A stretch of 63,602 nucleotides of DNA from an uncultured Phycisphaeraceae bacterium. Its GTDB lineage: Bacteria; Planctomycetota; Phycisphaerae; Phycisphaerales; UBA1924. Below are positions 1 to 63,602 of this stretch, piece after piece. The notes beneath the pieces were generated by a model. That model was not told where the DNA came from. It did no database searches and saw only the letters and a list, made by a program, of their open reading frames with translations. Within the stretch, counting starts at the first letter, position 1, and every line of letters begins with the position of its first letter. Position numbers and translations under genes: made by a program. The stretch covers positions 1-63,602 of the forward strand of contig CALCCF010000048.1 in the NCBI GenBank assembly GCA_937899905.1. The letters run 5' to 3'.

Positions 1-1
1 C

Positions 2-205
2 AGCGACGCGGGCGTGCCCGCCGGCAGCGCCCAGGTCGGCTACCGCATGCGCGCCGTCAAGCCCGCCGCGGGCGCCGGCAACACCGACGCCGGCCCGCGC
101 TACAGCAGCTTTACGAGCACGCAGACGATCTATCTCGGCGTGCCGGGGAACGAGGTCGTTGGGCAGATCGCGCCGGCGACGGGGCCGAGCCAGCAGGCCG
201 GGTAA
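2..205 (+). CDS. C-terminal end of a protein that starts upstream of the window
   Basis: The frame is open from the first complete codon of the window to a TAA stop at 203-205, so only the last 67 or so residues are visible. The text is rich in Gly, Ala, Pro, Ser and Thr and includes a VGYRMRAVKP segment, which resembles a beta strand of an immunoglobulin or fibronectin-like secreted domain, but this is only an impression. There is no recognisable catalytic motif. A GTG at position 14 is unlikely to be the true start because the frame continues upstream without a stop. Function unknown. Confidence 0.55.
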   Translation, partial: SDAGVPAGSAQVGYRMRAVKPAAGAGNTDAGPRYSSFTSTQTIYLGVPGNEVVGQIAPATGPSQQAG

Positions 206-261
206 GACGCGTTCACGACATCGAGCACTGGCCGAGCACGGGCCGGGCCGGCGCGCTCCCC

Positions 262-267
262 TAGACT
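262..267 (+). promoter_or_regulatory. -10 box of lptD-like gene (leaderless type)
   Basis: TAGACT ends 6 bases before the ATG at 274 and no Shine-Dalgarno sequence lies between, so transcription should begin at or next to the start codon. No good -35 box is visible. Confidence 0.4.
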
Positions 268-273
268 CGGCCG

Positions 274-3200
274 ATGGCACGGCCGCCGACCGCAATCCTG
301 GTGCTCCTGACGCTCCTCATCGGGCCGCTGTGCTCGCTCGCGTGGGCTCAGGAACGCGCCATCGATCCCTTACAGCTCGAAATCGACCCGCTCGCCGTCA
401 CCGGCGAGGGCTTTGCTGGCATCGTGCTGCCTGCGGCCGAGGTGGGCCAGGCCGCCGACGCCATGGAGCTGGCCGGGCAGCGGGCGTGGGCGTGGGGCCG
501 CGTCGCGGCGATCCCGGGGGCGCCGCCGACCCAGCGGCTTATGCTCGAGGGCGACGTGCGCATGACGCTGGGCACGCTGGAGCTGCGGGCCCGGCGGTTG
601 CACGCGTGGATCCAGCCGCTGCAGGGCGGCCGCGGGCACCAGTTCTACCTGCTGCTCGAGGACGCGCTCATGCCCACCAGCGCGCCGGGCGTGGGCATCT
701 CGGGCCCGGTCGTGCCGATCGAGGGCCGATTGGCGCCCGGGGCGCGGCTCGACCTCTCGGCCATCGTGCTGGAACGCTCCGAACCGGAGGCGGGCTCGAT
801 GGCGGCGCAATCCGTCGTCGTCGCCGAGCGGCTGTTCGCCGATCGCCTGCGTGATGCGCTCGGTCTGGCGCTGCCCGAGGTCACGGCCGACGAGCTCGCC
901 GCCGAGGACGCGGCGTTGCGCGGCGTGCTGGACCTGGCCCGCGAGCGGCTGGGCTCCTTCGAGGCCCGCGAGCCCATCCTGCCGATGCGTGGCCGCGTGA
1001 GCTTCGCGGCGTCGGGCATCGAGCAGGTCCGCCTGGGCGACGGCAGCGATGGCTCACCGCCCTACGCCGTCGTGCTCCGCGGCCCGGTGGTGATCGTCTT
1101 CGACGACGTATACGGCGGTCGTCGGGCGCAGCTCTCCGCGCAGGACGCGGTGGTGTTCCACAAGGCCGAACTCGTCGGCACGCCGAGGCTCGATGCCGGC
1201 GATGTCATGGGCGTGTACCTCGAGGGCGAGGTCGTCGCCGATATCGAGCGCGAGCGAGGCGGGCGGCAGCCCATCGTCGATCGGTTCCGAGTCCGCTCGC
1301 CGCGCGTGTACTACGACCTCGCGAACGATCGGGCGCTGCTGCTGGACGCCGTATTCCGTGCGGACCCTGCCGGCAGCCCGGTGCCGATCTACATCCGTGC
1401 TCGCGAGATCCGCCAGCGTTCGCTGCGTGAGCTGACGGCGACGAGTGCGCGGGTGACCACGACCGGGTTCTTCCGGCCGTTGCTGGCATTGGGCGCGAGC
1501 ACGCTGAAGCTGCGATTGGAGGACGATTCGAGCGGTGGCAGCGGGCTCGTCGCCGACGCGCGTAACCTCACGCTCCGTGCGGGCGATGTGCCGTTCTTGT
1601 ACTGGCCGATCTATGTCGGCGACCCGGCCCAGATCCCGCTGCGGAACATCGGCTTCGAGACCGGCAACCGCCACGGCGAGGTCGTGCGCACGACCTGGGA
1701 CGGCTTCGCGCTCGTTGGGGCGGATGCGCCTGCGGGTGTCGATCTCGACCTCCTGATCGATGCGTACTTCCGCCGCGGGCCGGCGCTGGGCGGCGAGCTC
1801 CGATGGAACGGGCGTGCGGGCGGATCGGGAAACCTCTTCGTCTACAACGTCATCAATGACACGTTCCGTGACCTGCTGCCAACGGGTGCGCGCATCGATC
1901 GCGACAGCGAGAACCGCACCGTGGCGATGTTCGAGCACCTCGGCAAGATCAACGACGAGTGGACGCTGCGGGCCGAGGCGTCGTGGTTCAGCGACGAGAA
2001 CGTGGTTGGCGCGTTCTTCCCCAGCATGACCTGGACGCGGCGTGAGCCCATGACCGGCGCGAGCCTGCAACGGATCGACGAGCAGAGCATGCTGTTGCTT
2101 GGCGCGAACGTGCAGACCAACGACTTCCTGATCAGCGACTACCAGCTCCGGTCGCGGGGCTATGCGACCGAGCGGCTGCCCGAGCTTCGCTACGCACGCA
2201 CGGGAGACAGCCTGCTCGGCGGGCTGGTGACGTACAGCAGCGACAGCCGGGTTGGGCTGCTCAGGCTGAGCTTCACCGAGCCGACGGCCGAAGAACTGGG
2301 GTTTGTGAACAACCGGCGCGCTCAGGCGGCCCTGGGAATCTCGCCCAGCGAGAGCCCGGGCGACCGGCTTCGGGCCGAGGGCCTGGACGAGTCGGAGGTA
2401 TTCCGCTTTACCACGCAGCACGACGTCTCGACCCAGTTCGATGTCGGCGCGCTCCGCGTCCAGCCGTTCGTGACCGGCCGCTTCACCGCGTACGACACCG
2501 ACTTTGACGACTTCAGCGCCGTTACGGGCGATGATGCCGATTCGCTGGTGGCCAGCGGCGCGGTGGGTACCCGCTTCTCGACCGAGCTGACACGCGTGTA
2601 CAACGGAATCGACCTGCCCGCGCTCGACCTGTACCGCATGCGGCACGTCATCGAGCCCAACGCCACGGTGTGGTACGGCGACGGCACGGTGGCCCAGGGC
2701 GCCATCCCGGTCTACGACGAGAATGTTGAAGACTTCGCGCGCGGGCCGGCGGTTCGGTTCGGCGTCGACCAGACCTTCCAGACCATGCGCGGCTCGCTCG
2801 GTGGGTACGAGTCCGTTGATGTGCTGCGCGTCGGTGCGCACTTCGTGTTCGCCGGCGAGGATCGTCCCGACGCGGATCGCACGCCCCGATTCTTCGATGC
2901 GTACCCCGAGCGCAGCCAGCTCGGCGACTTCTTCGACCTCGATGTTGCCTGGAGGCTGACCGACGCCGTGGGCGTGACGGGGCAGTTCATCTACGACCTG
3001 GAGTCGAATCGGACAGCCGAGGGTGTGGTCGGGGTCGAGATCTCGCAGTTGCCTGACATGCGCTTCTTCGCCGAGCTGCGCCGATTGGGGTATAGCGAGG
3101 ACACGTACATCAATGCCGGCGCGGACTACGAGCTTGGTGATCGCTACAGCTTGGGCGCACTGGGCGTGTACAACGAGCGGGCCGGCGAATTCCAGAGCGG

Positions 3201-3366
3201 GACTATCCGCGTCAACCGCGAGATGCCCCACCTCATCCTGACCGCACGCCTGACCTACAACGACATCACCGGCGATACCACCGTGGGCTTCAGCTTCCAG
3301 CCGACGGGGATCAACCGTGGGCGGGACCGGGTGAGCCGGTTGGGCGCGTCCCTGCTTGGGAACTGA
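274..3366 (+). CDS. lptD: LptD-like outer-membrane LPS-assembly protein
   Basis: The protein has 1030 residues. A Sec signal peptide covers about residues 1-25 and ends in AWAQ. Residues about 270-330 carry a LptA/OstA-like segment with VYLEGEV. From about residue 430 come the alternating polar/hydrophobic strands of a large beta barrel, starting near LYWPIYVGDP, the region that corresponds to the PYFY/LPYL part of LptD. In the known family LptD is the outer-membrane half of the LPS translocon and inserts lipopolysaccharide into the outer leaflet. It is longer than the Escherichia coli protein (784 residues), mainly in the periplasmic part. Start chosen because the ATG follows a -10 box and opens a clear signal peptide. 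It converges on the next gene with a gap of only 6 bases. The family call is fairly sure; the substrate is inferred. Confidence 0.78.
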   Translation: MARPPTAILVLLTLLIGPLCSLAWAQERAIDPLQLEIDPLAVTGEGFAGIVLPAAEVGQAADAMELAGQRAWAWGRVAAIPGAPPTQRLMLEGDVRMTLGTLELRARRLHAWIQPLQGGRGHQFYLLLEDALMPTSAPGVGISGPVVPIEGRLAPGARLDLSAIVLERSEPEAGSMAAQSVVVAERLFADRLRDALGLALPEVTADELAAEDAALRGVLDLARERLGSFEAREPILPMRGRVSFAASGIEQVRLGDGSDGSPPYAVVLRGPVVIVFDDVYGGRRAQLSAQDAVVFHKAELVGTPRLDAGDVMGVYLEGEVVADIERERGGRQPIVDRFRVRSPRVYYDLANDRALLLDAVFRADPAGSPVPIYIRAREIRQRSLRELTATSARVTTTGFFRPLLALGASTLKLRLEDDSSGGSGLVADARNLTLRAGDVPFLYWPIYVGDPAQIPLRNIGFETGNRHGEVVRTTWDGFALVGADAPAGVDLDLLIDAYFRRGPALGGELRWNGRAGGSGNLFVYNVINDTFRDLLPTGARIDRDSENRTVAMFEHLGKINDEWTLRAEASWFSDENVVGAFFPSMTWTRREPMTGASLQRIDEQSMLLLGANVQTNDFLISDYQLRSRGYATERLPELRYARTGDSLLGGLVTYSSDSRVGLLRLSFTEPTAEELGFVNNRRAQAALGISPSESPGDRLRAEGLDESEVFRFTTQHDVSTQFDVGALRVQPFVTGRFTAYDTDFDDFSAVTGDDADSLVASGAVGTRFSTELTRVYNGIDLPALDLYRMRHVIEPNATVWYGDGTVAQGAIPVYDENVEDFARGPAVRFGVDQTFQTMRGSLGGYESVDVLRVGAHFVFAGEDRPDADRTPRFFDAYPERSQLGDFFDLDVAWRLTDAVGVTGQFIYDLESNRTAEGVVGVEISQLPDMRFFAELRRLGYSEDTYINAGADYELGDRYSLGALGVYNERAGEFQSGTIRVNREMPHLILTARLTYNDITGDTTVGFSFQPTGINRGRDRVSRLGASLLGN

Positions 3367-3372
3367 CACCAA

Positions 3373-4455
3373 CTATCGCGGCGGGCCTTGCCCCGTGTCG
3401 ATCTCCGAGCCGCCGAAGTCCACACCCAGCAAACCGCCGCGGGTCCAGCGGACCTTGCCGTTGGTCGCCTCGAACGGCTCGCCGTTGAGTGTCGGCGATT
3501 CCCAGGCCTGCGGCCGGTAGAGCACCGGAAAGGGTGCGGGATCTTCGGGTATGCCGGGGTTCCAGCCCGGGTTGTAGTCGGCGCTGATCTTGATCGTGAC
3601 CGCGCTGTCGTACGTCAGCACGGGCTGGCGGCAGATGTCGTAGCCCATCCACGGCGAGAGCTTGCCAAAGTGCCGGCCTTCGCTGTCATGCATCTGGACC
3701 TTCTGGGAAGGGAACGCCACGCTGGTCAGCACCACCCCGCCGAGTCGCGCGTTGAATGGAGCGATGTAGAAGTAGTGCCCCGCGGTCGATTGCCGCACCC
3801 TCTCGCCGGGCTGCGATGCTCGGTCGTAGGCGGCGGGCACCAGCTCGTAGCTCGAGCTGTATGGGTATCGATGGTTGCTGGGGTCGCTTGGCGATGGCTG
3901 GCGGGGGAGCCAGAAGCCGTTGTCGAAGAGCTCGGTTGGCCGCTCTTGCCAGTTCTTGCGATCTCGATCGGCCGGCGAGACGACGGACGCCTCGGGCAAC
4001 TGCTGGGCGAGATAGTCGTTCACGACGAGGTGGCTGTAGTAGACATGCGGGATCCACGACAGCATGCGGATCATGTCTTCGCGTGCGCCCCGGCGGCGCA
4101 GGATATCGACCGCTTGGTTCCTCGCCGCCTGCAATGAGTTGCCGGATTGCCTCAGATCGCTGTACTGGCTCTGCCGGCTGTCGTCGTCGCCGCGCCACGT
4201 AAAGCTCCACTGCAGGTCCTTGAAGTCGGCCGCGTAGGTGCCGGTCGCGAAGCCCATCTGCTTCATGTTGTTCATGCACAACGCCAGACGGGCGGCCTTT
4301 CGGGCCTCGCCGAGGGCCGGCAGCACGATCGCGATCAGCAGCGCAATGATCGACACAACCACCAGGAGCTCGATGAGCGTGAAGGCCGAGCGAAGACGGA
4401 TTGGACCTCGCGTGATCGAGACGTCACCAAAAAGTTGTGGTTTCCAAACACCCAT
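3373..4455 (-). CDS. Prepilin-like protein with N-terminal methylation motif (pseudopilin-like)
   Basis: A 360-residue protein. The N-terminal leader of about 23 residues is followed by FTLIELLVV, with the conserved Glu at position 5 of the mature form and a hydrophobic helix to about residue 45, then [17 protein letters not shown], typical of the large planctomycete prepilin-like families. The residue before the cleavage site is Ala rather than the usual Gly. The rest is a soluble globular region of unknown role. A prepilin peptidase would be expected to process it, and it would sit in the inner membrane or a pseudopilus. The start used (ATG at 4455) places the leader at normal length; the frame stays open further upstream but that would overlap the promoter of the divergent lipoprotein gene. 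Planctomycetes carry many such paralogues and most have no assigned function. Confidence 0.75.
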
Positions 4456-4526
4456 GAGTACGGGTTCGCACGACCTCCGTGATGGATGCACCGGAAGCGA
4501 GCGGGACGAGGCCATGGCAAAAACCG

Positions 4527-4532
4527 TATCAT
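4527..4532 (+). promoter_or_regulatory. -10 box upstream of lipoprotein gene
   Basis: TATCAT ends 5 bases before ATG 4538. This decides the start in favour of 4538 over the in-frame ATG at 4514, which lies upstream of the box. Confidence 0.4.
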
Positions 4533-4537
4533 GCGAC

Positions 4538-5149
4538 ATGGCCCAGGATGCGATCAGGTACCTATCGGCCGGAACGAAGCGCGTTGCCCGGGGCGGCGTT
4601 GTGGCGGTGTTGCTGGTTGCGCTTGGCCTCGTCATCGGTGGCTGCGCGAGCAAGCCGGAGGTGCTGCCGCAGGACGAATTCTGGAACAGCGTTTCTGCCT
4701 TGTGCGGCAAGACCTACCCCGGTCGCGTGATCACCGACACGACGAGCAGCCCAACGTTTGGCGATCGGCCGATCACGCTGCACGTGCGCGAGTGCGACGA
4801 GAGCGAGATCACGATGCCCGTGATCATCGGTAGCGACGCTTGGGTAGAGCTCAAGATGTCTCGCCAGGACGGGCGGCTGGTGCTCACCCACACGCACGGC
4901 GGCCGCGAGGGCATGCCCGATGGCTACGGCGGTGCGACGCGCGCGGGCGGGACGGCGGTCTCACAGGACTTCTATGCCGACGAATTCACCGCGTTGCTGC
5001 AAGACGGTGCCGAGGACACGATCTGGACCATCGAGATCCGACCCGGTGCGGTAATCAGCTACGCCCTGCACCGCGAGGGTACAGACCGTCGATTCCGAGC
5101 CGTATTCGATCTGGCTCGCGGTCGGCCGGCGGCGACGGCGCTGCGCTAG
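4538..5149 (+). CDS. Predicted lipoprotein of unknown function
   Basis: A 203-residue protein. A basic N-terminus and a hydrophobic stretch lead to a lipobox VIGGC, with the lipidated Cys at about residue 36; the mature part begins CASKPEV. It should be anchored in the inner or outer membrane on the periplasmic side. The mature part has no motif I recognise; several short beta-type segments and a DTTSSPTF loop are visible. The upstream in-frame ATG at 4514 is possible, but the -10 box sits downstream of it. It stands alone between a divergent prepilin-like gene and a convergent DUF2071 gene 5 bases away. Confidence 0.65.
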
Positions 5150-5154
5150 CCCAT

Positions 5155-5898
5155 CTATTCCACGCGCTTGGGCCACCACGCGTGCACGTGCAACGCCTTG
5201 GCCACCATGAGGTGGGCCCCATCGATCGGCGTCTCAATCGAGAGCGACTCGCACATCGTGTTGTCGCGAACCTCGCACTCGGCGGGGCTCAACTGCCATG
5301 GCTCGTGGTCGATCTCGCCTACCCACACACGCCTCGGCTCACGCGGAGGGAGCTCGCTGGCGAATAAGCGATAGCGACTGGTCAGGAATGACTCGAGCGA
5401 TCCCGGCTTGGGAATGGCGAAGTCGCCAGTCGCGCGATACGAGCAGTCGAGCCGGGCGCTGTGGCCGCGTTGGTCGGTGCGAGCGCTCTCGTAGCCGATC
5501 GAGCCGCCTTGCTCGCGCAACGACATCCTTGCGTTGAAGTACGCGAGATGGAACGTGAGCCGGGCGGTCTCGACGGCGAGTCGGTTGGCCGCATCAAGGC
5601 TGAAGAACCACACGCCGGGCTCGCCCTTGTGGATGACGTATGTCCTGACATTGAGCTCGTGGAACGCGCCCGGACCGGGCAAGGCGGGCGTCAGTCGGGC
5701 TCGCACACCCGTCATCGTAAACGGGACGATTGCGATCCAGGCGGAGCCGTCGAACGTGTCGACCTCGAGCATCGGGGGGATGTGCGGCCGGAGCAACTCG
5801 GCATCGACCGGCCAGTGGGCGAAGAGCAGCTTCGACCACCACATGGCCATCACCCACGGGCTTCGCGGAGCTGGATAGGGTCGATGATCGCCCGGCAT
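5155..5898 (-). CDS. DUF2071 (YqjF-like) family protein
   Basis: A 247-residue soluble protein. Typical family features are visible: the opening MWWSKLLFAHWPVDAELLRP, then LEVDTFDGSAWIAIVPF, NVRTYV, and a late LVAKALHVHAWWPKRVE. DUF2071 proteins such as Bacillus YqjF are widespread, about 240 residues long and of unknown biochemical role. Length agrees with the family. The ATG at 5898 is preferred over an in-frame TTG six bases upstream because TACCGT at 5904-5909 looks like a -10 box ending 5 bases before it. It lies 27 bases downstream of the metH C-terminal gene on the same strand and could be read through from it, although the local -10 suggests its own promoter. Confidence 0.75.
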   Translation of the reverse strand: MPGDHRPYPAPRSPWVMAMWWSKLLFAHWPVDAELLRPHIPPMLEVDTFDGSAWIAIVPFTMTGVRARLTPALPGPGAFHELNVRTYVIHKGEPGVWFFSLDAANRLAVETARLTFHLAYFNARMSLREQGGSIGYESARTDQRGHSARLDCSYRATGDFAIPKPGSLESFLTSRYRLFASELPPREPRRVWVGEIDHEPWQLSPAECEVRDNTMCESLSIETPIDGAHLMVAKALHVHAWWPKRVE

Positions 5899-5925
5899 GG
5901 CCAACGGTACGCCCAGTGCACCGGT

Positions 5926-7677
5926 TCACACGTTGAAGTACTTCGCCTCTGGGTGGTGCACGACGAAGGCGCTGGTGCTCTGCTCGGGGTCGATCTGCCA
6001 GTTCTCGGTGAGCACGCAGCCGATGCGCTCGGGCTCGAGCAACCGCCAGATGATGTCCTGGTCGCTCATGTCCGGGCACGCCGGGTAACCCGGGCTGTAG
6101 CGGCTGCCGCGGTACTTCTGCCGAAAGAGCTCGGGGATGCGCGGCGAGTCGTCGCCGCCGATGCCAAGCTCGGCACGCACCCGCTTGTGCCAGAGCTCCG
6201 CCAGCGCCTCGGCGCACTCGACACCCATGCCGTGGACGTACAGGTACTCGGTGAAGTCGTTCGCGTCGAACAGCGTCTTGGCGAGCTTGCTCACGTCATC
6301 GCCCATCGTGACGCACGTCAGGCCCAGCACGTCCTTCTGGCCGCTCTCGACGCTCTTGAAGAAGTCGGCGATGCACAACCGCTTCTTGTCGGCCTGACGC
6401 GGGAATCGGAATCGCTCGATCTCCCGATCGTGGTCTTGGGCATCGAAGACGACGAGGTCGTCGCCATCGCCCTGGCACGGCCAGTACCCGTAGACCACCT
6501 TGGGCTGGAGCACGCCGTTGTCGCGCAGCTGCGACTTCATGCGGTCGAAGACGGGCTCGACCGTGTCCTCGAGGAAGGCGTCGTATTCCTGTGGAGACAT
6601 CGAGCCCTTCTTGAACTGCCACTGGCCGCGGAAGAGCGCGATGGGGTTGATGAACGGGTAGATCTCGTCGAGGCCGAGCCCCTCGACCACGCGCGAACCC
6701 CAGAACGGTGCGACGGGCACATCGATATCGATGGCTACATCGCTGCGAACGCGCTCGGCTGTTGCGGCCCCAGACGCTTTCGACTCGGCGAACGCGTCCT
6801 GCTGGTTGGCCTGCTTTGCGCGGGCCTCGGCGATGACCTTCTGCGCGTCCGACCGCTTCCCGAGCCGTTCCTCGATCTCGGTGTCCAGCACCGCCGTCTC
6901 GCCGGCCTTGAGCATGTCCATCGTGCGCAGGCCCTCGAAGGCGTCGCGCCCGTAGAAGACCTTGCCCGCATAGAGATCGCGCAGGTGGCTCTCGCAGTAA
7001 TGCCGCGTGAGCGCGGCGCCGCCCAGGATCACCGGAACCTCGATGCCCTGCTCGGTCATCTCCTTGAGGTTGTCTTCCATGACCGTCACCGACTTGACCA
7101 GCAGCCCACTCAGCCCGATCGCGTCGGCCTTGGTCTCTTTCCACGCGTCGATGATCTGCGGCAGCGTCTGCTTGATGCCGATGTTGTGGACGGTGTAGCC
7201 GTTGTTGCTCAGGATGATGTCGACCAGGTTCTTGCCGATGTCGTGCACGTCGCCCTTGACGGTCGCCAGCACGATGCTGCCCTTGCCCTCGCCTTCGACC
7301 TTCTCCATGTGCGGCTCGAGGTGCGCGACGGCCATCTTCATGACCTCGGCGCTCTGGAGCACGAAGGGCAGCTGCATCTGGCCGCTGCCGAAGAGCTCGC
7401 CGACGGTCTTCATGCCGTCGAGCAGGTGGTCGTTGACGATCTCCAGCGGCTTGTACTGCTCCATCGCCTGGTCGAGGCAGCCGTGCAGGTCTTCCTTCTC
7501 GCCGTCGATGATGTGGGCGCGGAGGCGTTCTTCGAGCGTGAGGTCCTTCTTCTGCTCGGCCGTGCTGCCGACGCTGTCCACGTCCTTGAACAGCTCGATG
7601 AAGGCTTGCAACGGGTCGTAGGTCGCGTCGTAGCTCGGGTTGTTCGCGTCGGCGTCAGGCAACGGCGACTCCCTCAT
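5926..7677 (-). CDS. metH: Methionine synthase, cobalamin-binding and reactivation half
   Basis: A 583-residue protein holding the second half of cobalamin-dependent methionine synthase. In order: helical cap domain at about residues 50-135, a Rossmann B12 domain with KGDVHDIGKN in which His145 should be the lower axial ligand of cobalamin, and an AdoMet-binding reactivation domain at about 290-583 ending with YSPGYPACPD and a KYFNV terminus. It cannot bind homocysteine or folate itself, so it must act with the product of the gene upstream. The ATG at 7677 lies inside the 3' end of that gene (23-base overlap), which suggests translational coupling. Total length of the two parts (633 + 583) matches a one-piece MetH. 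A frameshift in a single gene is the alternative. Confidence 0.9.
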   Translation of the reverse strand: MRESPLPDADANNPSYDATYDPLQAFIELFKDVDSVGSTAEQKKDLTLEERLRAHIIDGEKEDLHGCLDQAMEQYKPLEIVNDHLLDGMKTVGELFGSGQMQLPFVLQSAEVMKMAVAHLEPHMEKVEGEGKGSIVLATVKGDVHDIGKNLVDIILSNNGYTVHNIGIKQTLPQIIDAWKETKADAIGLSGLLVKSVTVMEDNLKEMTEQGIEVPVILGGAALTRHYCESHLRDLYAGKVFYGRDAFEGLRTMDMLKAGETAVLDTEIEERLGKRSDAQKVIAEARAKQANQQDAFAESKASGAATAERVRSDVAIDIDVPVAPFWGSRVVEGLGLDEIYPFINPIALFRGQWQFKKGSMSPQEYDAFLEDTVEPVFDRMKSQLRDNGVLQPKVVYGYWPCQGDGDDLVVFDAQDHDREIERFRFPRQADKKRLCIADFFKSVESGQKDVLGLTCVTMGDDVSKLAKTLFDANDFTEYLYVHGMGVECAEALAELWHKRVRAELGIGGDDSPRIPELFRQKYRGSRYSPGYPACPDMSDQDIIWRLLEPERIGCVLTENWQIDPEQSTSAFVVHHPEAKYFNV

Positions 7678-9556
7678 CGGCCTTCGGCAAGCCGGTGCCA
7701 CCCACACTCGTATCGCGCTTGTCGTAGACCAAGTGCATCGCGACGCGCTTCTGGTCGTCCTCGATCTTCGCCAGCGGCAGAATCTTGCTCGCGTGCACGA
7801 TCGCGCTGGTCATGCCCGCCTTCACGAGCTCGTCGAGGAACACGCTGTTGAGCACCTGCCTGGCGGCGGGCTTGAGCCCAAAGCTCACGTTGCTCAGGCC
7901 GCAGGTGATCTGGACCTCGGGGAACGCCTCGGCGATGCGCCGTGTGCCCTCCACCAACTCCAGGGCGCTGCGCCGGTCGTCGTCCATGCCCGTCGAGATC
8001 GGCAGCACCAGCGGATCGATGAACAGGTCCGACTGGGCAAGCCCATGGACCTGCATCGCACGCTCGATCGCGCGGGTGGCGATCTCGACCTTGCGGTCGG
8101 CGGTGCGGGCCATGGCGGCCTCCGGGTCTTCATCGATGGTGCCGATGACGAGCGCGGCGCCGTAGGTCTTGGCGAGGCGGCAGATCTCGTCGAACTTCTC
8201 TTCGCCGTCCTCGAAGTTTGCGCTGTTGATGATGCACTTTCCCGGAGCGCAGCTCAGCCCCGCCTCGAGCGTGGCGACCTGAGTCGAGTCGATCATCAGT
8301 GGAGCATCGACCTGGCGGACGAGGCGCATTACGACCTCACGCATATCACGTGCGTTATCCCGACCTGCGTAGTCGACGTTGAGATCGAGGACATGGGATC
8401 CCTCGCGGACCTGCTGCTTGGCCATCGCGACGATGCTGTCCCAGTCTTCTTCTTCGAGCAAGCGTTTGAACTTCCGGCTGCCCGACGCATTGCAGCGTTC
8501 GCCGACGATCAGGAACGAGTTATCCTGGCGGTACTCGGTGGACGCGTACAAGCTGGTGCACGACGGTGCGGCTGGCTCGATCTCGTCTCGTGGAGGCGCT
8601 GACCGGCCTTCGACCAGCTCGACGACGGCACGCATGTGCTCAGGCGTCGTGCCACAGCAACCACCGATGATGCCGACGCTAGAGGTATCGAGGTACTTCT
8701 TGATCGCCTCGGCGAACGCCGTGGGCGTGAGCGGGTACTCGGTGCGTCCCTCGACGAGTACGGGCATGCCGGCATTGGGCATGACCATGATCGAGCGATC
8801 CCAGTGCTTGTCGAGCCAGTGGATGTGCTCGGCCATCTCCGTCGGGCCGGTTGCACAGTTCAGGCCAAGGGAGATGATCGGGTAGCCGGCGAGAGCAGCG
8901 GCCGCGGCTTCGATCGATGTCCCGATGAGCATCGTGCCTTGCTGCTCGATGGTCACGCTGATCATGATCGGAATGTCGTCGGTGGTTTTGCCCTTTTCTT
9001 CGAGGGCCTGCAGGCACGCGTTGATCGCACACTTAACTTGGAGCAGGTCTTGGCAGGTCTCGATGAGGAACGCATCGACTCCCCCATCGATCAGTCCTTT
9101 GGCCTGCTCGCGGTAGGAAGAGAGCATCGTGGGCCAATCGGTGTTGCCCAGAGTGATGAGCTTTGTGCCCGGTCCCATGCTGCCGAGCACAAAACGCGGC
9201 TTCTCTACGGTCGAGTACTTGTCGCACGCGGCTCGCGCGATCTCGGCGGATCGCTTCGAGTACTCGTACGCATACTCGCTGCGATCGAATTCACCGAGAA
9301 CGAGGGTGTTCGCGCCGAATGAATTTGTCTCCACACAATCGCAACCGACCTCAAGGAAGCTCTCGTGGATCTCCTGGACGACGTCCGGACGAGTATCCAC
9401 CAGGATGTCCGTGCAGTTCTCGCAGCCGCAGTAGTCGCCCTCGACGGTCAGGTCGCGGCTGTACAGGCTGGTGCCCATCGCACCATCGAGCACGAGCACT
9501 CGGCTCGCCAGGGCCTTGGCGAAGGGGCTTGAGGACAGCGGGTCTGGGCTTCGCAT
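7655..9556 (-). CDS. metH: Methionine synthase, homocysteine and folate half
   Basis: A 633-residue protein with the first half of MetH. Residues about 15-320 form the homocysteine S-methyltransferase barrel. The zinc-binding cysteines are Cys234 in GLNCATGP and Cys300/301 in GGCCGTTPEH. Residues about 345-610 form the pterin-binding barrel, which takes the methyl group from 5-methyltetrahydrofolate (start VGERCNASGSRKF). The protein stops in the linker where intact MetH continues into the cobalamin module. It should transfer methyl groups to and from the cobalamin carried by the downstream product to make methionine in the cytoplasm. The ATG lies 5 bases after a TATACT box, leaving no room for a leader riboswitch. 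The closest relatives by eye are the actinobacterial/Thermus-like MetH type. Confidence 0.9.
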   Translation of the reverse strand: MRSPDPLSSSPFAKALASRVLVLDGAMGTSLYSRDLTVEGDYCGCENCTDILVDTRPDVVQEIHESFLEVGCDCVETNSFGANTLVLGEFDRSEYAYEYSKRSAEIARAACDKYSTVEKPRFVLGSMGPGTKLITLGNTDWPTMLSSYREQAKGLIDGGVDAFLIETCQDLLQVKCAINACLQALEEKGKTTDDIPIMISVTIEQQGTMLIGTSIEAAAAALAGYPIISLGLNCATGPTEMAEHIHWLDKHWDRSIMVMPNAGMPVLVEGRTEYPLTPTAFAEAIKKYLDTSSVGIIGGCCGTTPEHMRAVVELVEGRSAPPRDEIEPAAPSCTSLYASTEYRQDNSFLIVGERCNASGSRKFKRLLEEEDWDSIVAMAKQQVREGSHVLDLNVDYAGRDNARDMREVVMRLVRQVDAPLMIDSTQVATLEAGLSCAPGKCIINSANFEDGEEKFDEICRLAKTYGAALVIGTIDEDPEAAMARTADRKVEIATRAIERAMQVHGLAQSDLFIDPLVLPISTGMDDDRRSALELVEGTRRIAEAFPEVQITCGLSNVSFGLKPAARQVLNSVFLDELVKAGMTSAIVHASKILPLAKIEDDQKRVAMHLVYDKRDTSVGGTGLPKADEGVAVA

Positions 9557-9561
9557 GGATC

Positions 9562-9567
9562 AGTATA
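9562..9567 (-). promoter_or_regulatory. -10 box of metH operon (leaderless type)
   Basis: On the minus strand TATACT ends 5 bases before the ATG at 9556. Just upstream is a small hairpin (CATCC/GGATG arms around 9574-9591). The 159-base gap to the divergent dehydrogenase gene holds nothing else I can name. Confidence 0.45.
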
Positions 9568-9715
9568 TCCGTTCATCCGGGAGAATGGATGGAAAGATGG
9601 TTGGCTGTTCCCTCTGATCCGATCATATATAGAACGGCTTGGAGCCATCAGGGCGTCGATCGCCCATACCATCGCCTCCGCACGCCTACTCCATCGCCCA
9701 GAAAGGCCGAGAACC

Positions 9716-11170
9716 ATGACCTTCCCCGCGGATGCCCAAACACAGAATCTGATTGACGGCCGGTGGATCGCGGCCGATGACGGAGCCTCGATCGAGGTGG
9801 CCGACCCGGCGACCGACGAGGTGATCGCCTCGGTGCCCAGCGTGGGAGAGGCCGAGACGAGGCGGGCCATCGATGCCGCCCACGCGGCGTTCGGGCCGTG
9901 GGCCGCGAGGCCGGCGGGTGAGCGGGCCAAGCTGGTCGCGCGTCTGGCCGAGCTCATGCACCGCGACGCGGATCGGCTGGCGGCCATCATGACCGCCGAG
10001 CAGGGCAAGCCGCTGGCCGAGGCCAAGGGCGAGATCAACTACGCGGCGGCGTTCCTGGAGTGGGCCGCGGGCGAGGCCCCTCGGATGTACGGCGAGACGA
10101 TCCCCGCGAACACGGCCGACAAGCGCATCCTCGTCATGCGGCAGCCCGTGGGCGTGTGCGCGATCATCACGCCGTGGAACTTCCCGGCCGCGATGATCAC
10201 GCGTAAGCTCGGGCCGGCGCTGGCCGCGGGTTGCACGACGGTCATCAAGCCCAGCGAGCTCACGCCGCTGAGTGCGCTGGCGATCGGCGAGCTGGCGATC
10301 GAGGCCGGCCTGCCTTCGGGCACGGTGAACATCGTGACCGGCCCGCCGCAGGGGATCGGCGATGCATTCTTCGGCGACGAACGCGTGCGCAAGCTCAGCT
10401 TCACGGGATCGACTCCGGTTGGTAAGCTGCTGGTGAGGAACTCAAGCGAGAACTTGCTGAGGCTCTCGATGGAGCTCGGCGGGCACGCGCCATTCATTGT
10501 ATTCGATGATGCGGACCTCGACCGCGCGGTAGCGGGAGCGGTCGCGTGCAAGTTCCGCAATGCCGGTCAGACGTGCATCTGCGCGAACCGGTTCTATGTA
10601 CAGGCCGGTATCTACGACGCGTTTGTGGAGCGCTTCAGTGCGGCAGTCTCGCAGCTGAAGGTCGGGCGGGGCACCGATGAGGGTGTTGCCATCGGTCCGT
10701 TGATCAACGACGGTGCGATCGAGAAGGTTCGCGATCACGTCGAGGACGCTCGGTCGAAGGGCGCGAGCATCCCCGTTGGTGGAGACATGGCCAAGATCGA
10801 CGGCCTTGCCGACCGTTTCTGGACCCCCACCGTCATCGACGGCATGACCCCCGACATGCGTTGCGCGACCGAGGAGACCTTCGGCCCCGTCGCGCCCATC
10901 GCACGGTTCGAGAAGGACGACGAGGCGATCGCCGCCGCGAACGACACACCGTTTGGGCTCGCCGCATACTTCTACACGAACAACGCAACACGCCTCATGC
11001 GTACCGCCGAGGCGCTCGAGTACGGCATCATCGGCGCGAACGACGCGGCCCCCTCGACCGCCCAGGCCCCCTTCGGCGGCGTGAAGCAATCCGGCTTCGG
11101 ACGGGAGGGCGGGAAGTACGTGATGGACGAGTACACGAGCGTGAAGTACGTGAGCTGGGGGTTGGTGTAG
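9716..11170 (+). CDS. gabD: NAD(P)-dependent succinate-semialdehyde dehydrogenase family
   Basis: A 484-residue aldehyde dehydrogenase. The catalytic Cys287 lies in AGQTCICANRF and the general base Glu253 in MELGGHAP. The cofactor-binding region includes TPWNFPAAMITRKLGPALAAG and FTGSTPVGK, and the C-terminus has PFGGVKQSGFGREGG. These are the signatures of the GabD group, which oxidises succinate semialdehyde to succinate in the last step of GABA breakdown. Length fits the family (about 480). An AAAGG site precedes the ATG. The probable partner, a GABA aminotransferase, is 5 kb downstream on the same strand, with unrelated secreted-protein genes between, so they are not one operon. Related semialdehydes such as glutarate semialdehyde are possible substrates. 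Confidence 0.85.
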   Translation: MTFPADAQTQNLIDGRWIAADDGASIEVADPATDEVIASVPSVGEAETRRAIDAAHAAFGPWAARPAGERAKLVARLAELMHRDADRLAAIMTAEQGKPLAEAKGEINYAAAFLEWAAGEAPRMYGETIPANTADKRILVMRQPVGVCAIITPWNFPAAMITRKLGPALAAGCTTVIKPSELTPLSALAIGELAIEAGLPSGTVNIVTGPPQGIGDAFFGDERVRKLSFTGSTPVGKLLVRNSSENLLRLSMELGGHAPFIVFDDADLDRAVAGAVACKFRNAGQTCICANRFYVQAGIYDAFVERFSAAVSQLKVGRGTDEGVAIGPLINDGAIEKVRDHVEDARSKGASIPVGGDMAKIDGLADRFWTPTVIDGMTPDMRCATEETFGPVAPIARFEKDDEAIAAANDTPFGLAAYFYTNNATRLMRTAEALEYGIIGANDAAPSTAQAPFGGVKQSGFGREGGKYVMDEYTSVKYVSWGLV

Positions 11171-11279
11171 CGAGTGTCGCTCCTCCTCGGCGGCGGCAGC
11201 GGCTGAAAGCGGCGGGTCGGTTTCGCGAACAACGCGCGAGCAGCCAAGCCAAGTCGCAACGTCGAGCCAGGAGCCCGTC

Positions 11280-12467
11280 ATGCCCTGCACGCCGAAGGTC
11301 CTCGCAGCCAGTCTTGTCGCCACGCTCTGCGCCGCCTCGCTCGCCCAGTCGTGGCAGCGGAACGCCGACCCGGCGGCATTGCCGCTGCTCGACGGGCCAC
11401 GTATCCACCTCTATGTCCAAGAGGCCTACGAGGCCTTCCCGGCCGACATAACCGACGCCGTCGCGGATCGCTACGCCGAGCTGGTGGATGCGGGCATGGA
11501 CTGCTCCCGGCACCTGCTCGATTGGGCCGATCTGGAGCCCTCGCCCGGCGTGTTCGACGTCGACTCTTTGGTCGAGGCGCTCGATCGACGCATCGCCCAG
11601 GGCACGCCGAGGCAGTTCGTCAACATCACGGTCGTCGATAGCTTCGGCGTCGAGACCGCGCCGCGGTACGTGCAGGACCTGCTCGCCCAGGGCGCCCGGT
11701 GGGACGACCCGCGGATCACCGGGCCCTTCGGCGACCTGCTCGACGCGATCGTGCCCGAGATGGTCGACCGCGGCGTGTACATGCTGGGCTTCGCCAAGGA
11801 GGCGGGCGGCTACTACGAGAACGAGCCCGCGCAGGCCGACTCGTTCGCGGGCTTCGTGCAAACGGCTATCGATCGCACCCACGCCATCGAGCCCCGACTG
11901 GCGACCACGGTGGTCTTCGCCGGCACCGAGGACGCGTCGATCCCGGCACTGATGCCGATCATCGATGTCGCGACATTCAACAACTACTTCTACGAGATCG
12001 AACTCGATCCGTCGTGCACGATCCTCGGCGAGGGGCTGCCGCTGTGGCGCGCGACTGGTGCCAACCCAATCCCCGCCATGCTCGACGAGATGATCGCGGT
12101 TTCGGGTGACAGGCTGATCTGCATCCAAGAAATCGGCCAGGCCACGGGCTGGACCGATCGCCCATCGACCCTCGGCCCGCTCGCGGGCGAGGCAAACCAA
12201 GCGCGGGTCATCGACGCCTTGGTCGAGGCGCTGCTCGAGCGTCAGAACAGGTTTCGCACCGTAAGCCTGTGGACGCTGAACGACCACACGCCGGCGGGCA
12301 TGCAGTACCTTGTCGATGCGATCTTGGCCGAGGGGCTGCCGGTGTGCTATGCGGCGAACATCGCGGAGATCTTCGGGCCGACTGGCATCGTGGAGAGCAC
12401 GCCCGAAGCCAGGCCTAAGCGTGCCTTTGGCGTGTTGCGAGAGCGGATCGAAGAACTCTCGCGGTAG
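11280..12467 (+). CDS. Secreted glycoside hydrolase-like (TIM-barrel) protein
   Basis: A 395-residue protein with a Sec signal peptide of about 22 residues (ends SLAQ). The pattern of the rest suggests a clan-A glycosidase barrel: an early SRHLLDWADLEPSPGVFDVDSL, which matches the segment where retaining glycosidases describe the substrate-facing strand 2, a FAKEAGGYYENEP near the strand 4 acid/base position, and ICIQEIGQATGW near the strand 7 nucleophile. No specific family is certain and the catalytic assignment is inference. Adjacent genes encode other exported proteins. The next gene follows after 61 bases with its own promoter-like sequence. Confidence 0.6.
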   Translation: MPCTPKVLAASLVATLCAASLAQSWQRNADPAALPLLDGPRIHLYVQEAYEAFPADITDAVADRYAELVDAGMDCSRHLLDWADLEPSPGVFDVDSLVEALDRRIAQGTPRQFVNITVVDSFGVETAPRYVQDLLAQGARWDDPRITGPFGDLLDAIVPEMVDRGVYMLGFAKEAGGYYENEPAQADSFAGFVQTAIDRTHAIEPRLATTVVFAGTEDASIPALMPIIDVATFNNYFYEIELDPSCTILGEGLPLWRATGANPIPAMLDEMIAVSGDRLICIQEIGQATGWTDRPSTLGPLAGEANQARVIDALVEALLERQNRFRTVSLWTLNDHTPAGMQYLVDAILAEGLPVCYAANIAEIFGPTGIVESTPEARPKRAFGVLRERIEELSR

Positions 12468-12493
12468 TCGGACGCGGCGAACCTCAAAAGGTC

Positions 12494-12522
12494 TTGCGTC
12501 GGACGACGGGATCTTGTATGCT
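12494..12522 (+). promoter_or_regulatory. Promoter of the propeller-dockerin gene
   Basis: TTGCGT (12494-12499), 17-base spacer, TATGCT (12517-12522). The -10 ends 6 bases before ATG 12529, so the transcript is probably leaderless. This is the best-formed promoter in the first half of the window. Confidence 0.55.
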
Positions 12523-12528
12523 GGACGC

Positions 12529-13884
12529 ATGAATTTAAGCCCAGAACACTGGACTGGCGTCGCGGCTGCTGCCGCCCTCGTAGTGACATCGACTCAAGGC
12601 CAATGCCTGCCCGATTGGGATGAGGCCATCGGTTCGCCCGGCCTTGATCGCGGCGTGCGCAAGGGGATCGCCGTGCTCGATGGGGCGGAGCCCAAGCTCA
12701 TCGTTTCCAGCGCTTTCGCTTCGGCCGGTGGCGTACCGGTGGGTGGCGTGGCAGCGTGGACACCCGATGGCGGGTGGGAGGCCTTCGGCGGCGATGGGCT
12801 GCGACGCTCGGGGGCGATCGTTGGCGCAAACGCCATCGCGGTGTTCGACGGCGAGTTGTACGCCGGCGGGCGATTCACCGAGGCTGGCGGTGAGCCGATC
12901 GCCAGCATCGCGCGCTTCGACGGCGATCGCTGGCACCCGCTCGGCACCGGCATCGACGGCCAGGTCCTGGGCATGCGCGCCATCGACTTCGACGGGCGGG
13001 ACCTGCTCATCGTGTGCGGTACGTTCACCGAGGCGGGCGGTCTCGACTCGCCGGCCGTCGCCGCGTGGGACGGCACGGCGTGGGTCGCGTTCGGCGGCAA
13101 TCTCTTCGGCTCGGCGAACGACGCAATCGTGTGGGATGACGGATCGGGCGAAGCCCTCTACGCGACGGGTGCGTTTGATGTCGCGGGTGGGCGTGGACGA
13201 GGCCTTGCCAGGTTGGATGCAGTGCGCGGCTGGCAGCCGGTGGGCTCCGGGTTCAGCGGTGGCGACAACCCCCGCGGCAACTCGCTGGCGATCTATGACG
13301 ATGGTCGCGCGAATGCGCTGTACATCGGTGGGAACTTTCTTGATGCACAGCCGGCCTCGGGCGGGGCCGTGGGGCCGAACATCGCGCGATGGGACGGCAC
13401 ATCGTTCGAGGGTGTCGGCGACGGATTCGACAACACGGTGGCGTCGCTGCTGGTAGCGGACGCCGGTGATGGTGAGCGTTTGTATGCCGGCGGCACGTTC
13501 TTCCTCTCGGGCTCTCAGCCGGCCAATGGGCTGGCGGTGCTCGATGGCGATGGGTGGGAGTCGGTCGGCGATGGCATCTCCGGCGGCACCGTTCCCGGCG
13601 TTGGCGGGATGGTGGCCGACCCGTTCGGCGACGGGCTCTTCGCAGCGGGCGGCTTCCAGTTCGCAGGGCCGTTTGCAGCCGGCAATATCGCACGGTGGGG
13701 CTGCGTGATCGAAGACTGCCCGGCCGACATCGACGGCGACGGCCAGCTGACGTTATTCGACTTCCTCGCGTTTCAGGACCTATTCCAGGATGGAGACCCC
13801 GCCGCCGACATCGACGGTGACGGGCGGCTGACGCTCTTCGACTTCCTCGCGTTCCAGGACGCGTTTGATGTGGGCTGCGAGTAA
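12529..13884 (+). CDS. Secreted beta-propeller-like protein with C-terminal GC-type dockerin
   Basis: A 451-residue protein with a signal peptide of about 24 residues ending at STQGQC. The body contains six or more repeats of about 45-50 residues of the form 'LYAGGxFxxAGGxxxxxIARxDGxxWxxxGxG', with phased Gly and Trp, as in a WD40/kelch-like propeller. The last 55 residues are two copies of a calcium-loop-like DIDGDGxLTLFDFLAFQ unit closed by a terminal Cys, the pattern called GC-type dockerin in planctomycetes and thought to attach exported proteins to a cell-surface or extracellular partner. No cohesin partner is seen in the window. The function of the propeller is unknown. The start follows a good promoter. 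Confidence 0.75.
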   Translation: MNLSPEHWTGVAAAAALVVTSTQGQCLPDWDEAIGSPGLDRGVRKGIAVLDGAEPKLIVSSAFASAGGVPVGGVAAWTPDGGWEAFGGDGLRRSGAIVGANAIAVFDGELYAGGRFTEAGGEPIASIARFDGDRWHPLGTGIDGQVLGMRAIDFDGRDLLIVCGTFTEAGGLDSPAVAAWDGTAWVAFGGNLFGSANDAIVWDDGSGEALYATGAFDVAGGRGRGLARLDAVRGWQPVGSGFSGGDNPRGNSLAIYDDGRANALYIGGNFLDAQPASGGAVGPNIARWDGTSFEGVGDGFDNTVASLLVADAGDGERLYAGGTFFLSGSQPANGLAVLDGDGWESVGDGISGGTVPGVGGMVADPFGDGLFAAGGFQFAGPFAAGNIARWGCVIEDCPADIDGDGQLTLFDFLAFQDLFQDGDPAADIDGDGRLTLFDFLAFQDAFDVGCE

Positions 13885-13903
13885 AGCTCGTCGGTCGGTG
13901 GCG

Positions 13904-14244
13904 TCAGGAACAGCCGTCCTGGAATTCACCCTGGAATCGGAGGAAGTCGAACAGCGTCAGTTCGCCATCGACGCCGGCGATCTTGCGTTCGAGTCTCACC
14001 GCCACAAGATCAACATCGCCCCCTTCCACTCGGACCGCTCCGCCTGACTGGATCGCCGAGTTTCCGATGAAGACCTGCGGGCTGTCCGGCGTGGCAACAA
14101 GAGTGTCCGTGACGATGTACGGATTCCCACCCGCACTCCAGGTCGTGTCTTCGTCAATGACACCGCCGACCGTCGTCTGGCCCGACGAGGGCGTGGCGCA
14201 CGCGAACGCGGCCGCAGCGATCGCGAGCGTGTAAAGCGAGCCAT
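13904..14244 (-). pseudogene. Small secreted dockerin-half protein with a broken reading frame near its start
   Basis: Reading the minus strand from ATG 14244 gives MARF and then a basic frame that makes no sense. One frame over, from about 14232 to the stop at 13904-13906, the sequence reads as a hydrophobic signal core LAIAAAAFACA, a 70-residue Gly/Asp-rich body and a terminal GELTLFDFLRFQ dockerin half ending DGCS. That frame has no start codon. The distance ATG-stop is 341 bases, one short of a multiple of three, and adding one T to the TTT run at about 14233-14235 would restore a 113-residue protein with an intact signal peptide. The ATG shares its A with the stop of the upstream gene (TGATG), as in translational coupling. 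It is either a real one-base deletion or a sequencing error in a homopolymer. Confidence 0.6.
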
Positions 14245-14867
14245 CACGCGTCCCGGCGTCTGCGGGCGCCCATACCGAGCGCTACAGCGAGCACGAGTGC
14301 CCCGGCGGGGGCCGGAATGACACGGATCACGCCCTCACCCTCGGCGAAGTCATCGAGGCGGCTCTCGCTGCTCGAGCTGCCGCGGTCGAAGTAGACATCG
14401 AATCGGCTTGTCCGACTCTCAAGCAGAACGTCGAAGGGCGCCGCGACGTCGATCGGCGCGGTGTACGTCACCTCCCAGAACGGCATCGGGTTGGAGTCGT
14501 CGGCGTAGATGCCGGCCGTGGCCGGGAAGTTGAGCTGGCCGGCAATGATGCCGCGAACACCGGTGTCCCCGATGTCGCCCGGCGTCGTGCCGGGGCCTTC
14601 CATTGGCGGGATCACCAGCGGGTCGCTGAGGCCCTGCGCCCCGGCGGAGCTGAAGAGCCAGGTCGCGATGCCAGCGACGGCGTAATCGCGCGGGCCGAAG
14701 TAGGCTTCCATTCGGATGTTCGTGGACTCGCCCGGCAGCAGCTCGGTATCTTCGATCACGATTGTGATTCCGTTGCTGGCGACCTGGGCGTGCGCGACCG
14801 GGGGCAATGCGGCGATGGCAACAACCGTCCCGGCAACGATGGCCAGTCGATGGGCGAACTTGCTCAT
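14244..14867 (-). CDS. Secreted protein with IPAPAG...RRRR C-terminal sorting-type tail
   Basis: A 207-residue protein. An N-terminal signal peptide ends near VAHAQ. The C-terminal 25 residues are VIPAPAG, a hydrophobic helix, and GARRRRDA. This is the architecture of PEP-CTERM-like sorting tails, in the variant seen in Phycisphaerae where the motif is I-P-A-P rather than P-E-P. It would be exported, held in the membrane by the tail and processed by an exosortase-like enzyme; none is visible here. The middle is beta-rich with no known catalytic motif. ATG 14867 has an AGGGAG site 8 bases upstream. The small dockerin-half gene follows with a one-base overlap, so the two exported products were probably made together. 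Confidence 0.7.
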   Translation of the reverse strand: MSKFAHRLAIVAGTVVAIAALPPVAHAQVASNGITIVIEDTELLPGESTNIRMEAYFGPRDYAVAGIATWLFSSAGAQGLSDPLVIPPMEGPGTTPGDIGDTGVRGIIAGQLNFPATAGIYADDSNPMPFWEVTYTAPIDVAAPFDVLLESRTSRFDVYFDRGSSSSESRLDDFAEGEGVIRVIPAPAGALVLAVALGMGARRRRDA

Positions 14868-15009
14868 GGCGGGGCTCCCTCTACGAGTCATCGCTGGACA
14901 AATGGGTACTGGTCCTTATAACCAAGATACCAGCGCGCGAGGATTGTGCCAGCCGGCGGCGTGATCGAACCGCGGCCGACCTTTCATCACCCCAAAGAAC
15001 GGTTGCCCA

Positions 15010-16182
15010 TCACAGGCCTTCGGGCTGCGGGATCCAGTCTGGGCGGGGCACGACTGTGATCTCGCTCGGCGCACCGAACCGACGGTGCAGCCAGATCGGC
15101 TCGACAACACCCGAAGTCCGCGTCGAAACGTTGCGCCAGACCTTGTCCTGGCTCTCATAGTTCTCGTGGAAGCGCGCAAAGTTCCGTACGCCCTTGATGT
15201 CGGGCTTGCCAGAGACCACGAATCGGCCGTCGGGCGATATCGAGGACACGGTGCGGAACAGCCCCGAGACGGGCAGCACTCGACGCGCGGTCGGCTTCTC
15301 GTCGGCCGGCCACTCGAGCCGGTACACGCGATCGCGCCGTTCGGTGAATCCGTAGTACGCGTTCGATGGGCCCTGCACCCAGCCTTCTTCATGGCTCGTG
15401 ATGTGGTGGAAGCCCGAGTGCGGACGCCAGATCGAGGCGCCGGCCTTCAACTCGGGCGAGCCGCCTGCCTCACGATGGACAAAGAGGATCGCGCTGTCCG
15501 CAAGAACCGGGTACACCGCGTCGGCCTCGAAGCCATCGGGCCATCCGGGATCATCGATCGGCTGACCGTCCCATCCCATTGCGAGTAGGCCATCGGCGGT
15601 TCTGGCCACGATGATCTCGCCCGGAATGACAGCGACCAATCCTCCAGAGGGGGCATAGTGGTGCGGGGGGATGCTGCGTGGGATCGAGAACGGCACAAAT
15701 CCTCCCGCAGCACTCCAGAGTGCGCCAAACTCGCCACGATCTCCGTACATCACCGCGTAGTGGTACCGGCCGGCGGGCCAGACAGCCCAGGCACCCTCGA
15801 ACAGGACCGCCTCCACGGATTCGTCCTCGAGGTGTTGCAGCAAGCCGACCGTCCGGTTCGAACCGAACGGCGAATCGTCGCGGCCGGCAGGCTGCATGCG
15901 CGACCCAAGCTCGTGGCCCAGGCTTCCACTGAGGAAGACGGTCTTCACCCTGGGGTCGTACGTGTTCCGCAGCCCGGCCGAGTCCGCGGCGTCGATGAGC
16001 CACAGCCGAAGCCTGAGATGCTCGATGGAGTCGTCCCGCCAGCCTTGCCACACGGGCTCGACCCGACTGGAGACCGCGAAGTACGTCGGCCTCGGCCCCC
16101 GCACCGCCGACCCGGAGACGAGTGAGCACCCCGAGAGGACGAGCACCACGGGCAGCAAACCAACCACGAGCAGGGTCCGCAT
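15010..16182 (-). CDS. Predicted lipoprotein, WD40-like/propeller-like body
   Basis: A 390-residue protein. The signal sequence ends in the lipobox VLSGC (Cys about residue 18). The mature protein has repeated short segments such as ISPDGRFVVSGKP and VIPGEIIVARTADGLLAMGWDG that look like blades of a propeller, but the repeat is poorly conserved. I cannot name a family. The ATG at 16182 is supported by a GGAGG site about 9 bases upstream; the frame is open further upstream but would run into the divergent gene. It lies between the IPAPAG-tailed protein and the divergent gabT operon. Confidence 0.6.
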   Translation of the reverse strand: MRTLLVVGLLPVVLVLSGCSLVSGSAVRGPRPTYFAVSSRVEPVWQGWRDDSIEHLRLRLWLIDAADSAGLRNTYDPRVKTVFLSGSLGHELGSRMQPAGRDDSPFGSNRTVGLLQHLEDESVEAVLFEGAWAVWPAGRYHYAVMYGDRGEFGALWSAAGGFVPFSIPRSIPPHHYAPSGGLVAVIPGEIIVARTADGLLAMGWDGQPIDDPGWPDGFEADAVYPVLADSAILFVHREAGGSPELKAGASIWRPHSGFHHITSHEEGWVQGPSNAYYGFTERRDRVYRLEWPADEKPTARRVLPVSGLFRTVSSISPDGRFVVSGKPDIKGVRNFARFHENYESQDKVWRNVSTRTSGVVEPIWLHRRFGAPSEITVVPRPDWIPQPEGL

Positions 16183-16289
16183 GAGGAAGCCTCCAATTCG
16201 ATGCCGCACGGGGTCGAAACAGTAGGGTTTCGTTGAGGATCGCATACACTTGGGTCGCCTCCCGATCCCGCGACCCAAGGAGCCCGCCC

Positions 16290-17642
16290 GTGTCCGCAAC
16301 CGCTTCCGGTTCTTCATCAGCCTCGGCCGCCCAGAGCCGAGGCCAAGCCCTCGTCGAACGCCGCCAGGCCGTGGTGTGCCAGGGCGTGGGCATGCTCAGC
16401 CCCATGACCGCGGCGTCGGCCACGGGGGCGATCATCACCGACGCTGATGGCACCGAGTTCATCGACTTCGCCAGCGGCATCGGCGTGATGAGCGTGGGCC
16501 ACAGCGACGCGGCGGTGATCGATGCGGTGAACGCTCAGGTCGCCAACCTCCAGCACGCGTGCATCCACGTCGCGACGTACGAGCCCTACGTCGCGCTGTG
16601 CGAGAAGCTGGTCGAACTGTTCCCCCACCATGAGCACGATGACGACTCGACCAAGGCAATGCTGGTCAACACCGGGGCCGAGGCGGTCGAGAACTCGATC
16701 AAGATCGCACGCCAGGCCACCGGCCGCGACGCGGTGATCTGCTACACCGGCGCGTTCCACGGCCGGACGCTGCTGGCCGCGACGCTGACGAGCAAGGTCC
16801 ATCTCAAGCAGGGCTGCGGGCCGTTTGCCCCGGAGGTCTATCGCCTGCCCTTCCCCGCGCCGCTGCCGGGCGAGACGATCGACGAAGCCGACCTCGTTCG
16901 GCGTGAGCTGCACCGCCTCGAGCGCGCCTTCGCCGACACGGTGTCGGCGTCGAACGTGGCGGCCATCATCATCGAGGTCGTGCAGGGCGAGGGCGGGTTC
17001 AAGGTCGCGCCCAAGGCATACCTCGAAGGGCTGCGAAAGATCTGCGACGAGCACGGCATCGTGCTCATCTTCGACGAGGTGCAGGCGGGCTTCTGCCGCA
17101 CGGGCGAGTGGGCCGGCTACGACCACTTCGGCGTGCTGCCCGACCTGAGCCCATGGGCCAAGGCGATGGGCGGCGGGCTGCCCATCGCGTGCGTCATCGG
17201 CAAGTCGTCGGTCATGGACAAGGTCAATCCAGGAACGCTCGGCGGCACGTACGGCGGAAACCCGGTCGCGTGCGCCGCATCGCTGGCGGCCATCGGCCAG
17301 ATGGAGGCGATGGACCTGAACGGTCGGGCCAAGGCAATCGGCAAGACGCTGCACCAGCGGTTCACCGATTTACAGCACCGCGTGCCCGCCGTCACCGACG
17401 TGCGAGGCCTGGGCGCGATGATGGCCATCGAACTGTCCGAGGGTGGCGACCAGACGAAACCGGCGGCCGGAGTGGTCAAGGCCGTCATCGACGACTGCCG
17501 GAGCAAGGGCCTGCTCATCATCGCGGCTGGTGTCCATGGAAACTGCATCCGCACGCTGGTGCCGCTCGTGATCACGGACGAGCAGCTCGAACGCGGGCTG
17601 GACATCCTGTGCGAGAGCGTCGCCCGGCACGCCTCTTCCTGA
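16290..17642 (+). CDS. gabT: 4-aminobutyrate aminotransferase family (class III)
   Basis: A 450-residue PLP-dependent class III aminotransferase. The cofactor Lys should be Lys291 in SPWAKAMGGGLPI; FDEVQAGFCRTG carries the PLP-ring Asp; GGTYGGNPVACAA is the typical following motif. The family includes GABA:2-oxoglutarate aminotransferase, which makes succinate semialdehyde and glutamate, and other omega-amino acid aminotransferases (5-aminovalerate, putrescine). The GTG at 16290 is chosen because AAGGAG lies 7 bases upstream and the N-terminus begins there. It is the first gene of a same-strand run of five. The next gene starts 25 bases downstream. With the gabD-like gene it would complete a GABA-to-succinate route. 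Confidence 0.82.
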   Translation: MSATASGSSSASAAQSRGQALVERRQAVVCQGVGMLSPMTAASATGAIITDADGTEFIDFASGIGVMSVGHSDAAVIDAVNAQVANLQHACIHVATYEPYVALCEKLVELFPHHEHDDDSTKAMLVNTGAEAVENSIKIARQATGRDAVICYTGAFHGRTLLAATLTSKVHLKQGCGPFAPEVYRLPFPAPLPGETIDEADLVRRELHRLERAFADTVSASNVAAIIIEVVQGEGGFKVAPKAYLEGLRKICDEHGIVLIFDEVQAGFCRTGEWAGYDHFGVLPDLSPWAKAMGGGLPIACVIGKSSVMDKVNPGTLGGTYGGNPVACAASLAAIGQMEAMDLNGRAKAIGKTLHQRFTDLQHRVPAVTDVRGLGAMMAIELSEGGDQTKPAAGVVKAVIDDCRSKGLLIIAAGVHGNCIRTLVPLVITDEQLERGLDILCESVARHASS

Positions 17643-17666
17643 TTCGTTCTTGAGAGAAAGGCACCC

Positions 17667-18632
17667 ATGCGCCCATTCGCCATCGCCGGCCTGCAACTGA
17701 AGGTCTCCGGCCGACGCTCAAACCTTGAGCACATCACCGACCGCATCGAGATGGTCATGCACCTGTACCCGTGGGTGCAGATGGTCGTCGTGAGCGAGCT
17801 GGCAACATTCGGTGGATGGACCGGGCACGCCATGCCCTTGCCCGGCGAGGTCGAGGAGCACTACCAGCGGCTCGCCGCCCGCCACGGCATCTGGCTTCTG
17901 CCCGGCTCGCTGTACGAGCAGACCGACACGGGCATCTACAACACCACGCCCGTGATCAACCCCGAGGGTACGGTCATCACGCGGTACCGCAAGATGTTCC
18001 CCTTCATGCCGTACGAGACGGGCGTCGAATCGGGCACCGAGTTCTGCGTGTTCGACATCCCCGACATCGGGCGCTTCGGGGTCAGCATTTGCTACGACAT
18101 GTGGTTCCCCGAGACGTCGCGCACGCTTGCGTCAATGGGCGTCGAGGTGCTGCTGCACCCCACGCTCACGCCGACAATGGACCGCGACGTAGAGCTCTCG
18201 ATCGCGCGCGCGACCGCGGTCATCAATCAGATGTTTGTCGTCGACATCAACGGCATCAACGATGGCGGCAACGGTCGCTCCATCATGGTGGCCCCCACGG
18301 GTGATGTGCTCTACGAAGCGGGGAGCCACGAGGAACTGCTGCCCATCGAGATCGATCTCGACCGCGTTCGGCGTTCGCGCGAGGTCGGACTGAAGGGCCT
18401 CGGCCAGCCGCTGAAGAGCTTCCGCGATCGCAAGGTCGACTTCGACGTGTACACGCGCGGCAGCGCGACGACGGCGTACCTCGACACGCTGGGATCGCTG
18501 GAGAAGATGGCCCGCGGCAGCAAGGCGGGAATCGGCTTCGGCCAGCACCACCCGCACACGCTGCCTCCGATTCCGGATCAACAGACGACGCCCGTGCCGG
18601 CGGACTCCGAGACGAATGGCCCAGTGGCATGA
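17667..18632 (+). CDS. Carbon-nitrogen hydrolase (nitrilase superfamily amidase)
   Basis: A 321-residue protein with the complete nitrilase-superfamily triad: Glu44 in VSELATFGG, Lys109 in RYRKMFPF and Cys142 in SICYDMWFPE. Members cleave amides, carbamoyl groups or nitriles. The region around the Cys is closer to aliphatic amidase/formamidase-like proteins than to canonical N-carbamoylputrescine amidase, but I cannot fix the substrate. After about residue 255 comes a C-terminal extension rich in Gly, His and Pro that is not part of the fold. An AGAAAGG site precedes the ATG. It overlaps the downstream decarboxylase gene by 4 bases (ATGA), so the two are translationally coupled. Context suggests an amide or carbamoyl derivative of an amine as substrate. 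Confidence 0.82.
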   Translation: MRPFAIAGLQLKVSGRRSNLEHITDRIEMVMHLYPWVQMVVVSELATFGGWTGHAMPLPGEVEEHYQRLAARHGIWLLPGSLYEQTDTGIYNTTPVINPEGTVITRYRKMFPFMPYETGVESGTEFCVFDIPDIGRFGVSICYDMWFPETSRTLASMGVEVLLHPTLTPTMDRDVELSIARATAVINQMFVVDINGINDGGNGRSIMVAPTGDVLYEAGSHEELLPIEIDLDRVRRSREVGLKGLGQPLKSFRDRKVDFDVYTRGSATTAYLDTLGSLEKMARGSKAGIGFGQHHPHTLPPIPDQQTTPVPADSETNGPVA

Positions 18633-21319
18633 CCCAGGTGGATCCCAAAGCGACGCCAAGCCAGCGACAGAGCGGGCGGCAGTACAGCGCGTTCCAGCTG
18701 CGCATGGATACGTGGAACGAGCTGCAAGTGCGTACATCGTGGCTGCGCGAGGTGACACGCTCGGGCGGCGATGCGAGCGAGCCGAGAACGCTCGTTGGCC
18801 AGAGCCTCGACGTGCTCAATCACCTCGAGCCGTTCTGGGCCTTCCCCGGCCCGGCACGCATGGACGAACTCCGGCGGCTGCACGGGTTGGGCGCGACGGG
18901 CGAGCTCGCCGACCGCGTGGCGACCGTCGGCCGGCTGCTGGTCGGAGATGCCTACCGAGCCCGCGGCGGTGCGGCGTTCGACGATGCATCGAAAGATCCG
19001 CGTGGCAGTGGCGAGGATGCACGCGCTCTCGTGCGCGGCCGACCATACTTCGAAGTACTCTTCGTCGACGGTGCGGACGCGTACGACCATGACACGCTTC
19101 GTGACGGATTAGCCGCGTGCCGACGCGACGCGGACGAGTTCGTGTACGATGTCGTGACGGTGCCGAGCGCACAAGACGCGATTATCGCGGCCCTGTTCAA
19201 CCCGACGATCCAGGCGGTGTTTCTTCGGTACAACTTTGCCTTCGAGACCGAGAATAAGCACCCCGCGTTGCGCCGTTACCTGGACGCGTTCGAAGCCGAG
19301 CGAATGCCCAGCTCTTTCGGCCTCGAGCGGAGCGTGCATCTGGCTCGCGTCCTGAAGAAGCTGCGTCCAGAATTGGATCTCTACCTTGTCACCGACACAC
19401 CTCTCGACAGCGTGGCCGGCAACATGGGCACGGCGTTTCGCCGGACTTTTTATCGGCTCGAACATTTCATGGAGCAGCACCTGAGCATCTTGCGAGGTGT
19501 GCGCGAGCGGCACGAGACGCCGTTCTTTGATGCACTGCGCAGGTTTGCCGCCAAGCCCACGGGCGTGTTCCACGCGCTGCCCATCGCGCGTGGCAAGAGC
19601 ATGACCACCAGCCACTGGGCCCGCGACTTCCACGACTTCTACGGGCCCAACATCTTCCTCGCCGAGACGAGCGCCACCAGCGGCGGTCTCGACTCGCTCC
19701 TGCAGCCGCGCGGACCGATCCGCAAGGCGCAGGAGGCGGCCGCCCGTGCGTTCGGAGCACGACAGAGCTTCCTGGTCACCAACTTCACGTCGACGGCAAA
19801 CAAGATCGTCTTCCAGGCGCTCGTCCGGCCAGGCGACATCGTGCTGGTCGACCGCGACTGCCACAAGAGCCACCACTACGCGATGGTGCTCGCGGGCGCG
19901 CAGCCCGTGTACCTCGACTCGTACCCGCTGCAGCGATATAGCATGTACGGCGCGGTGCCCATCGAGGAGATCGAGCGTCAATTGCTCGCGCTCAAGGATG
20001 CGGGCAAGCTCGACCGCGTGCGGATGCTCGTGCTGACGAATTGCACCTTCGACGGGCTGACCTACGACCCCCGCCGCGTCATGGAGCGTGTGCTGGCCAT
20101 CAAGCCCGACATGATCTTCCTCTGGGACGAGGCATGGTTCGCTTACGGGCGATTCAGCCCGACGCTCCGCCGTCGCACGGCCATGGACGCCGCAGCGGCG
20201 TTGCGCAGGATGTACCGCAGCAGCGAGCATCGCATCAACTACGCGAATCAATCGGCCGACCGGCCCATGGCCGACCCAATGGAGGTCCGCGTGCGCGTCT
20301 ATGCCACGCACTCGACACACAAGACGCTCACGAGCATGCGTCAGGGCTCGATGATCCACGTCTACGACGAGGACTTTGAGCAGCAAGCGGCGGCGGCGAT
20401 GAATGAGGCGTTCATGACCCATACGTCGACATCGCCCAACTACCAGATCATCGCCTCGCTGGATGTGGGTCGGCGACAGGTCGAGCTCGAGGGCTACGAG
20501 CTGGTCGAGAAGACCATCGACCTCGCCATGACGCTCCGCAAGCGCGTCAATGAGCATCCGGACATCTCGCGGTTCTTCCGTGTTCTGCGTCCGGCCGACA
20601 TGATCCCCGCCCAGCACCGGCCAAGTGGGCTCGAGTTCTATTACAAGCCAGAGCACGGCTGGGGCACGATGGACGCCGCGTGGCGCGAGGACGAGTTCAC
20701 GCTCGACCCGACGCGCGTGACGCTGGAAGTTGGCGCGACGGGGCTCGATGGTGACACGCTCCGCCACATGCTCATGGATCGCTACGACATCCAGATCAAC
20801 AAGACATCGCGCAACACGGCGCTCTTCATGCCCAACATCGGCACGACGCGCGGCGATATCGCCTATCTCGTCGAGACGCTGGCCGACATCTCACGTCGCG
20901 TAGAAGACAACCTGAGCACCGAGAGCGCCGCAGGCCTCAACCTGCACACCCAGAAGGTCGACTCGTTGCTCGAAGGCCCGCCGCTGCCAAACTTCAGCCG
21001 CTTCCACGACGCCTTCCGCGACGGCGGCGACACGCCCGAGGGCGACCTACGCAAGGCCTTCTTCCTCGCATACGACGAGGACAACACGTCGTGGGTCAGG
21101 CTCGATCGCGAGCTGCTCGAACGCATCCGAGACGGGCAAGAGCTCGTGTCCGCGGCGTTCGTGACGCCCTATCCGCCGGGCTTCCCGATCCTCGTGCCCG
21201 GGCAGGTCTTCAGCGCTGAGATCATCGCGTACCTGCTCGCACTGGACGTCAAAGAGATCCACGGCTATCACCCTACGTACGGCCTGCGTGTGTTCGAGGA
21301 CCACGTGCTGCGGGCCTGA
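18629..21319 (+). CDS. Orn/Lys/Arg decarboxylase family protein (fold type I PLP)
   Basis: An 896-residue protein. Residues 1 to about 300 form an N-terminal region unlike the short receiver-type wing of enteric enzymes. The PLP domain follows: SATSGGLDSLL, DRDCHKSHHYAMVLAGA, WDEAWFAYGRFSP (PLP Asp) and HSTHKTLTSMRQGSM with the cofactor Lys at residue 565. The C-terminal domain ends near residue 896. The size and layout resemble the long actinobacterial group (Mycobacterium Rv2531c type, about 947 residues) rather than CadA or SpeC. The reaction would be decarboxylation of ornithine, lysine or arginine to putrescine, cadaverine or agmatine; the specific amino acid is not clear from sequence. 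It is the centre of the five-gene operon; the next gene starts 28 bases downstream. Confidence 0.82.
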   Translation: MTQVDPKATPSQRQSGRQYSAFQLRMDTWNELQVRTSWLREVTRSGGDASEPRTLVGQSLDVLNHLEPFWAFPGPARMDELRRLHGLGATGELADRVATVGRLLVGDAYRARGGAAFDDASKDPRGSGEDARALVRGRPYFEVLFVDGADAYDHDTLRDGLAACRRDADEFVYDVVTVPSAQDAIIAALFNPTIQAVFLRYNFAFETENKHPALRRYLDAFEAERMPSSFGLERSVHLARVLKKLRPELDLYLVTDTPLDSVAGNMGTAFRRTFYRLEHFMEQHLSILRGVRERHETPFFDALRRFAAKPTGVFHALPIARGKSMTTSHWARDFHDFYGPNIFLAETSATSGGLDSLLQPRGPIRKAQEAAARAFGARQSFLVTNFTSTANKIVFQALVRPGDIVLVDRDCHKSHHYAMVLAGAQPVYLDSYPLQRYSMYGAVPIEEIERQLLALKDAGKLDRVRMLVLTNCTFDGLTYDPRRVMERVLAIKPDMIFLWDEAWFAYGRFSPTLRRRTAMDAAAALRRMYRSSEHRINYANQSADRPMADPMEVRVRVYATHSTHKTLTSMRQGSMIHVYDEDFEQQAAAAMNEAFMTHTSTSPNYQIIASLDVGRRQVELEGYELVEKTIDLAMTLRKRVNEHPDISRFFRVLRPADMIPAQHRPSGLEFYYKPEHGWGTMDAAWREDEFTLDPTRVTLEVGATGLDGDTLRHMLMDRYDIQINKTSRNTALFMPNIGTTRGDIAYLVETLADISRRVEDNLSTESAAGLNLHTQKVDSLLEGPPLPNFSRFHDAFRDGGDTPEGDLRKAFFLAYDEDNTSWVRLDRELLERIRDGQELVSAAFVTPYPPGFPILVPGQVFSAEIIAYLLALDVKEIHGYHPTYGLRVFEDHVLRA

Positions 21320-21347
21320 GCCCACACACCACTCGCTTGGGGGACCG

Positions 21348-22889
21348 ATGACCACCGTCACGACGAAGCCGATCGACCTGGCCAAGGCCAAGCCGCTGAC
21401 CAGCAACATCGCCAGGCGCAAGCGCGGGACGCTGCACGGCATCTCCGACATCCGCCGGTTCTTCCACCGCAACACCGAGCCCATCTACTTCATCAGTGCT
21501 ACGAACTTCAACCTCGTGGGCATCGACGAGTGGGTCGGCAACTTCGCGTACATCAACTACATCGATTGCTTCGATGGGCAACACCCAAACGTGTTCGTCC
21601 CGCCGGAGCGGCCGCACGAGCCCTTCGAGAGCATCGAGGACATCAACAACTACTTGTTGCGGCATCCAGCCGTCAAGAGCCTCATCAAGAAGCGTGGCGA
21701 GGACTACCAGAAGTCGGGCGGCAAGGGCAACGGCAAGGCCGTGTTCCTGATGTTCGACCAGACCACCGAGAAGCTCTGCAAGGAGCTCGGCCTCAAGGTC
21801 TGCTTTCCGCCCGCGTCGTTGCGGACGGCCGTCGACGACAAGATGGAGACCACCCGCATCGGCAACAAGGCCCGCGTGCGCAGCGTACCAAACAAGCTCG
21901 CACGCGTGAAGAGCTACGAGCATCTATCCAAGATCTGCGGCAAGAAGCTGGGCGACGACCTCGTCATCCAGACGGCCTACGGGGACTCGGGCCACACAAC
22001 CTTCTTCGTGAAGAATGAGAAGGACTTTGCCAAGCACGAGGCCGAGATCACCAGCGCCCCCGAAGTGAAGATCATGAAGCGCATCCGCTGCCGCGGGAGC
22101 GCGCTCGAGGCCTGCGTCACACGGCACGGCACCATCGTCGGCCCGCTCATGACCGAACTCGTCGGCTTTCCGGAGTTGACGCCCTACAAGGGTGGCTGGT
22201 GCGGCAATGAAGTGTTCGCCGGCGCATTCGACCGACGCATCCGCAAGAACGCCAGGCGTGCGGCGATGGCCTTCGGCGACCAACTCCGCGAGATGGGCTA
22301 CCTGGGCTACTTCGAGATCGACTTCCTCACCGACCTGGACACCGGCACGGTCTACCTCGGCGAGTGCAACCCGCGCATCACCGGCGCGAGCAGCATGACG
22401 AACCTCGCCGCGTTTGCGCACGCCGACGCACCCCTGTTCCTGTTCCACCTGCTCGAGTGGATGGGCGTGAAGTACGAGCTTGATGTGGACGAGCTCAACG
22501 ATCGATGGTCCGACCCGGACAACATCGACAGCTGGAGCCAGCTGGTCATCAAGCACACCAAAGACACCGTCGACCGCATCACGCAAGCACCTCCCAGCGG
22601 CATCTACGAGCTCGACGGCCGCGGGCACATGCACTATGTGCGCATGCAGACCCACCGCCGGACCGTTCGATTCGAGAACCGCGCGTTCTTCCTGCGCATA
22701 GCCGCACCGGGCGACTACCGGTATGAGGGCGCCGACCTAGGCATCCTCGTCAGCCCGGGCCGATTCATGGACGACGACTTCCAACTCACGAAGCGCGCAC
22801 GCCAGTGGATCCGGGGCATCCACAGCTTCTATGCCGGCCAGAGCGACGACCACGGCGGCCCTGAGAGCACCGGGTTCAAGCTGCTGTGA
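21348..22889 (+). CDS. ATP-grasp ligase of unknown substrate
   Basis: A 513-residue soluble protein. The ATP-grasp pattern is visible: a first lobe with VIQTAYGDSGHTTFFV (phosphate-loop-like Gly/Ser/His region) and VKIMKRIRCRG, and a metal-binding segment GYLGYFEIDFLTD...YLGECNPRITG in which Glu and Asn should bind Mg-ATP. Members join a carboxylate to an amine, thiol or other nucleophile via an acyl phosphate; this protein is like the biotin carboxylase/carbamoyl-phosphate branch in its ECNPR motif but lacks the other carboxylase domains. ATG 21348 is preceded by GGGGGA. It overlaps the C45 gene by 4 bases (GTGA). Next to a decarboxylase and an amidase, an amine ligase is the simplest guess. 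Confidence 0.75.
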   Translation: MTTVTTKPIDLAKAKPLTSNIARRKRGTLHGISDIRRFFHRNTEPIYFISATNFNLVGIDEWVGNFAYINYIDCFDGQHPNVFVPPERPHEPFESIEDINNYLLRHPAVKSLIKKRGEDYQKSGGKGNGKAVFLMFDQTTEKLCKELGLKVCFPPASLRTAVDDKMETTRIGNKARVRSVPNKLARVKSYEHLSKICGKKLGDDLVIQTAYGDSGHTTFFVKNEKDFAKHEAEITSAPEVKIMKRIRCRGSALEACVTRHGTIVGPLMTELVGFPELTPYKGGWCGNEVFAGAFDRRIRKNARRAAMAFGDQLREMGYLGYFEIDFLTDLDTGTVYLGECNPRITGASSMTNLAAFAHADAPLFLFHLLEWMGVKYELDVDELNDRWSDPDNIDSWSQLVIKHTKDTVDRITQAPPSGIYELDGRGHMHYVRMQTHRRTVRFENRAFFLRIAAPGDYRYEGADLGILVSPGRFMDDDFQLTKRARQWIRGIHSFYAGQSDDHGGPESTGFKLL

Positions 22890-23872
22890 GCGAAGCCGAT
22901 CCGCGGACGATGCTCTTCCGATCGATGGAAGACGGCGAGGCGCTCGACACGGCGTTCGAGGCCTACTGGCCGGCGTACCGCGAGTGGATGGCCAAGCCCA
23001 AGAAGCGCACCAGCGCCAAGCGGGCACGCGAAGCGCTCGCCGAGTACATGCCCGAGCTCGTGCCGACGCTGGAGCAGCTCCTCGCACGCTTCGGCGATCG
23101 CGCCGAGGTCGCGAGGTTCCTGACGCTCTACAACCCGCCACCGCTCGTGCGCGGGTGTACGCAGGCGATCTGGCTCGGTGATGGCGGTCCGGCGATGGTT
23201 CGCAACTACGACCACGCGCCGCACCTGGCCGACGGCGTCGTGCTGCACGCGGACTGGGGTGGCGTGAAGACGCTGTGCGTGACCGACTGCCTCTGGGGCG
23301 CGCTCGACGGTGTGAACGAGCACGGCTTGTGCGTCGCGCTCGCCTTCGGCGGGCGACCAACTCGCGGCGATGGCTTCGCAGCCCCGTTGCTCGTGCGCTA
23401 TGCGCTCCAAACCTGCACGACCGCGAATGAGGCCGCCGAGGCGATCGCGCGTGTGCCCTGCGCCATGACCTACACGTTCGTGTGCCTCGACGAGCACGGG
23501 GATCATGCCACGGTGTACGCGGCACCAGACCGCCCCGCGCGGATCGACCACCAGCTTGCGAGCGCCAACCACCAGGGCAAGGTCGAGTGGCCGCAGTACG
23601 CCCTGAAGTGCAAGACCGTGGAGCGGCTGGCGCACACACGAAAGCTGCTCGACGCACGTTCCCAATCGCTGGCCGGGCTGACCAAGAGCTTCCTCGAGGC
23701 CCCGCTCTACCGGGCCACCTACGACGAGGGCTCGGGCACGCTGTATACGTGCGTGTACTCGCCCGCCGACCGCTCGCTCGCCCTGCACTGGCGCTCCGCA
23801 CGGCCGGTGAGCCCGATGGCTTGCGATCTCCATCGATACGAAGCGGCATCGACCATCGCGTATCTGGGGTAA
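22886..23872 (+). CDS. C45-like autoproteolytic acyltransferase/hydrolase (Ntn fold)
   Basis: A 328-residue protein. RGCTQAIW with Cys91, followed by AMVRNYDHAP, is the hallmark of the C45 family (acyl-CoA:6-aminopenicillanate acyltransferase and relatives), in which autoproteolysis before Cys exposes the N-terminal nucleophile; NEHGLCVALAFGG and FVCLDEHG follow as in the family. Residues 1-90 would be the removed or retained propiece. These enzymes form or break amide bonds with acyl groups. Start is GTG 22886, inside the stop of the ATP-grasp gene (GTGA). The pairing of an amide-forming ATP-grasp with an amide-handling Ntn enzyme in tight coupling suggests they work on the same conjugate. 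No signal peptide, so it acts in the cytoplasm. Confidence 0.78.
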   Translation: MSEADPRTMLFRSMEDGEALDTAFEAYWPAYREWMAKPKKRTSAKRAREALAEYMPELVPTLEQLLARFGDRAEVARFLTLYNPPPLVRGCTQAIWLGDGGPAMVRNYDHAPHLADGVVLHADWGGVKTLCVTDCLWGALDGVNEHGLCVALAFGGRPTRGDGFAAPLLVRYALQTCTTANEAAEAIARVPCAMTYTFVCLDEHGDHATVYAAPDRPARIDHQLASANHQGKVEWPQYALKCKTVERLAHTRKLLDARSQSLAGLTKSFLEAPLYRATYDEGSGTLYTCVYSPADRSLALHWRSARPVSPMACDLHRYEAASTIAYLG

Positions 23873-23911
23873 GGGCGCGTGCGCTAAGGACCTTTCAACA
23901 GCCCGGGCCGG

Positions 23912-23917
23912 TACAAT
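23912..23917 (+). promoter_or_regulatory. -10 box of Fur-like gene
   Basis: TACAAT ends 8 bases before ATG 23926. No clear Shine-Dalgarno sequence; a leaderless or near-leaderless transcript is likely. Confidence 0.4.
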
Positions 23918-23925
23918 TTGGTCGC

Positions 23926-24393
23926 ATGGCACTCCAAACCAGCAACGGTTCGACCAGCATCCGCATCACCGAGCCCCTGTGCGCCGTCTTTCGCCGCCAG
24001 CTAAAGGCCGAGGGGCAGAAGTACACCCCCGAGCGGGCCCAGGTACTCGATGCCATCATCGCCCTGGATCGCATCTTCGAGGCTGAGCAGGTTATCGAGG
24101 AACTCCGCCAGCGGCAGCACCGCGTGAGCAAGGCGACGGTGTATCGCACGATCAACCTTCTGCAAGACGCCGGCATCATCCAGCGTGTGCTCACCGAGGG
24201 TGATCAGGCGCAGTACCAGCTGGCCTATGGCGAGAGCCCAAGCGACACGCTCGTCCGGCTCGACACTCGGGAGGTCGTGGACATCGATGTGCCCGAGCTC
24301 GCGGCCATCGCCGAGCGGGTCTGTAAGGATCTCGGGTTGCGTCCCCAGGGCCACAAGCTGCAGATCTTCGCGGTTGCTCCAAACGACTCATAG
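23926..24393 (+). CDS. Fur-family regulator lacking the metal-binding residues
   Basis: A 155-residue protein. The winged-helix half is normal for Fur: KYTPERAQVLDAI, then HRVSKATVYRTINLLQDAGIIQRV, then YQLAYG. The C-terminal half keeps the dimerisation pattern (EVVDIDVPELAAIAERV, GLRPQGHKLQIF), but the HHDH motif reads SPSDT, the first CxxC is replaced by RLDT, and there is no C-terminal CxxC. The regulatory and structural metal sites of Fur, Zur and PerR are therefore missing. It probably binds DNA as a dimer but cannot sense iron or zinc in the usual way. It lies 53 bases after the C45 gene with its own -10 box, so it may control the operon before it. Regulation target is unknown. Confidence 0.8.
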   Translation: MALQTSNGSTSIRITEPLCAVFRRQLKAEGQKYTPERAQVLDAIIALDRIFEAEQVIEELRQRQHRVSKATVYRTINLLQDAGIIQRVLTEGDQAQYQLAYGESPSDTLVRLDTREVVDIDVPELAAIAERVCKDLGLRPQGHKLQIFAVAPNDS

Positions 24394-24671
24394 AACATCC
24401 CGGTTCGACCGATCGAGGCCGCGACCTTGGCCCACACAGGCGGCCTTACTCGCGGCAAGCCGATGTCGGTCCCACGACCGAGGGCTCGAGAGATCTCGCT
24501 GGCATCCCCTTGTTTTGGCGTCCCCCACAACCCTGCACGGTGAGCGGACATCCCTCGCATTTCGGGACATCCCTGGGTCAACCAATCGACCTTTTTGCGC
24601 ACGATTCGCGTTCGGAGACAAGCGGGCCTTCTCAACAGCCGACGACCTAATGAGTCCCCAGAGGGAAGCAG
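24394..24671. other. Intergenic region with a 10-base direct repeat
   Basis: This 278-base gap holds no gene I can support. GGACATCCCT occurs twice (24547-24556 and 24566-24575), 19 bases apart, about two helical turns, about 100 bases upstream of the GGDEF-EAL start. It could be a binding site; nothing else stands out. Confidence 0.35.
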
Positions 24672-26996
24672 ATGTCGGCAAACTACAAGCTCGTTCACTC
24701 GCTACGGATACGCTACATCATCGCGCTCGTGCTGGTCGCTGTGCTCGCCGTGGGCGCACACTTCGCCATGCTCCACATGGTGACACAAGGCGAGAAGTGG
24801 GCGACCATCATCAACGTCGCCGGCCGTCAGCGGATGCTCAGCCAGAAGATCACCAAGGCCACCGAGCAGCGCGACATCGAACAACTCGCCAAGGCGCTCG
24901 CGGACTTCGAGCGTGCCCATGCAGGCCTCCTGCAGGGGGACGAAGGCTTGGGCGTGCCACCAACGACAGATCAAGGGGTGATCAAGGCGTTCCAGATCAT
25001 GGAGCCCGCGTACGCAGGCCTCACCCAATCCGCACGAGCCGTCATCGATGCGCCGGCATCGGAGGCGGTTCTTCCGATGGCCGTAATCGAGTCGGTGCGT
25101 TCGTACGAGCGCACGTTCCTCCCGCAGATGCACTCCATCGTTGGGCAGTACGAGTCACTCAGCCGCGCCGACAATCTCGCCACCAAGAAGCTGCACCTTG
25201 GCGTCGTGATTGCCACGCTGATCATTCTGCTGGCCGAGGCACTCTTCGTCTTCGAGCCCGCCGCGCGGCGCTTGCGCGAGCAGCTGGGCAAGGTCCGCCG
25301 GAGCGAAGAGCGCTACAAGCTCGCGGTCGGTGGTTCACAAGATGCGATCTGGGACTGGGACCTTCTCACCGATGAGCTCCACTACGCGCCGCGATGGGCC
25401 GAGATGTTCCGAGACGATCGCCTGCTCGACGCGCACGACATCGAAGCGTGGATGCGCCTCGTTGCCTCGAGTGACCTGCACGCGCTGATCGACGACCTCG
25501 AACAGCTGCGGAGCGGAGTCATCGATACGCTGGACCGAGAGGTCGAGATGTGCACGCCCGATGGCACGGCGCTCTTTGTCTTGTGCCGCGGCGCTTCGGT
25601 AAGAGATCACGAAGGCCGAGTCTCTCGTATCGCGGGATCGCTGGCCAACGTGACCGAGCAACGCCTGATCCGCAATCAATTGCGGGACATGGCCGAGCGC
25701 GACGGTCTCACGGGGCTCGCGAATCGAACGTACTTCCACGAGCGCCTCGAGCTGACGATTGCGCGCTCGCTGCGATCGAACAGCTTCGATTACGCGCTGC
25801 TGAGCTTCGACTTTGACGGGTTTAAGGCCGTCAATGATGCCCTCGGGCACACCGCGGGCGATCACCTGCTCATCAGCATCGGGCACCGCCTCCAGAAGAT
25901 CGCCCCCGACAACGCGACGGTTGCGCGCCTGGGTGGCGATGAGTTCGCCATCCTGCTGCACACGAGTGACGAGCGGGTAGTCTCGGAGATGTGCGATCGG
26001 TTCGTCGAGGAGTGTGCGAAGCCCCACGTGATCTCCGAACAGCCCATCGTCTCGACAGCGAGCATCGGCTTCGTCCTCGGCTCGTCTCGGTACGAGGACG
26101 CCGAGGCAAGCCTGCGTGATGCGGACGCCGCGATGTACATCGCCAAGCGGTCTGGCAAGAGCCAAGCCCGATTGTTCGACGAGTCCATGCACGCGGAAGC
26201 CGTGCGACGCCTGACGCTCGAGGGACGACTCCGAGAGTCGGAGTTCGGGCGTGACTTCGAGCTCAAGCTCCAGCCGATCATCTCGGTCGAGAGCGGACAG
26301 ACCGCAGGTTTCGAGGTGCTCCTGCGATGGGTCGGTGCTGGCATCGAAGACGTCTCGCCCGATCAGTTCGTGCCAATCGCCGAAGACACCGGCGTCATCG
26401 TCCCGCTGGGCCAGTGGATCCTCGAAAGATCGGCACACATGCTGAACGAGATCGACGGACATGTCGGGCACGAAGAGACCACGCTCCACGTCAACGTCTC
26501 GAAGCGGCAGCTGCTCCACCCCTCGCTCGTGCCCCTGTTGACCAAGCTGAGCACGCAGTTCCCCAGCCAGCGAGGCCGGCTGATCCTTGAGGTCACCGAG
26601 ACGGCAGTCATGGACCGGCGCGCCGGCCTCGTCCCGCGCATGAAGGAGATCCGCGAACTGGGATTCACGCTGGCGATGGACGACTTCGGCACCGGGCACT
26701 CCTCGCTCGCATGCCTACACCAGTTCCCGCTGGACGAGGTGAAGATCGACCGGAGCTTCATCCTCAACATCGAGCGGAGCAGAGAGTTCACGGCCATCTA
26801 CCACGCCATCGTGAGCCTGGCCGACCACCTCGGCCTGAACGTTGTAGCCGAGGGCGTGGAGACGCCCGGCCAGCTCGCCCAACTCCAGGCGATGGGCTGC
26901 ACGTATGCACAGGGCTATATGTTCTCTCGCGCGATGACGTTCGAGCAAGCGCTCGCGTTCCTCGCCAGCGATCCCCACGACACCCGCGCCGCGTAG
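24672..26996 (+). CDS. Membrane GGDEF-EAL protein with PilJ/NarX-type sensor and PAS domain
   Basis: A 774-residue protein. One membrane helix at about residues 12-33 and another near 175-195 bracket a periplasmic domain with VAGRQRMLSQKITKATEQRD, the signature of PilJ/NarX-like type IV pilus/nitrate sensor domains. A PAS fold lies at about 210-330. The diguanylate cyclase domain has an intact GGDEF (RLGGDEFAILL) but no RxxD inhibitory site. The EAL domain has the catalytic set: Glu in FEVLLRW (V in place of A), Asn in HVNVSKRQ, Glu in EVTETAV, Asp-Asp in MDDFGTGHSS, Lys in VKIDRSF, Glu in AEGVET and Gln in AQGYMFS. Both cyclic di-GMP synthesis and breakdown are thus possible. An AGAGGGAAG site precedes the ATG. 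Confidence 0.88.
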   Translation: MSANYKLVHSLRIRYIIALVLVAVLAVGAHFAMLHMVTQGEKWATIINVAGRQRMLSQKITKATEQRDIEQLAKALADFERAHAGLLQGDEGLGVPPTTDQGVIKAFQIMEPAYAGLTQSARAVIDAPASEAVLPMAVIESVRSYERTFLPQMHSIVGQYESLSRADNLATKKLHLGVVIATLIILLAEALFVFEPAARRLREQLGKVRRSEERYKLAVGGSQDAIWDWDLLTDELHYAPRWAEMFRDDRLLDAHDIEAWMRLVASSDLHALIDDLEQLRSGVIDTLDREVEMCTPDGTALFVLCRGASVRDHEGRVSRIAGSLANVTEQRLIRNQLRDMAERDGLTGLANRTYFHERLELTIARSLRSNSFDYALLSFDFDGFKAVNDALGHTAGDHLLISIGHRLQKIAPDNATVARLGGDEFAILLHTSDERVVSEMCDRFVEECAKPHVISEQPIVSTASIGFVLGSSRYEDAEASLRDADAAMYIAKRSGKSQARLFDESMHAEAVRRLTLEGRLRESEFGRDFELKLQPIISVESGQTAGFEVLLRWVGAGIEDVSPDQFVPIAEDTGVIVPLGQWILERSAHMLNEIDGHVGHEETTLHVNVSKRQLLHPSLVPLLTKLSTQFPSQRGRLILEVTETAVMDRRAGLVPRMKEIRELGFTLAMDDFGTGHSSLACLHQFPLDEVKIDRSFILNIERSREFTAIYHAIVSLADHLGLNVVAEGVETPGQLAQLQAMGCTYAQGYMFSRAMTFEQALAFLASDPHDTRAA

Positions 26997-27251
26997 GTCG
27001 GTGAGTTCGCGCCGGTCTCGCGGCTGTCCTCTACCGCTCGACGCGTTCCACGCGCAACGTCCGAGCCTAAACGGTTCTGCTGCGGCCCACTGCCGGGGTA
27101 GCGCGCAGCCCGGTTGCCCAGGCCGGACTATCGTGGTGCAACGTCGGCAGGCGGTGGCATGACACCGGGAATAGAACCCACCAAGTAGATGGGGTGCGGC
27201 CCGGCGGTCCCAATTGCCGCCGTCTTGAAAGCGCGGCAAGCACGGCACGAT
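26997..27251. other. Intergenic region without a recognised feature
   Basis: A 255-base gap. No gene, hairpin with a T-run, or clear promoter was found. Confidence 0.4.
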
Positions 27252-28127
27252 ATGACTCACCCAACCGACCAACACTCTCTCGACTCAAACCGGCCGATCA
27301 CTGTTGGGTCTCCCTTGCTGGTCTTGCGGCACTTGGCTGCCAACGCGCATCGACAACTCCTGATGGTCGGGGCCGTGATCTTCGCCTTGGCACCGATTTG
27401 CACAGCGATCTCCCTCTTGGACTCCCGCGTGCTCGATGGCGCCAATGTCTGGTTCAAGCCCATCAAGTTTCAGCTCTCAGTGAGCATCTTCCTCGTCACC
27501 CTCTCAGTGATGGTCGCAGCGACCGGACCACGCTTCAAGAGATCCATCATCGGACGCAGCACGATCTGGATCGCGATCTCGACGTCGGTGTTCGAGATCT
27601 TCTGGATCACCGTGCGTGCGGCGCTCGCGGAGCGATCGCACTACGACACCGACACGGCTTTCGGATCGACGATGTACGCGCTCATGGGCGTTGCGGCTGT
27701 GCTCCTGTCCGCGACGCCGATCGTCATCGCGATCGCGGCCCTTGCTTCCAGGTCGAACACGGCGATTCCGAAGCTCCTACCCCTAGGCATGCTGCTTGGC
27801 AGCCTCGTGGCCTTCGTCGGAGCAGCCGTGGTTGGAAGCATGCTGAGCAGATCGCCGGAGCACTACCCCACGAGCGTCGCGGACCAGAGTTCGCGCCTCC
27901 CCTTTATTGGCTGGTCTGTAGAGCGTGACGATCTGCGCATCGCCCACTTCGTTGGCCTGCATGCCCTGCAGGGGCTCATCGCTCTCGCAGTCATTCTCTT
28001 GCCCAGTCCGCGCCGCTTGGCAGGGGCAATCCTGTGCTCGACAGCACTCACCTGGCTCGCGGCCGTACTCGGACTCGTGCTGCTTGCGGTTTCCGGAGGG
28101 TCTCCGTTGGCATGGATCGCCGACTGA
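27252..28127 (+). CDS. Polytopic membrane protein of unknown function
   Basis: A 291-residue protein with about seven hydrophobic segments (first at about residues 33-52, last near 265-287). Charged loops are short. The FKPIKFQLSVSIFLVTLSVM segment recurs in an uncharacterised family of bacterial membrane proteins, but I cannot name it with confidence. The ATG at 27252 begins a hydrophilic 25-residue N-terminus; an upstream in-frame alternative would add 21 residues of non-typical sequence. There is no partner gene on the same strand. The neighbour at 28193 is convergent. Confidence 0.6.
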   Translation: MTHPTDQHSLDSNRPITVGSPLLVLRHLAANAHRQLLMVGAVIFALAPICTAISLLDSRVLDGANVWFKPIKFQLSVSIFLVTLSVMVAATGPRFKRSIIGRSTIWIAISTSVFEIFWITVRAALAERSHYDTDTAFGSTMYALMGVAAVLLSATPIVIAIAALASRSNTAIPKLLPLGMLLGSLVAFVGAAVVGSMLSRSPEHYPTSVADQSSRLPFIGWSVERDDLRIAHFVGLHALQGLIALAVILLPSPRRLAGAILCSTALTWLAAVLGLVLLAVSGGSPLAWIAD

Positions 28128-28192
28128 GCGCACGCCGAATGATCACTCCGTAGCACGTACGGCGAGACGCACTCGCCTCGTCGCGCACGAGC

Positions 28193-29344
28193 TCAATCGG
28201 ATGGCAAAAAGACCCACAGATCCGGTCGGCCGCAATTGCAGTGCACCGCCCGGCCCAGCAACCCGAGGCCGGACGCGCTCACGAACACGGCGGTTCGTGC
28301 GGCATCGATGAATCCGATCCGCTGCAACGAACCAGCGCCATCCCGTCGGTTGTCTACGGCGGGTACGGGATGGAAGATCGCCTCGACGGCTCGCGGGCGC
28401 TCCGCTTCACCGTCCTGGAGTTGATCAAGCTGCTGCACGATCTTACGAAGAGTGCCTTCATCTTGGCCCGACCGTCGGAGCGCGCGGTCGATCTCCATAA
28501 CGCCGGCACGCGAGGGCGTTGGAAGCGCGAGCAAACCGATGAACGACCACAGCGTGAACCAGAGGCTGAGGCTGATGATGCCCTCGGCCGTGCCCAATCG
28601 CGTCGGGCCGACAAACGCTGCACAGAGCGCGATGCCGACCCACGTGAACACGAGGGCCAATATCCGACCGCGCAGCCATGAACCGGTTCGCACCGCGAGC
28701 CTGCGTCGTTCGATGACCAACTCGACACCCTCTTCACCAAGAAGCTCCTGCCATCTCGCAGGGAGGAGTATCGCTCGCGGCCGGAGCACTCCAATGAACC
28801 CGCCGGTGAAGCCCTGGTCATCCGAGTGCACGGTCGCAACGCGGGTGTCGTTCTCGCCGGCGGTCATGTCCATGCCTCCATGGCGATGGATCGGCGCGAA
28901 CGCGCTCGCCAGCGGCCGTCGTACTGCGAGGAGCCCCACCGACAACAGCACCCCCACCCCAACAACACCGAAGATACCAAGCTGACGCCCCGCGATCAGC
29001 ATCACGATACCAGTGATCGAAAGAACGGTCGTGTGCAACACAATGCCACGCAGCCACCGTCGCGCGAACCGTGTCGGCGTTGGGTGCGGCCGGCCGAACC
29101 GCCTCGGCAGAACGTACCCCCCGAACACATCGAATGGCGCGTGCACAGCGGCGTAGAGCGAGAAGAACAGCATGATTGCAATCGCCCGGCCACCTGCCGA
29201 ATCTCCGAGCCAGTTCTCGAGTATCTCCGGGAAGCCGACGAAGAGGGCGACCGCAGATAGCACAACGAACGTACCCACACCGCTCATGCCCAACCAGAGC
29301 CGCGCGCGCCCGTATCCCGCCTTCAGTTCACTGTTGTTTCGCAT
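28193..29344 (-). CDS. Membrane protein with a degenerate M48-peptidase-like core
   Basis: A 383-residue protein. Four to six membrane segments are seen: two at about residues 15-60, two near 90-135 and two near 225-275. Between them a soluble stretch contains AILLPARWQELLGEEGVELVIERRRLAVRTGSW, which has the layout of the HExxH helix in M48/M56 membrane metallopeptidases (a 'lLp..W...LG.eE....I..ErrH...r' pattern), but no HExxH is present. If the relation is real the zinc site has been lost. This is inference from pattern only. ATG 29344 is preferred to the GTG two codons upstream. Transcribed in the same direction as the di-heme cytochrome gene upstream (39-base gap). Confidence 0.5.
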   Translation of the reverse strand: MRNNSELKAGYGRARLWLGMSGVGTFVVLSAVALFVGFPEILENWLGDSAGGRAIAIMLFFSLYAAVHAPFDVFGGYVLPRRFGRPHPTPTRFARRWLRGIVLHTTVLSITGIVMLIAGRQLGIFGVVGVGVLLSVGLLAVRRPLASAFAPIHRHGGMDMTAGENDTRVATVHSDDQGFTGGFIGVLRPRAILLPARWQELLGEEGVELVIERRRLAVRTGSWLRGRILALVFTWVGIALCAAFVGPTRLGTAEGIISLSLWFTLWSFIGLLALPTPSRAGVMEIDRALRRSGQDEGTLRKIVQQLDQLQDGEAERPRAVEAIFHPVPAVDNRRDGAGSLQRIGFIDAARTAVFVSASGLGLLGRAVHCNCGRPDLWVFLPSD

Positions 29345-29383
29345 GGCCACTCTTCGTACGAGACTCGGCTTGTGATACTTGGA

Positions 29384-30862
29384 CTACAGAGATTTGAGAT
29401 ACTCAAGAAGCGCAGCACGCTGGCCTTCGGTCAGATCATCGCCATAGGTGTGCCCGCCATTGCCGTATCCAGGCACGGTAGTGTTATAGGTCTTCGGAGC
29501 GCCATCGGGTGCATCTTGCGAACGATACTGCCACCCGAGCTGGTCGAGGTCGTAGTCGTCGCTCCGGAACGACCGCGACCAGTATGTCGGTCGCCGCGAG
29601 CTATCGAGCAGCGCAGCCAGCGTTGGCACCGAGCCATTGTGAAGGTAAGGCGCCGTGATCCACACGCCATCGAGCGGCGGGGCGACGTACGCGAGTTTGG
29701 GCTGGGCGTAGCTCGCATCTTCGCCTTGGCCCGCCGCAAACCAACTGTCGTTGTACCACTTCCAAAGCTCGCTTTGTCGCAGCATCTCGGCATACAGCGG
29801 ATCGGTGCCGACCTCTTCGGCGGGCACCAGTCGGTTCGGATAGGTCCAAGCTGGGTCGTCATCCCGCCACGATGCGCCGTACGTGCCATGGCAGGAGGCA
29901 CAGTTCGTCTCGAAGACTTCCATGCCCAGTTCGGCAAGCTGCGGATCGATCTCGCCGGGATATGGCGGCGGACGCAGGGACTCGAGGTATGCGACAACGT
30001 CGTCCATGTTCTCGTTGATCGCCGCCGCATGCGTGGCATCATCGATACCGACAACCATGATCTGCTGAACGAGCCGGCGGAAGTCACCACGCCCCATCCC
30101 GTTGTAGTACAGGGACTGCTTCTTGTGGACGTGCCACAACGGGGGCGTGTCGCTCGCGACGAATGTCTCCACGGGCTCGAAGCCCTGGGCTTCCATCCAC
30201 TCCAGATCCGCCGGGTTGCGCCAGCTCGCGGCGACCTCCTCGAGCCTGAACGCCGGGTTCACGCCACGGAACGGCGTCTGGATGTGCCCCTCGAGCGCTT
30301 TGGTCCCACGCAGGAATCGATCGAACACGATCCGCTCTGGCGAGCCTTGGGCAAACTGGAACCGACCCAGGCTCTCGAAGGCCTTCAGGATGCCCGCGTT
30401 GCTCGTGGTCCAGTCGTTTAGCGAGTTCCCCAGGCCGATGACGAGCTCGCCATCGAACATCTGCGCATGGCAGGCGAGGCAGTTCGCCCCCGCGACAACC
30501 TCAACGCCCTCCGGCGAAGTAAACCCATTGAGGTCGTGGGGCAGTCCAGCGGAAGAACCGAATCGCTCGATCGCGAGAGGCCCGGCATCACGGAGGCGCA
30601 TGATGTTGTCCCACAGCGATCTCGGGATGCCCGAACCGATGTAGTCGCCGTTCAGGATGTAGTCGAGGCCGCGCTCCGCGTCTGTGGCCTGCCTCCCGGC
30701 AACACTTGGCTGGTTGTTCGGCATTGAGGCACCGGCTGCAAGCCCCCCACAGCACAGAGCGAGCATGGCAAGCAGCCAAGCGCGACCGGCCGAGCGGTTG
30801 TCGCCCACGCCCCTCCGACCACGGGTTTCGTCAGACCGTTGCGGTTGCCCGAGCATGCCCAT
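29384..30862 (-). CDS. Secreted di-heme cytochrome c (peroxidase/RoxA-like)
   Basis: A 492-residue protein with a basic N-terminus (RGRRGVGDNR) and a hydrophobic segment ending near LAAGAS, consistent with export. Two heme c sites are present: CLACH at about residue 145 and CASCH at about residue 325. The C-terminal half has PPLDGVWITAPYLHNGSVPTL, the conserved distal region of bacterial di-heme peroxidases, MauG-like proteins and the latex-clearing RoxA group. A periplasmic electron transfer or peroxidase/oxygenase role is likely. Several ATG codons lie near the start (30862, 30856); the first is used. An upstream extension would be possible but is not signal-like. Confidence 0.75.
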   Translation of the reverse strand: MGMLGQPQRSDETRGRRGVGDNRSAGRAWLLAMLALCCGGLAAGASMPNNQPSVAGRQATDAERGLDYILNGDYIGSGIPRSLWDNIMRLRDAGPLAIERFGSSAGLPHDLNGFTSPEGVEVVAGANCLACHAQMFDGELVIGLGNSLNDWTTSNAGILKAFESLGRFQFAQGSPERIVFDRFLRGTKALEGHIQTPFRGVNPAFRLEEVAASWRNPADLEWMEAQGFEPVETFVASDTPPLWHVHKKQSLYYNGMGRGDFRRLVQQIMVVGIDDATHAAAINENMDDVVAYLESLRPPPYPGEIDPQLAELGMEVFETNCASCHGTYGASWRDDDPAWTYPNRLVPAEEVGTDPLYAEMLRQSELWKWYNDSWFAAGQGEDASYAQPKLAYVAPPLDGVWITAPYLHNGSVPTLAALLDSSRRPTYWSRSFRSDDYDLDQLGWQYRSQDAPDGAPKTYNTTVPGYGNGGHTYGDDLTEGQRAALLEYLKSL

Positions 30863-30973
30863 GGGTAATGAAACGGACGACGAACCGGGTGGTCGCTTCT
30901 GACGGGCCCAATTCGGGCTAGACCCTAGAGATCTGGGCATGCCCCCAACGACCCACCCGCATCCCTGGGCTCT

Positions 30974-31654
30974 TCACGGCATCGGTGTGGTCTCACCGTT
31001 CCCTGGCGATCCCAGCAACGCGAGCGCCCCCGCCACGATGCGGTCCGCGAGCGCCGCCCGGCCATCGGCATCGAAAGAAACTCCGGGATGGAGGCCATCG
31101 GAAACCCCGGCAACCAAGGCTGGATACATAGCCTGCCCGCTCACGAGAAACGCCACCGAGTCGACCAATCCCTCATCGGGCGTCACCCCAGACTGGGACT
31201 CATAGACCAACCCGCATATGTCCGCGAGTGCTTCAAGGACCCGGCGGATAGAAACCTCGATCTGCCGGTCGAACGCCTCGGTCGGATCAAGCATCTCGTG
31301 GATCAGGATGCGCGCCAGCTCCGAAGGCCGCCCGTGCTCGTCCAGCGAGTGGTCGAGCATCATCGACACGAACCGATGCAATCGAACCTCCGGTTCATCG
31401 CCAGACCAGAAATCGCGACCCGCATCGAGCTCGACCCAAGGATTCCGCGCGACGCTCGCCGAACGCGCGTAGTCGATGGTCGCGTCATACAGCCCCCGCT
31501 TTGATCGATAGTGGTAGTTCACCGCTGCGACGTTCGCGTCGGCCTGATCGCAGACCTGTCGCACGCTTGTGGCGGCGAACCCCTGCGAGGCGAACAAGCC
31601 CACCGCGGCACGGAGCAGCCGATCCTCCGTCGTGTCGGCGTGCGCAGAACTCAT
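30974..31654 (-). CDS. TetR-family transcriptional regulator (CecR-like)
   Basis: A 226-residue protein. The N-terminal helix-turn-helix reads LLRAAVGLFASQGFAATSVRQVCDQA, then VNYHYRSKRGLYDATI, the standard TetR DNA-binding head with the recognition helix ending NYHYRSK. The C-terminal ligand domain (LARILIHEMLDPTEAFDR) is similar to the CecR (DUF1956) group. The gene overlaps the DinB-like gene upstream by 4 bases (ATGA). The paired repeat upstream of that operon is the probable operator, so it should repress its own operon. Confidence 0.83.
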   Translation of the reverse strand: MSSAHADTTEDRLLRAAVGLFASQGFAATSVRQVCDQADANVAAVNYHYRSKRGLYDATIDYARSASVARNPWVELDAGRDFWSGDEPEVRLHRFVSMMLDHSLDEHGRPSELARILIHEMLDPTEAFDRQIEVSIRRVLEALADICGLVYESQSGVTPDEGLVDSVAFLVSGQAMYPALVAGVSDGLHPGVSFDADGRAALADRIVAGALALLGSPGNGETTPMP

Positions 31655-32154
31655 GGCGAGCTCGCCCCAACGACGTAGCCGAAGTGGTGCTCCGCATGCC
31701 GGCAATGCAGTTGCACCCACTCCTCGTGGGTCATCTTGCCGAGGAAGGGGCTGGGCTCCAACATGGCGCCCGCCTCAGACGCAAGCCCGATCTCCGTGCG
31801 AAACGCGGCGATGGCCTCATCCATGGTGATATCGGCGCGAGGCTGGAAGACGTCGGCGGTCTTCAATCCCGGCTTAAAGGAAGACCTCAGGAATCGTGTC
31901 TTAAGCAGCCGCCCCAACACCCGCACAGGCCACGGCATCATGAAGTCCGCACCGACACGCGACATGTGCACCAGGAGCCGCACGTGCTCGATGTTCTGGG
32001 CCGCCGTCCAGTTGCCGAGCGTGGTGGCCGGGCCGGCGGCGATCGACTCTGCGTCGGCCAGGATGTTCTCCATCGTCTCGAATCGGAGTTCACGGCGAGC
32101 CGCATCGACGGCATTGGTGTCGGACTGTGACGGGGAGGCAGAGAGAGTGCTCAT
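31651..32154 (-). CDS. DinB-like metal-binding-fold protein (DUF1569)
   Basis: A 167-residue protein. Helices typical of the DinB/YfiT four-helix bundle are visible: WTAAQNIEHVRLLVHMS, which supplies the first metal His, and LGKMTHEEWVQLHCRHAEHHFGYV, which supplies the two others (HxxxH in the last helix). This matches the DUF1569 subfamily closely. The role is unknown; relatives are thiol-dependent S-transferases. It is co-transcribed with the TetR gene (4-base overlap). Start ATG 32154, with GAAAGGAG about 7 bases upstream. Confidence 0.8.
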   Translation of the reverse strand: MSTLSASPSQSDTNAVDAARRELRFETMENILADAESIAAGPATTLGNWTAAQNIEHVRLLVHMSRVGADFMMPWPVRVLGRLLKTRFLRSSFKPGLKTADVFQPRADITMDEAIAAFRTEIGLASEAGAMLEPSPFLGKMTHEEWVQLHCRHAEHHFGYVVGASSP

Positions 32155-32198
32155 TCGGACTCCTTTCACGGAGTAGGAGGTGTTCACGGCGATGACAA

Positions 32199-32219
32199 AC
32201 AATCGTTTCATACGATCGT
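32199..32219 (-). promoter_or_regulatory. Paired operator for the TetR-DinB operon
   Basis: Two copies of an 8-base palindrome-like unit, ACGATCGT (perfect palindrome, 32212-32219) and ACAATCGT/ACGATTGT (32199-32206). They lie within the larger direct repeat AAACGATYGT on the minus strand, right behind a TTGACA box. Confidence 0.5.
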
Positions 32220-32224
32220 TTAAA

Positions 32225-32230
32225 TGTCAA
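32225..32230 (-). promoter_or_regulatory. -35 box TTGACA of the TetR-DinB operon
   Basis: TTGACA on the minus strand, about 71 bases before ATG 32154. The -10 is not clear. The operator lies where the -10 should be, which fits autorepression. Confidence 0.4.
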
Positions 32231-32256
32231 GCCACGATCACTATCCCTTCCGCGAT

Positions 32257-32286
32257 AAATCGCCTGCTGCGCCTCGCAGGCGATTT
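32257..32286. terminator. Perfect 11-bp hairpin between operons
   Basis: AAATCGCCTGC and GCAGGCGATTT flank an 8-base loop. A T-rich tract follows on the plus strand (TTTGTTTATTTTC). It sits between the 3' end of the NmrA-like gene and the TetR-DinB promoter and may insulate them. Confidence 0.45.
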
Positions 32287-32323
32287 GTCGCGTTTGTTTA
32301 TTTTCTGTTAGGTCGCCAGACAG

Positions 32324-33481
32324 TCATGCCGACTGCGGACGCGCGAGGCGGTGAGACTCCGCTTCGCGGGTACGCCGGGCCTCCGAAGGCCGAAACTGCC
32401 CGGCGCCATGGGCTTCTCGCCACGAAGGCGAGTCCTGTGAGAGTCGAGCATCACGGATGAGCGCATGGTCTCGCCGCCGCTCCTCCGCGAGGGGCGCGAT
32501 CGGCTTGGTGAGCAGCGCCCGCCCGAAGCCCGCCGCTGCCCGCAGGGCGCCCGACATACTCGGCCGCCCTGCGGGATCCTCTCTCGCGTATCGGCGCGCG
32601 ATGGTCGCGAAGTCCTCAGGCTCCACACCGGCGACCTCTCTGACGGAATCGGTGGGTGCACCAATCGCAAAGGTGCCGCGCCGGTACTCCTCGAGGTACT
32701 GCACGAACTGGGTCTGCGGTCCGGTGGGCCATCCGTCCGCGCGCACCGACTTGAGGATCATCCGCTCCGACATCGGACGGTATTTGATCGAACGTCCGGT
32801 CGCCGCGGCGAGGTGGTCGACGATCTGTTCTGGCGACAGCAACTCCGGTCCCGTCGGACGATACGACTTGCTGGCATGCAAGCTTGGTTGCTCCAGAGCA
32901 CCGACGATGACACGAGCGATGTCTTCGTTCGACGGTGGCGCGTTCAACCCATCTCCAAGCGGCATTGGGAAGATGCCGAGCTGCGCGGCCGGCTTGAGCA
33001 CAAAGAAGTAATTGGCCGCAAACCAACCAACATTGATGATCGTGTGGGTGGCCCCGGTCACCGCCGGGATGATCCGATCTATGAGGTGGGTCTCTCTGGT
33101 GTACAGCGATGGATGGTCCTCCTGGCTCAACCATTGACCGAGTTGGACGACGTGCTCGACCCCGGCGTCTCGAGCGGCGAGCGCGAACACGTTGGCATAG
33201 TGCAGCCCGTTGTGGGCCATGGGGGCACAGAAGTAGGCTCGGCGGACGTCTCGAAACGCCGCACGTAGGTCTCGGGGGTCGGCGAGGTTGCCCACGACAA
33301 CTTCTGCGCCAGCGCGCCGCAGAGCCTCTGCCCTCACATCATCGACTCGGACAATCGCTCGAACCTGATAGCCCTTCTCTAAGAGCTGCAGCGTGGTCGG
33401 TATCCCAGTCCTACCAGCTGCGCTCGTGACGAGGATTGGGTTGTTGTGGCTTGGTGCGGTCGTTGCGTGACTCTGTGGCAT
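32324..33481 (-). CDS. NmrA-like NAD(P)-binding reductase
   Basis: A 385-residue protein. The N-terminus has the Rossmann motif VTSAAGRTGIPTTLQLL (NmrA-type GxxGxxG) and a following VRAIVR, which contacts the cofactor. PSNEDIARVIVGAL and GPELLSPEQIVDHLA are standard in the NmrA/quinone-reductase-like (QOR2, azoreductase-like) atypical SDR group. Function is NAD(P)H-linked redox sensing or reduction of an unknown substrate. The last 70 residues or so are low-complexity and Arg-rich, beyond the family's usual 290 residues; the natural stop may have been lost. It follows the carbonic anhydrase gene (63-base gap) on the same strand. Confidence 0.75.
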   Translation of the reverse strand: MPQSHATTAPSHNNPILVTSAAGRTGIPTTLQLLEKGYQVRAIVRVDDVRAEALRRAGAEVVVGNLADPRDLRAAFRDVRRAYFCAPMAHNGLHYANVFALAARDAGVEHVVQLGQWLSQEDHPSLYTRETHLIDRIIPAVTGATHTIINVGWFAANYFFVLKPAAQLGIFPMPLGDGLNAPPSNEDIARVIVGALEQPSLHASKSYRPTGPELLSPEQIVDHLAAATGRSIKYRPMSERMILKSVRADGWPTGPQTQFVQYLEEYRRGTFAIGAPTDSVREVAGVEPEDFATIARRYAREDPAGRPSMSGALRAAAGFGRALLTKPIAPLAEERRRDHALIRDARLSQDSPSWREAHGAGQFRPSEARRTREAESHRLARPQSA

Positions 33482-33544
33482 CGTCGGATTCTCCTTGGAT
33501 TCTTGGTTGAGAGGTATCGCCCGCGGCGTTCCGGCCGGAGTGCC

Positions 33545-34102
33545 TCACATGACGGGCTGGCGAGTCGCGCGAAGCTCGTCGACTGCCACCGGGGCGACAA
33601 CTTCTTCAACGGTGCCGGTGTCCACGTCATACAGAAGCGCCGCGACCGTGATATGACCCGGAACGCGCGGGTCGTCTCGCAGTCGAGCCACATCTTCACG
33701 CAGCGACTCGTGGTGGTCCTCGATCGCCGACACCGAGACATCGACGCCGGTCTGTTCGAGCAGCATGCGCCGGAACTCGGGATCGGCGAACCGTTCCGCA
33801 CCGCACTTGGTGTGCTGAACCAGCACAAACTCGAACGGACTGTGTGATCCACCCTCCAACTTGTCGACCAGGTACGACAGCGTGATCACCTCGTCCAGCA
33901 TGGACGGAGTGAGCCGTGCCCCGTTGTTTCGCATGACCACGCTGTCGCCGAGCTCCAGTCCGAAGATGTGAGCCGGATCGACACGCGCATCGGTGCACGC
34001 GAGAATGACAGACCGCAGCTTGGGGATGATGGGAAGTTCGGCATCGTCGAACGATGCTGCGAATCGCGCGTTGCGCTCCAACAGGGTCTTGGTACTTGTC
34101 AT
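33545..34102 (-). CDS. Beta-class carbonic anhydrase
   Basis: A 185-residue protein. The zinc ligands and catalytic dyad are visible: Cys and Asp/Arg in ACTDARVDP, then His and Cys in VQHTKCGAERF, with RNNGARLTP between. This is the conserved layout of small type II beta-carbonic anhydrases. It interconverts CO2 and bicarbonate in the cytoplasm. It lies between the two NmrA-like genes on the same strand (48 and 63-base gaps), so it appears to be expressed with them under the MarR-type system. Confidence 0.85.
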   Translation of the reverse strand: MTSTKTLLERNARFAASFDDAELPIIPKLRSVILACTDARVDPAHIFGLELGDSVVMRNNGARLTPSMLDEVITLSYLVDKLEGGSHSPFEFVLVQHTKCGAERFADPEFRRMLLEQTGVDVSVSAIEDHHESLREDVARLRDDPRVPGHITVAALLYDVDTGTVEEVVAPVAVDELRATRQPVM

Positions 34103-34150
34103 CTGTGTTCTCCTTGTTTTGTAATGAGATCTTGTTGAAAAGCGACCCGG

Positions 34151-35050
34151 TTATGCCGCCGCGCACTTGAGCCCGAAGACACCCATCAGCCGCCCGACGG
34201 ACTCACCGAATGACTCGGGCGGTGCTCCAGTGATCCCCTGCACAAGGTCGCTCCGCTCGTGGAACACGCCGTTCTTGTGATCATCCGCGACATGCCCAAG
34301 GTGCGTGATCAGCGACGGCGTCATGCCTTGTACGCCCTCGAGTACCTCGAGCCACGACTCGCGAGGAAGGTCGACATACTCGATGCCGACGCCCAACGCT
34401 GCGGAGAGTTCGGCGGTCATGTCGGCGATTGAGAGCAGCTCAGGCCCGGTGATGACGTATCGGTTCCCATGATGCCGCTCGGAATCAATCAGGATGGCCG
34501 TGATCACGGCCGCGAGATCAGCGGCCGACACCGGCGCGTGCTTCTCTTCGCCGTAAGGAAGGTACAGCTTGCCCTGCTCGGCGATGGTCCGGGCGCCGAA
34601 CATGAAGAGGTTCTCAACGAAGAACGTTGCCGCGATGTGCACCGCACCGACGTTCGCCCAATCGAGCACACGCTCGGACTGCCAGTGCTGGCGGGACAGC
34701 GGGCTCGGCGCGTCTTCTCGGGCCGTGATCTGCGACATGTTCACGACCGTCTCAGTACCCGCGTCCCGGGCGGCGATGGCAAATATGGTCGTCGCATCAA
34801 CGAGGTGCGTGCCCTGCGGTGGGTAGCAGAAGTAGGCCCGCTTCACGCCCGCGAGAGCCGAGCGCATCGAGGCCAGATCGTGGAAGTCGCCGAGCAGGAC
34901 CTCTGCGCCGAGCGCAACTAGCCGATCGGATCGCTCGTCCTGCTTCCGAGCGAGCGCTCGAACACGCAAGCCCCTTTGCAGCAGCAACTCCACGGTGGCG
35001 CTGCCGGTCTTGCCCGTTGCTCCGGTCACCAGGATCACTTCAATACCCAT
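34151..35050 (-). CDS. NmrA-like NAD(P)-binding reductase
   Basis: A 299-residue protein with the motif LVTGATGKTGSATVELLL at the N-terminus and RALARKQDE after the second strand. VSAADLAAVITAIL and GPELLSIADMTAELSAAL are the shared features of the NmrA/QOR2 group, as in the gene at 32324. The two are paralogues by eye but quite diverged. It is the first gene after the MarR gene and has a MarR-type palindrome 21-34 bases upstream. Its normal length supports the view that the tail of the other paralogue is extra. Confidence 0.82.
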   Translation of the reverse strand: MGIEVILVTGATGKTGSATVELLLQRGLRVRALARKQDERSDRLVALGAEVLLGDFHDLASMRSALAGVKRAYFCYPPQGTHLVDATTIFAIAARDAGTETVVNMSQITAREDAPSPLSRQHWQSERVLDWANVGAVHIAATFFVENLFMFGARTIAEQGKLYLPYGEEKHAPVSAADLAAVITAILIDSERHHGNRYVITGPELLSIADMTAELSAALGVGIEYVDLPRESWLEVLEGVQGMTPSLITHLGHVADDHKNGVFHERSDLVQGITGAPPESFGESVGRLMGVFGLKCAAA

Positions 35051-35070
35051 AGCACGCTCCTTGTCCTATT

Positions 35071-35084
35071 GTTGTAGATACAAC
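35071..35084 (-). promoter_or_regulatory. MarR-type operator upstream of the NmrA-like gene
   Basis: GTTGTAGATACAAC, nearly palindromic, 21 bases before the start at 35050. It overlaps the likely promoter (TTGGAC and an AACAAT box on the minus strand). It matches the site at 35574-35587. Confidence 0.55.
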
Positions 35085-35101
35085 ACTTGGTCCAAATAAA
35101 A

Positions 35102-35560
35102 CTACGCGTGCGCGCTCCGCGCGCGCACGCTGTTAAACGCTCGGATAACCGCCTCTGCACCTCCCGAACCTAGGAGTTCTTGAGCCCTCTCCTGCGCCGC
35201 CCTCCACTTCGGCAGCGCCTTTGCGATTACCGCCTGGCCCTTACGCGTCACGCGGATGATCTGCGTGTGGCCGGCCTCGCCCTGCGCGATCGTCACCCAG
35301 CCGTTCCGCTCCATCCGGCCGAGATTCCGGCTCAGCGTGGATTTCTCCAGTACGAGTTCCTTGGCGATCTCCCCCGGGGCAATGGGCCCGAGTTCGTGGA
35401 TGAAGCTGAGCGTCGTCAGCTGGGCCGCGGTGATGTTCGCATCTCTCAGGGCCTCGTCGTACAGGCCGGTGATCGCCCTGCTCAGCAGGCGAGTCCGCCC
35501 AGCAAGGCAGGCCCCCATGATCTCGGCGGCAGGCTCAGGTTGTTCGTCGAAGCGCGGCAT
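35102..35560 (-). CDS. MarR-family transcriptional regulator
   Basis: A 152-residue protein. The winged helix is clear: ITAAQLTTLSFIHELG, IAPGEIAKELVLEKSTLSRNLGRMERNGWV (recognition helix), then HTQIIRVTRKGQAVIAKA for the wing. No Cys in the sensing region except Cys18, so a one-Cys redox or small-ligand mechanism is possible. The same palindrome occurs before this gene and before the downstream NmrA-like gene, so it should repress both. ATG 35560 is chosen so that the operator and promoter lie upstream of it. Confidence 0.85.
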   Translation of the reverse strand: MPRFDEQPEPAAEIMGACLAGRTRLLSRAITGLYDEALRDANITAAQLTTLSFIHELGPIAPGEIAKELVLEKSTLSRNLGRMERNGWVTIAQGEAGHTQIIRVTRKGQAVIAKALPKWRAAQERAQELLGSGGAEAVIRAFNSVRARSAHA

Positions 35561-35573
35561 GCGTATTCCTAGT

Positions 35574-35587
35574 GTTGCATATACAAC
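35574..35587 (-). promoter_or_regulatory. MarR-type operator upstream of marR-like gene
   Basis: GTTGCATATACAAC (minus strand GTTGTATATGCAAC), arms GTTG/CAAC with an alternating AT centre, 14 bases before the start and between a TTGACA box (35594-35599) and the gene. Autoregulation is the simplest reading. Confidence 0.55.
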
Positions 35588-35599
35588 CCTGTTTGTCAA

Positions 35600-35963
35600 G
35601 CCGCTATTCCAAAGTCTTTCGTCGATTCCCCGGCCGTCTTCGGAATCCGATCATCGATCGCAGTAGAGCGTGCGACCTATGCCCTACGCCGCAAATCCAG
35701 CCTTCTGCGGCGTGCTCCCCCAGACGGTCAGCAGCCACAGCTTGGCTGTGCCGTGGATCGTGGGAAGCCAATGCAAACACAGCCACCGAGATGATCACTA
35801 TCACGAGGGGACGCGTGGGGTGGCACCATCAGCGACGCCACGGTGATGCAGCCGGCTGCAACTCGCTCCAGCGCCAATCCGAATCGCACCCCGAAATCCG
35901 TTGACATCGCGGACTTTCTGCCGCACGATGCCGAAGGTTGCAACGATGTACAAAGGCAGCTAA
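35600..35963. other. Intergenic region, possibly with the remains of a small gene
   Basis: A 364-base region. On the minus strand an ATG at 35907 opens a short frame, and a neighbouring frame encodes the hydrophobic VIVIISVAVFALASHD and a helical tail to about 35680. The two could be parts of a frameshifted small membrane protein. No Shine-Dalgarno or good start joins them. I do not count it as a gene. Confidence 0.25.
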
Positions 35964-36037
35964 TGGGCGGGCGGGGACTCGAACCCCGGACCCTTCGCGT
36001 GTAAGGCGAATGCTCTAGCCAACTGAGCTACCCGCCC
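35964..36037 (-). tRNA. tRNA-Val (anticodon UAC)
   Basis: The minus strand folds as a full cloverleaf. The acceptor stem GGGCGGG pairs with CCCGCCC, the D-arm is GCTCAGTTGGCTAGAGC, and the anticodon stem TTCGC...GCGAA holds loop CTTACAC (anticodon TAC). The T-arm CGGGGTTCGAGTCCCCG follows. CCA is not encoded. It lies 29 bases downstream of dnaB on the same strand. Confidence 0.95.
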
Positions 36038-36066
36038 GGGTAGTGGGCAATCGTATTCGCGATCGC

Positions 36067-37875
36067 TCACCAGGGTGGCGTGTCCTCATCGGGCTCGAGG
36101 AAGTCGTTGCCGGCGGGGCCGTTGCCGTGGTCGACGCGCTCGTCGAAGGGGCGGTTGTCCTGGGCGCGATCGGCGCTGGAGGCTCGGTTGCCAAACGCTG
36201 AGCCAACGCCGCCATTGGCCCCACCACTCTTGGCACCGGGCATTGTGTCGATGCCGCCCAGGCCGTCGTGGCCGTCGGGCTTGGGCTCGAAGGTGCCGCT
36301 CGGTTCGTCGCGGGCCCAGGTGTCGCTCCGTGCGTAGCCGGCGCGGTTCTTGAAACGCGTGGTGTGCGTGTCCCACACAAGGCGGACGCTGCCCGTCGGG
36401 CCGTTACGCTGCTTGGCGATGATGAGCTCGGCCTCGTTGGCCCGCTCCTCGTTCTCTTCGAGCCAGGTCGGATCGCTGAGGTGGTAGTACGCCTCGCGGT
36501 GCAGCAGCAGCACCACGTCGGCGTCCTGCTCGATGCTGCCAGACTCGCGCAGGTCGCTCATGCGTGGGCGGTTGCCCTCGCGCTGCTCGCTGCCGCGGTT
36601 GAGCTGCGCGAGGCAGATCACCGGCAGCTCCAGCTCACGGGCCATGGCCTTGATGCCGCGGCTGATCGCGCTGACCTCGACCTGGCGGCTCTCGCGCCCG
36701 TGGCCGGGGCTGGTCAAAAGCTGCAGGTAGTCGACCACCACGCAGCGGATGCCGAAGCGCTGCTTCATGCGTCGGGCTCGCGCGCGCAACGCCGTCACGC
36801 TGAGCGCGGGCGAGTCGTCGATGTACAGCGGCGCCCGCTCGAGCACCTCGCAGGCGGGCGTGATGCGGTTGATGAGGTCATCCTGGCTGAACTGGCCGGT
36901 GCGCAGCTTGTGGCTGTCCACGCCCGAGTACGCGCTGATGAGGCGCTGCACCAGGCTGCTCTTGCTCATCTCCAAGCTGAACACGCCAACCGGCACACGC
37001 TCGTCGCTGGCGGGCTCGAAGGGCGTCGACCCGCCCATCGCGATCTGCTCGGCAAGGTTCAACGCCAAGGCGGTCTTACCCATCGACGGGCGGGCGGCGA
37101 TGATGATCATCTCACCCTGCTGCAGGCCACTCAGCGGTTCATCAAGATCGGCGAACCCGGTCTGCAAGCCCGTCACCGCGCCGGCGTCACGATCGGCGAT
37201 GCGCTCGAACTCGGCCTTGAGCAATTCCTCGAGCTTCTGGATGTCGGCCGACTGGTCGTCGTCGGCGATCTCGAAGATGGCTTGCTCGGCCCGGTCGATC
37301 AGCAGGCGGGCCTCCTCGGGCTCGTCCTGGCCGGCGTGCATGGCCTCGTGCACGATCTGGTTCGCGGCGCCGATGAGCTTGCGCAGGCGGCTCTTGGTCT
37401 GCACGATCTTCGCGTAGATCGCCGCATTGGTGGGCGTCGAGACCGCCTCGGCCAGGCTCGCGAGGTACGCGGCGCCACCGATGGTCTCCAGCTCGTTGCG
37501 CTCTCGGAGGCGGTCGGCGACCACGTTGAGGTCGGCCCGGGGCTCGCGCTCGTAGACCTCCTTGAGCACGCGGAAGACCGTCGCGTTGCTCTGGCGATAG
37601 AAATCGTCGGGCGTGGAGACCAGCGGCAGGATCTCGGCCAGCGTGAACGGGTCGAGGATGATCGAGCCCAGCAGCGCCATCTCGGCCTCGGGCGCGTGAG
37701 GGGGCAGCTTGTCGTACACGCGGGAGAGGTCGATGGCCAGGCCACCACTGGAGCCACCGCCGGGGCCGCGCTTCTGGCCGCGCTCCGACTTCGGACTCCC
37801 CCCAGCGAAGCCCCCACCAAAACCCCCGTCTGGCCCTTGGTTTCCTGGGGCTTCGTGCTGGTTGTTCGCGTCCAT
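36067..37875 (-). CDS. dnaB: Replicative DNA helicase DnaB
   Basis: A 602-residue protein. A Gly-rich tail of about 45 residues leads to the N-terminal primase-interacting domain (LPPHAPEAEMALLGSIILDP) and the RecA-like helicase core: Walker A in AARPSMGKTALALN, Walker B in VVVDYLQLL, the sensor/arginine finger region in ESGSIEQDADVVLLLHRE, and a final KQRNGPTGSVRLVWD. DnaB unwinds DNA at the replication fork as a hexamer. There is no intein. A 100-residue low-complexity C-terminal tail rich in Gly, Asp and Asn follows residue 500 and has no counterpart in E. coli. ATG 37875 is supported by an AAAGG site; the frame is open upstream but that part is antisense to pdxH. Confidence 0.92.
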   Translation of the reverse strand: MDANNQHEAPGNQGPDGGFGGGFAGGSPKSERGQKRGPGGGSSGGLAIDLSRVYDKLPPHAPEAEMALLGSIILDPFTLAEILPLVSTPDDFYRQSNATVFRVLKEVYEREPRADLNVVADRLRERNELETIGGAAYLASLAEAVSTPTNAAIYAKIVQTKSRLRKLIGAANQIVHEAMHAGQDEPEEARLLIDRAEQAIFEIADDDQSADIQKLEELLKAEFERIADRDAGAVTGLQTGFADLDEPLSGLQQGEMIIIAARPSMGKTALALNLAEQIAMGGSTPFEPASDERVPVGVFSLEMSKSSLVQRLISAYSGVDSHKLRTGQFSQDDLINRITPACEVLERAPLYIDDSPALSVTALRARARRMKQRFGIRCVVVDYLQLLTSPGHGRESRQVEVSAISRGIKAMARELELPVICLAQLNRGSEQREGNRPRMSDLRESGSIEQDADVVLLLHREAYYHLSDPTWLEENEERANEAELIIAKQRNGPTGSVRLVWDTHTTRFKNRAGYARSDTWARDEPSGTFEPKPDGHDGLGGIDTMPGAKSGGANGGVGSAFGNRASSADRAQDNRPFDERVDHGNGPAGNDFLEPDEDTPPW

Positions 37876-37905
37876 GCGGCGGCCTTTCGTCTGTGGATCG
37901 GAGGG

Positions 37906-37911
37906 TACGAT
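37906..37911 (+). promoter_or_regulatory. -10 box of pdxH (leaderless type)
   Basis: TACGAT ends 5 bases before ATG 37917. The intergenic gap to divergent dnaB is only 41 bases. Confidence 0.4.
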
Positions 37912-37916
37912 TGCCC

Positions 37917-38690
37917 ATGACCACCGGGCAAGAGCGCGAAACAAACGACAGCCACGCACCCCGCGCCGCGAGCGCGCAGACGCCTTCGGGCCAGCATCTT
38001 TCTGGTCCGCTCGACGCGATCCACGCCTTCCAGACCACGCACGACGAGCACCTGCCCGATCGGCTGCCCGATGATCCGTTCCCACTGCTCAACGACTGGA
38101 TCGAGTACGCCAAGCGCGAGCGCGTGCAGCCCAACCCCACGGCCATCTCGCTGGCGACAGCAAGCGACAGCGGCATGCCGAACGTGCGCATCGTCCTCTG
38201 CCGCGGCGTGAACATCGAGCAGGGCTCGATCTGGTTCTTCACCAACGGCCAGAGCGTGAAGGGCGAGGACATCGCCGCCAATCCGCGCGCAGCCGTGGCG
38301 TTCCACTGGGACGCGCTCGACCGCCAGGCCCGCGTGCGCGGCATGGTCGAGCCGCTGCCCGCGGCCGACAGCGACGCCTACTTCAACCAACGCCGCTGGG
38401 AGAAGCGCGTGGGCGCGTGGGCCAGCGACCAGAGCCGGCCCGTCAAGAGCCGCGAAGCCCTTGAGGCCAAGCTCATCGAAACACTCGAACGCTTCGGCAT
38501 CGACCCGAAGAACCCGCCGCCGTCCGATGCGGAGATGGACATCCCCCGCCCCCCGCATTGGGGTGGGTTCCGCATCGTGGCGACCGAGGTCGAACTCTGG
38601 GTCGGCAGCCCGGCCCGCATGCACGACCGCGCGCGCTGGACACGCGAGGAGCCCGGAACCGGGTGGAGCGCCACGCGGTTGCAGCCGTAG
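37917..38690 (+). CDS. pdxH: Pyridoxamine 5'-phosphate oxidase
   Basis: A 257-residue flavoprotein. Family features: PNPTAISLATASDSGMPNVRIVLCRG (FMN-binding strand), FFTNGQSVKGEDIAANPRAAVAFHWD, RQARVRGMVEPLP, the RPVKSREALEAKL region and the invariant C-terminal HDRARWTRE...WSATRLQP end. It oxidises pyridoxine or pyridoxamine 5'-phosphate to pyridoxal 5'-phosphate, the cofactor of the aminotransferase and decarboxylase elsewhere in the window. Length is about 30 residues more than E. coli because of an unrelated N-terminal extension. It is divergent from dnaB. Confidence 0.92.
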   Translation: MTTGQERETNDSHAPRAASAQTPSGQHLSGPLDAIHAFQTTHDEHLPDRLPDDPFPLLNDWIEYAKRERVQPNPTAISLATASDSGMPNVRIVLCRGVNIEQGSIWFFTNGQSVKGEDIAANPRAAVAFHWDALDRQARVRGMVEPLPAADSDAYFNQRRWEKRVGAWASDQSRPVKSREALEAKLIETLERFGIDPKNPPPSDAEMDIPRPPHWGGFRIVATEVELWVGSPARMHDRARWTREEPGTGWSATRLQP

Positions 38691-38711
38691 GGGGGGGCGA
38701 ACGCGATTCGG

Positions 38712-38762
38712 ATTCGATTCAGACACCGAGATACCCACCCCAGGGGCTTGTCCGAATCGAAT
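38712..38762. repeat. Hairpin repeat A (TTCGATTC-type)
   Basis: Arms ATTCGATTCAGACA (38712-38725) and TGTCCGAATCGAAT (38749-38762) pair with one mismatch. A similar unit lies at 39816-39864 in opposite orientation. Starts 22 bases after pdxH, so it could also act as its terminator. Confidence 0.65.
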
Positions 38763-38780
38763 GCGCGACCAATGGCGATT

Positions 38781-38837
38781 CCGTTTCGTTTCAAATCACG
38801 CCGAACCCACCCCCGGTCGTGATTTGAAACGAAACGG
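38781..38837. repeat. Hairpin repeat B, a perfect 20-bp inverted repeat
   Basis: CCGTTTCGTTTCAAATCACG (38781-38800) pairs without mismatch with 38818-38837 around a 17-base loop. The 53-base core 38783-38835 recurs as an exact reverse complement at 39890-39942, on the other side of the gene at 38872. Confidence 0.85.
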
Positions 38838-38871
38838 GCTGTCCCTAGGCTGGCGTGGAACGGAGCAGTCC

Positions 38872-39747
38872 ATGGAGACGTTCATCCTCGTCAGCGTTTG
38901 GGGTCGCGAAGGGGAACCCGACAGGGCACGAGAGATCGCGTGGCGGCTCGACATCGACGCTCCCCCGCGCGATGAGCGCCGGGAGGAGATGATCCGGCGC
39001 TCCCCGTTCAACTCGGTGCTACATCTCGACCTCGCCGAGGAGATCGCGAACCGTTACATCGAAGAACTGGAACGGAACGGGCTCACGCCGAGCCTGTTGT
39101 TCACCGCCAAATACAACAGAGACGACATCCTGAACGCTCCGCTCATCGTGACTCGAACTGCGCATGATCGACACGATGTGGAAGTCGACGCAGATGCTCG
39201 CTACGAGGGGGCGACCGGCGGTTGCGAGCGTTGCAGATCGCTGTGCGAGGTCCATGGCCCGATCATCTTCACGCAAGATCCGCAACCGGGGGTACACATC
39301 GCCAAGACCGAGACAGACGACTGGATCATCTCGCGAAACCTCACCGAATTGCTCCGCGAGGTGCCGGGGATGCACGAGTACCTCGAACCGCTGCAAGATG
39401 CGGGAGACTGGGACGGCTGGCAGCGGCTCATCGTCGATTCGACAATGCCGCCGTTTGACCCTCACACCATCGGGCATGTCATCGGGAACCAGTGCCCCGC
39501 CTGCCAGCGCGACGGATATGGCGTTTCCAGACGGCTCGAACTCCCGAGGCTGCGATACCGAAGGGAAGACCTTCGCGATGCAGCCCCGATCAACGGCACG
39601 CACGAGTTGATTGCCGGAACGACTGTCCAAGACGGTCGCCTCATCGCTCGGGCCATGCCGATGCTGCTCGTGAATTCCGACGTCGCCCGGATCCTCCTCG
39701 ATGAAGCGCCGGAGGATGTTGACCTTGAGCCCGTAGAAGCGGTGTAG
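38872..39747 (+). CDS. Hypothetical protein with two CxxC motifs, flanked by inverted repeats
   Basis: A 291-residue soluble protein that I do not recognise. Two Cys pairs, GGCERCRSLCEVHGP at about residue 120 and NQCPACQRDGYG at about residue 206, could bind zinc. The protein is rich in Asp, Glu and Arg, with no signal peptide. The distribution of double CxxC pairs recalls a myxobacterial paralogous family, but the likeness is weak. CGGAG lies 7 bases before the ATG at 38872. It sits alone between pdxH and the HDOD gene, with a pair of hairpin repeats on each side. Confidence 0.6.
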   Translation: METFILVSVWGREGEPDRAREIAWRLDIDAPPRDERREEMIRRSPFNSVLHLDLAEEIANRYIEELERNGLTPSLLFTAKYNRDDILNAPLIVTRTAHDRHDVEVDADARYEGATGGCERCRSLCEVHGPIIFTQDPQPGVHIAKTETDDWIISRNLTELLREVPGMHEYLEPLQDAGDWDGWQRLIVDSTMPPFDPHTIGHVIGNQCPACQRDGYGVSRRLELPRLRYRREDLRDAAPINGTHELIAGTTVQDGRLIARAMPMLLVNSDVARILLDEAPEDVDLEPVEAV

Positions 39748-39815
39748 CCCCAGAGCCACCCGATCGCGCACGTCCCCAGTGTTGGGCACCCAAGGGTCCA
39801 GATAAGCGATTCCTA

Positions 39816-39864
39816 TTCGATTCGGACACGGCCCAAGGCTGGGTGTTCCGGTGTCCGAATCGAA
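39816..39864. repeat. Hairpin repeat C (TTCGATTC-type)
   Basis: TTCGATTCGGACAC (39816-39829) pairs perfectly with GTGTCCGAATCGAA (39851-39864) over a 21-base loop. The loop resembles the reverse complement of the loop of repeat A. Confidence 0.7.
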
Positions 39865-39887
39865 ACGAACTGCTTCGTGATCGACGT

Positions 39888-39942
39888 CCGTTTCGTTTCA
39901 AATCACGACCGGGGGTGGGTTCGGCGTGATTTGAAACGAAAC
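39888..39942. repeat. Hairpin repeat D, exact inverted copy of repeat B
   Basis: Arms of 18 bases perfectly paired (39890-39907 with 39925-39942) around the loop 39908-39924, which is the exact reverse complement of the loop in repeat B. Confidence 0.85.
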
Positions 39943-40057
39943 CACGGACCCCATCCCCCGTCGCCCCACCGACACCCACCCGCACAACCCGCACACCTCC
40001 CCCCGCTTCCCGCCGAACGCTGAGAAGTCCTCCCCAGGCACCGCCGATGATCAGGCG

Positions 40058-41332
40058 GTGGCCCACGCGGCGGTGGGCCCCGGGGGATCGCCCGTGGCAG
40101 GCAAGGTCCGAGCGAATCTGAGCGGTCTCGAGGTCGAGGCACTGACCGACCTCCTCATGCGCAAGCTCGATGCGATGATCATCGAGACGCAGCCCGAGGT
40201 GGCCGCCAAGCTGCTCGACATGGTGACCGACCCCGAGGCCGGGCTCAACGAGTTCGCGGTCGTCATCCGCAACGACACGGCGCTCACCGGGCGGCTCCTG
40301 CGCATGGCCAACTCGGCCTACTTCGCGCAGCGCGAGCCGGTGACCACCATCGAGCGCGCCTGCGTGCTGCTGGGCATCAACCGCATCCGCGCGCTCGCGC
40401 TGGGCTTCTATCTCAGCCGCGCCATCGACGCCGGCGGCGAGCAACGCTTCGGCCGCGTCATGTGGGGCAAGAACCTGCTTCGAGCCTGCTACTGCGCCAA
40501 GCTGGCCGAGGAGATTCGCCCCAACCTCTACGCCGAGGCGTTCCTCATCGGCCTGCTGATGGACGCGGGCATCCCGCTCGTGCGGACGATGCTCGGGGCC
40601 GACGTGTACGACCCGACCTGCCCGGCCAGCGAGCCGCCGTCGCGAGCGTTCAAGGCAGAGAACTACCACTTCACGTACACGCACGTGGACATGGCCCGCG
40701 CACTCGTCCGCCGCTGGCGCATCCCCGAGGTGCTCGCCAAGCCCATCCTCTGGCACCACAGCCCGCCGCAGAGCCTCACCAGCGAGGAGCCCATCCACCT
40801 CCTGCACCGCATCTCGTACTACGTGGGCTCGATGCACATCGAGCACGAGCCGCCCGTGGCGATGGCCGTCCCGCTGCCCACGCTGGGCCAGAAGCTCACG
40901 AAGATCCCCGGCAAGCAACTCGGCAAGATCTTCGAGACCGCCTGCAAGGAGTACGCGACCGTCCGCGAGTTCTTCGGCCACGTCGCCGACGGCATCACCG
41001 ACATCGAGTCGCTTGGCCACCGCGTCCACGGCGCGCTCAACAAGATCGTCGAGGAGACGATGGAGGCCGATCTCAAGCAGAGCAGCTCGATGACACCGGC
41101 GACGTTCACCTTCCACGCGGGCGTTATCGAGGTCGGCCGAGACATGGCACGCGACGACTTCGCGGTCGCCTACATCGTCGATTCCAACGGCACACGCCAG
41201 GCCCGCCATGAGTTCCCCGTCGGCTCGGTCACGGCCGACGACGTGCTCGAAGAGCTGAGCCTCGAACGCGACGACATCGACGAGTCGGAGCTCGAGAGCA
41301 TGACCGACTACCTGCGCGCCCTCGCCGCATGA
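40058..41332 (+). CDS. HDOD-domain signalling protein
   Basis: A 424-residue protein starting at GTG 40058. Residues about 50-260 form an HDOD domain: AFLIGLLMDAGIPLVR, AKPILWHHSPPQSL and the degenerate histidines, with HHSP in place of the metal-dependent pair. HDOD proteins are catalytically inactive relatives of HD-GYP enzymes and work in signal relay, often cyclic di-GMP or motility control. The C-terminal 130 residues are helical with no known domain. ATG 40157 is an alternative start that would lose the first HDOD helix. It stands alone before the convergent fusion gene. Confidence 0.8.
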   Translation: MAHAAVGPGGSPVAGKVRANLSGLEVEALTDLLMRKLDAMIIETQPEVAAKLLDMVTDPEAGLNEFAVVIRNDTALTGRLLRMANSAYFAQREPVTTIERACVLLGINRIRALALGFYLSRAIDAGGEQRFGRVMWGKNLLRACYCAKLAEEIRPNLYAEAFLIGLLMDAGIPLVRTMLGADVYDPTCPASEPPSRAFKAENYHFTYTHVDMARALVRRWRIPEVLAKPILWHHSPPQSLTSEEPIHLLHRISYYVGSMHIEHEPPVAMAVPLPTLGQKLTKIPGKQLGKIFETACKEYATVREFFGHVADGITDIESLGHRVHGALNKIVEETMEADLKQSSSMTPATFTFHAGVIEVGRDMARDDFAVAYIVDSNGTRQARHEFPVGSVTADDVLEELSLERDDIDESELESMTDYLRALAA

Positions 41333-41339
41333 TCCGAAA

Positions 41340-43877
41340 CTAGTCGGCGACCGAGTCCTCGGGCCGCCGCCGGCTCTCACGCACCGCCATCGAGATGAGT
41401 TCCACGGGCCCGATGGGCTTGTGGCCCATGTCTCGCCGCATGGCGCCCAAGCGGTACGCGTGCCCCCACTGCTTGCTCATCACCTCGATGGCCCACCACC
41501 ACGTGCGCGTCGGGTCGTACACGTTGGTGGCCTCGGCCGACGATCCATTCAACTCGATGACGCTGAAGCCTCGACCGGCCTTCAGCTCTGCCTCATCGGC
41601 GTAGCGAATATCGAAGCGTCCGATGTCCAGCCCGCCGGGGGTTCCGTCCATGTCGGGGAAGCGTCGGCAGATGCCATCGATGACTTCGGTCAGCTCGTCG
41701 GTGATCAGATCCGCACCGTCCTCGAAGCGGCAGCCCTGGGAGTGGTTGCCGGTGATGCCCATCTTCACCCGCTCACCCTCGGGCGGCACGCGATCGATCG
41801 CGCTGCCAAACCGCTTGGCGAACACGGGCTCTTGCACACGGAAGCGATCGTCGTTGAGCACCAGCTCGCGCAACGTGTGACGCCCGTCGCCGGTGATCTG
41901 CGGGAAGACCTTCCGTGTGACCGAGAAGATCATGCCCTCGCGGCCGTGCTCGTCGGGCTCGCCGGGCGGGCGCAGCCGAACCCAGAACAGCCCAACCTCG
42001 TGCGGCGCGGGCTCAAACTTCTGCATCACCATGTCGCTGCGGACGCGGGCGATCTGCTCGACCACATCGTCCTCGCTTCGGCACACACGCACCGCCGAGC
42101 CGCGCTCGCCACGATCGGGCTTGAGCACGATCGGGTAGCCGCCGAGCTCGGGGTATTGCTCGAGGATGTGCTTCGCTCGGGTGAGTCGACGCTGGTCGTC
42201 GCTGTGCGCCCGCAGTAAGACCGTGGGCAGCAGCGGTGCACCCGCCGCCTCGAGCGACGCCTTGAGCGTGCTCTTGCGCTCGCCGACGAAACCGCCCGCG
42301 CCCGCGATGCCCGGGTTGGTCGCCGTGAAGATCACGGTGTGCCGATACCGCAACGCCTGGGTGATGTACGTGGGCGCGAGCAGCACGTGGCTGATCCACG
42401 TCGGCCAGAACTCGTGGCTGATCCACCGCCAGACCTGGGCGCGGATGCGCTGCCGGTTCGACCGCGTCCACACGCGCGGCAGCACCCACGTCAGCGGCGC
42501 AACGATCGCGATGACCACGATGAGACCCAGCGCGCCGTAATCCTCGACCGCCCACCACCCACCGAAGCGGACCAGCACCCACGGCGGGAACAGCGAGATG
42601 ATCGCAACAAACAGGCTCAGCACCCGCGAGCGCACCCCGGGGCCACGAACCGCCAACGCCACCGCGAGCCCCACACTCGCCACGCCGTAGTCGACGTACA
42701 TGCCCGCCACGAGCGCCGCGGCAATGACCAGCCCAACCCGCCACCACACCAACGCGAGCACCGCGACCACGAGCGCCTCGAGTGTCCAATGCCGGCTGCG
42801 CAACGCAACCCCAGCGCGGTCGATCGCGCCCATCACGGGCCCGAGCCGCGCGGGCGGATCGAGCAGCACCGTCGACCGCACCGCGGGCGTCGACGGGTCC
42901 TCGTGCGCTCGAACGAACGCGACGACATGATCCGCCACGAGCCCCGGCGTGGTAAAGGGCATGAAGTGGTCGCCCTCGAGCATCACCAGCGTCGACCGCG
43001 GCGCGGTGTCGTGGTGCATCTCCGCCGCCCACGGCGCAACCAGGAAGTCGCCGCGCCCGTGCAGGATCAGCAGCGGCTCGTCGAGCTCGCGTAGCACGTC
43101 CGCCAGCGGTCGCTGATCGGTGTGCATGAAGTTGCGGATGAACGCCCACCAGAACGACCTGGGCCCCATCGTGCCGAAGTGCGGCACCAGCTCCAGAGAC
43201 GTGAACACCGCGGCATAGCCCAGCGCGTACTTGCCCTTCTCGAACAGGAAGTCACCCGAGCCCTCGGTGCCCTGTTCCGCCGTGGCGCCAAGCAAGGTGA
43301 GCGAACCGAGCTCGACGTCGTGGCCCTCCTGCAACCGCGACATCTCCAGCGCGACCGCTCCACCATTGCTCCATCCCAGCACGTGCACACGCCTGGGCGA
43401 CTCGCCAGCCGCGTGCATCTCATCGAGCAACGCCAGGCACACGCGCGCCATCGCCCGGGCCGAGTAGTCCTCGACCCACGGCGTCGACCCCCCGAACCCC
43501 GGCAGATCAATCGCGACCGAATCGACACCACGCTGCGCCAGCACGGGCCCGAGCATGTTGAAGTTCGTGGCATCGCCCGGCGAGCCGTGGATGAGCAGCA
43601 CCAGTGCAGCGTCGGGATCGCCCGAGTACCACGCCTGGTACGAAACATCGATCGATGAATCAGCGATCGGTCCGTCCGCCGCCATCTCGGGCATCGCCAC
43701 CACGCCATCGGGCTTGGGGCCGGGCGCGACACGTGTGCGATCGGGCCAGATCGCCCACACCACGTGCGAGACCACGAGCAGCGCGACATACACGCCCAGC
43801 AAGACACGCCAACTGACTCGATGCTTCGGCTTGGTCCAGTGCTCGGTGCCGCGCACGCTGTCAGCTTCCGCCGCCAA
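41340..43877 (-). CDS. Alpha/beta-hydrolase-membrane-ATP-grasp fusion protein
   Basis: An 845-residue protein. A membrane anchor at about residues 27-45 leads to an alpha/beta hydrolase domain (about 75-330): VLLIHGSPGD, nucleophile motif VLGWSNGGAVALEM, ILHGRGDFLVAPWAAE with the Asp, LEGDHFMPF with the His. Four or so membrane helices follow at about 360-470. The last 340 residues form an ATP-grasp: KSTLKASLEAAGAPLLP, YPIVLKPDRGERGSAVRVC (ATP-binding Lys), QITGDGRHTLRELVL, FDIRYADEAEL and FSVIELNGSSAEATN (metal-binding Glu, Asn). The ATP-grasp part resembles cyanophycin/D-Ala ligase relatives. A hydrolase joined through a membrane domain to a ligase is unusual; substrate unknown. It overlaps the upstream radical SAM gene by 17 bases. 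Confidence 0.75.
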   Translation of the reverse strand: MAAEADSVRGTEHWTKPKHRVSWRVLLGVYVALLVVSHVVWAIWPDRTRVAPGPKPDGVVAMPEMAADGPIADSSIDVSYQAWYSGDPDAALVLLIHGSPGDATNFNMLGPVLAQRGVDSVAIDLPGFGGSTPWVEDYSARAMARVCLALLDEMHAAGESPRRVHVLGWSNGGAVALEMSRLQEGHDVELGSLTLLGATAEQGTEGSGDFLFEKGKYALGYAAVFTSLELVPHFGTMGPRSFWWAFIRNFMHTDQRPLADVLRELDEPLLILHGRGDFLVAPWAAEMHHDTAPRSTLVMLEGDHFMPFTTPGLVADHVVAFVRAHEDPSTPAVRSTVLLDPPARLGPVMGAIDRAGVALRSRHWTLEALVVAVLALVWWRVGLVIAAALVAGMYVDYGVASVGLAVALAVRGPGVRSRVLSLFVAIISLFPPWVLVRFGGWWAVEDYGALGLIVVIAIVAPLTWVLPRVWTRSNRQRIRAQVWRWISHEFWPTWISHVLLAPTYITQALRYRHTVIFTATNPGIAGAGGFVGERKSTLKASLEAAGAPLLPTVLLRAHSDDQRRLTRAKHILEQYPELGGYPIVLKPDRGERGSAVRVCRSEDDVVEQIARVRSDMVMQKFEPAPHEVGLFWVRLRPPGEPDEHGREGMIFSVTRKVFPQITGDGRHTLRELVLNDDRFRVQEPVFAKRFGSAIDRVPPEGERVKMGITGNHSQGCRFEDGADLITDELTEVIDGICRRFPDMDGTPGGLDIGRFDIRYADEAELKAGRGFSVIELNGSSAEATNVYDPTRTWWWAIEVMSKQWGHAYRLGAMRRDMGHKPIGPVELISMAVRESRRRPEDSVAD

Positions 43878-44985
43878 CGGTCAACGGCGTGAGCGGGCCG
43901 ACGATCTTGCGCCGCCGGATGCCCGGGTTGCCAAGCTGCCCGCACGCGGCCATGGTGCTGCGCCCCTTCGTCCGCCGACGCTTCACGAACACGCCGTGCG
44001 AACTTAGGCGCTGCACGAACTGTTCCACGTCTTCTTCGTGCGGCGCATCCCACGGACTGTCACGCCTTGGGTTATACGGAATCACGTTGACCATGCACCG
44101 CAGCGGCTTCACCCACTCGGCGAGCTCGTCGGCGTGCTCCATCGCGTCGTTCAGACCGGGGATCAGCACGTACGCGATGAGGTACGGCTTGCCCGTGCCA
44201 TTGGGAAAGTCGAGCAACGCCTCGCGCAGCGCGCCCATGGGCATGCCGCGATTGACCGGCATGATCTGGTTGCGGATCTCGTCGTTGGGCGCGTTGAGGC
44301 TGATCGACACGCCAAGCCGGTGCCAACCAGGCTGCTTGACGGCTTCACGCAAGCGCCTCAATCCGTCGAGCCGCCCCACCGTCGACACGGTGATCTTGCT
44401 CATCGCCATCGCCGCACCGGCCTGGTCGGTCAGCACGGCGATCGCCTGCAACACCGCGTCGGTGTTGTCCAGGGGCTCGCCCATGCCCATGAACACGAGG
44501 TTGGTCGGCGCGATGCCAACCTGGAACTTGGCCGCATGCCATTGGCCCACGATCTGCGCCGGGGTGAGCGAAGCCATCAGCCCCATCTGCGCCGTCTCGC
44601 AGAACCCACAGCCCATCGCGCACCCGACCTGGCTGCTCACGCACAGCGAGTGCGTCAGGTGACCCTTACGCCCGATCATCGGGATCAGCACGCTCTCGGC
44701 CTCGAGGTCCACGCCCTTGCGCTGCACGTCGAGCTGCTGGATGAACTTCGTGATGACCCCCTCGGGGTTGTCCTCGGTCTGGATTCTCAGGACCGGGCCA
44801 ACCCGGGGCTCGCCGACCTCGCCGAACACCGAGTCGTCGGTGCGGCCCTCGCGCATGAACGCCTTGTACGCGCGATGGGCCCATAACCGCCCGCCCTTCA
44901 CGCGTGGGCCCACGGCATCGACCCACTGCCGGCTGGTCATGCCAAGCGGGCTGGGGGGGTCAGGCATCGGGGCTGGGGTGGGCAT
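43861..44985 (-). CDS. RlmN-like radical SAM methyltransferase family protein
   Basis: A 374-residue protein. The [4Fe-4S] cluster motif is CAMGCGFC. Family landmarks are LCVSSQVGC, FMGMGEPLDN, VSISLNAPNDEIRNQIMPVNRG, NVIPYNP, and AACGQLG, whose Cys corresponds to the methylated Cys of RlmN. RlmN methylates A2503 of 23S rRNA and A37 of some tRNAs at C2. Differences: after the CxxxCxFC loop it has ETAQMG in place of ATG.QG, and the conserved FxRNLT segment reads GLMASLT. It may be a diverged RlmN paralogue with another substrate. ATG 44985 follows a TAACAT box 7 bases upstream. Confidence 0.75.
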   Translation of the reverse strand: MPTPAPMPDPPSPLGMTSRQWVDAVGPRVKGGRLWAHRAYKAFMREGRTDDSVFGEVGEPRVGPVLRIQTEDNPEGVITKFIQQLDVQRKGVDLEAESVLIPMIGRKGHLTHSLCVSSQVGCAMGCGFCETAQMGLMASLTPAQIVGQWHAAKFQVGIAPTNLVFMGMGEPLDNTDAVLQAIAVLTDQAGAAMAMSKITVSTVGRLDGLRRLREAVKQPGWHRLGVSISLNAPNDEIRNQIMPVNRGMPMGALREALLDFPNGTGKPYLIAYVLIPGLNDAMEHADELAEWVKPLRCMVNVIPYNPRRDSPWDAPHEEDVEQFVQRLSSHGVFVKRRRTKGRSTMAACGQLGNPGIRRRKIVGPLTPLTVGGGS

Positions 44986-44992
44986 CGCAGCG

Positions 44993-44998
44993 ATGTTA
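44993..44998 (-). promoter_or_regulatory. -10 box of RlmN-like gene (leaderless type)
   Basis: TAACAT on the minus strand ends 7 bases before ATG 44985. No ribosome-binding site lies between. Confidence 0.35.
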
Positions 44999-45139
44999 CG
45001 GCTCGGCCCGGGTGGTTTGTGAACTTTGTGCTGGGCGCAAAGCTGGTGATGAAGTCGCATCTCGGATCGGTCGAAGCTGGTCATACGCACGTTGCGCGGT
45101 GCAGGGGCCGGCGGCGAGCAGAACCACGCGGAGGCGACG

Positions 45140-45982
45140 ATGCCCCATCGGCTCTACCCGGCTCGGACCGGGTTCACGCTCATCGAACTCCTGGTCGTTA
45201 TCGGCATCATCGCGGTGATCGCCGCGCTCACGCTGCCCGCTCTGGCCAGCGCCCGGCAGACCGCCCGCAGCACCGTGACGCTCCAGCGCCTCGGCCAGCT
45301 GTCAACCGTCGCCAACACGTACGCCGCCGACAATAAGGACCGGCTCTGGACCGCGACCAACTGGCTCAAGACCATCGAGGCCGAGCAGGCCCAGCCGGGC
45401 GTGCTGATCGAAACCGGCTACATCGAGCAGGGCGAGGCGCTCGAGTGCGCCGTCAACGGTCGCCGACTGCCGGCCAGCGACTCCAGCGGCCGCGCCCCCA
45501 CGCCCCCGCCGATGCTGTGGAGCGATGCCGAGGTCGACAGCGACTTCGCATTCGTCCACCAGGTCGAGGGTGCGCAGCTCGGGATGCAAACCCAGTTCGC
45601 CTGGTACGCCGACCCTGCCGAGCGCGGCTGGAGCGGCGGCGTCTGGCTCGACGACGAGGAGCCCCTGGAGCTGCTGCCCGGCGTGCCCGTATTCGTCGAA
45701 GAGAACCCAGCGTTCTACCACGCCAACGACGAGATGCTGACCTTCAAGGGCTTCGACCAGCTCGACCGGCGCCACGACGGAGAGGGCACCGGCCGCTCGA
45801 TCATGGCCTTCCTCGAAGGTCACGCCGCCAGCACGGCCCCGCCCGCCGACGACTCGCCCGAGGGTCTCGAGGTCAGCGACCTCACGGCCGGGCACTTCTA
45901 CCTGAGCGCGAGCGGTCGCCGTTGGCGCGCCATGACGTTCAGCAGCGAGTATCAGTACGGCTGGGTCAACAACCCGCGCTAG
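45140..45982 (+). CDS. Prepilin-like protein with N-terminal methylation motif
   Basis: A 280-residue protein. A short leader ends in ARTG and is followed by [32 protein letters not shown], the standard prepilin/pseudopilin N-terminus with Gly at -1 and Glu at +5. The rest is a globular domain with a late GHFYLSASGRRWRAM. A good GGAGG site precedes the ATG. A second, unrelated member of this type is at 3373; that one has Ala at -1. They probably belong to the large pseudopilin-like families of planctomycetes with no assigned role. Confidence 0.75.
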   Translation: MPHRLYPARTGFTLIELLVVIGIIAVIAALTLPALASARQTARSTVTLQRLGQLSTVANTYAADNKDRLWTATNWLKTIEAEQAQPGVLIETGYIEQGEALECAVNGRRLPASDSSGRAPTPPPMLWSDAEVDSDFAFVHQVEGAQLGMQTQFAWYADPAERGWSGGVWLDDEEPLELLPGVPVFVEENPAFYHANDEMLTFKGFDQLDRRHDGEGTGRSIMAFLEGHAASTAPPADDSPEGLEVSDLTAGHFYLSASGRRWRAMTFSSEYQYGWVNNPR

Positions 45983-46012
45983 AACGCTCGCGGATCGCGT
46001 TGCCCCGTCGTC

Positions 46013-46480
46013 TCACGATCCGTGGTGCCACGCACGCAGCATCCACACGTTCTTCTCGATCTCATCGCCGATGCCGTCCAGCAGGTTGACGGTGGTGCGA
46101 TCGCCCGCGCTCTCGCCGTCCTCGATCACATCGCGGACGCTCTTGTGGATCGTCAGCAGATCGGCGACGACCCGCTCGACCATCTGCTTATCGTGCGGCG
46201 TGCCCTCTTCCTCAGCGATGCGCGTGTGCTCGAGGCATCGGGCGAGCGTCGCCAGCGGTGCCGCCTCCTTGGCACGAACACGCTCGGCGACATCGTCGAT
46301 GTGCCCGGTCCATGCGGTGTAGAGCGACTCGAACTGTGCGTGCAGCTCAAAGAACTGCCGGCCGCGGACGTTCCAGTGGTAGTTTTGCAGCTTGTAGCGG
46401 AACACCACCGCGTCTGCCAGCAGGCTGTTGAGTCCGGAAATGATCTTGGCGTCGATCTCTGGGTTGCTGGCGTTGCTCAT
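46013..46480 (-). CDS. dps: Dps-family ferritin-like protein
   Basis: A 155-residue protein with the Dps ferroxidase site: His in NYHWNVRGRQFFELHAQFE and Asp/Glu in HIDDVAERVRAKE, positioned as in Dps dimers. It should form a 12-subunit cage that oxidises and stores iron with peroxide and may bind DNA. There is no basic N-terminal DNA-binding tail, so DNA binding is doubtful. A GGGAGA site lies before ATG 46480. It is divergent from the serine hydrolase gene, 133 bases apart; no Fur or OxyR-type site was recognised in the gap. Confidence 0.88.
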   Translation of the reverse strand: MSNASNPEIDAKIISGLNSLLADAVVFRYKLQNYHWNVRGRQFFELHAQFESLYTAWTGHIDDVAERVRAKEAAPLATLARCLEHTRIAEEEGTPHDKQMVERVVADLLTIHKSVRDVIEDGESAGDRTTVNLLDGIGDEIEKNVWMLRAWHHGS

Positions 46481-46613
46481 TGGGTTCTCCCGAACTGTTG
46501 ACGCGGGCACGATTGGCGTGCAATGCGCGTCCAGAATGCGCGTTATTCCGCTACAATGTTAGGCGAAAGGTCGAACACCGCAGGCCCACAAACAGGCAAA
46601 CGAAGGTGAATCC

Positions 46614-47813
46614 ATGACGCGCACACCCGTCTCCCTCGCGACACTGACGCTCATCGCCCAGGCCGGACTCGCGCAGTGCGATTACTCGCAAGCCGAGGCG
46701 CTCACCGCGACCATCGTCGACGACCAGACGCTCTCAACCGGTGCCAGCCTTCGCTTCGAGGATCCGCTGCTTCCCGGGCCGAGCATCGAGAGCTACTTCG
46801 GCGATTACAGCCCAAGCACGGTTGTACCCATCGCCAGCGCCACCAAGCTGCTCTCGGCCCTCGTTGTCATGTCCTGTGTCGAGCAGGACGGTCTGGACCT
46901 GGACGCGCCCGTTTCGACGTATTTGCCCGAGTTCGTCGGCCAGAAGGGCACGATGACCGTTCGCCAGATGTTCAGCCACACGTCGGGCATGCCCGGCAAC
47001 AGCGCCTTCGTGTTCGATCCCACGATCACGCTGCAGCAAGCCGTGACGCGCATCGCGCTGTTCACATCGCTCCAAGCCACTCCCGGCACCGACTTCTGCT
47101 ACAGCCAGGTCGGCATGCACATCGCCGGCCGCGTGTGCGAGGTCGTCAGCGGGACCGATTGGGACACGCTCTTCGTCGAGCGCGTGGGCGACCCGCTGGG
47201 CCTGACCGACACCGACTACGACGGCCTGTACGAAACTACCAACCCCTTGATCGCCGGCGGAGCCCAGAGCAGCCTGGAGGACTACGGCCGTGTGATGCGC
47301 ATGCTCGTCGACGGCGGCGTGTACCGGGGCACGCGTGTGCTCGAACAGTCATCCATCGATCTGATGTACACCGACCTCACCAGCGGCCTGCCGGTACGCT
47401 GCACGCCAGCGTCGACCGCAGGCTTGGGCTACGGCCTGGGCGTCTGGGTGCAGGACCGCCCCGACGGCACCAAGCGCATCGAGAGCCCCGGCGCCTTCGC
47501 GTACACGCCATGGGTCGAGATCGACGCCGGCGGACAGGCCATCCTCGGCGGGGTATTCATGATCGAGGACGGGCTGCTGGACCTTCGCGACAGCATCGTC
47601 GCCGTGCAAGACGCCACCCTGAACGCGAGGCTCGCGTGCTCGCCGTGCGACGCCGATGTGGATCACGACGGCCAACTCACGCTGTTCGACTTCCTGGCCT
47701 TCCAGGCCGCATGGGCCGCGCAGGACGCCACCGGCGACTTCGATCGCAACGGCGCGTTCGATGTCTTCGACTTCCTGGAGTTCTCGAACGCTTTCGACGC
47801 CGGCTGCCCCTGA
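46614..47813 (+). CDS. Secreted serine hydrolase (beta-lactamase class C-like) with GC-type dockerin
   Basis: A 399-residue protein with a signal peptide ending near GLAQC. The beta-lactamase/DD-peptidase family motifs are present: SxxK as SATK in PIASATKLLSALVV, YxN-type as YSQVG, and FSHTSGMPG in the linker. The C-terminal 60 residues carry the dockerin pair, DVDHDGQLTLFDFLAFQ and DFDRNGAFDVFDFLEFS, ending in Cys-Pro, as in the propeller protein at 12529. It would be an exported, surface-tethered esterase or peptidase acting on cell-wall or other small substrates. An AAGGTG site precedes the ATG. Confidence 0.82.
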   Translation: MTRTPVSLATLTLIAQAGLAQCDYSQAEALTATIVDDQTLSTGASLRFEDPLLPGPSIESYFGDYSPSTVVPIASATKLLSALVVMSCVEQDGLDLDAPVSTYLPEFVGQKGTMTVRQMFSHTSGMPGNSAFVFDPTITLQQAVTRIALFTSLQATPGTDFCYSQVGMHIAGRVCEVVSGTDWDTLFVERVGDPLGLTDTDYDGLYETTNPLIAGGAQSSLEDYGRVMRMLVDGGVYRGTRVLEQSSIDLMYTDLTSGLPVRCTPASTAGLGYGLGVWVQDRPDGTKRIESPGAFAYTPWVEIDAGGQAILGGVFMIEDGLLDLRDSIVAVQDATLNARLACSPCDADVDHDGQLTLFDFLAFQAAWAAQDATGDFDRNGAFDVFDFLEFSNAFDAGCP

Positions 47814-47831
47814 CCGAGCCAGGCCGCAGGC

Positions 47832-48857
47832 TTACGACGAGCGCCGCGATCGCGGCCTGGGCGCCGCTGGCTTCAGCTTCGAGGCAGTAAAGGTCCGTCC
47901 CGTCGTGCGCTTGTCCCACGTGTGCGCGGGCCCGCGGCTGGTTTCGTAACTCATCCACAGATCGAGCCAGTAGCTACGAAACGCCTGCCCGCCCTGGCCG
48001 ACACCGAATCGCTCGTAGTGCTCGCTGACGAGCTTGAGCACCTCGCGATCGGTACCGTCGAAGCGGAGCACCTGCTTGCCGTGCCGAACACTCTCGGTGT
48101 CGAGCGGCAAGAAGCCGTACCGGCCCATCAATTGCATGATGTTGTGAGCCGCGTATGGCCCGATGCCCGGTAGTTCGAGCAGGAACCGTCGTACCTCGTC
48201 GTCGGGCGTATCAAGATCCTCGAGCCACTCGACATCGATCTCGCCCTTGTGGAACAGCTTGGCGAGATCGACCAATCGCTGGTCGCGATAGCCCACACGA
48301 CACCGTGACCTCAGCCACGTCGCCTTCTTTCGCGCAAGCTGCTCGGGAGTGGGGAACGCGAAGCGGCCGCTCGGGCTCTCCGAGCCAACCCTGGCGCACA
48401 ACGCGGCGTTCATGTCGATCGTGCCCGGCCACTGCACGTTGCAGCTCGTAATCGTCTTGGCCATGTCCTCGAAGAGCGTGGCCGAACGCATCAGCCGGCC
48501 GCGACCGCTGAAACGCCAGCGATCGTCGACAGCATGGAACTCAGCGATGTCGTCGACGGACTCATCAAGGCGCAAGATGCGGGCGATCATCGACCGAGCC
48601 TGCGCGACCTCCCGGCGGGACAGGCTGCGATCGCACGAGCCGGTCAGGTGCATGCCAACACGCGACTGCCGAAGAGCAATATACGCCGCGCCATCTTCGA
48701 GCGCGAGTGCGGCCGAGAACGTTGAAGAACTGGGATCCCAATCGTACGGATCGAGCAGAAAGTATCCGTACGAGCACGCGTCCCGAGCCAGATCGAAGTC
48801 CGCGGGCACCGCAATGCGCAAGCGCGTGGGTCGGGCTTGTGCGGCTCGCTGCGCCAT
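47832..48857 (-). CDS. HhH-GPD DNA glycosylase (AlkA-like)
   Basis: A 341-residue protein. The helix-hairpin-helix is LLELPGIGPYAAHNIMQLMGRYGFLPLDTESV, in which Asp in LDTES should be the catalytic residue of the GPD region. The N-terminal 100 residues form the TBP-like domain typical of AlkA. The family removes alkylated or oxidised bases in base excision repair. There is no [4Fe-4S] Cys set, consistent with AlkA/OGG1 rather than endonuclease III. It is 3 bases downstream of the amidotransferase gene, probably in one transcript. Confidence 0.82.
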   Translation of the reverse strand: MAQRAAQARPTRLRIAVPADFDLARDACSYGYFLLDPYDWDPSSSTFSAALALEDGAAYIALRQSRVGMHLTGSCDRSLSRREVAQARSMIARILRLDESVDDIAEFHAVDDRWRFSGRGRLMRSATLFEDMAKTITSCNVQWPGTIDMNAALCARVGSESPSGRFAFPTPEQLARKKATWLRSRCRVGYRDQRLVDLAKLFHKGEIDVEWLEDLDTPDDEVRRFLLELPGIGPYAAHNIMQLMGRYGFLPLDTESVRHGKQVLRFDGTDREVLKLVSEHYERFGVGQGGQAFRSYWLDLWMSYETSRGPAHTWDKRTTGRTFTASKLKPAAPRPRSRRSS

Positions 48858-48860
48858 AAC

Positions 48861-49589
48861 TCAGACCGCCAACAACCGATCGAACGGCACAGCGAACGAC
48901 GCGATGTTGAGGCACAGCCGATCGCACGCGCGAGCGAAGCGGGCATAGTGCTCGTCGAGCTGGGCTTCCAACTGCTCCAGGCTCACCGAATCCACGCCCA
49001 TCGTCTTCTTGGTGATGGCGAAATGGCGCGTGATGCCGTGTCGATCGAACTCGAAGTGGAACTGGAACCCGTACGTACGGATGCCCACCTTGAAGCACTC
49101 CACCGGCGTGGTCGCGCTCTTGGCGAGCACGGTCGCGCCGGGGGGCGCCTTGCTGACGTGGTACGCGTGGCTCTGGAACATCGGCGTCGTCCAGGGCACG
49201 CCCGCCAGCATGGTCTCGGTCTGCCCGGGCACGGTGAGCTCAACGGGCTCAAAGCCAAGGCTCATCTGCGGGAGCTGCTCGACCTCGCCGCCGAGCGCGC
49301 GAGCAACGAGCTGGTGGCCCATGCACAACCCGATGACGGGCATCTCGGCCTCGTGCGCCTTCGTAATCAGGTCCATCGCCCGTCCGATCCAGGGCTCGTC
49401 GGCGCTGGGCGGCTTGGGGCTGCCGAGCACCACGAGGCCGTGGGCGTTGTCCAAATCGCCTGGGATTGCGTCGGCACCGTCCTGGTCGATGCGGCGATAG
49501 TCGATCTTGAACCCGTGGTCGCGCAGGGTCACCCCCAAGCGGCCGGGCCCGAGGTGCTTTCCATCCTGTAGAACGATGATCGTGGCCAT
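48861..49589 (-). CDS. Class I glutamine amidotransferase-like protein
   Basis: A 242-residue protein. The nucleophile is Cys in IGLCMGHQL and the His/Glu pair lies in YGFQFHFEFD (family pattern QxHxE). This is the layout of stand-alone GATase1 proteins, such as those that resemble the guaA N-terminal domain and gamma-glutamyl hydrolases of amines. Without a fused synthase, it may hydrolyse gamma-glutamyl amides or serve another enzyme. ATG 49589 is chosen; TAACAT ends 8 bases upstream. It is co-directional with the DNA glycosylase gene. Confidence 0.8.
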   Translation of the reverse strand: MATIIVLQDGKHLGPGRLGVTLRDHGFKIDYRRIDQDGADAIPGDLDNAHGLVVLGSPKPPSADEPWIGRAMDLITKAHEAEMPVIGLCMGHQLVARALGGEVEQLPQMSLGFEPVELTVPGQTETMLAGVPWTTPMFQSHAYHVSKAPPGATVLAKSATTPVECFKVGIRTYGFQFHFEFDRHGITRHFAITKKTMGVDSVSLEQLEAQLDEHYARFARACDRLCLNIASFAVPFDRLLAV

Positions 49590-49597
49590 GTGAGCCG

Positions 49598-49603
49598 ATG
49601 TTA
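49598..49603 (-). promoter_or_regulatory. -10 box of GATase-glycosylase operon
   Basis: TAACAT on the minus strand, 8 bases before ATG 49589, no Shine-Dalgarno between. Confidence 0.35.
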
Positions 49604-49726
49604 GCGGGTGGGCGCAGCGGCTGCCGACCCAGCGCGCAGGCTCTACGCTCCGAGAACCCACGACGCGTGCGGATCGCCCGCCGCGTCCCCGCCGAGCCAC
49701 CTCGAGAACAGCCCCGGGAGACCGCC

Positions 49727-51043
49727 GTGACGCGAATCCGCACCAGAATTATCCGGACCCTTCAGTGCGGCCTGCTGGCGGCGGCCGGCGTGACGCTTGG
49801 CACCACCCCCGCGATCGCCCAGAACGGCATGTCGAGCAACGAGGTCGCCGAGCCCGCGACCGCTCAGGCCGACATCCGTGAATCGACGGTCAAGATCTTC
49901 ACGACCAGCCGCGGCCCTGAGCTGACGCGCCCATGGACGCGCCAGCAGCCCAGCAACTCCACCGGCTCGGGACTGGTGATCGACGGCGGCCGCATCCTCA
50001 CCAACGCGCACGTCGTCGAGTACGGCCAGCAGATCTTCGTGCAGCCGTACCTGACCAGCCAGCGCCTGGCGGCACGCGTTGTCGCGCGCAACACCGGCAT
50101 CGACCTCGCCGTCCTCGAGCTCGAAGACGGGAGCGCGCTCGACGGCGTCCCTGTGGCCTCGGTCGACGGCGGCCTGCCGCACATCGGCGACAGCGTCAAC
50201 GCCTACGGCTATCCGCTCGGCGGCGAAGAGCTCTCCATCACCGAGGGCATCGTCTCGCGCATCGAGTTCGTGGGCTATACACCCGGCACCCTGGGCCTGC
50301 GTATTCAGGTCGATGCCGCATTGAACCCGGGCAACTCCGGCGGCCCGGTCGCCGTCAACGGCTCGGTCATCGGGCTGACCTTCAGCGGCATCCAGCAGGC
50401 CGACAACATCGGCTACATCATCCCCAACGAAGAGATCCGCCTCTTCCTCGAGGACATCGAAGACGGCAAGGTCGACGGCCGCCCGTTCCTGCGAGAGACG
50501 TTCGACAACACGCGCAACCCGGCGCTGCGAGCCAAGCTCGGCTTGAGCTCGAATTTGGACGGCATGGCCGTCGCCGACGCGCCCGAAGAGAACCCACTCA
50601 AGCCGTGGGACGTCGTGACCGCGATTGACGGGCGCAGCGTCGACAGCCAGGGGCTGGTAAGCCTCACCGAGGATCTGCGACTGTACTTCGAGTACTTCGT
50701 GCACCACGGGCTGAACGACGACGACACCATCACGCTCAGCGTGCTGCGAGATGGCGAGGAGATCGAGGTCCGCTCGCCGGTGGTGCGCGGCAATGACGAC
50801 TTCTTCCCCCAACTCGACAACACGTACCCGAGTTACATCGTGTTCGGACCGCTCGTGTTCACGCCGGCCTACCAGATCCACGCGTATCGCATCGACATGG
50901 GCCGCCTCGCCGCACGCCGCAGCCCGATCGTGGGCCGGGCCTACACCGGCATGGACGAGGACGCCGAGATCCAGGAGTTTGTCGTGCTCGCCGGCGGGCT
51001 GCTCAACCACCGCATCAATCTCGCATACCAGATCCCGCCGTAA
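49727..51043 (+). CDS. Exported HtrA-like serine protease with C-terminal extension
   Basis: A 438-residue protein starting at GTG 49727 with GGGAG upstream. The signal peptide ends near AIAQ. The trypsin-like triad is His95 (TNAHVV), Asp126 (GIDLAVLEL) and Ser204 (NPGNSGGPV). A PDZ-like segment follows at about 285-370 (WDVVTAIDGRSVDSQGLVS). It probably degrades or holds misfolded envelope proteins. The 3' end overlaps the convergent methyltransferase gene by 103 bases. The last residues (LAYQIPP) may thus not be the ancestral end. Confidence 0.85.
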   Translation: MTRIRTRIIRTLQCGLLAAAGVTLGTTPAIAQNGMSSNEVAEPATAQADIRESTVKIFTTSRGPELTRPWTRQQPSNSTGSGLVIDGGRILTNAHVVEYGQQIFVQPYLTSQRLAARVVARNTGIDLAVLELEDGSALDGVPVASVDGGLPHIGDSVNAYGYPLGGEELSITEGIVSRIEFVGYTPGTLGLRIQVDAALNPGNSGGPVAVNGSVIGLTFSGIQQADNIGYIIPNEEIRLFLEDIEDGKVDGRPFLRETFDNTRNPALRAKLGLSSNLDGMAVADAPEENPLKPWDVVTAIDGRSVDSQGLVSLTEDLRLYFEYFVHHGLNDDDTITLSVLRDGEEIEVRSPVVRGNDDFFPQLDNTYPSYIVFGPLVFTPAYQIHAYRIDMGRLAARRSPIVGRAYTGMDEDAEIQEFVVLAGGLLNHRINLAYQIPP

Positions 51044-51660
51044 TCCTGCCGGTACAGCATGCGGCCGCTAGCGCGCTGGGCCCATTTGAAGACCTGACCG
51101 CTTCGGAAGCGGTTGGCCGGCCCGGTCGACTCACGGCGTGAGCGGCCCGCCGAACTCAAGAAGTTGAACGCGAGCGCCCCGCCTGTGCGAGCGCACACAG
51201 CATCCCAGGCACGATCGAGCACCACCAATGCCGTGCGCTCATCGAGCGTGTTCAGTGAACCGCTAAAAAGGATGATGCTGGCGTTGTGCTCGTCGACGAG
51301 GCGATGGAACAGCTCCCGGTCGCCCACGAAGTCTGCCGTGAGCCACGTGCTCTCGGGGAAGCGAGTCTTGGCCTGCTCCGCCAGCTCGGCGATGCCCTCC
51401 ACCCCAATGTACTTCAGCGGGGCCTGGTCGCTCTCGGTCAGGTACGTGAGCATGTCGCCCAACCCGGCGCCCAGGTCGGCCACGATGCGTCCCTTGGGTC
51501 GCACGATCTCGGCCAGGATCTCGAACCGCTTGACCTGGTACGACTGGTTGCGCCACAGCAACGCCTCGAACCCCGGGCCGAAGGAGCGAACCGCCTCGCG
51601 GTAGGGCTCCAGGTACTGCGGGTCGGGCTTGGGCGCGTCTTTGGGCATGTCCTTGGGCAT
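50941..51660 (-). CDS. SAM-dependent methyltransferase-like protein
   Basis: A 239-residue protein. Motif I of class I methyltransferases is VADLGAGLGDML with GVEGIAELAEQA as post-I; SIILFSGSLNTL is the motif IV region. The last 35 residues read as the antisense of the HtrA-like gene's 3' end and are Ser-rich, which looks like runaway coding. The natural ending may have been near RQDY. The N-terminus has a triplicated AAGGACATGCCC (MPKDMPKD), so the exact ATG (51660 or 51648) is uncertain. Substrate unknown. Confidence 0.7.
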   Translation of the reverse strand: MPKDMPKDAPKPDPQYLEPYREAVRSFGPGFEALLWRNQSYQVKRFEILAEIVRPKGRIVADLGAGLGDMLTYLTESDQAPLKYIGVEGIAELAEQAKTRFPESTWLTADFVGDRELFHRLVDEHNASIILFSGSLNTLDERTALVVLDRAWDAVCARTGGALAFNFLSSAGRSRRESTGPANRFRSGQVFKWAQRASGRMLYRQDYGGIWYARLMRWLSSPPASTTNSWISASSSMPV

Positions 51661-51669
51661 GTCCTTGGC
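51645..51669. repeat. Short tandem repeat at the methyltransferase start
   Basis: CATGTCCTTGGG is repeated, with a partial third copy. On the minus strand it gives AAGGACATGCCC copies, each supplying a possible start codon. Confidence 0.5.
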
Positions 51670-51683
51670 AGGGCGGCTCGGGC

Positions 51684-52613
51684 TCAGCCGAAGCGGACCA
51701 TGCGCGCGAACTGCGCGTACCGCTCGTCGAGTTCCTTTGGCGTCAGGCTCGCCAGGCGATCGAGGCTGAAGGACTCGATGTTGTAGCTGGCGACGATCGT
51801 GCCGTGCGCGACCGCGCGGTGGATGGCAGCAAACGACGTGGGGTCGACGCCGTTGTCCCCCTCGCGAGCCAGCGCACCCATCATGCCGCCGGCGAAGCTG
51901 TCGCCAGCGCCGGTCGGATCAACAACGTCCTCGGTCGGATACGCGGGCAGGGCCGCGATGCCATCGCGATGCACGATGCTGCACCCGTGCTCGCCCTTCT
52001 TGACGACGACGAACTTGGGCCCCATGTCGAGGATGTGCCGGGCGGCGGCCACGGTGTTTTTCTTGCCGGTGAGCTGCTCGGCTTCGTCGAAGTTCAGAAC
52101 GAGTCCATCGATCGAACCACACAGCTGGGCGAGCTCGGTGCCGGCTGTGTCAATCCACAAATCCATCGTGTCGGCGACCGAGAGCGCACGCTCGGGCAAC
52201 TGCTCGAGCAAGCCCATCTGCACCGACGGGTGCGTGTTGGCCAGGAAGACGTACTTGCTGTCGCGGAACGCCTCGGGCACGGCCGGCGGCTCCTCGGCCA
52301 GCACGCCGAGGTCGGTGTACAGCGTCTCGCGTTGGTCCATGTTGTCCAAGTACTTGCCGCCCCAGCGGAAGGTCTTGGAGCCCTGCCGGACTTCAAGGCC
52401 GCTGTGGTCCACGCCCTCGAAGAGTTCCATGGTCTTGCGAAGCTCGTCGGGGAAGTCATCCCCAACCGCCGCGACGACGCGGATGGGGTCGCAATAGAAC
52501 GAGGCCGCGGCGGCGAAGTAGGTACACGACCCACCCAGCACGTTCTCGCGGTGCCCGTGGTCGGGCGTGTAAACGGTGTCGATCCCAACGGTTCCGGTGA
52601 CGATCAATGGCAT
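51684..52613 (-). CDS. PfkB-family carbohydrate/nucleoside kinase
   Basis: A 309-residue protein. N-terminal VTGTVGIDTVYT and the C-terminal signature VVDPTGAGDSFAGG (catalytic Asp, anion hole Gly) are diagnostic of ribokinase/PfkB kinases. GSCTYFAAAASFY is the substrate-binding Gly-Gly segment. The group near this sequence includes adenosine kinases and sugar kinases; specific substrate not clear. It uses ATP to phosphorylate a sugar or nucleoside. ATG 52613 is 5 bases after TATGCT. It is divergent from rarD. Confidence 0.85.
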   Translation of the reverse strand: MPLIVTGTVGIDTVYTPDHGHRENVLGGSCTYFAAAASFYCDPIRVVAAVGDDFPDELRKTMELFEGVDHSGLEVRQGSKTFRWGGKYLDNMDQRETLYTDLGVLAEEPPAVPEAFRDSKYVFLANTHPSVQMGLLEQLPERALSVADTMDLWIDTAGTELAQLCGSIDGLVLNFDEAEQLTGKKNTVAAARHILDMGPKFVVVKKGEHGCSIVHRDGIAALPAYPTEDVVDPTGAGDSFAGGMMGALAREGDNGVDPTSFAAIHRAVAHGTIVASYNIESFSLDRLASLTPKELDERYAQFARMVRFG

Positions 52614-52618
52614 GATCG

Positions 52619-52624
52619 AGCATA
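52619..52624 (-). promoter_or_regulatory. -10 box of PfkB-kinase gene
   Basis: TATGCT on the minus strand, 5 bases from ATG 52613. The divergent rarD has TACGCT at 52656-52661 on the plus strand, so two leaderless-type promoters share 56 bases. Confidence 0.4.
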
Positions 52625-52655
52625 GGCCGTCGCGAGCCCGAGCCCCGCGAAACGC

Positions 52656-52661
52656 TACGCT
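52656..52661 (+). promoter_or_regulatory. -10 box of rarD
   Basis: TACGCT ends 8 bases before the GTG start at 52670. No Shine-Dalgarno. Confidence 0.35.
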
Positions 52662-52669
52662 CTGCGGCC

Positions 52670-53587
52670 GTGACCGAACCCCTGAGCGACAGCCACCCGC
52701 AACGCGCCGCCTCTGCCGGGCTGGCGTACGGCCTCATCGCCTACCTCTGGTGGGGCAGCGCGGTCCCCATCTACCTGCACGCGCTCAGCCACGGGACATG
52801 GAAGACCCCAGCGACCGAGCTGCTCGTTCAGCGGGTCGTCTTCGGCATCCCGGTCCTGCTGCTTCTTATGCTGGCGACCAAGCAGCTCAAGGCGTTCCGC
52901 GAAGCGCTGACCGACCGACGCATGCTGCTCGTCCTTGCCGGCAGCGCAGCACTGCTCTCGGCGAACTGGTTCGCGTTCATCTGGGCCGTGAACAACGCGA
53001 AGCTGCTCGACTCGAGCCTTGGGTACTACATCAACCCGCTCGTGTCGGTCGCGCTGGGCGTGCTCATCCTCGGCGAGCGTCCGAGGCGCGTGCAGATGGT
53101 CGCGGTGGCGATGTGCGTTCTCGCCGTCGCGTGGGTCACGATCCAACGCGGCCAGCTCCCGCTGGTCGCCGTCACGGTCGCGCTCAGCTTCGGCTTCTAC
53201 GGCCTTGTGCGAAAGCGGGCGCCTGTCAAGGCCGCGCCGGGCTTGTGCGTCGAGATGATCCTGCTGCTGCCCATCATGGTGGGCCTGTACATCTGGCTCG
53301 GCAGGCAAGGTGAGATCGAGCTACTCGAGGGCCCGCCGATACGCACCGGGCTCATGCTGCTGGGCGGCGTGATGACCGTGGTGCCGCTCGTCGCGTTCGC
53401 GGCGGCGGCGCACCGCTTGCGCTTGGCGACACTGGGCATGCTCCAGTACCTTGCGCCAACAGGGCAATTCGTGCTCTCGATTGTCTACGGCGAACCGCTC
53501 GACGCCAACACCCTGCTGGCATTTGCGATCATCTGGGTAGCGCTCGCGATGTACACGTGGGACGCGTGGCGGGCCAATCGAAACTGA
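52670..53587 (+). CDS. rarD: RarD-like EamA permease
   Basis: A 305-residue inner-membrane protein with about ten hydrophobic helices in two EamA repeats. Recognised by LIAYLWWGSAVPIYLHAL, SANWFAFIWAVNNAKLLDSSLGYYINPLV and FAAAAHRLRLATLGMLQYLAPT, which are characteristic of the RarD group (chloramphenicol-sensitive protein). The transported compound is unknown. Starts at GTG; the TACGCT box lies 8 bases upstream. The next gene on the plus side is convergent. Confidence 0.85.
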   Translation: MTEPLSDSHPQRAASAGLAYGLIAYLWWGSAVPIYLHALSHGTWKTPATELLVQRVVFGIPVLLLLMLATKQLKAFREALTDRRMLLVLAGSAALLSANWFAFIWAVNNAKLLDSSLGYYINPLVSVALGVLILGERPRRVQMVAVAMCVLAVAWVTIQRGQLPLVAVTVALSFGFYGLVRKRAPVKAAPGLCVEMILLLPIMVGLYIWLGRQGEIELLEGPPIRTGLMLLGGVMTVVPLVAFAAAAHRLRLATLGMLQYLAPTGQFVLSIVYGEPLDANTLLAFAIIWVALAMYTWDAWRANRN

Positions 53588-53609
53588 CCCGCCGCTACGC
53601 CGTCACGAA

Positions 53610-55334
53610 TCAGCGGAGGCTGGCGCTCATCGTCGTGCTGGTGTGCATGAGCATGGGCAGCACGTCATCAAACGCACGGCGGTAGGCCCAGGCCTTCTCC
53701 GACCACGTCTGCTCAGCGTCCGCCTCGGCGATGCCACGCTCCAGGCGGGTGATGACCGCCTCGTCGAGCTGGCCGCGGCCGAGGTCGACGATCGAGATGG
53801 TGGCAAGTTCGTACACCGACGCACAACCGGCGAACTGGCCGGCGTTGAACAGCGGCGCGCCCCGGTTGATGGCCCGCTCGATCAGCCGGGCGGTCCGCAG
53901 GCTCGCGTTGCCCGTGGTCTCCATCGCGGGCTCGTCGGCCTTGGGCAGCAGCACGGCGTCAATCAGGTGCACGACGCCGTTGCCGGCCTGGATGTCGGCC
54001 TTCACGATGGTCGAGCCGCCCACACGAAGGGAGCCGTTCTCGGCACTGAACTCGATCGCATCGCCCAGCAGAGTGCGGGTCTTGCCGGTGGTCAGCAGAT
54101 CCGCCGACGACAGACGCCCTGCGACAACGTGCAAGCCGAGCACGCTCACGAGCTTCTGGCGGTTCTCAGGGCGGAGCAGATCCTCGACCACGCCCTCGGG
54201 CAGGTCGGCAAAGGCACTGTTCAGCGGCGCGAAGACCGTCCATGGGCCGTTCTCCGGGCCGAGCTGGTCGAGCAGGCCAGCGGCATCAACGGCGGCGACG
54301 AGCGTGCTCAGCTCCTTGGTCTTCGAGGCGATCGTGGTGATCGGCTCCAACTCGGGCACGAGCACGCGATCGATGACATGCACGACGCCGCCGTCGAAGG
54401 GAACGTCTGTCGCAACGAGCGTGGAGTTGTTCAGCGAGAGCGGGCCATTGCCGCCAACCTCGACCGGCTGGCCGTTGAGCGTGCCGACCGAGCGACGCGA
54501 GAGCAGCTGCGACGAGGGCAACGCCGGAGTAGTGACGTGGTAGGTCAGGATCGACCGCAGCGTGTCGGCACCCTCGGGCGTCTGCAGCGAGCGAACGAAG
54601 TCGGCCGGCAGCGCGGCGAACGCCTCGTTGGTCGGTGCGAAGATCGTCACGGGCTCGCCCGGAAGCTCGAGGCCGTTGGCGACCACCAGATCGAGCAGCG
54701 TCGTGAGGCCCGCGGCCTTGGCAACACTCACAAGGTCGTTGCCCGAGCTCTGAGCCTCACTTTCTGACTCGCCGCCGTATGCGCTGATCGACCGGACGTC
54801 CAGCACGAACGGCCCGGGCTTCTTGTCCGAGAGCGAGAAGCCGAGCGACTCGATATTCGCGGGGACGATCTCGGGTGCGCCGCGAACGAGGCGGCCGAAG
54901 GACGTCAAGCGGAAGTCATCGTAAGGCAGGCGGATCGTCGTCCAGCTTCCCTTGGTCGTGTCGAACTCAACCTCGTACGCACCGGCCATCGTGCGGACGT
55001 TCGACACACGCAGTTGGAACTTGTACGTGCGACCGTCACCGAGGACCGAGATCTCGACGCCATCGGTGCCGACGAAGTCGTCGCCGTCAACGGTGAGTCG
55101 AGCCTGGCTAAAGCCACCGTTGTTCTCCAGCGACAGGTCACCACTGAACCGCATCGTTCCGTCCTCGGGCGAGGTCACGCGGCCGGTCGAGAGACCACCC
55201 ATCACGCCATCGAGAACCGTGCGCCAGCCGTCGACGCCTCGCTTGAAGTCGAGGTCGAAGTCGTCGGCAAGCGTGACCGGCGCACTGAACGGCAACGAAG
55301 CGGCAAGGAGCAACGCGGGCAGGGACTTTGTCAT
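53610..55334 (-). CDS. Exported CIA30-fasciclin-fasciclin protein
   Basis: A 574-residue protein with a signal peptide of about 23 residues. Residues about 25-190 form a CIA30 (NDUFAF1-like) beta-sandwich: DGWRTVLDGVMGGLSTG, NNGGFSQARL, LPYDDFRLTSFGR. Two fasciclin (FAS1) domains follow (about 205-335 and 340-470): FAPTNEAFAALP with LTYHV and GGVVHVIDRVL; FAPLNSAFADLP with GLHVVAG and GVVHLIDAVL. The last 100 residues are helical. CIA30 helps assemble complex I in mitochondria; bacterial exported versions fused to adhesion-type FAS1 domains are unexplained. A GGAG lies 10 bases upstream of the ATG. It is divergent from the Rrf2 operon. Confidence 0.82.
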   Translation of the reverse strand: MTKSLPALLLAASLPFSAPVTLADDFDLDFKRGVDGWRTVLDGVMGGLSTGRVTSPEDGTMRFSGDLSLENNGGFSQARLTVDGDDFVGTDGVEISVLGDGRTYKFQLRVSNVRTMAGAYEVEFDTTKGSWTTIRLPYDDFRLTSFGRLVRGAPEIVPANIESLGFSLSDKKPGPFVLDVRSISAYGGESESEAQSSGNDLVSVAKAAGLTTLLDLVVANGLELPGEPVTIFAPTNEAFAALPADFVRSLQTPEGADTLRSILTYHVTTPALPSSQLLSRRSVGTLNGQPVEVGGNGPLSLNNSTLVATDVPFDGGVVHVIDRVLVPELEPITTIASKTKELSTLVAAVDAAGLLDQLGPENGPWTVFAPLNSAFADLPEGVVEDLLRPENRQKLVSVLGLHVVAGRLSSADLLTTGKTRTLLGDAIEFSAENGSLRVGGSTIVKADIQAGNGVVHLIDAVLLPKADEPAMETTGNASLRTARLIERAINRGAPLFNAGQFAGCASVYELATISIVDLGRGQLDEAVITRLERGIAEADAEQTWSEKAWAYRRAFDDVLPMLMHTSTTMSASLR

Positions 55335-55715
55335 GGGTCAGCACTCCGGGCGTACTTCAACCGCCCTCTTTGTCGGTCTTGGTTACACGGTCACATCGTC
55401 GAACGGTCCCGATGTGATGACCCCAACTGGGCCCCCCGTCAGCGAAAAGTGTCGCAATTCCAAGCGAGTTTGCGGGCAAAACACGCGAAACATCGGGTCA
55501 TTCGCCGACTCGTGAGGGTTGCCTTTCGATTGCGCGAGGGAGTTTCCCGAGCCCCGTGCTCGGAACACCTCGAAGCGAGATTCGAGCCATGCACCCCGAG
55601 TGCAACTGGGATTGGCAAGTGCCGCTTAGAGCTGCGAAGGCCCCAGCGCGGTTCCGGGTTGATCCGATGGGAGATCGTGGCTTTATTTTGTAACCAATAC
55701 GGTTACAATCTGCCA
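55335..55715. other. Divergent intergenic region carrying the Rrf2 operator
   Basis: A 381-base gap between the divergent CIA30-fasciclin gene and the Rrf2 operon. The only clear feature is the palindrome at 55688-55708. A half-site GGTTACA at 55381-55387 lies near the CIA30 gene. Confidence 0.4.
55688..55708. promoter_or_regulatory. Perfect palindromic operator of the Rrf2 gene
   Basis: TTGTAACC, 5-base spacer, GGTTACAA: perfect 8-bp arms. It covers most of the TACAAT -10 box (55704-55709), which ends 6 bases before ATG 55716, so binding should block transcription. Confidence 0.65.
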
Positions 55716-56180
55716 ATGAACAGCGACTTTGCCATCGCACTGCACATCCTCGGCTTCCTGACCTCAAGGGGCGGTGGCCCGTTGACCTCCGAAGAGATGG
55801 CTCGTCTGTACGGCACCAACGCGGTTATCATCCGACGCGTCCAGAGCAAGCTCAACAAGGCCGGACTGATCGAAACCCGACGGGGGGTTGGCGGCGGCAG
55901 CGTGCTGGCACGCGACCCCGAGGACATCAACCTGCGCGAGGCGTACGAGGCGGTTTCCCCCGAGCCCGAGATCCTCCCGCGTCACCCCGCCTCGTGCCAG
56001 CAAGTCGTGCCGATCGTGGTGGGTCAGTTCGTCAACGAGATCTGCAGCGACGCCGAGGAAGCGCTGCTGAGGCAACTCGAGTCCATGACCATCAAGGCCA
56101 TGGACCGCACGATCCGCAGTCGTATCCGCAAAGCGCTCTCTGCGAAACGAAGCGCCCGGCGAAGAAAGGCCGCGTCATGA
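55716..56180 (+). CDS. Rrf2-family transcriptional regulator (YwnA-like)
   Basis: A 154-residue protein. The winged helix is the Rrf2 type: IALHILGFL, LTSEEMARLYGTNAVIIRRVQSKLNKAGLIETRRGVGGGSVLA. The region that carries the three-Cys cluster in IscR/NsrR here has only Cys in HPASCQQV and EICSDAE, so it should not bind a standard Fe-S cluster. It is more like the redox/YwnA group. It overlaps the membrane-protein gene downstream by 4 bases (ATGA). The operator suggests autorepression. Confidence 0.85.
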   Translation: MNSDFAIALHILGFLTSRGGGPLTSEEMARLYGTNAVIIRRVQSKLNKAGLIETRRGVGGGSVLARDPEDINLREAYEAVSPEPEILPRHPASCQQVVPIVVGQFVNEICSDAEEALLRQLESMTIKAMDRTIRSRIRKALSAKRSARRRKAAS

Positions 56181-56683
56181 CTCAGACCCCCGCGCGTCAG
56201 ACCACTCCTGCCCGTTGGCTGCTGCGAACCTCGGCTGTCTTGTGGGCAATCTGGGGCCTCGTGCACATCTTCGCCGGCGTCGTCACGCTCAAGGCCATCT
56301 TGGCCGGGAACACGGCCGAGGCGATCCAGGGCATCACATCGAAGGTTCCTCTCGAGGAGTTGGTGCGTGACTACCACCCAGCCGAGAGCGCCATCCTCTC
56401 GCAACACGCGCTGAATCTGGCTTGGTTCGGCCTTGTTACCACGATCGCCGCGCCGTTCGTCTGGCGTGGTCGGCGAGCCATGGTCTACGTCGCGGTGCTG
56501 GTGGGCGGCTGTGCCGACCTCGCGTACTTCATCTTCATCGATCTGGGAGGGTTCGCCACCCCTCCCGGTCCGCAGATGACCTGGATCTGTGCCGCCGCGA
56601 TCGTCACCGGGCTGCTAGGCCTCTGGTTCGCACGCAGGTCCAGCACAACCCAACCACGACTCGGCGGTGAAGCCCATGCGTAA
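56177..56683 (+). CDS. Small four-helix membrane protein of the Rrf2 operon
   Basis: A 168-residue protein with four hydrophobic helices (about residues 17-40, 78-97, 104-125 and 135-155), with HxxE-free loops. I do not recognise a family. It is translationally coupled to the Rrf2 gene and overlaps the next gene by 8 bases, so the three are one operon. A role in the response sensed by the Rrf2 protein is an inference. Confidence 0.7.
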   Translation: MTQTPARQTTPARWLLRTSAVLWAIWGLVHIFAGVVTLKAILAGNTAEAIQGITSKVPLEELVRDYHPAESAILSQHALNLAWFGLVTTIAAPFVWRGRRAMVYVAVLVGGCADLAYFIFIDLGGFATPPGPQMTWICAAAIVTGLLGLWFARRSSTTQPRLGGEAHA

Positions 56684-57959
56684 AAGCCGCGATCGACAAG
56701 GCAGCGGGCTGCGGCACGAGCCCGGTCGCTTGCTCAACCAGGCCGCACTGCTCATCCCATTTGTCGTGCTTGTCGGCCTCCTCCAAGGGTGCATCTCGAA
56801 CAAGCTCTACAACCCGTTGCCGGAGCAGTACGTCCTCGAACTCACCCAGCCGACAGATGAAACGGTCGGGATCGATATCGCGGTAATCGAATTCGACGAG
56901 TTCGGCATGCTGTGGGCTCCCGACCAATTGCAAGCCGCGCTCGATCTGATCCACGAACGAAATGCCGCCTCCGAGCGGGGCATCATCGTCGTCACGTACA
57001 CGCACGGTTGGATGAACAACGCCAATCCCGATCGGGAGGACAACGATCTCACACAGTTCCAAACCGGCATGCGCTCCCTCGGCAGCGAACTGCGAGCCGA
57101 GGGAGCGCCCGCGCCCGATCATGTTGTGGGTATCTACCTCGGCTGGCGCGGCGCGACGAACCGGATCCCGCTGCTGAGCACGCTGTCGTTCTGGAATCGC
57201 AAGGATGCGGCTGAGCGCGTCGCCTCGTATCAGATGCGCGAGACGCTGTTCCGAGTGACCGCTACCGCGAAGATGCGTCCGGACTCGAAGGTCCTGCTTT
57301 CGGGCCACTCGATGGGTGGCATGATCCTCGCCCGAACGCTTGCGCCAATGCTGTCCACGCTTCTCCTCGCATCCGGACCCGATGGCGTTCGTGCGCCTGC
57401 AGACATGGTTGTGCTACAGAACCCGGCGCTTGATGGGCTTGCGGCGTTCCAGCTCATCGAGTATCTGAAGCGAACCGGCGCACGCCTGGAGCATCGACAC
57501 TCCGACGGCCGCGTTGAACCCGCGCAAGGTCCCGTCATCGCGTCGATCACGTCAGAGGCCGACTGGGTCACGGGGTTGGCCTACCCCGCCGGACAGATCG
57601 TGGACAACCTCACGAGATCGTTCCGGGACGATCTGGGCGCACAGATCCCCAGCCAGGGCAAGCTCGCCAACCGGGCGCACGGCCACATGGACTTCCTCGT
57701 GAGCCATCGCGCACGGATGCACGAGGGTCGAGTCGTCATCGAACCTGTCCCCGGCGCGTACAACGACACCCCGTTCTGGATCATCCAGACGACAAAAGAA
57801 ATCTGCCGAGACCACGGCGACATCTACAACGAGCGCTTCCTGAAACTCGTCGAACAAGTCACCAAGCTGAATCGGCTCTACGAGACCGACCTCCAGACCT
57901 GGATCGCCCAGACACACCCCCTGACAACGCTGCACGCCGGTCCGCGCACGGAGCCCTAG
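56676..57959 (+). CDS. Lipoprotein with alpha/beta-hydrolase fold
   Basis: A 427-residue protein. The signal sequence ends in lipobox VGLLQGC (Cys about residue 39). The mature part has an alpha/beta hydrolase with VLLSGHSMGGMILA (nucleophile Ser in GHSMG) and an early VVTYTHGWMNNANPDRED, the 'HGWMN' oxyanion segment of serine hydrolases in this lipoprotein group. It should act at the periplasmic membrane face on an ester or amide. GTG 56667 is an alternative in-frame start. It belongs to the Rrf2 operon. Confidence 0.75.
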   Translation: MRKSRDRQGSGLRHEPGRLLNQAALLIPFVVLVGLLQGCISNKLYNPLPEQYVLELTQPTDETVGIDIAVIEFDEFGMLWAPDQLQAALDLIHERNAASERGIIVVTYTHGWMNNANPDREDNDLTQFQTGMRSLGSELRAEGAPAPDHVVGIYLGWRGATNRIPLLSTLSFWNRKDAAERVASYQMRETLFRVTATAKMRPDSKVLLSGHSMGGMILARTLAPMLSTLLLASGPDGVRAPADMVVLQNPALDGLAAFQLIEYLKRTGARLEHRHSDGRVEPAQGPVIASITSEADWVTGLAYPAGQIVDNLTRSFRDDLGAQIPSQGKLANRAHGHMDFLVSHRARMHEGRVVIEPVPGAYNDTPFWIIQTTKEICRDHGDIYNERFLKLVEQVTKLNRLYETDLQTWIAQTHPLTTLHAGPRTEP

Positions 57960-58107
57960 TCGCCACATCGCACGTCGTACGCGGACCGTATCACGCCCTC
58001 GATCTGCGAAATCGAGAGCGCCGTTTTGGTCGTGGATCTCGGACGTAACTCATCGCTCCGGCTATCCCAGGCGTTGGCCCAAGGACGGCCCCGAACCAGA
58101 GCGGAAA

Positions 58108-58180
<73 letters not shown>

Positions 58181-58263
58181 GTGGAGCGAAGTGTATCACC
58201 CCAAATCGCTCGCGTGCGACCCTTCCAGGCCTCAAAATACGCATATTCCCGAATAAATTGGGC

Positions 58264-58291
58264 TTGCGTGAAACCTCGGCGGCAGTATACT
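58264..58291 (+). promoter_or_regulatory. Promoter of glycine-zipper lipoprotein gene
   Basis: TTGCGT (58264-58269), 16-base spacer, TATACT (58286-58291), with an 87-base leader and a GGAGG before the ATG. The same TTGCGT -35 occurs at 12494. Confidence 0.5.
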
Positions 58292-58378
58292 AGTAAGTAT
58301 TCACTAGAGAGTCGGCCGCCCGGTGGTGGGCAGGCCGTGATGACGGATTGACCGCATGACAGCCAACGGAGGTTCACC

Positions 58379-58834
58379 ATGATCCGCATGACCAGATGGC
58401 GCCGATGCCTGGCCGCGGTGGCGGCGCTCGCCCCCGTCGCCCTGATGGGTGGGTGCAACAACGGGCTCCAGGGCGCCTTCTCGGGTGCCGCCCTGGGCAG
58501 CTTGGCCGGTCTCGGGATCGGCTCGCTCACGGGCGATGCCGGCCAGGGGGCCGCGGCGGGCGCGCTTATCGGCGGCGTGGGCGGTGCGGTCATAGGCGAC
58601 CAGAACGCCCGCGCGTCCGTGTACCACTCTTCGGGCGGATACAGCTCCGGCCGGCCGGTGTACGTCGATCGCCCGGTCTATGTCGAGCCCAAGGTCCACG
58701 TGCACGAGCCGGCGTACGTCGCCCCGCCACCCGTGGTCATCCACAGGCACTCGCACCACTACAAGCACCGCGGCTATCGGCACCAGTACCGCCATCGGTA
58801 CCACCACCGCCGGTACTACGACCGCTGCTGGTGA
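58379..58834 (+). CDS. Glycine-zipper lipoprotein with His/Tyr-rich tail
   Basis: A 151-residue protein. Lipobox MGGC at about residue 26. Residues about 35-75 form a glycine zipper (SGAALGSLAGLGIGSLTG...GALIGGVGGAVIG), as in Rick_17kDa/OmpA-associated lipoproteins that insert into or span membranes. The C-terminal 60 residues are rich in His, Tyr and Arg (HRHSHHYKHRGYRHQ), a likely metal-binding or low-complexity surface tail. Function unknown. GGAGG precedes the ATG. Confidence 0.75.
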   Translation: MIRMTRWRRCLAAVAALAPVALMGGCNNGLQGAFSGAALGSLAGLGIGSLTGDAGQGAAAGALIGGVGGAVIGDQNARASVYHSSGGYSSGRPVYVDRPVYVEPKVHVHEPAYVAPPPVVIHRHSHHYKHRGYRHQYRHRYHHRRYYDRCW

Positions 58835-59461
58835 TCAGGCGTTCGTGTTGGGCGTCTCGGGGTGTTCCTTCATCGCCTCGGCGATGACGCGGAGCGTGTC
58901 GGCCCATAGCCCGGCCTCGGCGTAGAGGTCATCCTCGAGCAGGTCGGCGACGGTCACGAGATCTTCGTCGGCTACGGCTCGCTTGAGCGCATCGAGCTGG
59001 CGTGACAGCGTTTCGGTGCGTTCGTCCAGAGCGCCTTCGCCGGCAAATTCGTTGAGAGGCTGGCCAACCGCGGCACCGCCCTGGATGATCGCCTCTCGGA
59101 CGGCTTGCCACGTCGCGAGCACCTGGGCCAGCGCTCCCATCGCCTCGGACACATCGCCGCGGTGGATCATCTCGGCGCACGATGCGTGCTCGTCCTTGGA
59201 GACTTCCATCGCGTCGGCGGCGTCGAAGAGCGTGACGCGAACGAGCGACGCGGGGTCGGCCGTGGTCATCTCGATGTGGCCGCTCGGAAGCGGCTCATCG
59301 CTGGCATGGTCGAGGGCTTCGCCTTCGAGGGTCTGGCCGTCGACGAGGACCTCGATCACGATGCGGCCGTGGTCACGGGCGTGCGACGCCCCCGCTTCCA
59401 GCGCCGCGGCGAGCGAGGGGCGATCGAGTGCCAGGTCCTGTCCGTCGAGAGTCGCCTTCAT
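58835..59461 (-). CDS. Hypothetical acidic protein
   Basis: A 208-residue protein I do not recognise. It is acidic, Ala- and Glu-rich, mostly helical after residue 90, with a beta-type first part (GRIVIEVLVDGQTLEGEAL). No signal peptide, Cys-pair or catalytic motif. It is the nearest gene to xth on the same strand (15 bases downstream), and its stop abuts that of the convergent lipoprotein gene. Confidence 0.6.
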   Translation of the reverse strand: MKATLDGQDLALDRPSLAAALEAGASHARDHGRIVIEVLVDGQTLEGEALDHASDEPLPSGHIEMTTADPASLVRVTLFDAADAMEVSKDEHASCAEMIHRGDVSEAMGALAQVLATWQAVREAIIQGGAAVGQPLNEFAGEGALDERTETLSRQLDALKRAVADEDLVTVADLLEDDLYAEAGLWADTLRVIAEAMKEHPETPNTNA

Positions 59462-59476
59462 GGTCGGGGGCTCCGT

Positions 59477-60265
59477 CTAGCCGGCGGTCAGATCGAGATC
59501 GGCCACCACCGGCGCGTGGTCGGAGATGCCATCGGCAGCATCGCGGTCGATCCAGCAATCCTTGAGCCGCTTTCTCGCAGCCGGGTTGGCCAGCACGTAG
59601 TCGATTCGCCAGCCGCGATCGAGCGCCCGGGCCTGCCCGCGATTGCTCCACCAGCTGTATGGGCCATCGACTTCGCCGTGCTTCTCGCGGATGACGTCGT
59701 GCCAGCCGGCCTCGAGCATGCCCCCGAACCATGCCCGCTCGTGCGGCAGGAAGCCGCTGGTCTTCTGGTTGCTCTTCCAGTGGAAGATGTCCCGCTCGGT
59801 GTGCGCCACGTTCAGGTCCCCGCCCAGCAGCACCGGCGTGCGTTTGCGTCGCATCGGCAGGGCCCAATCATGGAACTCGGGCAGCCACTCGTCCTTGACG
59901 GCCTGGCGGTGCTCGCCCGACGAGCCCGACGGCAGGTACACGCTCGACACGAACACCCCGCCGATGTTCGCGGTAATCATCCGCCCCTCGTCGTCGTCCG
60001 CATCGCTCTTGTGGCCGAGCCCGAACGACACGCTCTTTGGCTGCGTGCGGGTCAGCAGCGCCGTGCCGGCGTAGCCCTTCTTCGCGGCGGCATTCCACAC
60101 GACGTGGTAGCCAGAGTCCTCGAACAGCTCGGCCGGCGCTTGCTCGGGGAGTGCGCGAACTTCCTGCAGCAGCACAACGTCCGCGTCCAACGCGTGCAGC
60201 CGGTCGCTCAAGCCCTTCGTCCACGCCGATCGGATGCCGTTGATGTTCCAGGTCAGCACTCGCAC
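59477..60265 (-). CDS. xth: Exodeoxyribonuclease III (AP endonuclease)
   Basis: A 262-residue protein with the endonuclease/exonuclease/phosphatase fold: LTWNINGIRSAW, LLQEVRAL (metal Glu), LLGGDLNVAHTERDI (Asp, Asn), WRIDYVLAN and ISDHAPVV (catalytic His). It cuts at abasic sites and degrades 3' ends in base excision repair, a step after glycosylases such as the AlkA-like protein in this window. GTG start 60265 lies 5 bases after TACGCT, leaderless type. Length matches the family (about 260). Confidence 0.9.
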   Translation of the reverse strand: MRVLTWNINGIRSAWTKGLSDRLHALDADVVLLQEVRALPEQAPAELFEDSGYHVVWNAAAKKGYAGTALLTRTQPKSVSFGLGHKSDADDDEGRMITANIGGVFVSSVYLPSGSSGEHRQAVKDEWLPEFHDWALPMRRKRTPVLLGGDLNVAHTERDIFHWKSNQKTSGFLPHERAWFGGMLEAGWHDVIREKHGEVDGPYSWWSNRGQARALDRGWRIDYVLANPAARKRLKDCWIDRDAADGISDHAPVVADLDLTAG

Positions 60266-60270
60266 GCGTG

Positions 60271-60276
60271 AGCGTA
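60271..60276 (-). promoter_or_regulatory. -10 box of xth (leaderless type)
   Basis: TACGCT on the minus strand, 5 bases before the GTG start at 60265. Confidence 0.4.
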
Positions 60277-60289
60277 ACCACCCCGACGC

Positions 60290-60778
60290 CTACAGGCGCG
60301 GCGTCCAGTGCTCCATTGGGCGTGACGAGGCGATGCGTAGGGGATGGCACGGGTCGCCGGAGCTTGTCTCGCCCAGGCACCAGAGGGTGCGATTTCGTAG
60401 CACCCCCAATACCCGCGACGGGTTCTCGTGTCTCCACGCCTGCAAAGACGCGCCCCAACCCACGACGACCTCATCGGCGGATTCGAGCGCACGGCGGACG
60501 TGCCACGTGTTCCGCGGCCCTTGCGGATCGTCGGCCAGGCTGAGATCTCGCGGCGCGGTGGCCCGGAAAGCATAAAGATTGACCACGACGAGATCGCGCA
60601 CGCCCTCGAAGTTCGTGGCCGAGAAGTGGCGCACGCGGCGGATGGTCTGGTCGTCGGTGTTCGCGTCGGCCGTGCTGGGGTTCAGCATGACCCAGACGAC
60701 CGTGCGATCACCGGTCGGGTCCAGCTCGCGCTCGAGCCGATACCGAAACCGCCTGCACTTGGAAAACGTCGCCGCCAC
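60290..60778 (-). CDS. DUF1643 family protein
   Basis: A 162-residue protein. VVWVMLNPSTADANTDDQTIRRVRHFSA, VVNLYAFRAT and ADEVVVGWG are the family's signature segments. DUF1643 proteins are found across bacteria and phages; the function is unknown. Length is normal. Starts at GTG 60778, with TAGCCT ending 6 bases before it. It follows the sigma-54 regulator gene by 27 bases. Confidence 0.8.
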   Translation of the reverse strand: MAATFSKCRRFRYRLERELDPTGDRTVVWVMLNPSTADANTDDQTIRRVRHFSATNFEGVRDLVVVNLYAFRATAPRDLSLADDPQGPRNTWHVRRALESADEVVVGWGASLQAWRHENPSRVLGVLRNRTLWCLGETSSGDPCHPLRIASSRPMEHWTPRL

Positions 60779-60805
60779 GACGCGAGGCTATGGCATCGGG
60801 CTCGG

Positions 60806-62301
<1,496 letters not shown>

Positions 62302-62305
<4 letters not shown>

Positions 62306-63126
62306 CCGATGCTCTGGGCGCCGCGATCCTGCGGCACGGGGTATCGCGCACGGAGCACGGCCCCACCCTCGCGCCGAGGCGTCAGCTCGATCGAACCGCC
62401 CATGTCTCGGGCGACCTCGGCGCAGATGGCAAGCCCGAGCCCGAAGCCCTTGGGCTTGCTGGTCACGCCGGGCTCGAAGAGCTTCGATGCCGGGCTGGTC
62501 TCGTCGATGCCCGTGCCCGTGTCGCGGATCTGCAGCGTGACGAGAGGACCCTCATCCTCATCGTGCTCGACGGAGAGTTCGAGAGACACCTCGCCGCCGC
62601 TGCCCGCGCGCTCAACGGACTCGATGGCGTTGCGCAGGCCGTTGAGGATCAGCGGGTACACCGGGCCGGCAGACACCTCGTACACGGACGGCTCAAGCCT
62701 GCTGTCGAGGCGAACCAACGCCTCGGAGGCCATCGGCTGCACCACGGCCAGCGCGTGCTCGGCGGCCTCGGCCAACGAGATCGGCTTGCCTCGCGCGACG
62801 GTCGGAGAGCCAGGGCCGCCCGGGGCCCCGCTCAGCGAGGCGTGCAGGATGTCGCACATCCGCTCCATGGCTTGGTACGCCGTGGTGACATTCCGGCGGA
62901 CATCGTCCAGCTCGACGGCCGCAGCCGCGCTCAGCTCGGCGTCGAGCGACTGGCGCGCCATGGCCAGCTGACGCATCGAGCCATCTAAGAGGTTGTTCAG
63001 GTCGTGGGCCAGGCTCGTGAGCTTGTCGGCCACCGGGACCATGCCCGGCACGCCGGGGCCCGGACGCCGCCCCGAGCCCCCACCGGCGGATTCGCTATCT
63101 GGATGATGCTCCATCGCACCGGTCAT
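62302..63126 (-). CDS. Sensor histidine kinase (NtrB-type), soluble
   Basis: A 274-residue protein from ATG 63126. The phosphoacceptor His is in SLAHDLNNLLDGSM. The ATPase domain has N in LNGLRNAIESVE, G1 in IRDTGTGIDE, and G2 in GFGLGLAICAEV. There is no membrane segment or PAS domain, so the input is probably cytoplasmic or another protein. It should phosphorylate the response regulator gene directly downstream. An ATG 12 bases further in is an alternative start. Confidence 0.85.
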
Positions 63127-63241
63127 CGGTCCGGCAGCGGGGCGTCTGTGTTGCTTTTGAGCAACGTCCAAGGAGATTTGGTTCTCGGACGTCAGCCGCC
63201 GGCAACATCTCGGCTCATCGCGCAAGGCTTGCGCGTGTCCA

Positions 63242-63602
63242 TCAGGCCGCGCCCACCGCCTCGGCGTCGCGATCGCTCAGGAGCCCGCCATCGCCCCGCT
63301 CGCGAACGGTGCCGTCGCGCTTCCACGACCGTTCGCATCGCGGCTCTTCGCGGCGATCGGTCACCGAGATGGCGGCGTCGGCCGGGCCGATCTCCACCAG
63401 GCTGACGCCCAGGAGGTCGGCGAGGTCGCCGGTATCGAACCCATCGAGCAGGCCCTCGGCGTTGGGCAGGGTGACGCCCGCATCGAGCGGGTTGTCGATG
63501 TCCATGCCGCCCTCGGCGGCCGGGCCGCGGGCCTTCTCGATGGCCGCGAGCGCGCGATCGCGCTGCTCCATGACCTTCGTCCAGCGGCCCTCCACCGCGA
63601 TG
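63242..63602 (-). CDS. ileS: Isoleucyl-tRNA synthetase, C-terminal part
   Basis: The frame continues beyond the window's right edge; about 119 codons are visible. The text WTKVMEQRDRALAAIEKARG is the typical IleRS tail helix, and EPRCERSWKRDGTV followed by LLSDRDAEAVG is the tail of the zinc-ribbon region. The usual second Cys (CxxC) reads CxxS and no later Cys pair is present, so the C-terminal zinc site is lost. It attaches isoleucine to tRNA. Confident identification from the tail alone. Confidence 0.75.
   Translation of the reverse strand, partial: IAVEGRWTKVMEQRDRALAAIEKARGPAAEGGMDIDNPLDAGVTLPNAEGLLDGFDTGDLADLLGVSLVEIGPADAAISVTDRREEPRCERSWKRDGTVRERGDGGLLSDRDAEAVGAA

Follow-up and report, generated by a model that had tools for sequence, protein, structure and literature searches.

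The puu pathway leads through gamma-glutamylputrescine to GABA and comprises PuuA, a ligase of the glutamine-synthetase fold, the oxidase PuuB, PuuC, the amide hydrolase PuuD, and PuuE. The insect Black-Ebony-Tan system and animal GADL1/carnosine synthase combine an acidic-amino-acid PLP decarboxylase that yields an omega-amino acid, an ATP-dependent ligase, and a conjugate-splitting hydrolase, Tan also being a C45 enzyme, and decarboxylase-antiporter pairs are known from the AspD/AspT and GadB/GadC types. Here, we describe a gene cluster found in a 63,602-nucleotide stretch of DNA (the whole stretch analyzed, hereafter the window) from an uncultured Phycisphaeraceae bacterium. Like the puu pathway, it brings together a ligase, an amide hydrolase, a GABA-aminotransferase-like enzyme, and a succinate-semialdehyde-dehydrogenase-like one; however, it has an ATP-grasp ligase where puu has PuuA, C45 and nitrilase enzymes where puu has PuuD, and no PuuB-like oxidase among its recurrent neighbor clusters. 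We rejected the window as a puu pathway, since only a PuuE-like step (the aminotransferase) and a distant aldehyde dehydrogenase are found and the ligase and hydrolases are of other families. Its proposed likeness to Black-Ebony-Tan and GADL1/carnosine synthase is one of outline; the decarboxylase and ligase families differ. Unlike the decarboxylase-antiporter pairs, it has no AspT and carries an ATP-grasp ligase, a C45 enzyme, and a nitrilase instead. A literature search found no published description of the cluster, in agreement with a preliminary description of this DNA, which held that the combination was not a standard polyamine or puu pathway known to its author. Four of the genes look like an apparently undescribed pathway that converts an acidic amino acid, conjugates the product, and can split the conjugate.

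Organization and conservation of the cluster

Genes, families, conserved catalytic residues, linkage, GabT-like residues, the unusual decarboxylase pocket, and the AspT context of DC relatives were all established computationally. A reading-frame check confirmed five frames in one direction at positions 16290-23872 (+ strand), as originally reported. The first, AT (16290-17642), encodes a class-III, GabT-like aminotransferase whose start is uncertain, being either GTG at 16290 or TTG at 16233, to which the open frame extends back. It is followed by NIT (17667-18632), a nitrilase-superfamily (carbon-nitrogen hydrolase) amidase; DC (18629-21319), an OKR-fold PLP decarboxylase of 896 aa; GRASP (21348-22889), an ATP-grasp ligase of NF005096/PRK06524 whose ATG at 21348 lies within a GTG-started frame opening at 21288; and C45 (22886-23872), an Ntn-hydrolase/acyltransferase with a Gly90-Cys91 site. 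The 4-base overlaps at NIT/DC and GRASP/C45 and the 28-base gap between DC and GRASP were as first described, although the gap between AT and NIT is 24 bases rather than 25. A GabD-like (succinate-semialdehyde-dehydrogenase-like) gene (9716-11170, + strand) lies outside the operon, 5 kb upstream and non-contiguous.

The core of the module consists of four genes, NIT, DC, GRASP, and C45. When 294 genomes of the window's phylum were searched, GRASP and NIT were found in an identical set of 15; DC occurred in the same 15 and 2 more, and C45 in 14 of the 15 as well as in 2 genomes with GRASP fragments. All four core genes share one locus in 45 of 54 well-flanked relatives from five phyla, while AT is present at only 25 of these 54 loci. 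By phyletic profile and gene order, the grouping exceeds chance, and the comparison of gene order across phyla that had been proposed at the outset showed one linked unit that is kept together across phyla; module loci span nine phyla in total. In all 7 genomes without C45 at the locus, C45 was not found elsewhere either, most of these being metagenome-assembled genomes that may be incomplete. GRASP, C45, and NIT are retained in four genomes without a DC ortholog (L056, L061, L063, and L109), and their products therefore plausibly act downstream of the DC product. An arginine-degradation cassette occupies the DC position in some loci, and an AruI-centered arginine cassette adjoins GRASP in Thiothrix, Thiofilum, and Shinella-type loci. 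On the arginine-linked Roseateles XES5 plasmid, a full DC lies 550 kb from the cluster, so DC was not simply replaced by the cassette there. GRASP-less DCs are common on plasmids, 18 of 38 plasmid records with DC giving no GRASP match.

Recurrent neighbors comprised 20 gene clusters present in at least 4 loci, one representative of each being identified, and there was no amine oxidase among them. GabT, GabD-like, and MocR genes recur near the cluster, with a MocR-type protein in L089 and relatives in L094, L129, and L130. The AT product matches Pfam Aminotran_3 (384 bits) and scores 469 bits against TIGR00700, below the cut-off of 506.65. It shares 182 identities with E. coli GabT over the latter's 426 aa and keeps 10 of the 11 GabT positions compared, including I50, R141, E211, K268, and R398, with Q79 changed to His93. 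The GabD-like protein scores 633 bits against TIGR01780 (below the cut-off of 646) and is identical to the 482-aa E. coli GabD at 260 positions. Of 81 gene-called loci, counting the window, 47 hold a member of its similarity cluster, and relatives lie directly 5' of AT in L031, L033, L039, and others. GABA transaminases of other subfamilies flank the core in L068 and L089 (584 and 573 bits; TIGR00700 cut-off 506.65), and in Roseobacter ponti gabT lies 2.6 kb before the core. These results support the earlier proposal that AT and the GabD-like gene fit the same theme. A regulator of XRE-cupin, PuuR-like architecture (c18) in 4 loci and ureohydrolases above the agmatinase cut-off TIGR01230 in L056 and L051 give hints of polyamine or arginine links. 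Relatives of the cluster are also located on rhizobial symbiotic plasmids, in one Rhizobium beside nifHDKEN, and may be compared with the S. meliloti CATCH-N network, an arginine-to-GABA route that runs from arginine via 4-guanidinobutanoate and GABA to succinate (PMC7268258, accessible text). The terms 'biotin carboxylase', 'nitrilase', 'amidase', and 'ATP-grasp' are absent from the main text of that paper.

Active site and neighbors of the decarboxylase

DC belongs to the OKR_DC_1 family (273 bits, Pfam profile) and also matches OKR_DC_1_C. It has the fold and catalytic residues of E. coli SpeC, SpeF, CadA, LdcC, and AdiA, its K565, H412, and D500 aligning with their Lys, His, and Asp, whereas Asn724, Arg728, and Gln859 differ from the residues of these enzymes; all six residues are invariant in the 43 alignment rows. 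Asn724 stands where SpeC, SpeF, CadA, and LdcC (4/4) share a Glu. It aligns with Thr571 of AdiA, and Arg728 with an AdiA Asp four residues further; Gln859 replaces a Glu of all five enzymes. Elsewhere, the Arg728 position holds Pro (S. meliloti) or Leu (G118). In an NCBIfam profile search, DC reached no equivalog cut-off. An ornithine or lysine decarboxylase was rejected on the basis of Asn724 in place of Glu and scores of 111-213 bits versus cut-offs of 794-1310, and an AdiA-type biodegradative arginine decarboxylase on 181.5 versus 1167 bits for NF011603 and the differing Asn724/Arg728 motif, although arginine could still be a substrate. The closest solved relative, M. tuberculosis Rv2531c (9n0n, 9n0o, and 9n0p; E 9.8e-231 for 9n0o), shares the Asn and PGQ of DC, with Ile at the Arg728 position; its activity is not clarified in the accessible text of PMC12910592.

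Nine stretches with GRASP-less DC relatives were examined, and in 7 of them (L138-L143 and L145, not L137 or L144) the DC has an AspT antiporter as its neighbor, an arrangement that resembles the AspD/AspT and GadB/GadC pairs. All eight GRASP-less DCs whose residues were read share the equivalents of N724, R728, and Q859. Two of the AspT proteins exceed the TIGR03802 cut-off. One is that of G207, a genome from the same phylum as the window, where the DC and AspT genes share 4 bases and AspT scores 656 bits (cut-off 546.95). L140 and L142 have genes annotated as aspartate 4-decarboxylase, and no AspT was found in 80 GRASP loci. The pocket residues and the AspT neighbors of relatives indicate, indirectly, that the substrate of DC is probably an acidic amino acid and not Orn, Lys, or Arg. 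Aspartate would be favored by AspT/AspD and by an ectoine cluster (which ends in aspartate), and glutamate by GabT/GabD and the arginine cassette. The S. meliloti decarboxylases OdcA and OdcB are active on ornithine or 5-amino-oxopentanoate (PMC7268258), and since the accessible text gives no locus tag for either, one of them may be a DC ortholog.

Ligase and amide enzymes

GRASP passes NF005096/PRK06524 (745.5 bits, cut-off 684), an NCBIfam profile; 'biotin carboxylase' is that model's label. There was no Pfam match at E 0.001, and neither a biotin carrier nor carboxyltransferase partners occurred among the 20 neighbor clusters in at least 4 loci. A structure model (pLDDT 88.1) aligned with PurK 3k5h (Z 23.6, rmsd 4.2, 359 aligned) and PylC 4ffl (Z 22.7, rmsd 4.3, 325 aligned), and its predicted fold is an ATP-grasp of the PurK/biotin-carboxylase/PylC type.

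C45 passes NF040521 (159 bits, cut-off 85; Pfam family AAT). The predicted nucleophile C91 and also D109, N228, and R247 are kept in all 42 rows, the Cys being preceded by Gly (34/42), Ala (6/42), or Ser (2/42). Its structure model (pLDDT 94.8) superposes on 2x1c, an isopenicillin N acyltransferase, with Z 29.2 and rmsd 3.1 (299 aligned); profile, residues, and predicted fold thus identify a C45/isopenicillin N acyltransferase-type Ntn enzyme. NIT matches Pfam CN_hydrolase (110 bits), and its E44, K109, E117, and C142, the Glu-Lys-Glu-Cys site of the nitrilase superfamily, are invariant in 39/39 rows. It reached no equivalog cut-off among the NCBIfam profiles; N-carbamoylputrescine amidase was rejected, as the best model, aguB (TIGR03381), gave 77 bits against 410. 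These assignments bear out the initial view that enzymes of these classes are able both to form amides and to cleave them. That part of the proposed amine-conjugate chemistry stands, while an amine derived from Orn, Lys, or Arg does not fit the acidic-amino-acid context of DC. A conjugate of putrescine, cadaverine, or agmatine is specifically disfavored by Asn724/Arg728/Gln859, the AspT context in 7/9 stretches, and the lack of an amine oxidase among the 20 clusters.

A candidate omega-amino-acid pathway and its alternatives

We lean, tentatively, toward a metabolic module in which NIT, DC, GRASP, and C45 center on an omega-amino acid. DC would strip the alpha-carboxyl from an acidic amino acid, giving GABA if this is glutamate and beta-alanine if it is aspartate; GRASP would use ATP to form an amide between this product and a partner molecule, and C45, a predicted self-cleaving Ntn amidase/acyltransferase, and NIT would cut or remodel such amides. 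GabT and the GabD-like dehydrogenase, where present, would drain the omega-amino acid into central metabolism; elsewhere, the module would apparently be supplied from other sources, e.g., the arginine cassette or an importer. We infer all substrates, the partner, and the direction of every reaction. It is rather doubtful, though conceivable, that this is a widespread, undescribed bacterial counterpart of Black-Ebony-Tan, with an OKR-fold Glu/Asp decarboxylase, an ATP-grasp enzyme making GABA or beta-alanine pseudo-dipeptides, and C45 or nitrilase splitting them. In that case, relatives of the decarboxylase would also function without the ligase, beside an AspT antiporter.

The conjugate could instead come first, as in the precedent of butirosin BtrJ/BtrK: GRASP would form a gamma-glutamyl or beta-aspartyl amide, DC would decarboxylate its acidic part, leaving an amide of GABA or beta-alanine, and C45 and NIT would release the parts. 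This would suit an acid/amide side chain in DC, the PylC-like fold of GRASP, and the amide hydrolases; however, GRASP, C45, and NIT survive where DC is absent, and DC relatives exist without GRASP, beside AspT. Both facts suggest a free amino acid as the DC substrate, and we consider this order unlikely. Equally hard to favor is DC as an arginine decarboxylase, with GRASP, NIT, and C45 processing agmatine or 4-guanidinobutyrate to GABA and GabT/GabD finishing. The AruI-centered cassette next to GRASP, the agmatinase-family genes of L056 and L051, and the lack of the Glu in AdiA too agree with such a route, which is nonetheless improbable given Arg728 against the AdiA Asp, Gln859 against the Glu of five enzymes, the AspT partners, and the absence of amine-oxidizing enzymes from recurrent neighbor clusters.

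A puu-like version of the amine-conjugate reading in the preliminary description would have DC producing putrescine or cadaverine, GRASP conjugating it with glutamate in the manner of PuuA, C45 or NIT hydrolyzing the oxidized conjugate, and GabT removing the amino group. Membership of DC in OKR_DC_1, the GabT/GabD neighbors, and the XRE-cupin regulator in 4 loci are compatible with it, yet the SpeC/SpeF/CadA/LdcC Glu is Asn724 in 43/43 DC rows, the Thiofilum and Thiothrix genomes encode ordinary OKR decarboxylases that retain Glu and PGE, and DC relatives sit beside AspT, making it very unlikely. A citrulline route, with DC making N-carbamoylputrescine and NIT putrescine, draws on the top NCBIfam model of NIT and is scarcely credible, since its 77 bits fall far short of 410, NIT persists without DC in the four genomes named above, DC relatives have the AspT context, and GRASP and C45 are left without explanation.

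If the omega-amino-acid module is correct, it would include a new type of decarboxylase for acidic amino acids and a route that uses ATP to build omega-amino-acid conjugates, in loci of nine phyla. It would also provide a first proposal of a substrate for the fold to which the orphan enzyme Rv2531c belongs, and one for the genes beside nifHDKEN on the Rhizobium plasmid. Since the genes are linked, four vaguely named proteins become one testable pathway; so far, the proteins have been named by family only, as 'biotin carboxylase', 'C45 peptidase', 'carbon-nitrogen hydrolase', 'aminotransferase fold', or 'decarboxylase'. The users in a Black-Ebony-Tan-like reading would be free-living Planctomycetota and a Rhizobium, the latter with the genes beside nif genes.

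Conservation of the four-gene core

Reading of the frames in the sequence placed all five genes on the + strand at the positions of the preliminary description: a GabT-like class-III aminotransferase (AT, ending at 17642), a nitrilase-family amidase (NIT, 17667-18632), an 896-aa OKR-fold PLP decarboxylase (DC, 18629-21319), an ATP-grasp ligase (GRASP, 21348-22889) and an Ntn hydrolase/acyltransferase (C45, 22886-23872). They lie on the single contig G000:C48 of a 3.63-Mb genome, with overlaps of 4 bases at two junctions and spacers of 24 and 28 bases at the other two. Profile searches assigned AT to Aminotran_3, NIT to CN_hydrolase, DC to OKR_DC_1 and C45 to AAT, while GRASP scored above the NF005096/PRK06524 cut-off; its nearest named relative among the matches listed was from a Phycisphaeraceae MAG (86% identity). 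Family alignments showed that active-site residues are kept in NIT (E44/K109/E117/C142), DC (H412/D500/K565) and C45 (C91/D109/N228). A promoter and terminator scan returned 0 promoter-like and 2 terminator-like sites, not above shuffles. After C45, in the same direction, lies a Fur-family regulator (23482-24393; FUR 76 bits).

Co-occurrence of the core (NIT, DC, GRASP and C45) was examined in one draw of 294 genomes from the window's phylum. NF005096 at E<=0.001 matches 152 of these 294, taking in ordinary ATP-grasp relatives, and GRASP was counted at >600 bits. Results showed GRASP in 15 genomes (14 above the curated cut-off) and NIT, at E<=1e-40, in exactly the same 15. DC, at E<=1e-60, occurred in these 15 and in two more, complete in G207 and partial in G275 (281 bits), and C45, at E<=1e-40, in 14 of the 15 (G118 being without it) plus G016 and G036, in both of which GRASP fragments adjoin C45. 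By their labels the 15 GRASP genomes span nine families; the probability of 1.8e-25 ignores shared ancestry, and five of the 15 share one genus.

A wider scan covered 84,980 species, each represented by a single genome, and the best 80 of 560 confirmed GRASP relatives were kept, a choice that biases gene-order counts to near relatives. The 80 come from Planctomycetota, Myxococcota, Eisenbacteria, Bacteroidota, Balneolota, Pseudomonadota, Acidobacteriota, Deinococcota and Calditrichota. Gene order was read at the 54 loci with wide flanks (Planctomycetota, Myxococcota, Bacteroidota, Acidobacteriota and Pseudomonadota), leaving out 26 with short flanks. Neighbouring genes were called by codon usage and label propagation, with one representative scanned per cluster. 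DC was found at 52 of the 54 loci, NIT at 50 and C45 at 51, always on GRASP's strand; AT was found at 25, in 23 cases on that strand. Exclusion of Halomonadaceae left 40 loci, with DC at 38, NIT at 36, C45 at 37 and all three at 31. The window's order, AT-NIT-DC-GRASP-C45, was the commonest (17/54), and NIT-GRASP-C45-DC occurred at 14 loci, all from Halomonas, Billgrantia or Litchfieldella. This search across Phycisphaerae and other phyla upholds the earlier proposal that the genes form a unit, the complete core being kept together at 45 of the 54 loci in five phyla. L087, from Acinetobacter baylyi, is a locus with all four core genes. Chance adjacency of the core genes was rejected on the co-occurrence in the 294 genomes together with the gene order of the 54 loci.

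Where NIT was absent at the locus, it was encoded elsewhere in the genome for L044, L066 and the contig-edge locus L063, and no close copy was found in the genomes of L054 and L099. All 7 genomes without C45 at the locus also lacked it elsewhere, in a search whose positive control was the detection of C45 in the 294-genome sample. Two local features were also seen: a GRASP frame with 2 in-frame TGA codons (L006 1501-2964, G264:C310), reflecting decay, sequencing error or recoding, and, at certain Bacteroidota loci, a protein of 133-135 aa whose gene separates NIT from DC (L072 6695-7102; also L073 and L078), for which a profile scan gave no clear family and only a sub-threshold Ble-like match to the 135-aa form.

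Substrate of the decarboxylase

A search of plasmid proteins found DC in 38 records, 18 of them without a GRASP match. We examined nine GRASP-less stretches, eight from plasmids and one from G207, a genome of the window's phylum. In 7 of the 9, DC adjoins a gene for the aspartate-alanine antiporter AspT: Ensifer L138, L142 and L143 (in the last flanking DC on either side), Rhodobacter L139 (with two copies), Rhizobium L140, Phyllobacterium L141, and G207 (L145 6960-11506), where the genes overlap by 4 bases. Six of these seven come from Hyphomicrobiales or Rhodobacterales records; AspT was not found beside DC in L137 and L144, nor at GRASP loci (0 of the best 80 of 560 relatives). The antiporter scored 656 bits in L145 and 558 in L138 (cut-off 546.95). 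Pairing of a decarboxylase with an acidic-amino-acid exchanger is typical of decarboxylation-antiport systems; therefore, the most likely substrate of DC is aspartate or glutamate. This context makes basic substrates less likely and extends the probable product from GABA alone to GABA or beta-alanine. Taken alone, an acidic substrate for DC is in our judgment quite probable. The DC relative with AspT and without GRASP constitutes a separate two-gene system, seen on Ensifer, Rhizobium, Rhodobacter and Phyllobacterium plasmids and in one Planctomycetota-type genome. An aspartate 4-decarboxylase is annotated in both L140 and L142, and genes for an HdeA-family chaperone and a carbonic anhydrase are present in L140.

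The substrate pocket was compared with those of five E. coli enzymes, relying on the annotated E. coli genes and not on the label of the 6q6i chain, a so-called arginine decarboxylase with Glu at the position of DC Asn724. Asn724 corresponds to Glu in SpeC, SpeF, CadA and LdcC and to Thr571 in AdiA, Arg728 aligns with Asp of AdiA, and Gln859 aligns with Glu in all five. All three residues are invariant in 43 aligned DC family members; in further members, read without L118, Asn is kept and the Arg728 position is occupied by Pro in S. meliloti and by Leu in G118. Asn, Arg and PGQ are present in 8 of 8 GRASP-less DCs read (seven from plasmids, L143 left out, and G207), and Glu and PGE are retained in the ordinary OKR decarboxylases that Thiofilum and Thiothrix encode. 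This pocket Glu is probably important for recognition of ornithine and lysine. That it is universal in basic decarboxylases is ruled out by Thr571 of AdiA, and since AdiA has Thr there, Asn724 is by itself not enough to rule out arginine. Among solved proteins Rv2531c is the closest to DC; its activity is, according to PMC12910592, not clarified.

Arginine cassette and GABA-side genes

In Thiothrix L061 and Thiofilum L056, NIT-GRASP-C45 is followed by an arginine cassette: amino-acid permease, agmatinase, AruI-like 5-guanidino-2-oxopentanoate decarboxylase, aldehyde dehydrogenase, a DadA-like gene (identified from the scan of a same-cluster member in L065) and a racemase-arginase fusion. In Shinella L121 the same set encloses GRASP-C45, which separates the aldehyde dehydrogenase gene from DadA; NIT and an Lrp regulator lie close by and point the other way. 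L126 and L127 are arranged likewise. The Thiothrix and Shinella pairs occupy two separate, well-supported places in the GRASP tree. No DC ortholog was found in the genomes of Thiothrix L061, Thiofilum L056, Plasticicumulans L063 (best matches in these three ~140 bits) or Acinetobacter sp. MB5 L109 (no match), nor in Shinella, RAC02 and C. necator N-1, where the search covered the plasmids alone. Since those four genomes lack DC, and that of the Roseateles XES5 plasmid (L126) lies 550 kb from GRASP, DC is dispensable beside GRASP. The arginine-to-GABA cassette is one alternative to it, and we infer that the cassette would supply the same compound. The stronger claim that the cassette replaces DC in two lineages was rejected: at the level of whole genomes it is true of Thiothrix and Thiofilum only, and Roseateles XES5 has DC elsewhere. 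On the strand opposite the Shinella operon, L121 14984-19446 encodes NAD synthase, an adenylate-forming enzyme, an acyl carrier protein and asparagine synthase, possibly a small biosynthetic cluster, with the same genes in L126.

AT is identical to E. coli GabT at 182 of 426 residues and keeps I50, R141, E211, V241, K268 and R398, in all 10 of 11 printed positions, with Q79 replaced by His. Of the 482 residues of E. coli GabD, 260 are matched in the dehydrogenase encoded at 9716-11170, whose similarity cluster is present in 47 of 81 gene-called loci. GABA transaminases above the TIGR00700 cut-off, with best subfamily models different from that of the window's AT, adjoin the core in Acinetobacter piscicola L089 and the Burkholderiaceae MAG L068, and in Roseobacter ponti the core is preceded by gabT, at a distance of 2.6 kb, and followed by a peptide-type ABC transporter. 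Since GabT-type enzymes accept beta-alanine too, these genes do not decide between GABA and beta-alanine. Next to GabT-GabD, L089 encodes a MocR-type protein that combines a GntR with an aminotransferase domain. Relatives of this protein are found near NIT in two Cupriavidus loci, L094 and L129, and follow C45 in C. necator N-1. Regulators of the MocR type have been described for GABA genes (PMC5320631).

Ligase chemistry and genomic settings

The predicted GRASP fold was matched to PurK (Z 23.6, 359 aligned), biotin carboxylase (Z 22.9, 385 aligned) and PylC (Z 22.7, 325 aligned), with rmsd of 4.1-4.3 across the three. We also considered that GRASP might instead be a biotin- or PurK-like carboxylation enzyme, which the modeled structure would fit equally well. 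The predicted C45 fold resembles isopenicillin N acyltransferase (Z 29.2, rmsd 3.1, 299 aligned); by sequence, C45 had only weak, chance-like matches in the PDB. With GRASP as an amide ligase, DC would produce GABA or beta-alanine from an acidic amino acid, GRASP would use ATP to form an amide between that product and a partner, C45 and NIT would perform amide chemistry, and GabT/GabD would drain GABA or beta-alanine. The resulting compound might serve as a store, a signal or an osmolyte, or be a step in catabolism. We put this whole scheme forward tentatively, as somewhat short of an even chance. A literature search aimed at the cluster, mostly covering papers outside subscription, found no description; in the portions available, the plasmid table of PMC8305402 has no 'biotin carboxylase' row, the paper's single match lying outside that table, and PMC6969944 offers nothing useful on the cluster. 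Each component comes from a known family, and the combination and its chemistry are, as far as we have seen, undescribed.

In Halomonas, Billgrantia and Litchfieldella, the ectoine-degradation cluster contains NIT-GRASP-C45-DC, flanked on one side by doeA/doeB/Lrp and on the other by an aldehyde dehydrogenase-aminotransferase pair (L076, L077, L080, L081, L086, L090, L092, L093, L095, L100, L102 and L104-L107, some members missing at contig ends or in gene calls). Representative neighbors score above the TIGR02993 and TIGR02994 cut-offs, and PALP and OCD genes are also adjacent. Ectoine metabolism was considered as the role of the core, which in Halomonadaceae sits between doeX and doeC/doeD relatives; in H. 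elongata, according to PMC3187862, doeX and doeC are adjacent without it. Ectoine degradation ends in aspartate (PMC5320631), and in Phyllobacterium L141 similar dehydrogenase, aminotransferase, Lrp and MocR-like neighbors flank DC-AspT. Since the core is inserted in a cluster ending in aspartate and DC-AspT of L141 has similar neighbors, aspartate is favored as the substrate in the Halomonadaceae and Phyllobacterium lineages. On the R. leguminosarum Vaf10 plasmid (L131 5291-12516), DC-GRASP-C45 directly adjoins nifHDKEN; a dipeptide ABC transporter and an amidase come next. Similar sets occur on other R. leguminosarum plasmids and on S. meliloti pSymA.
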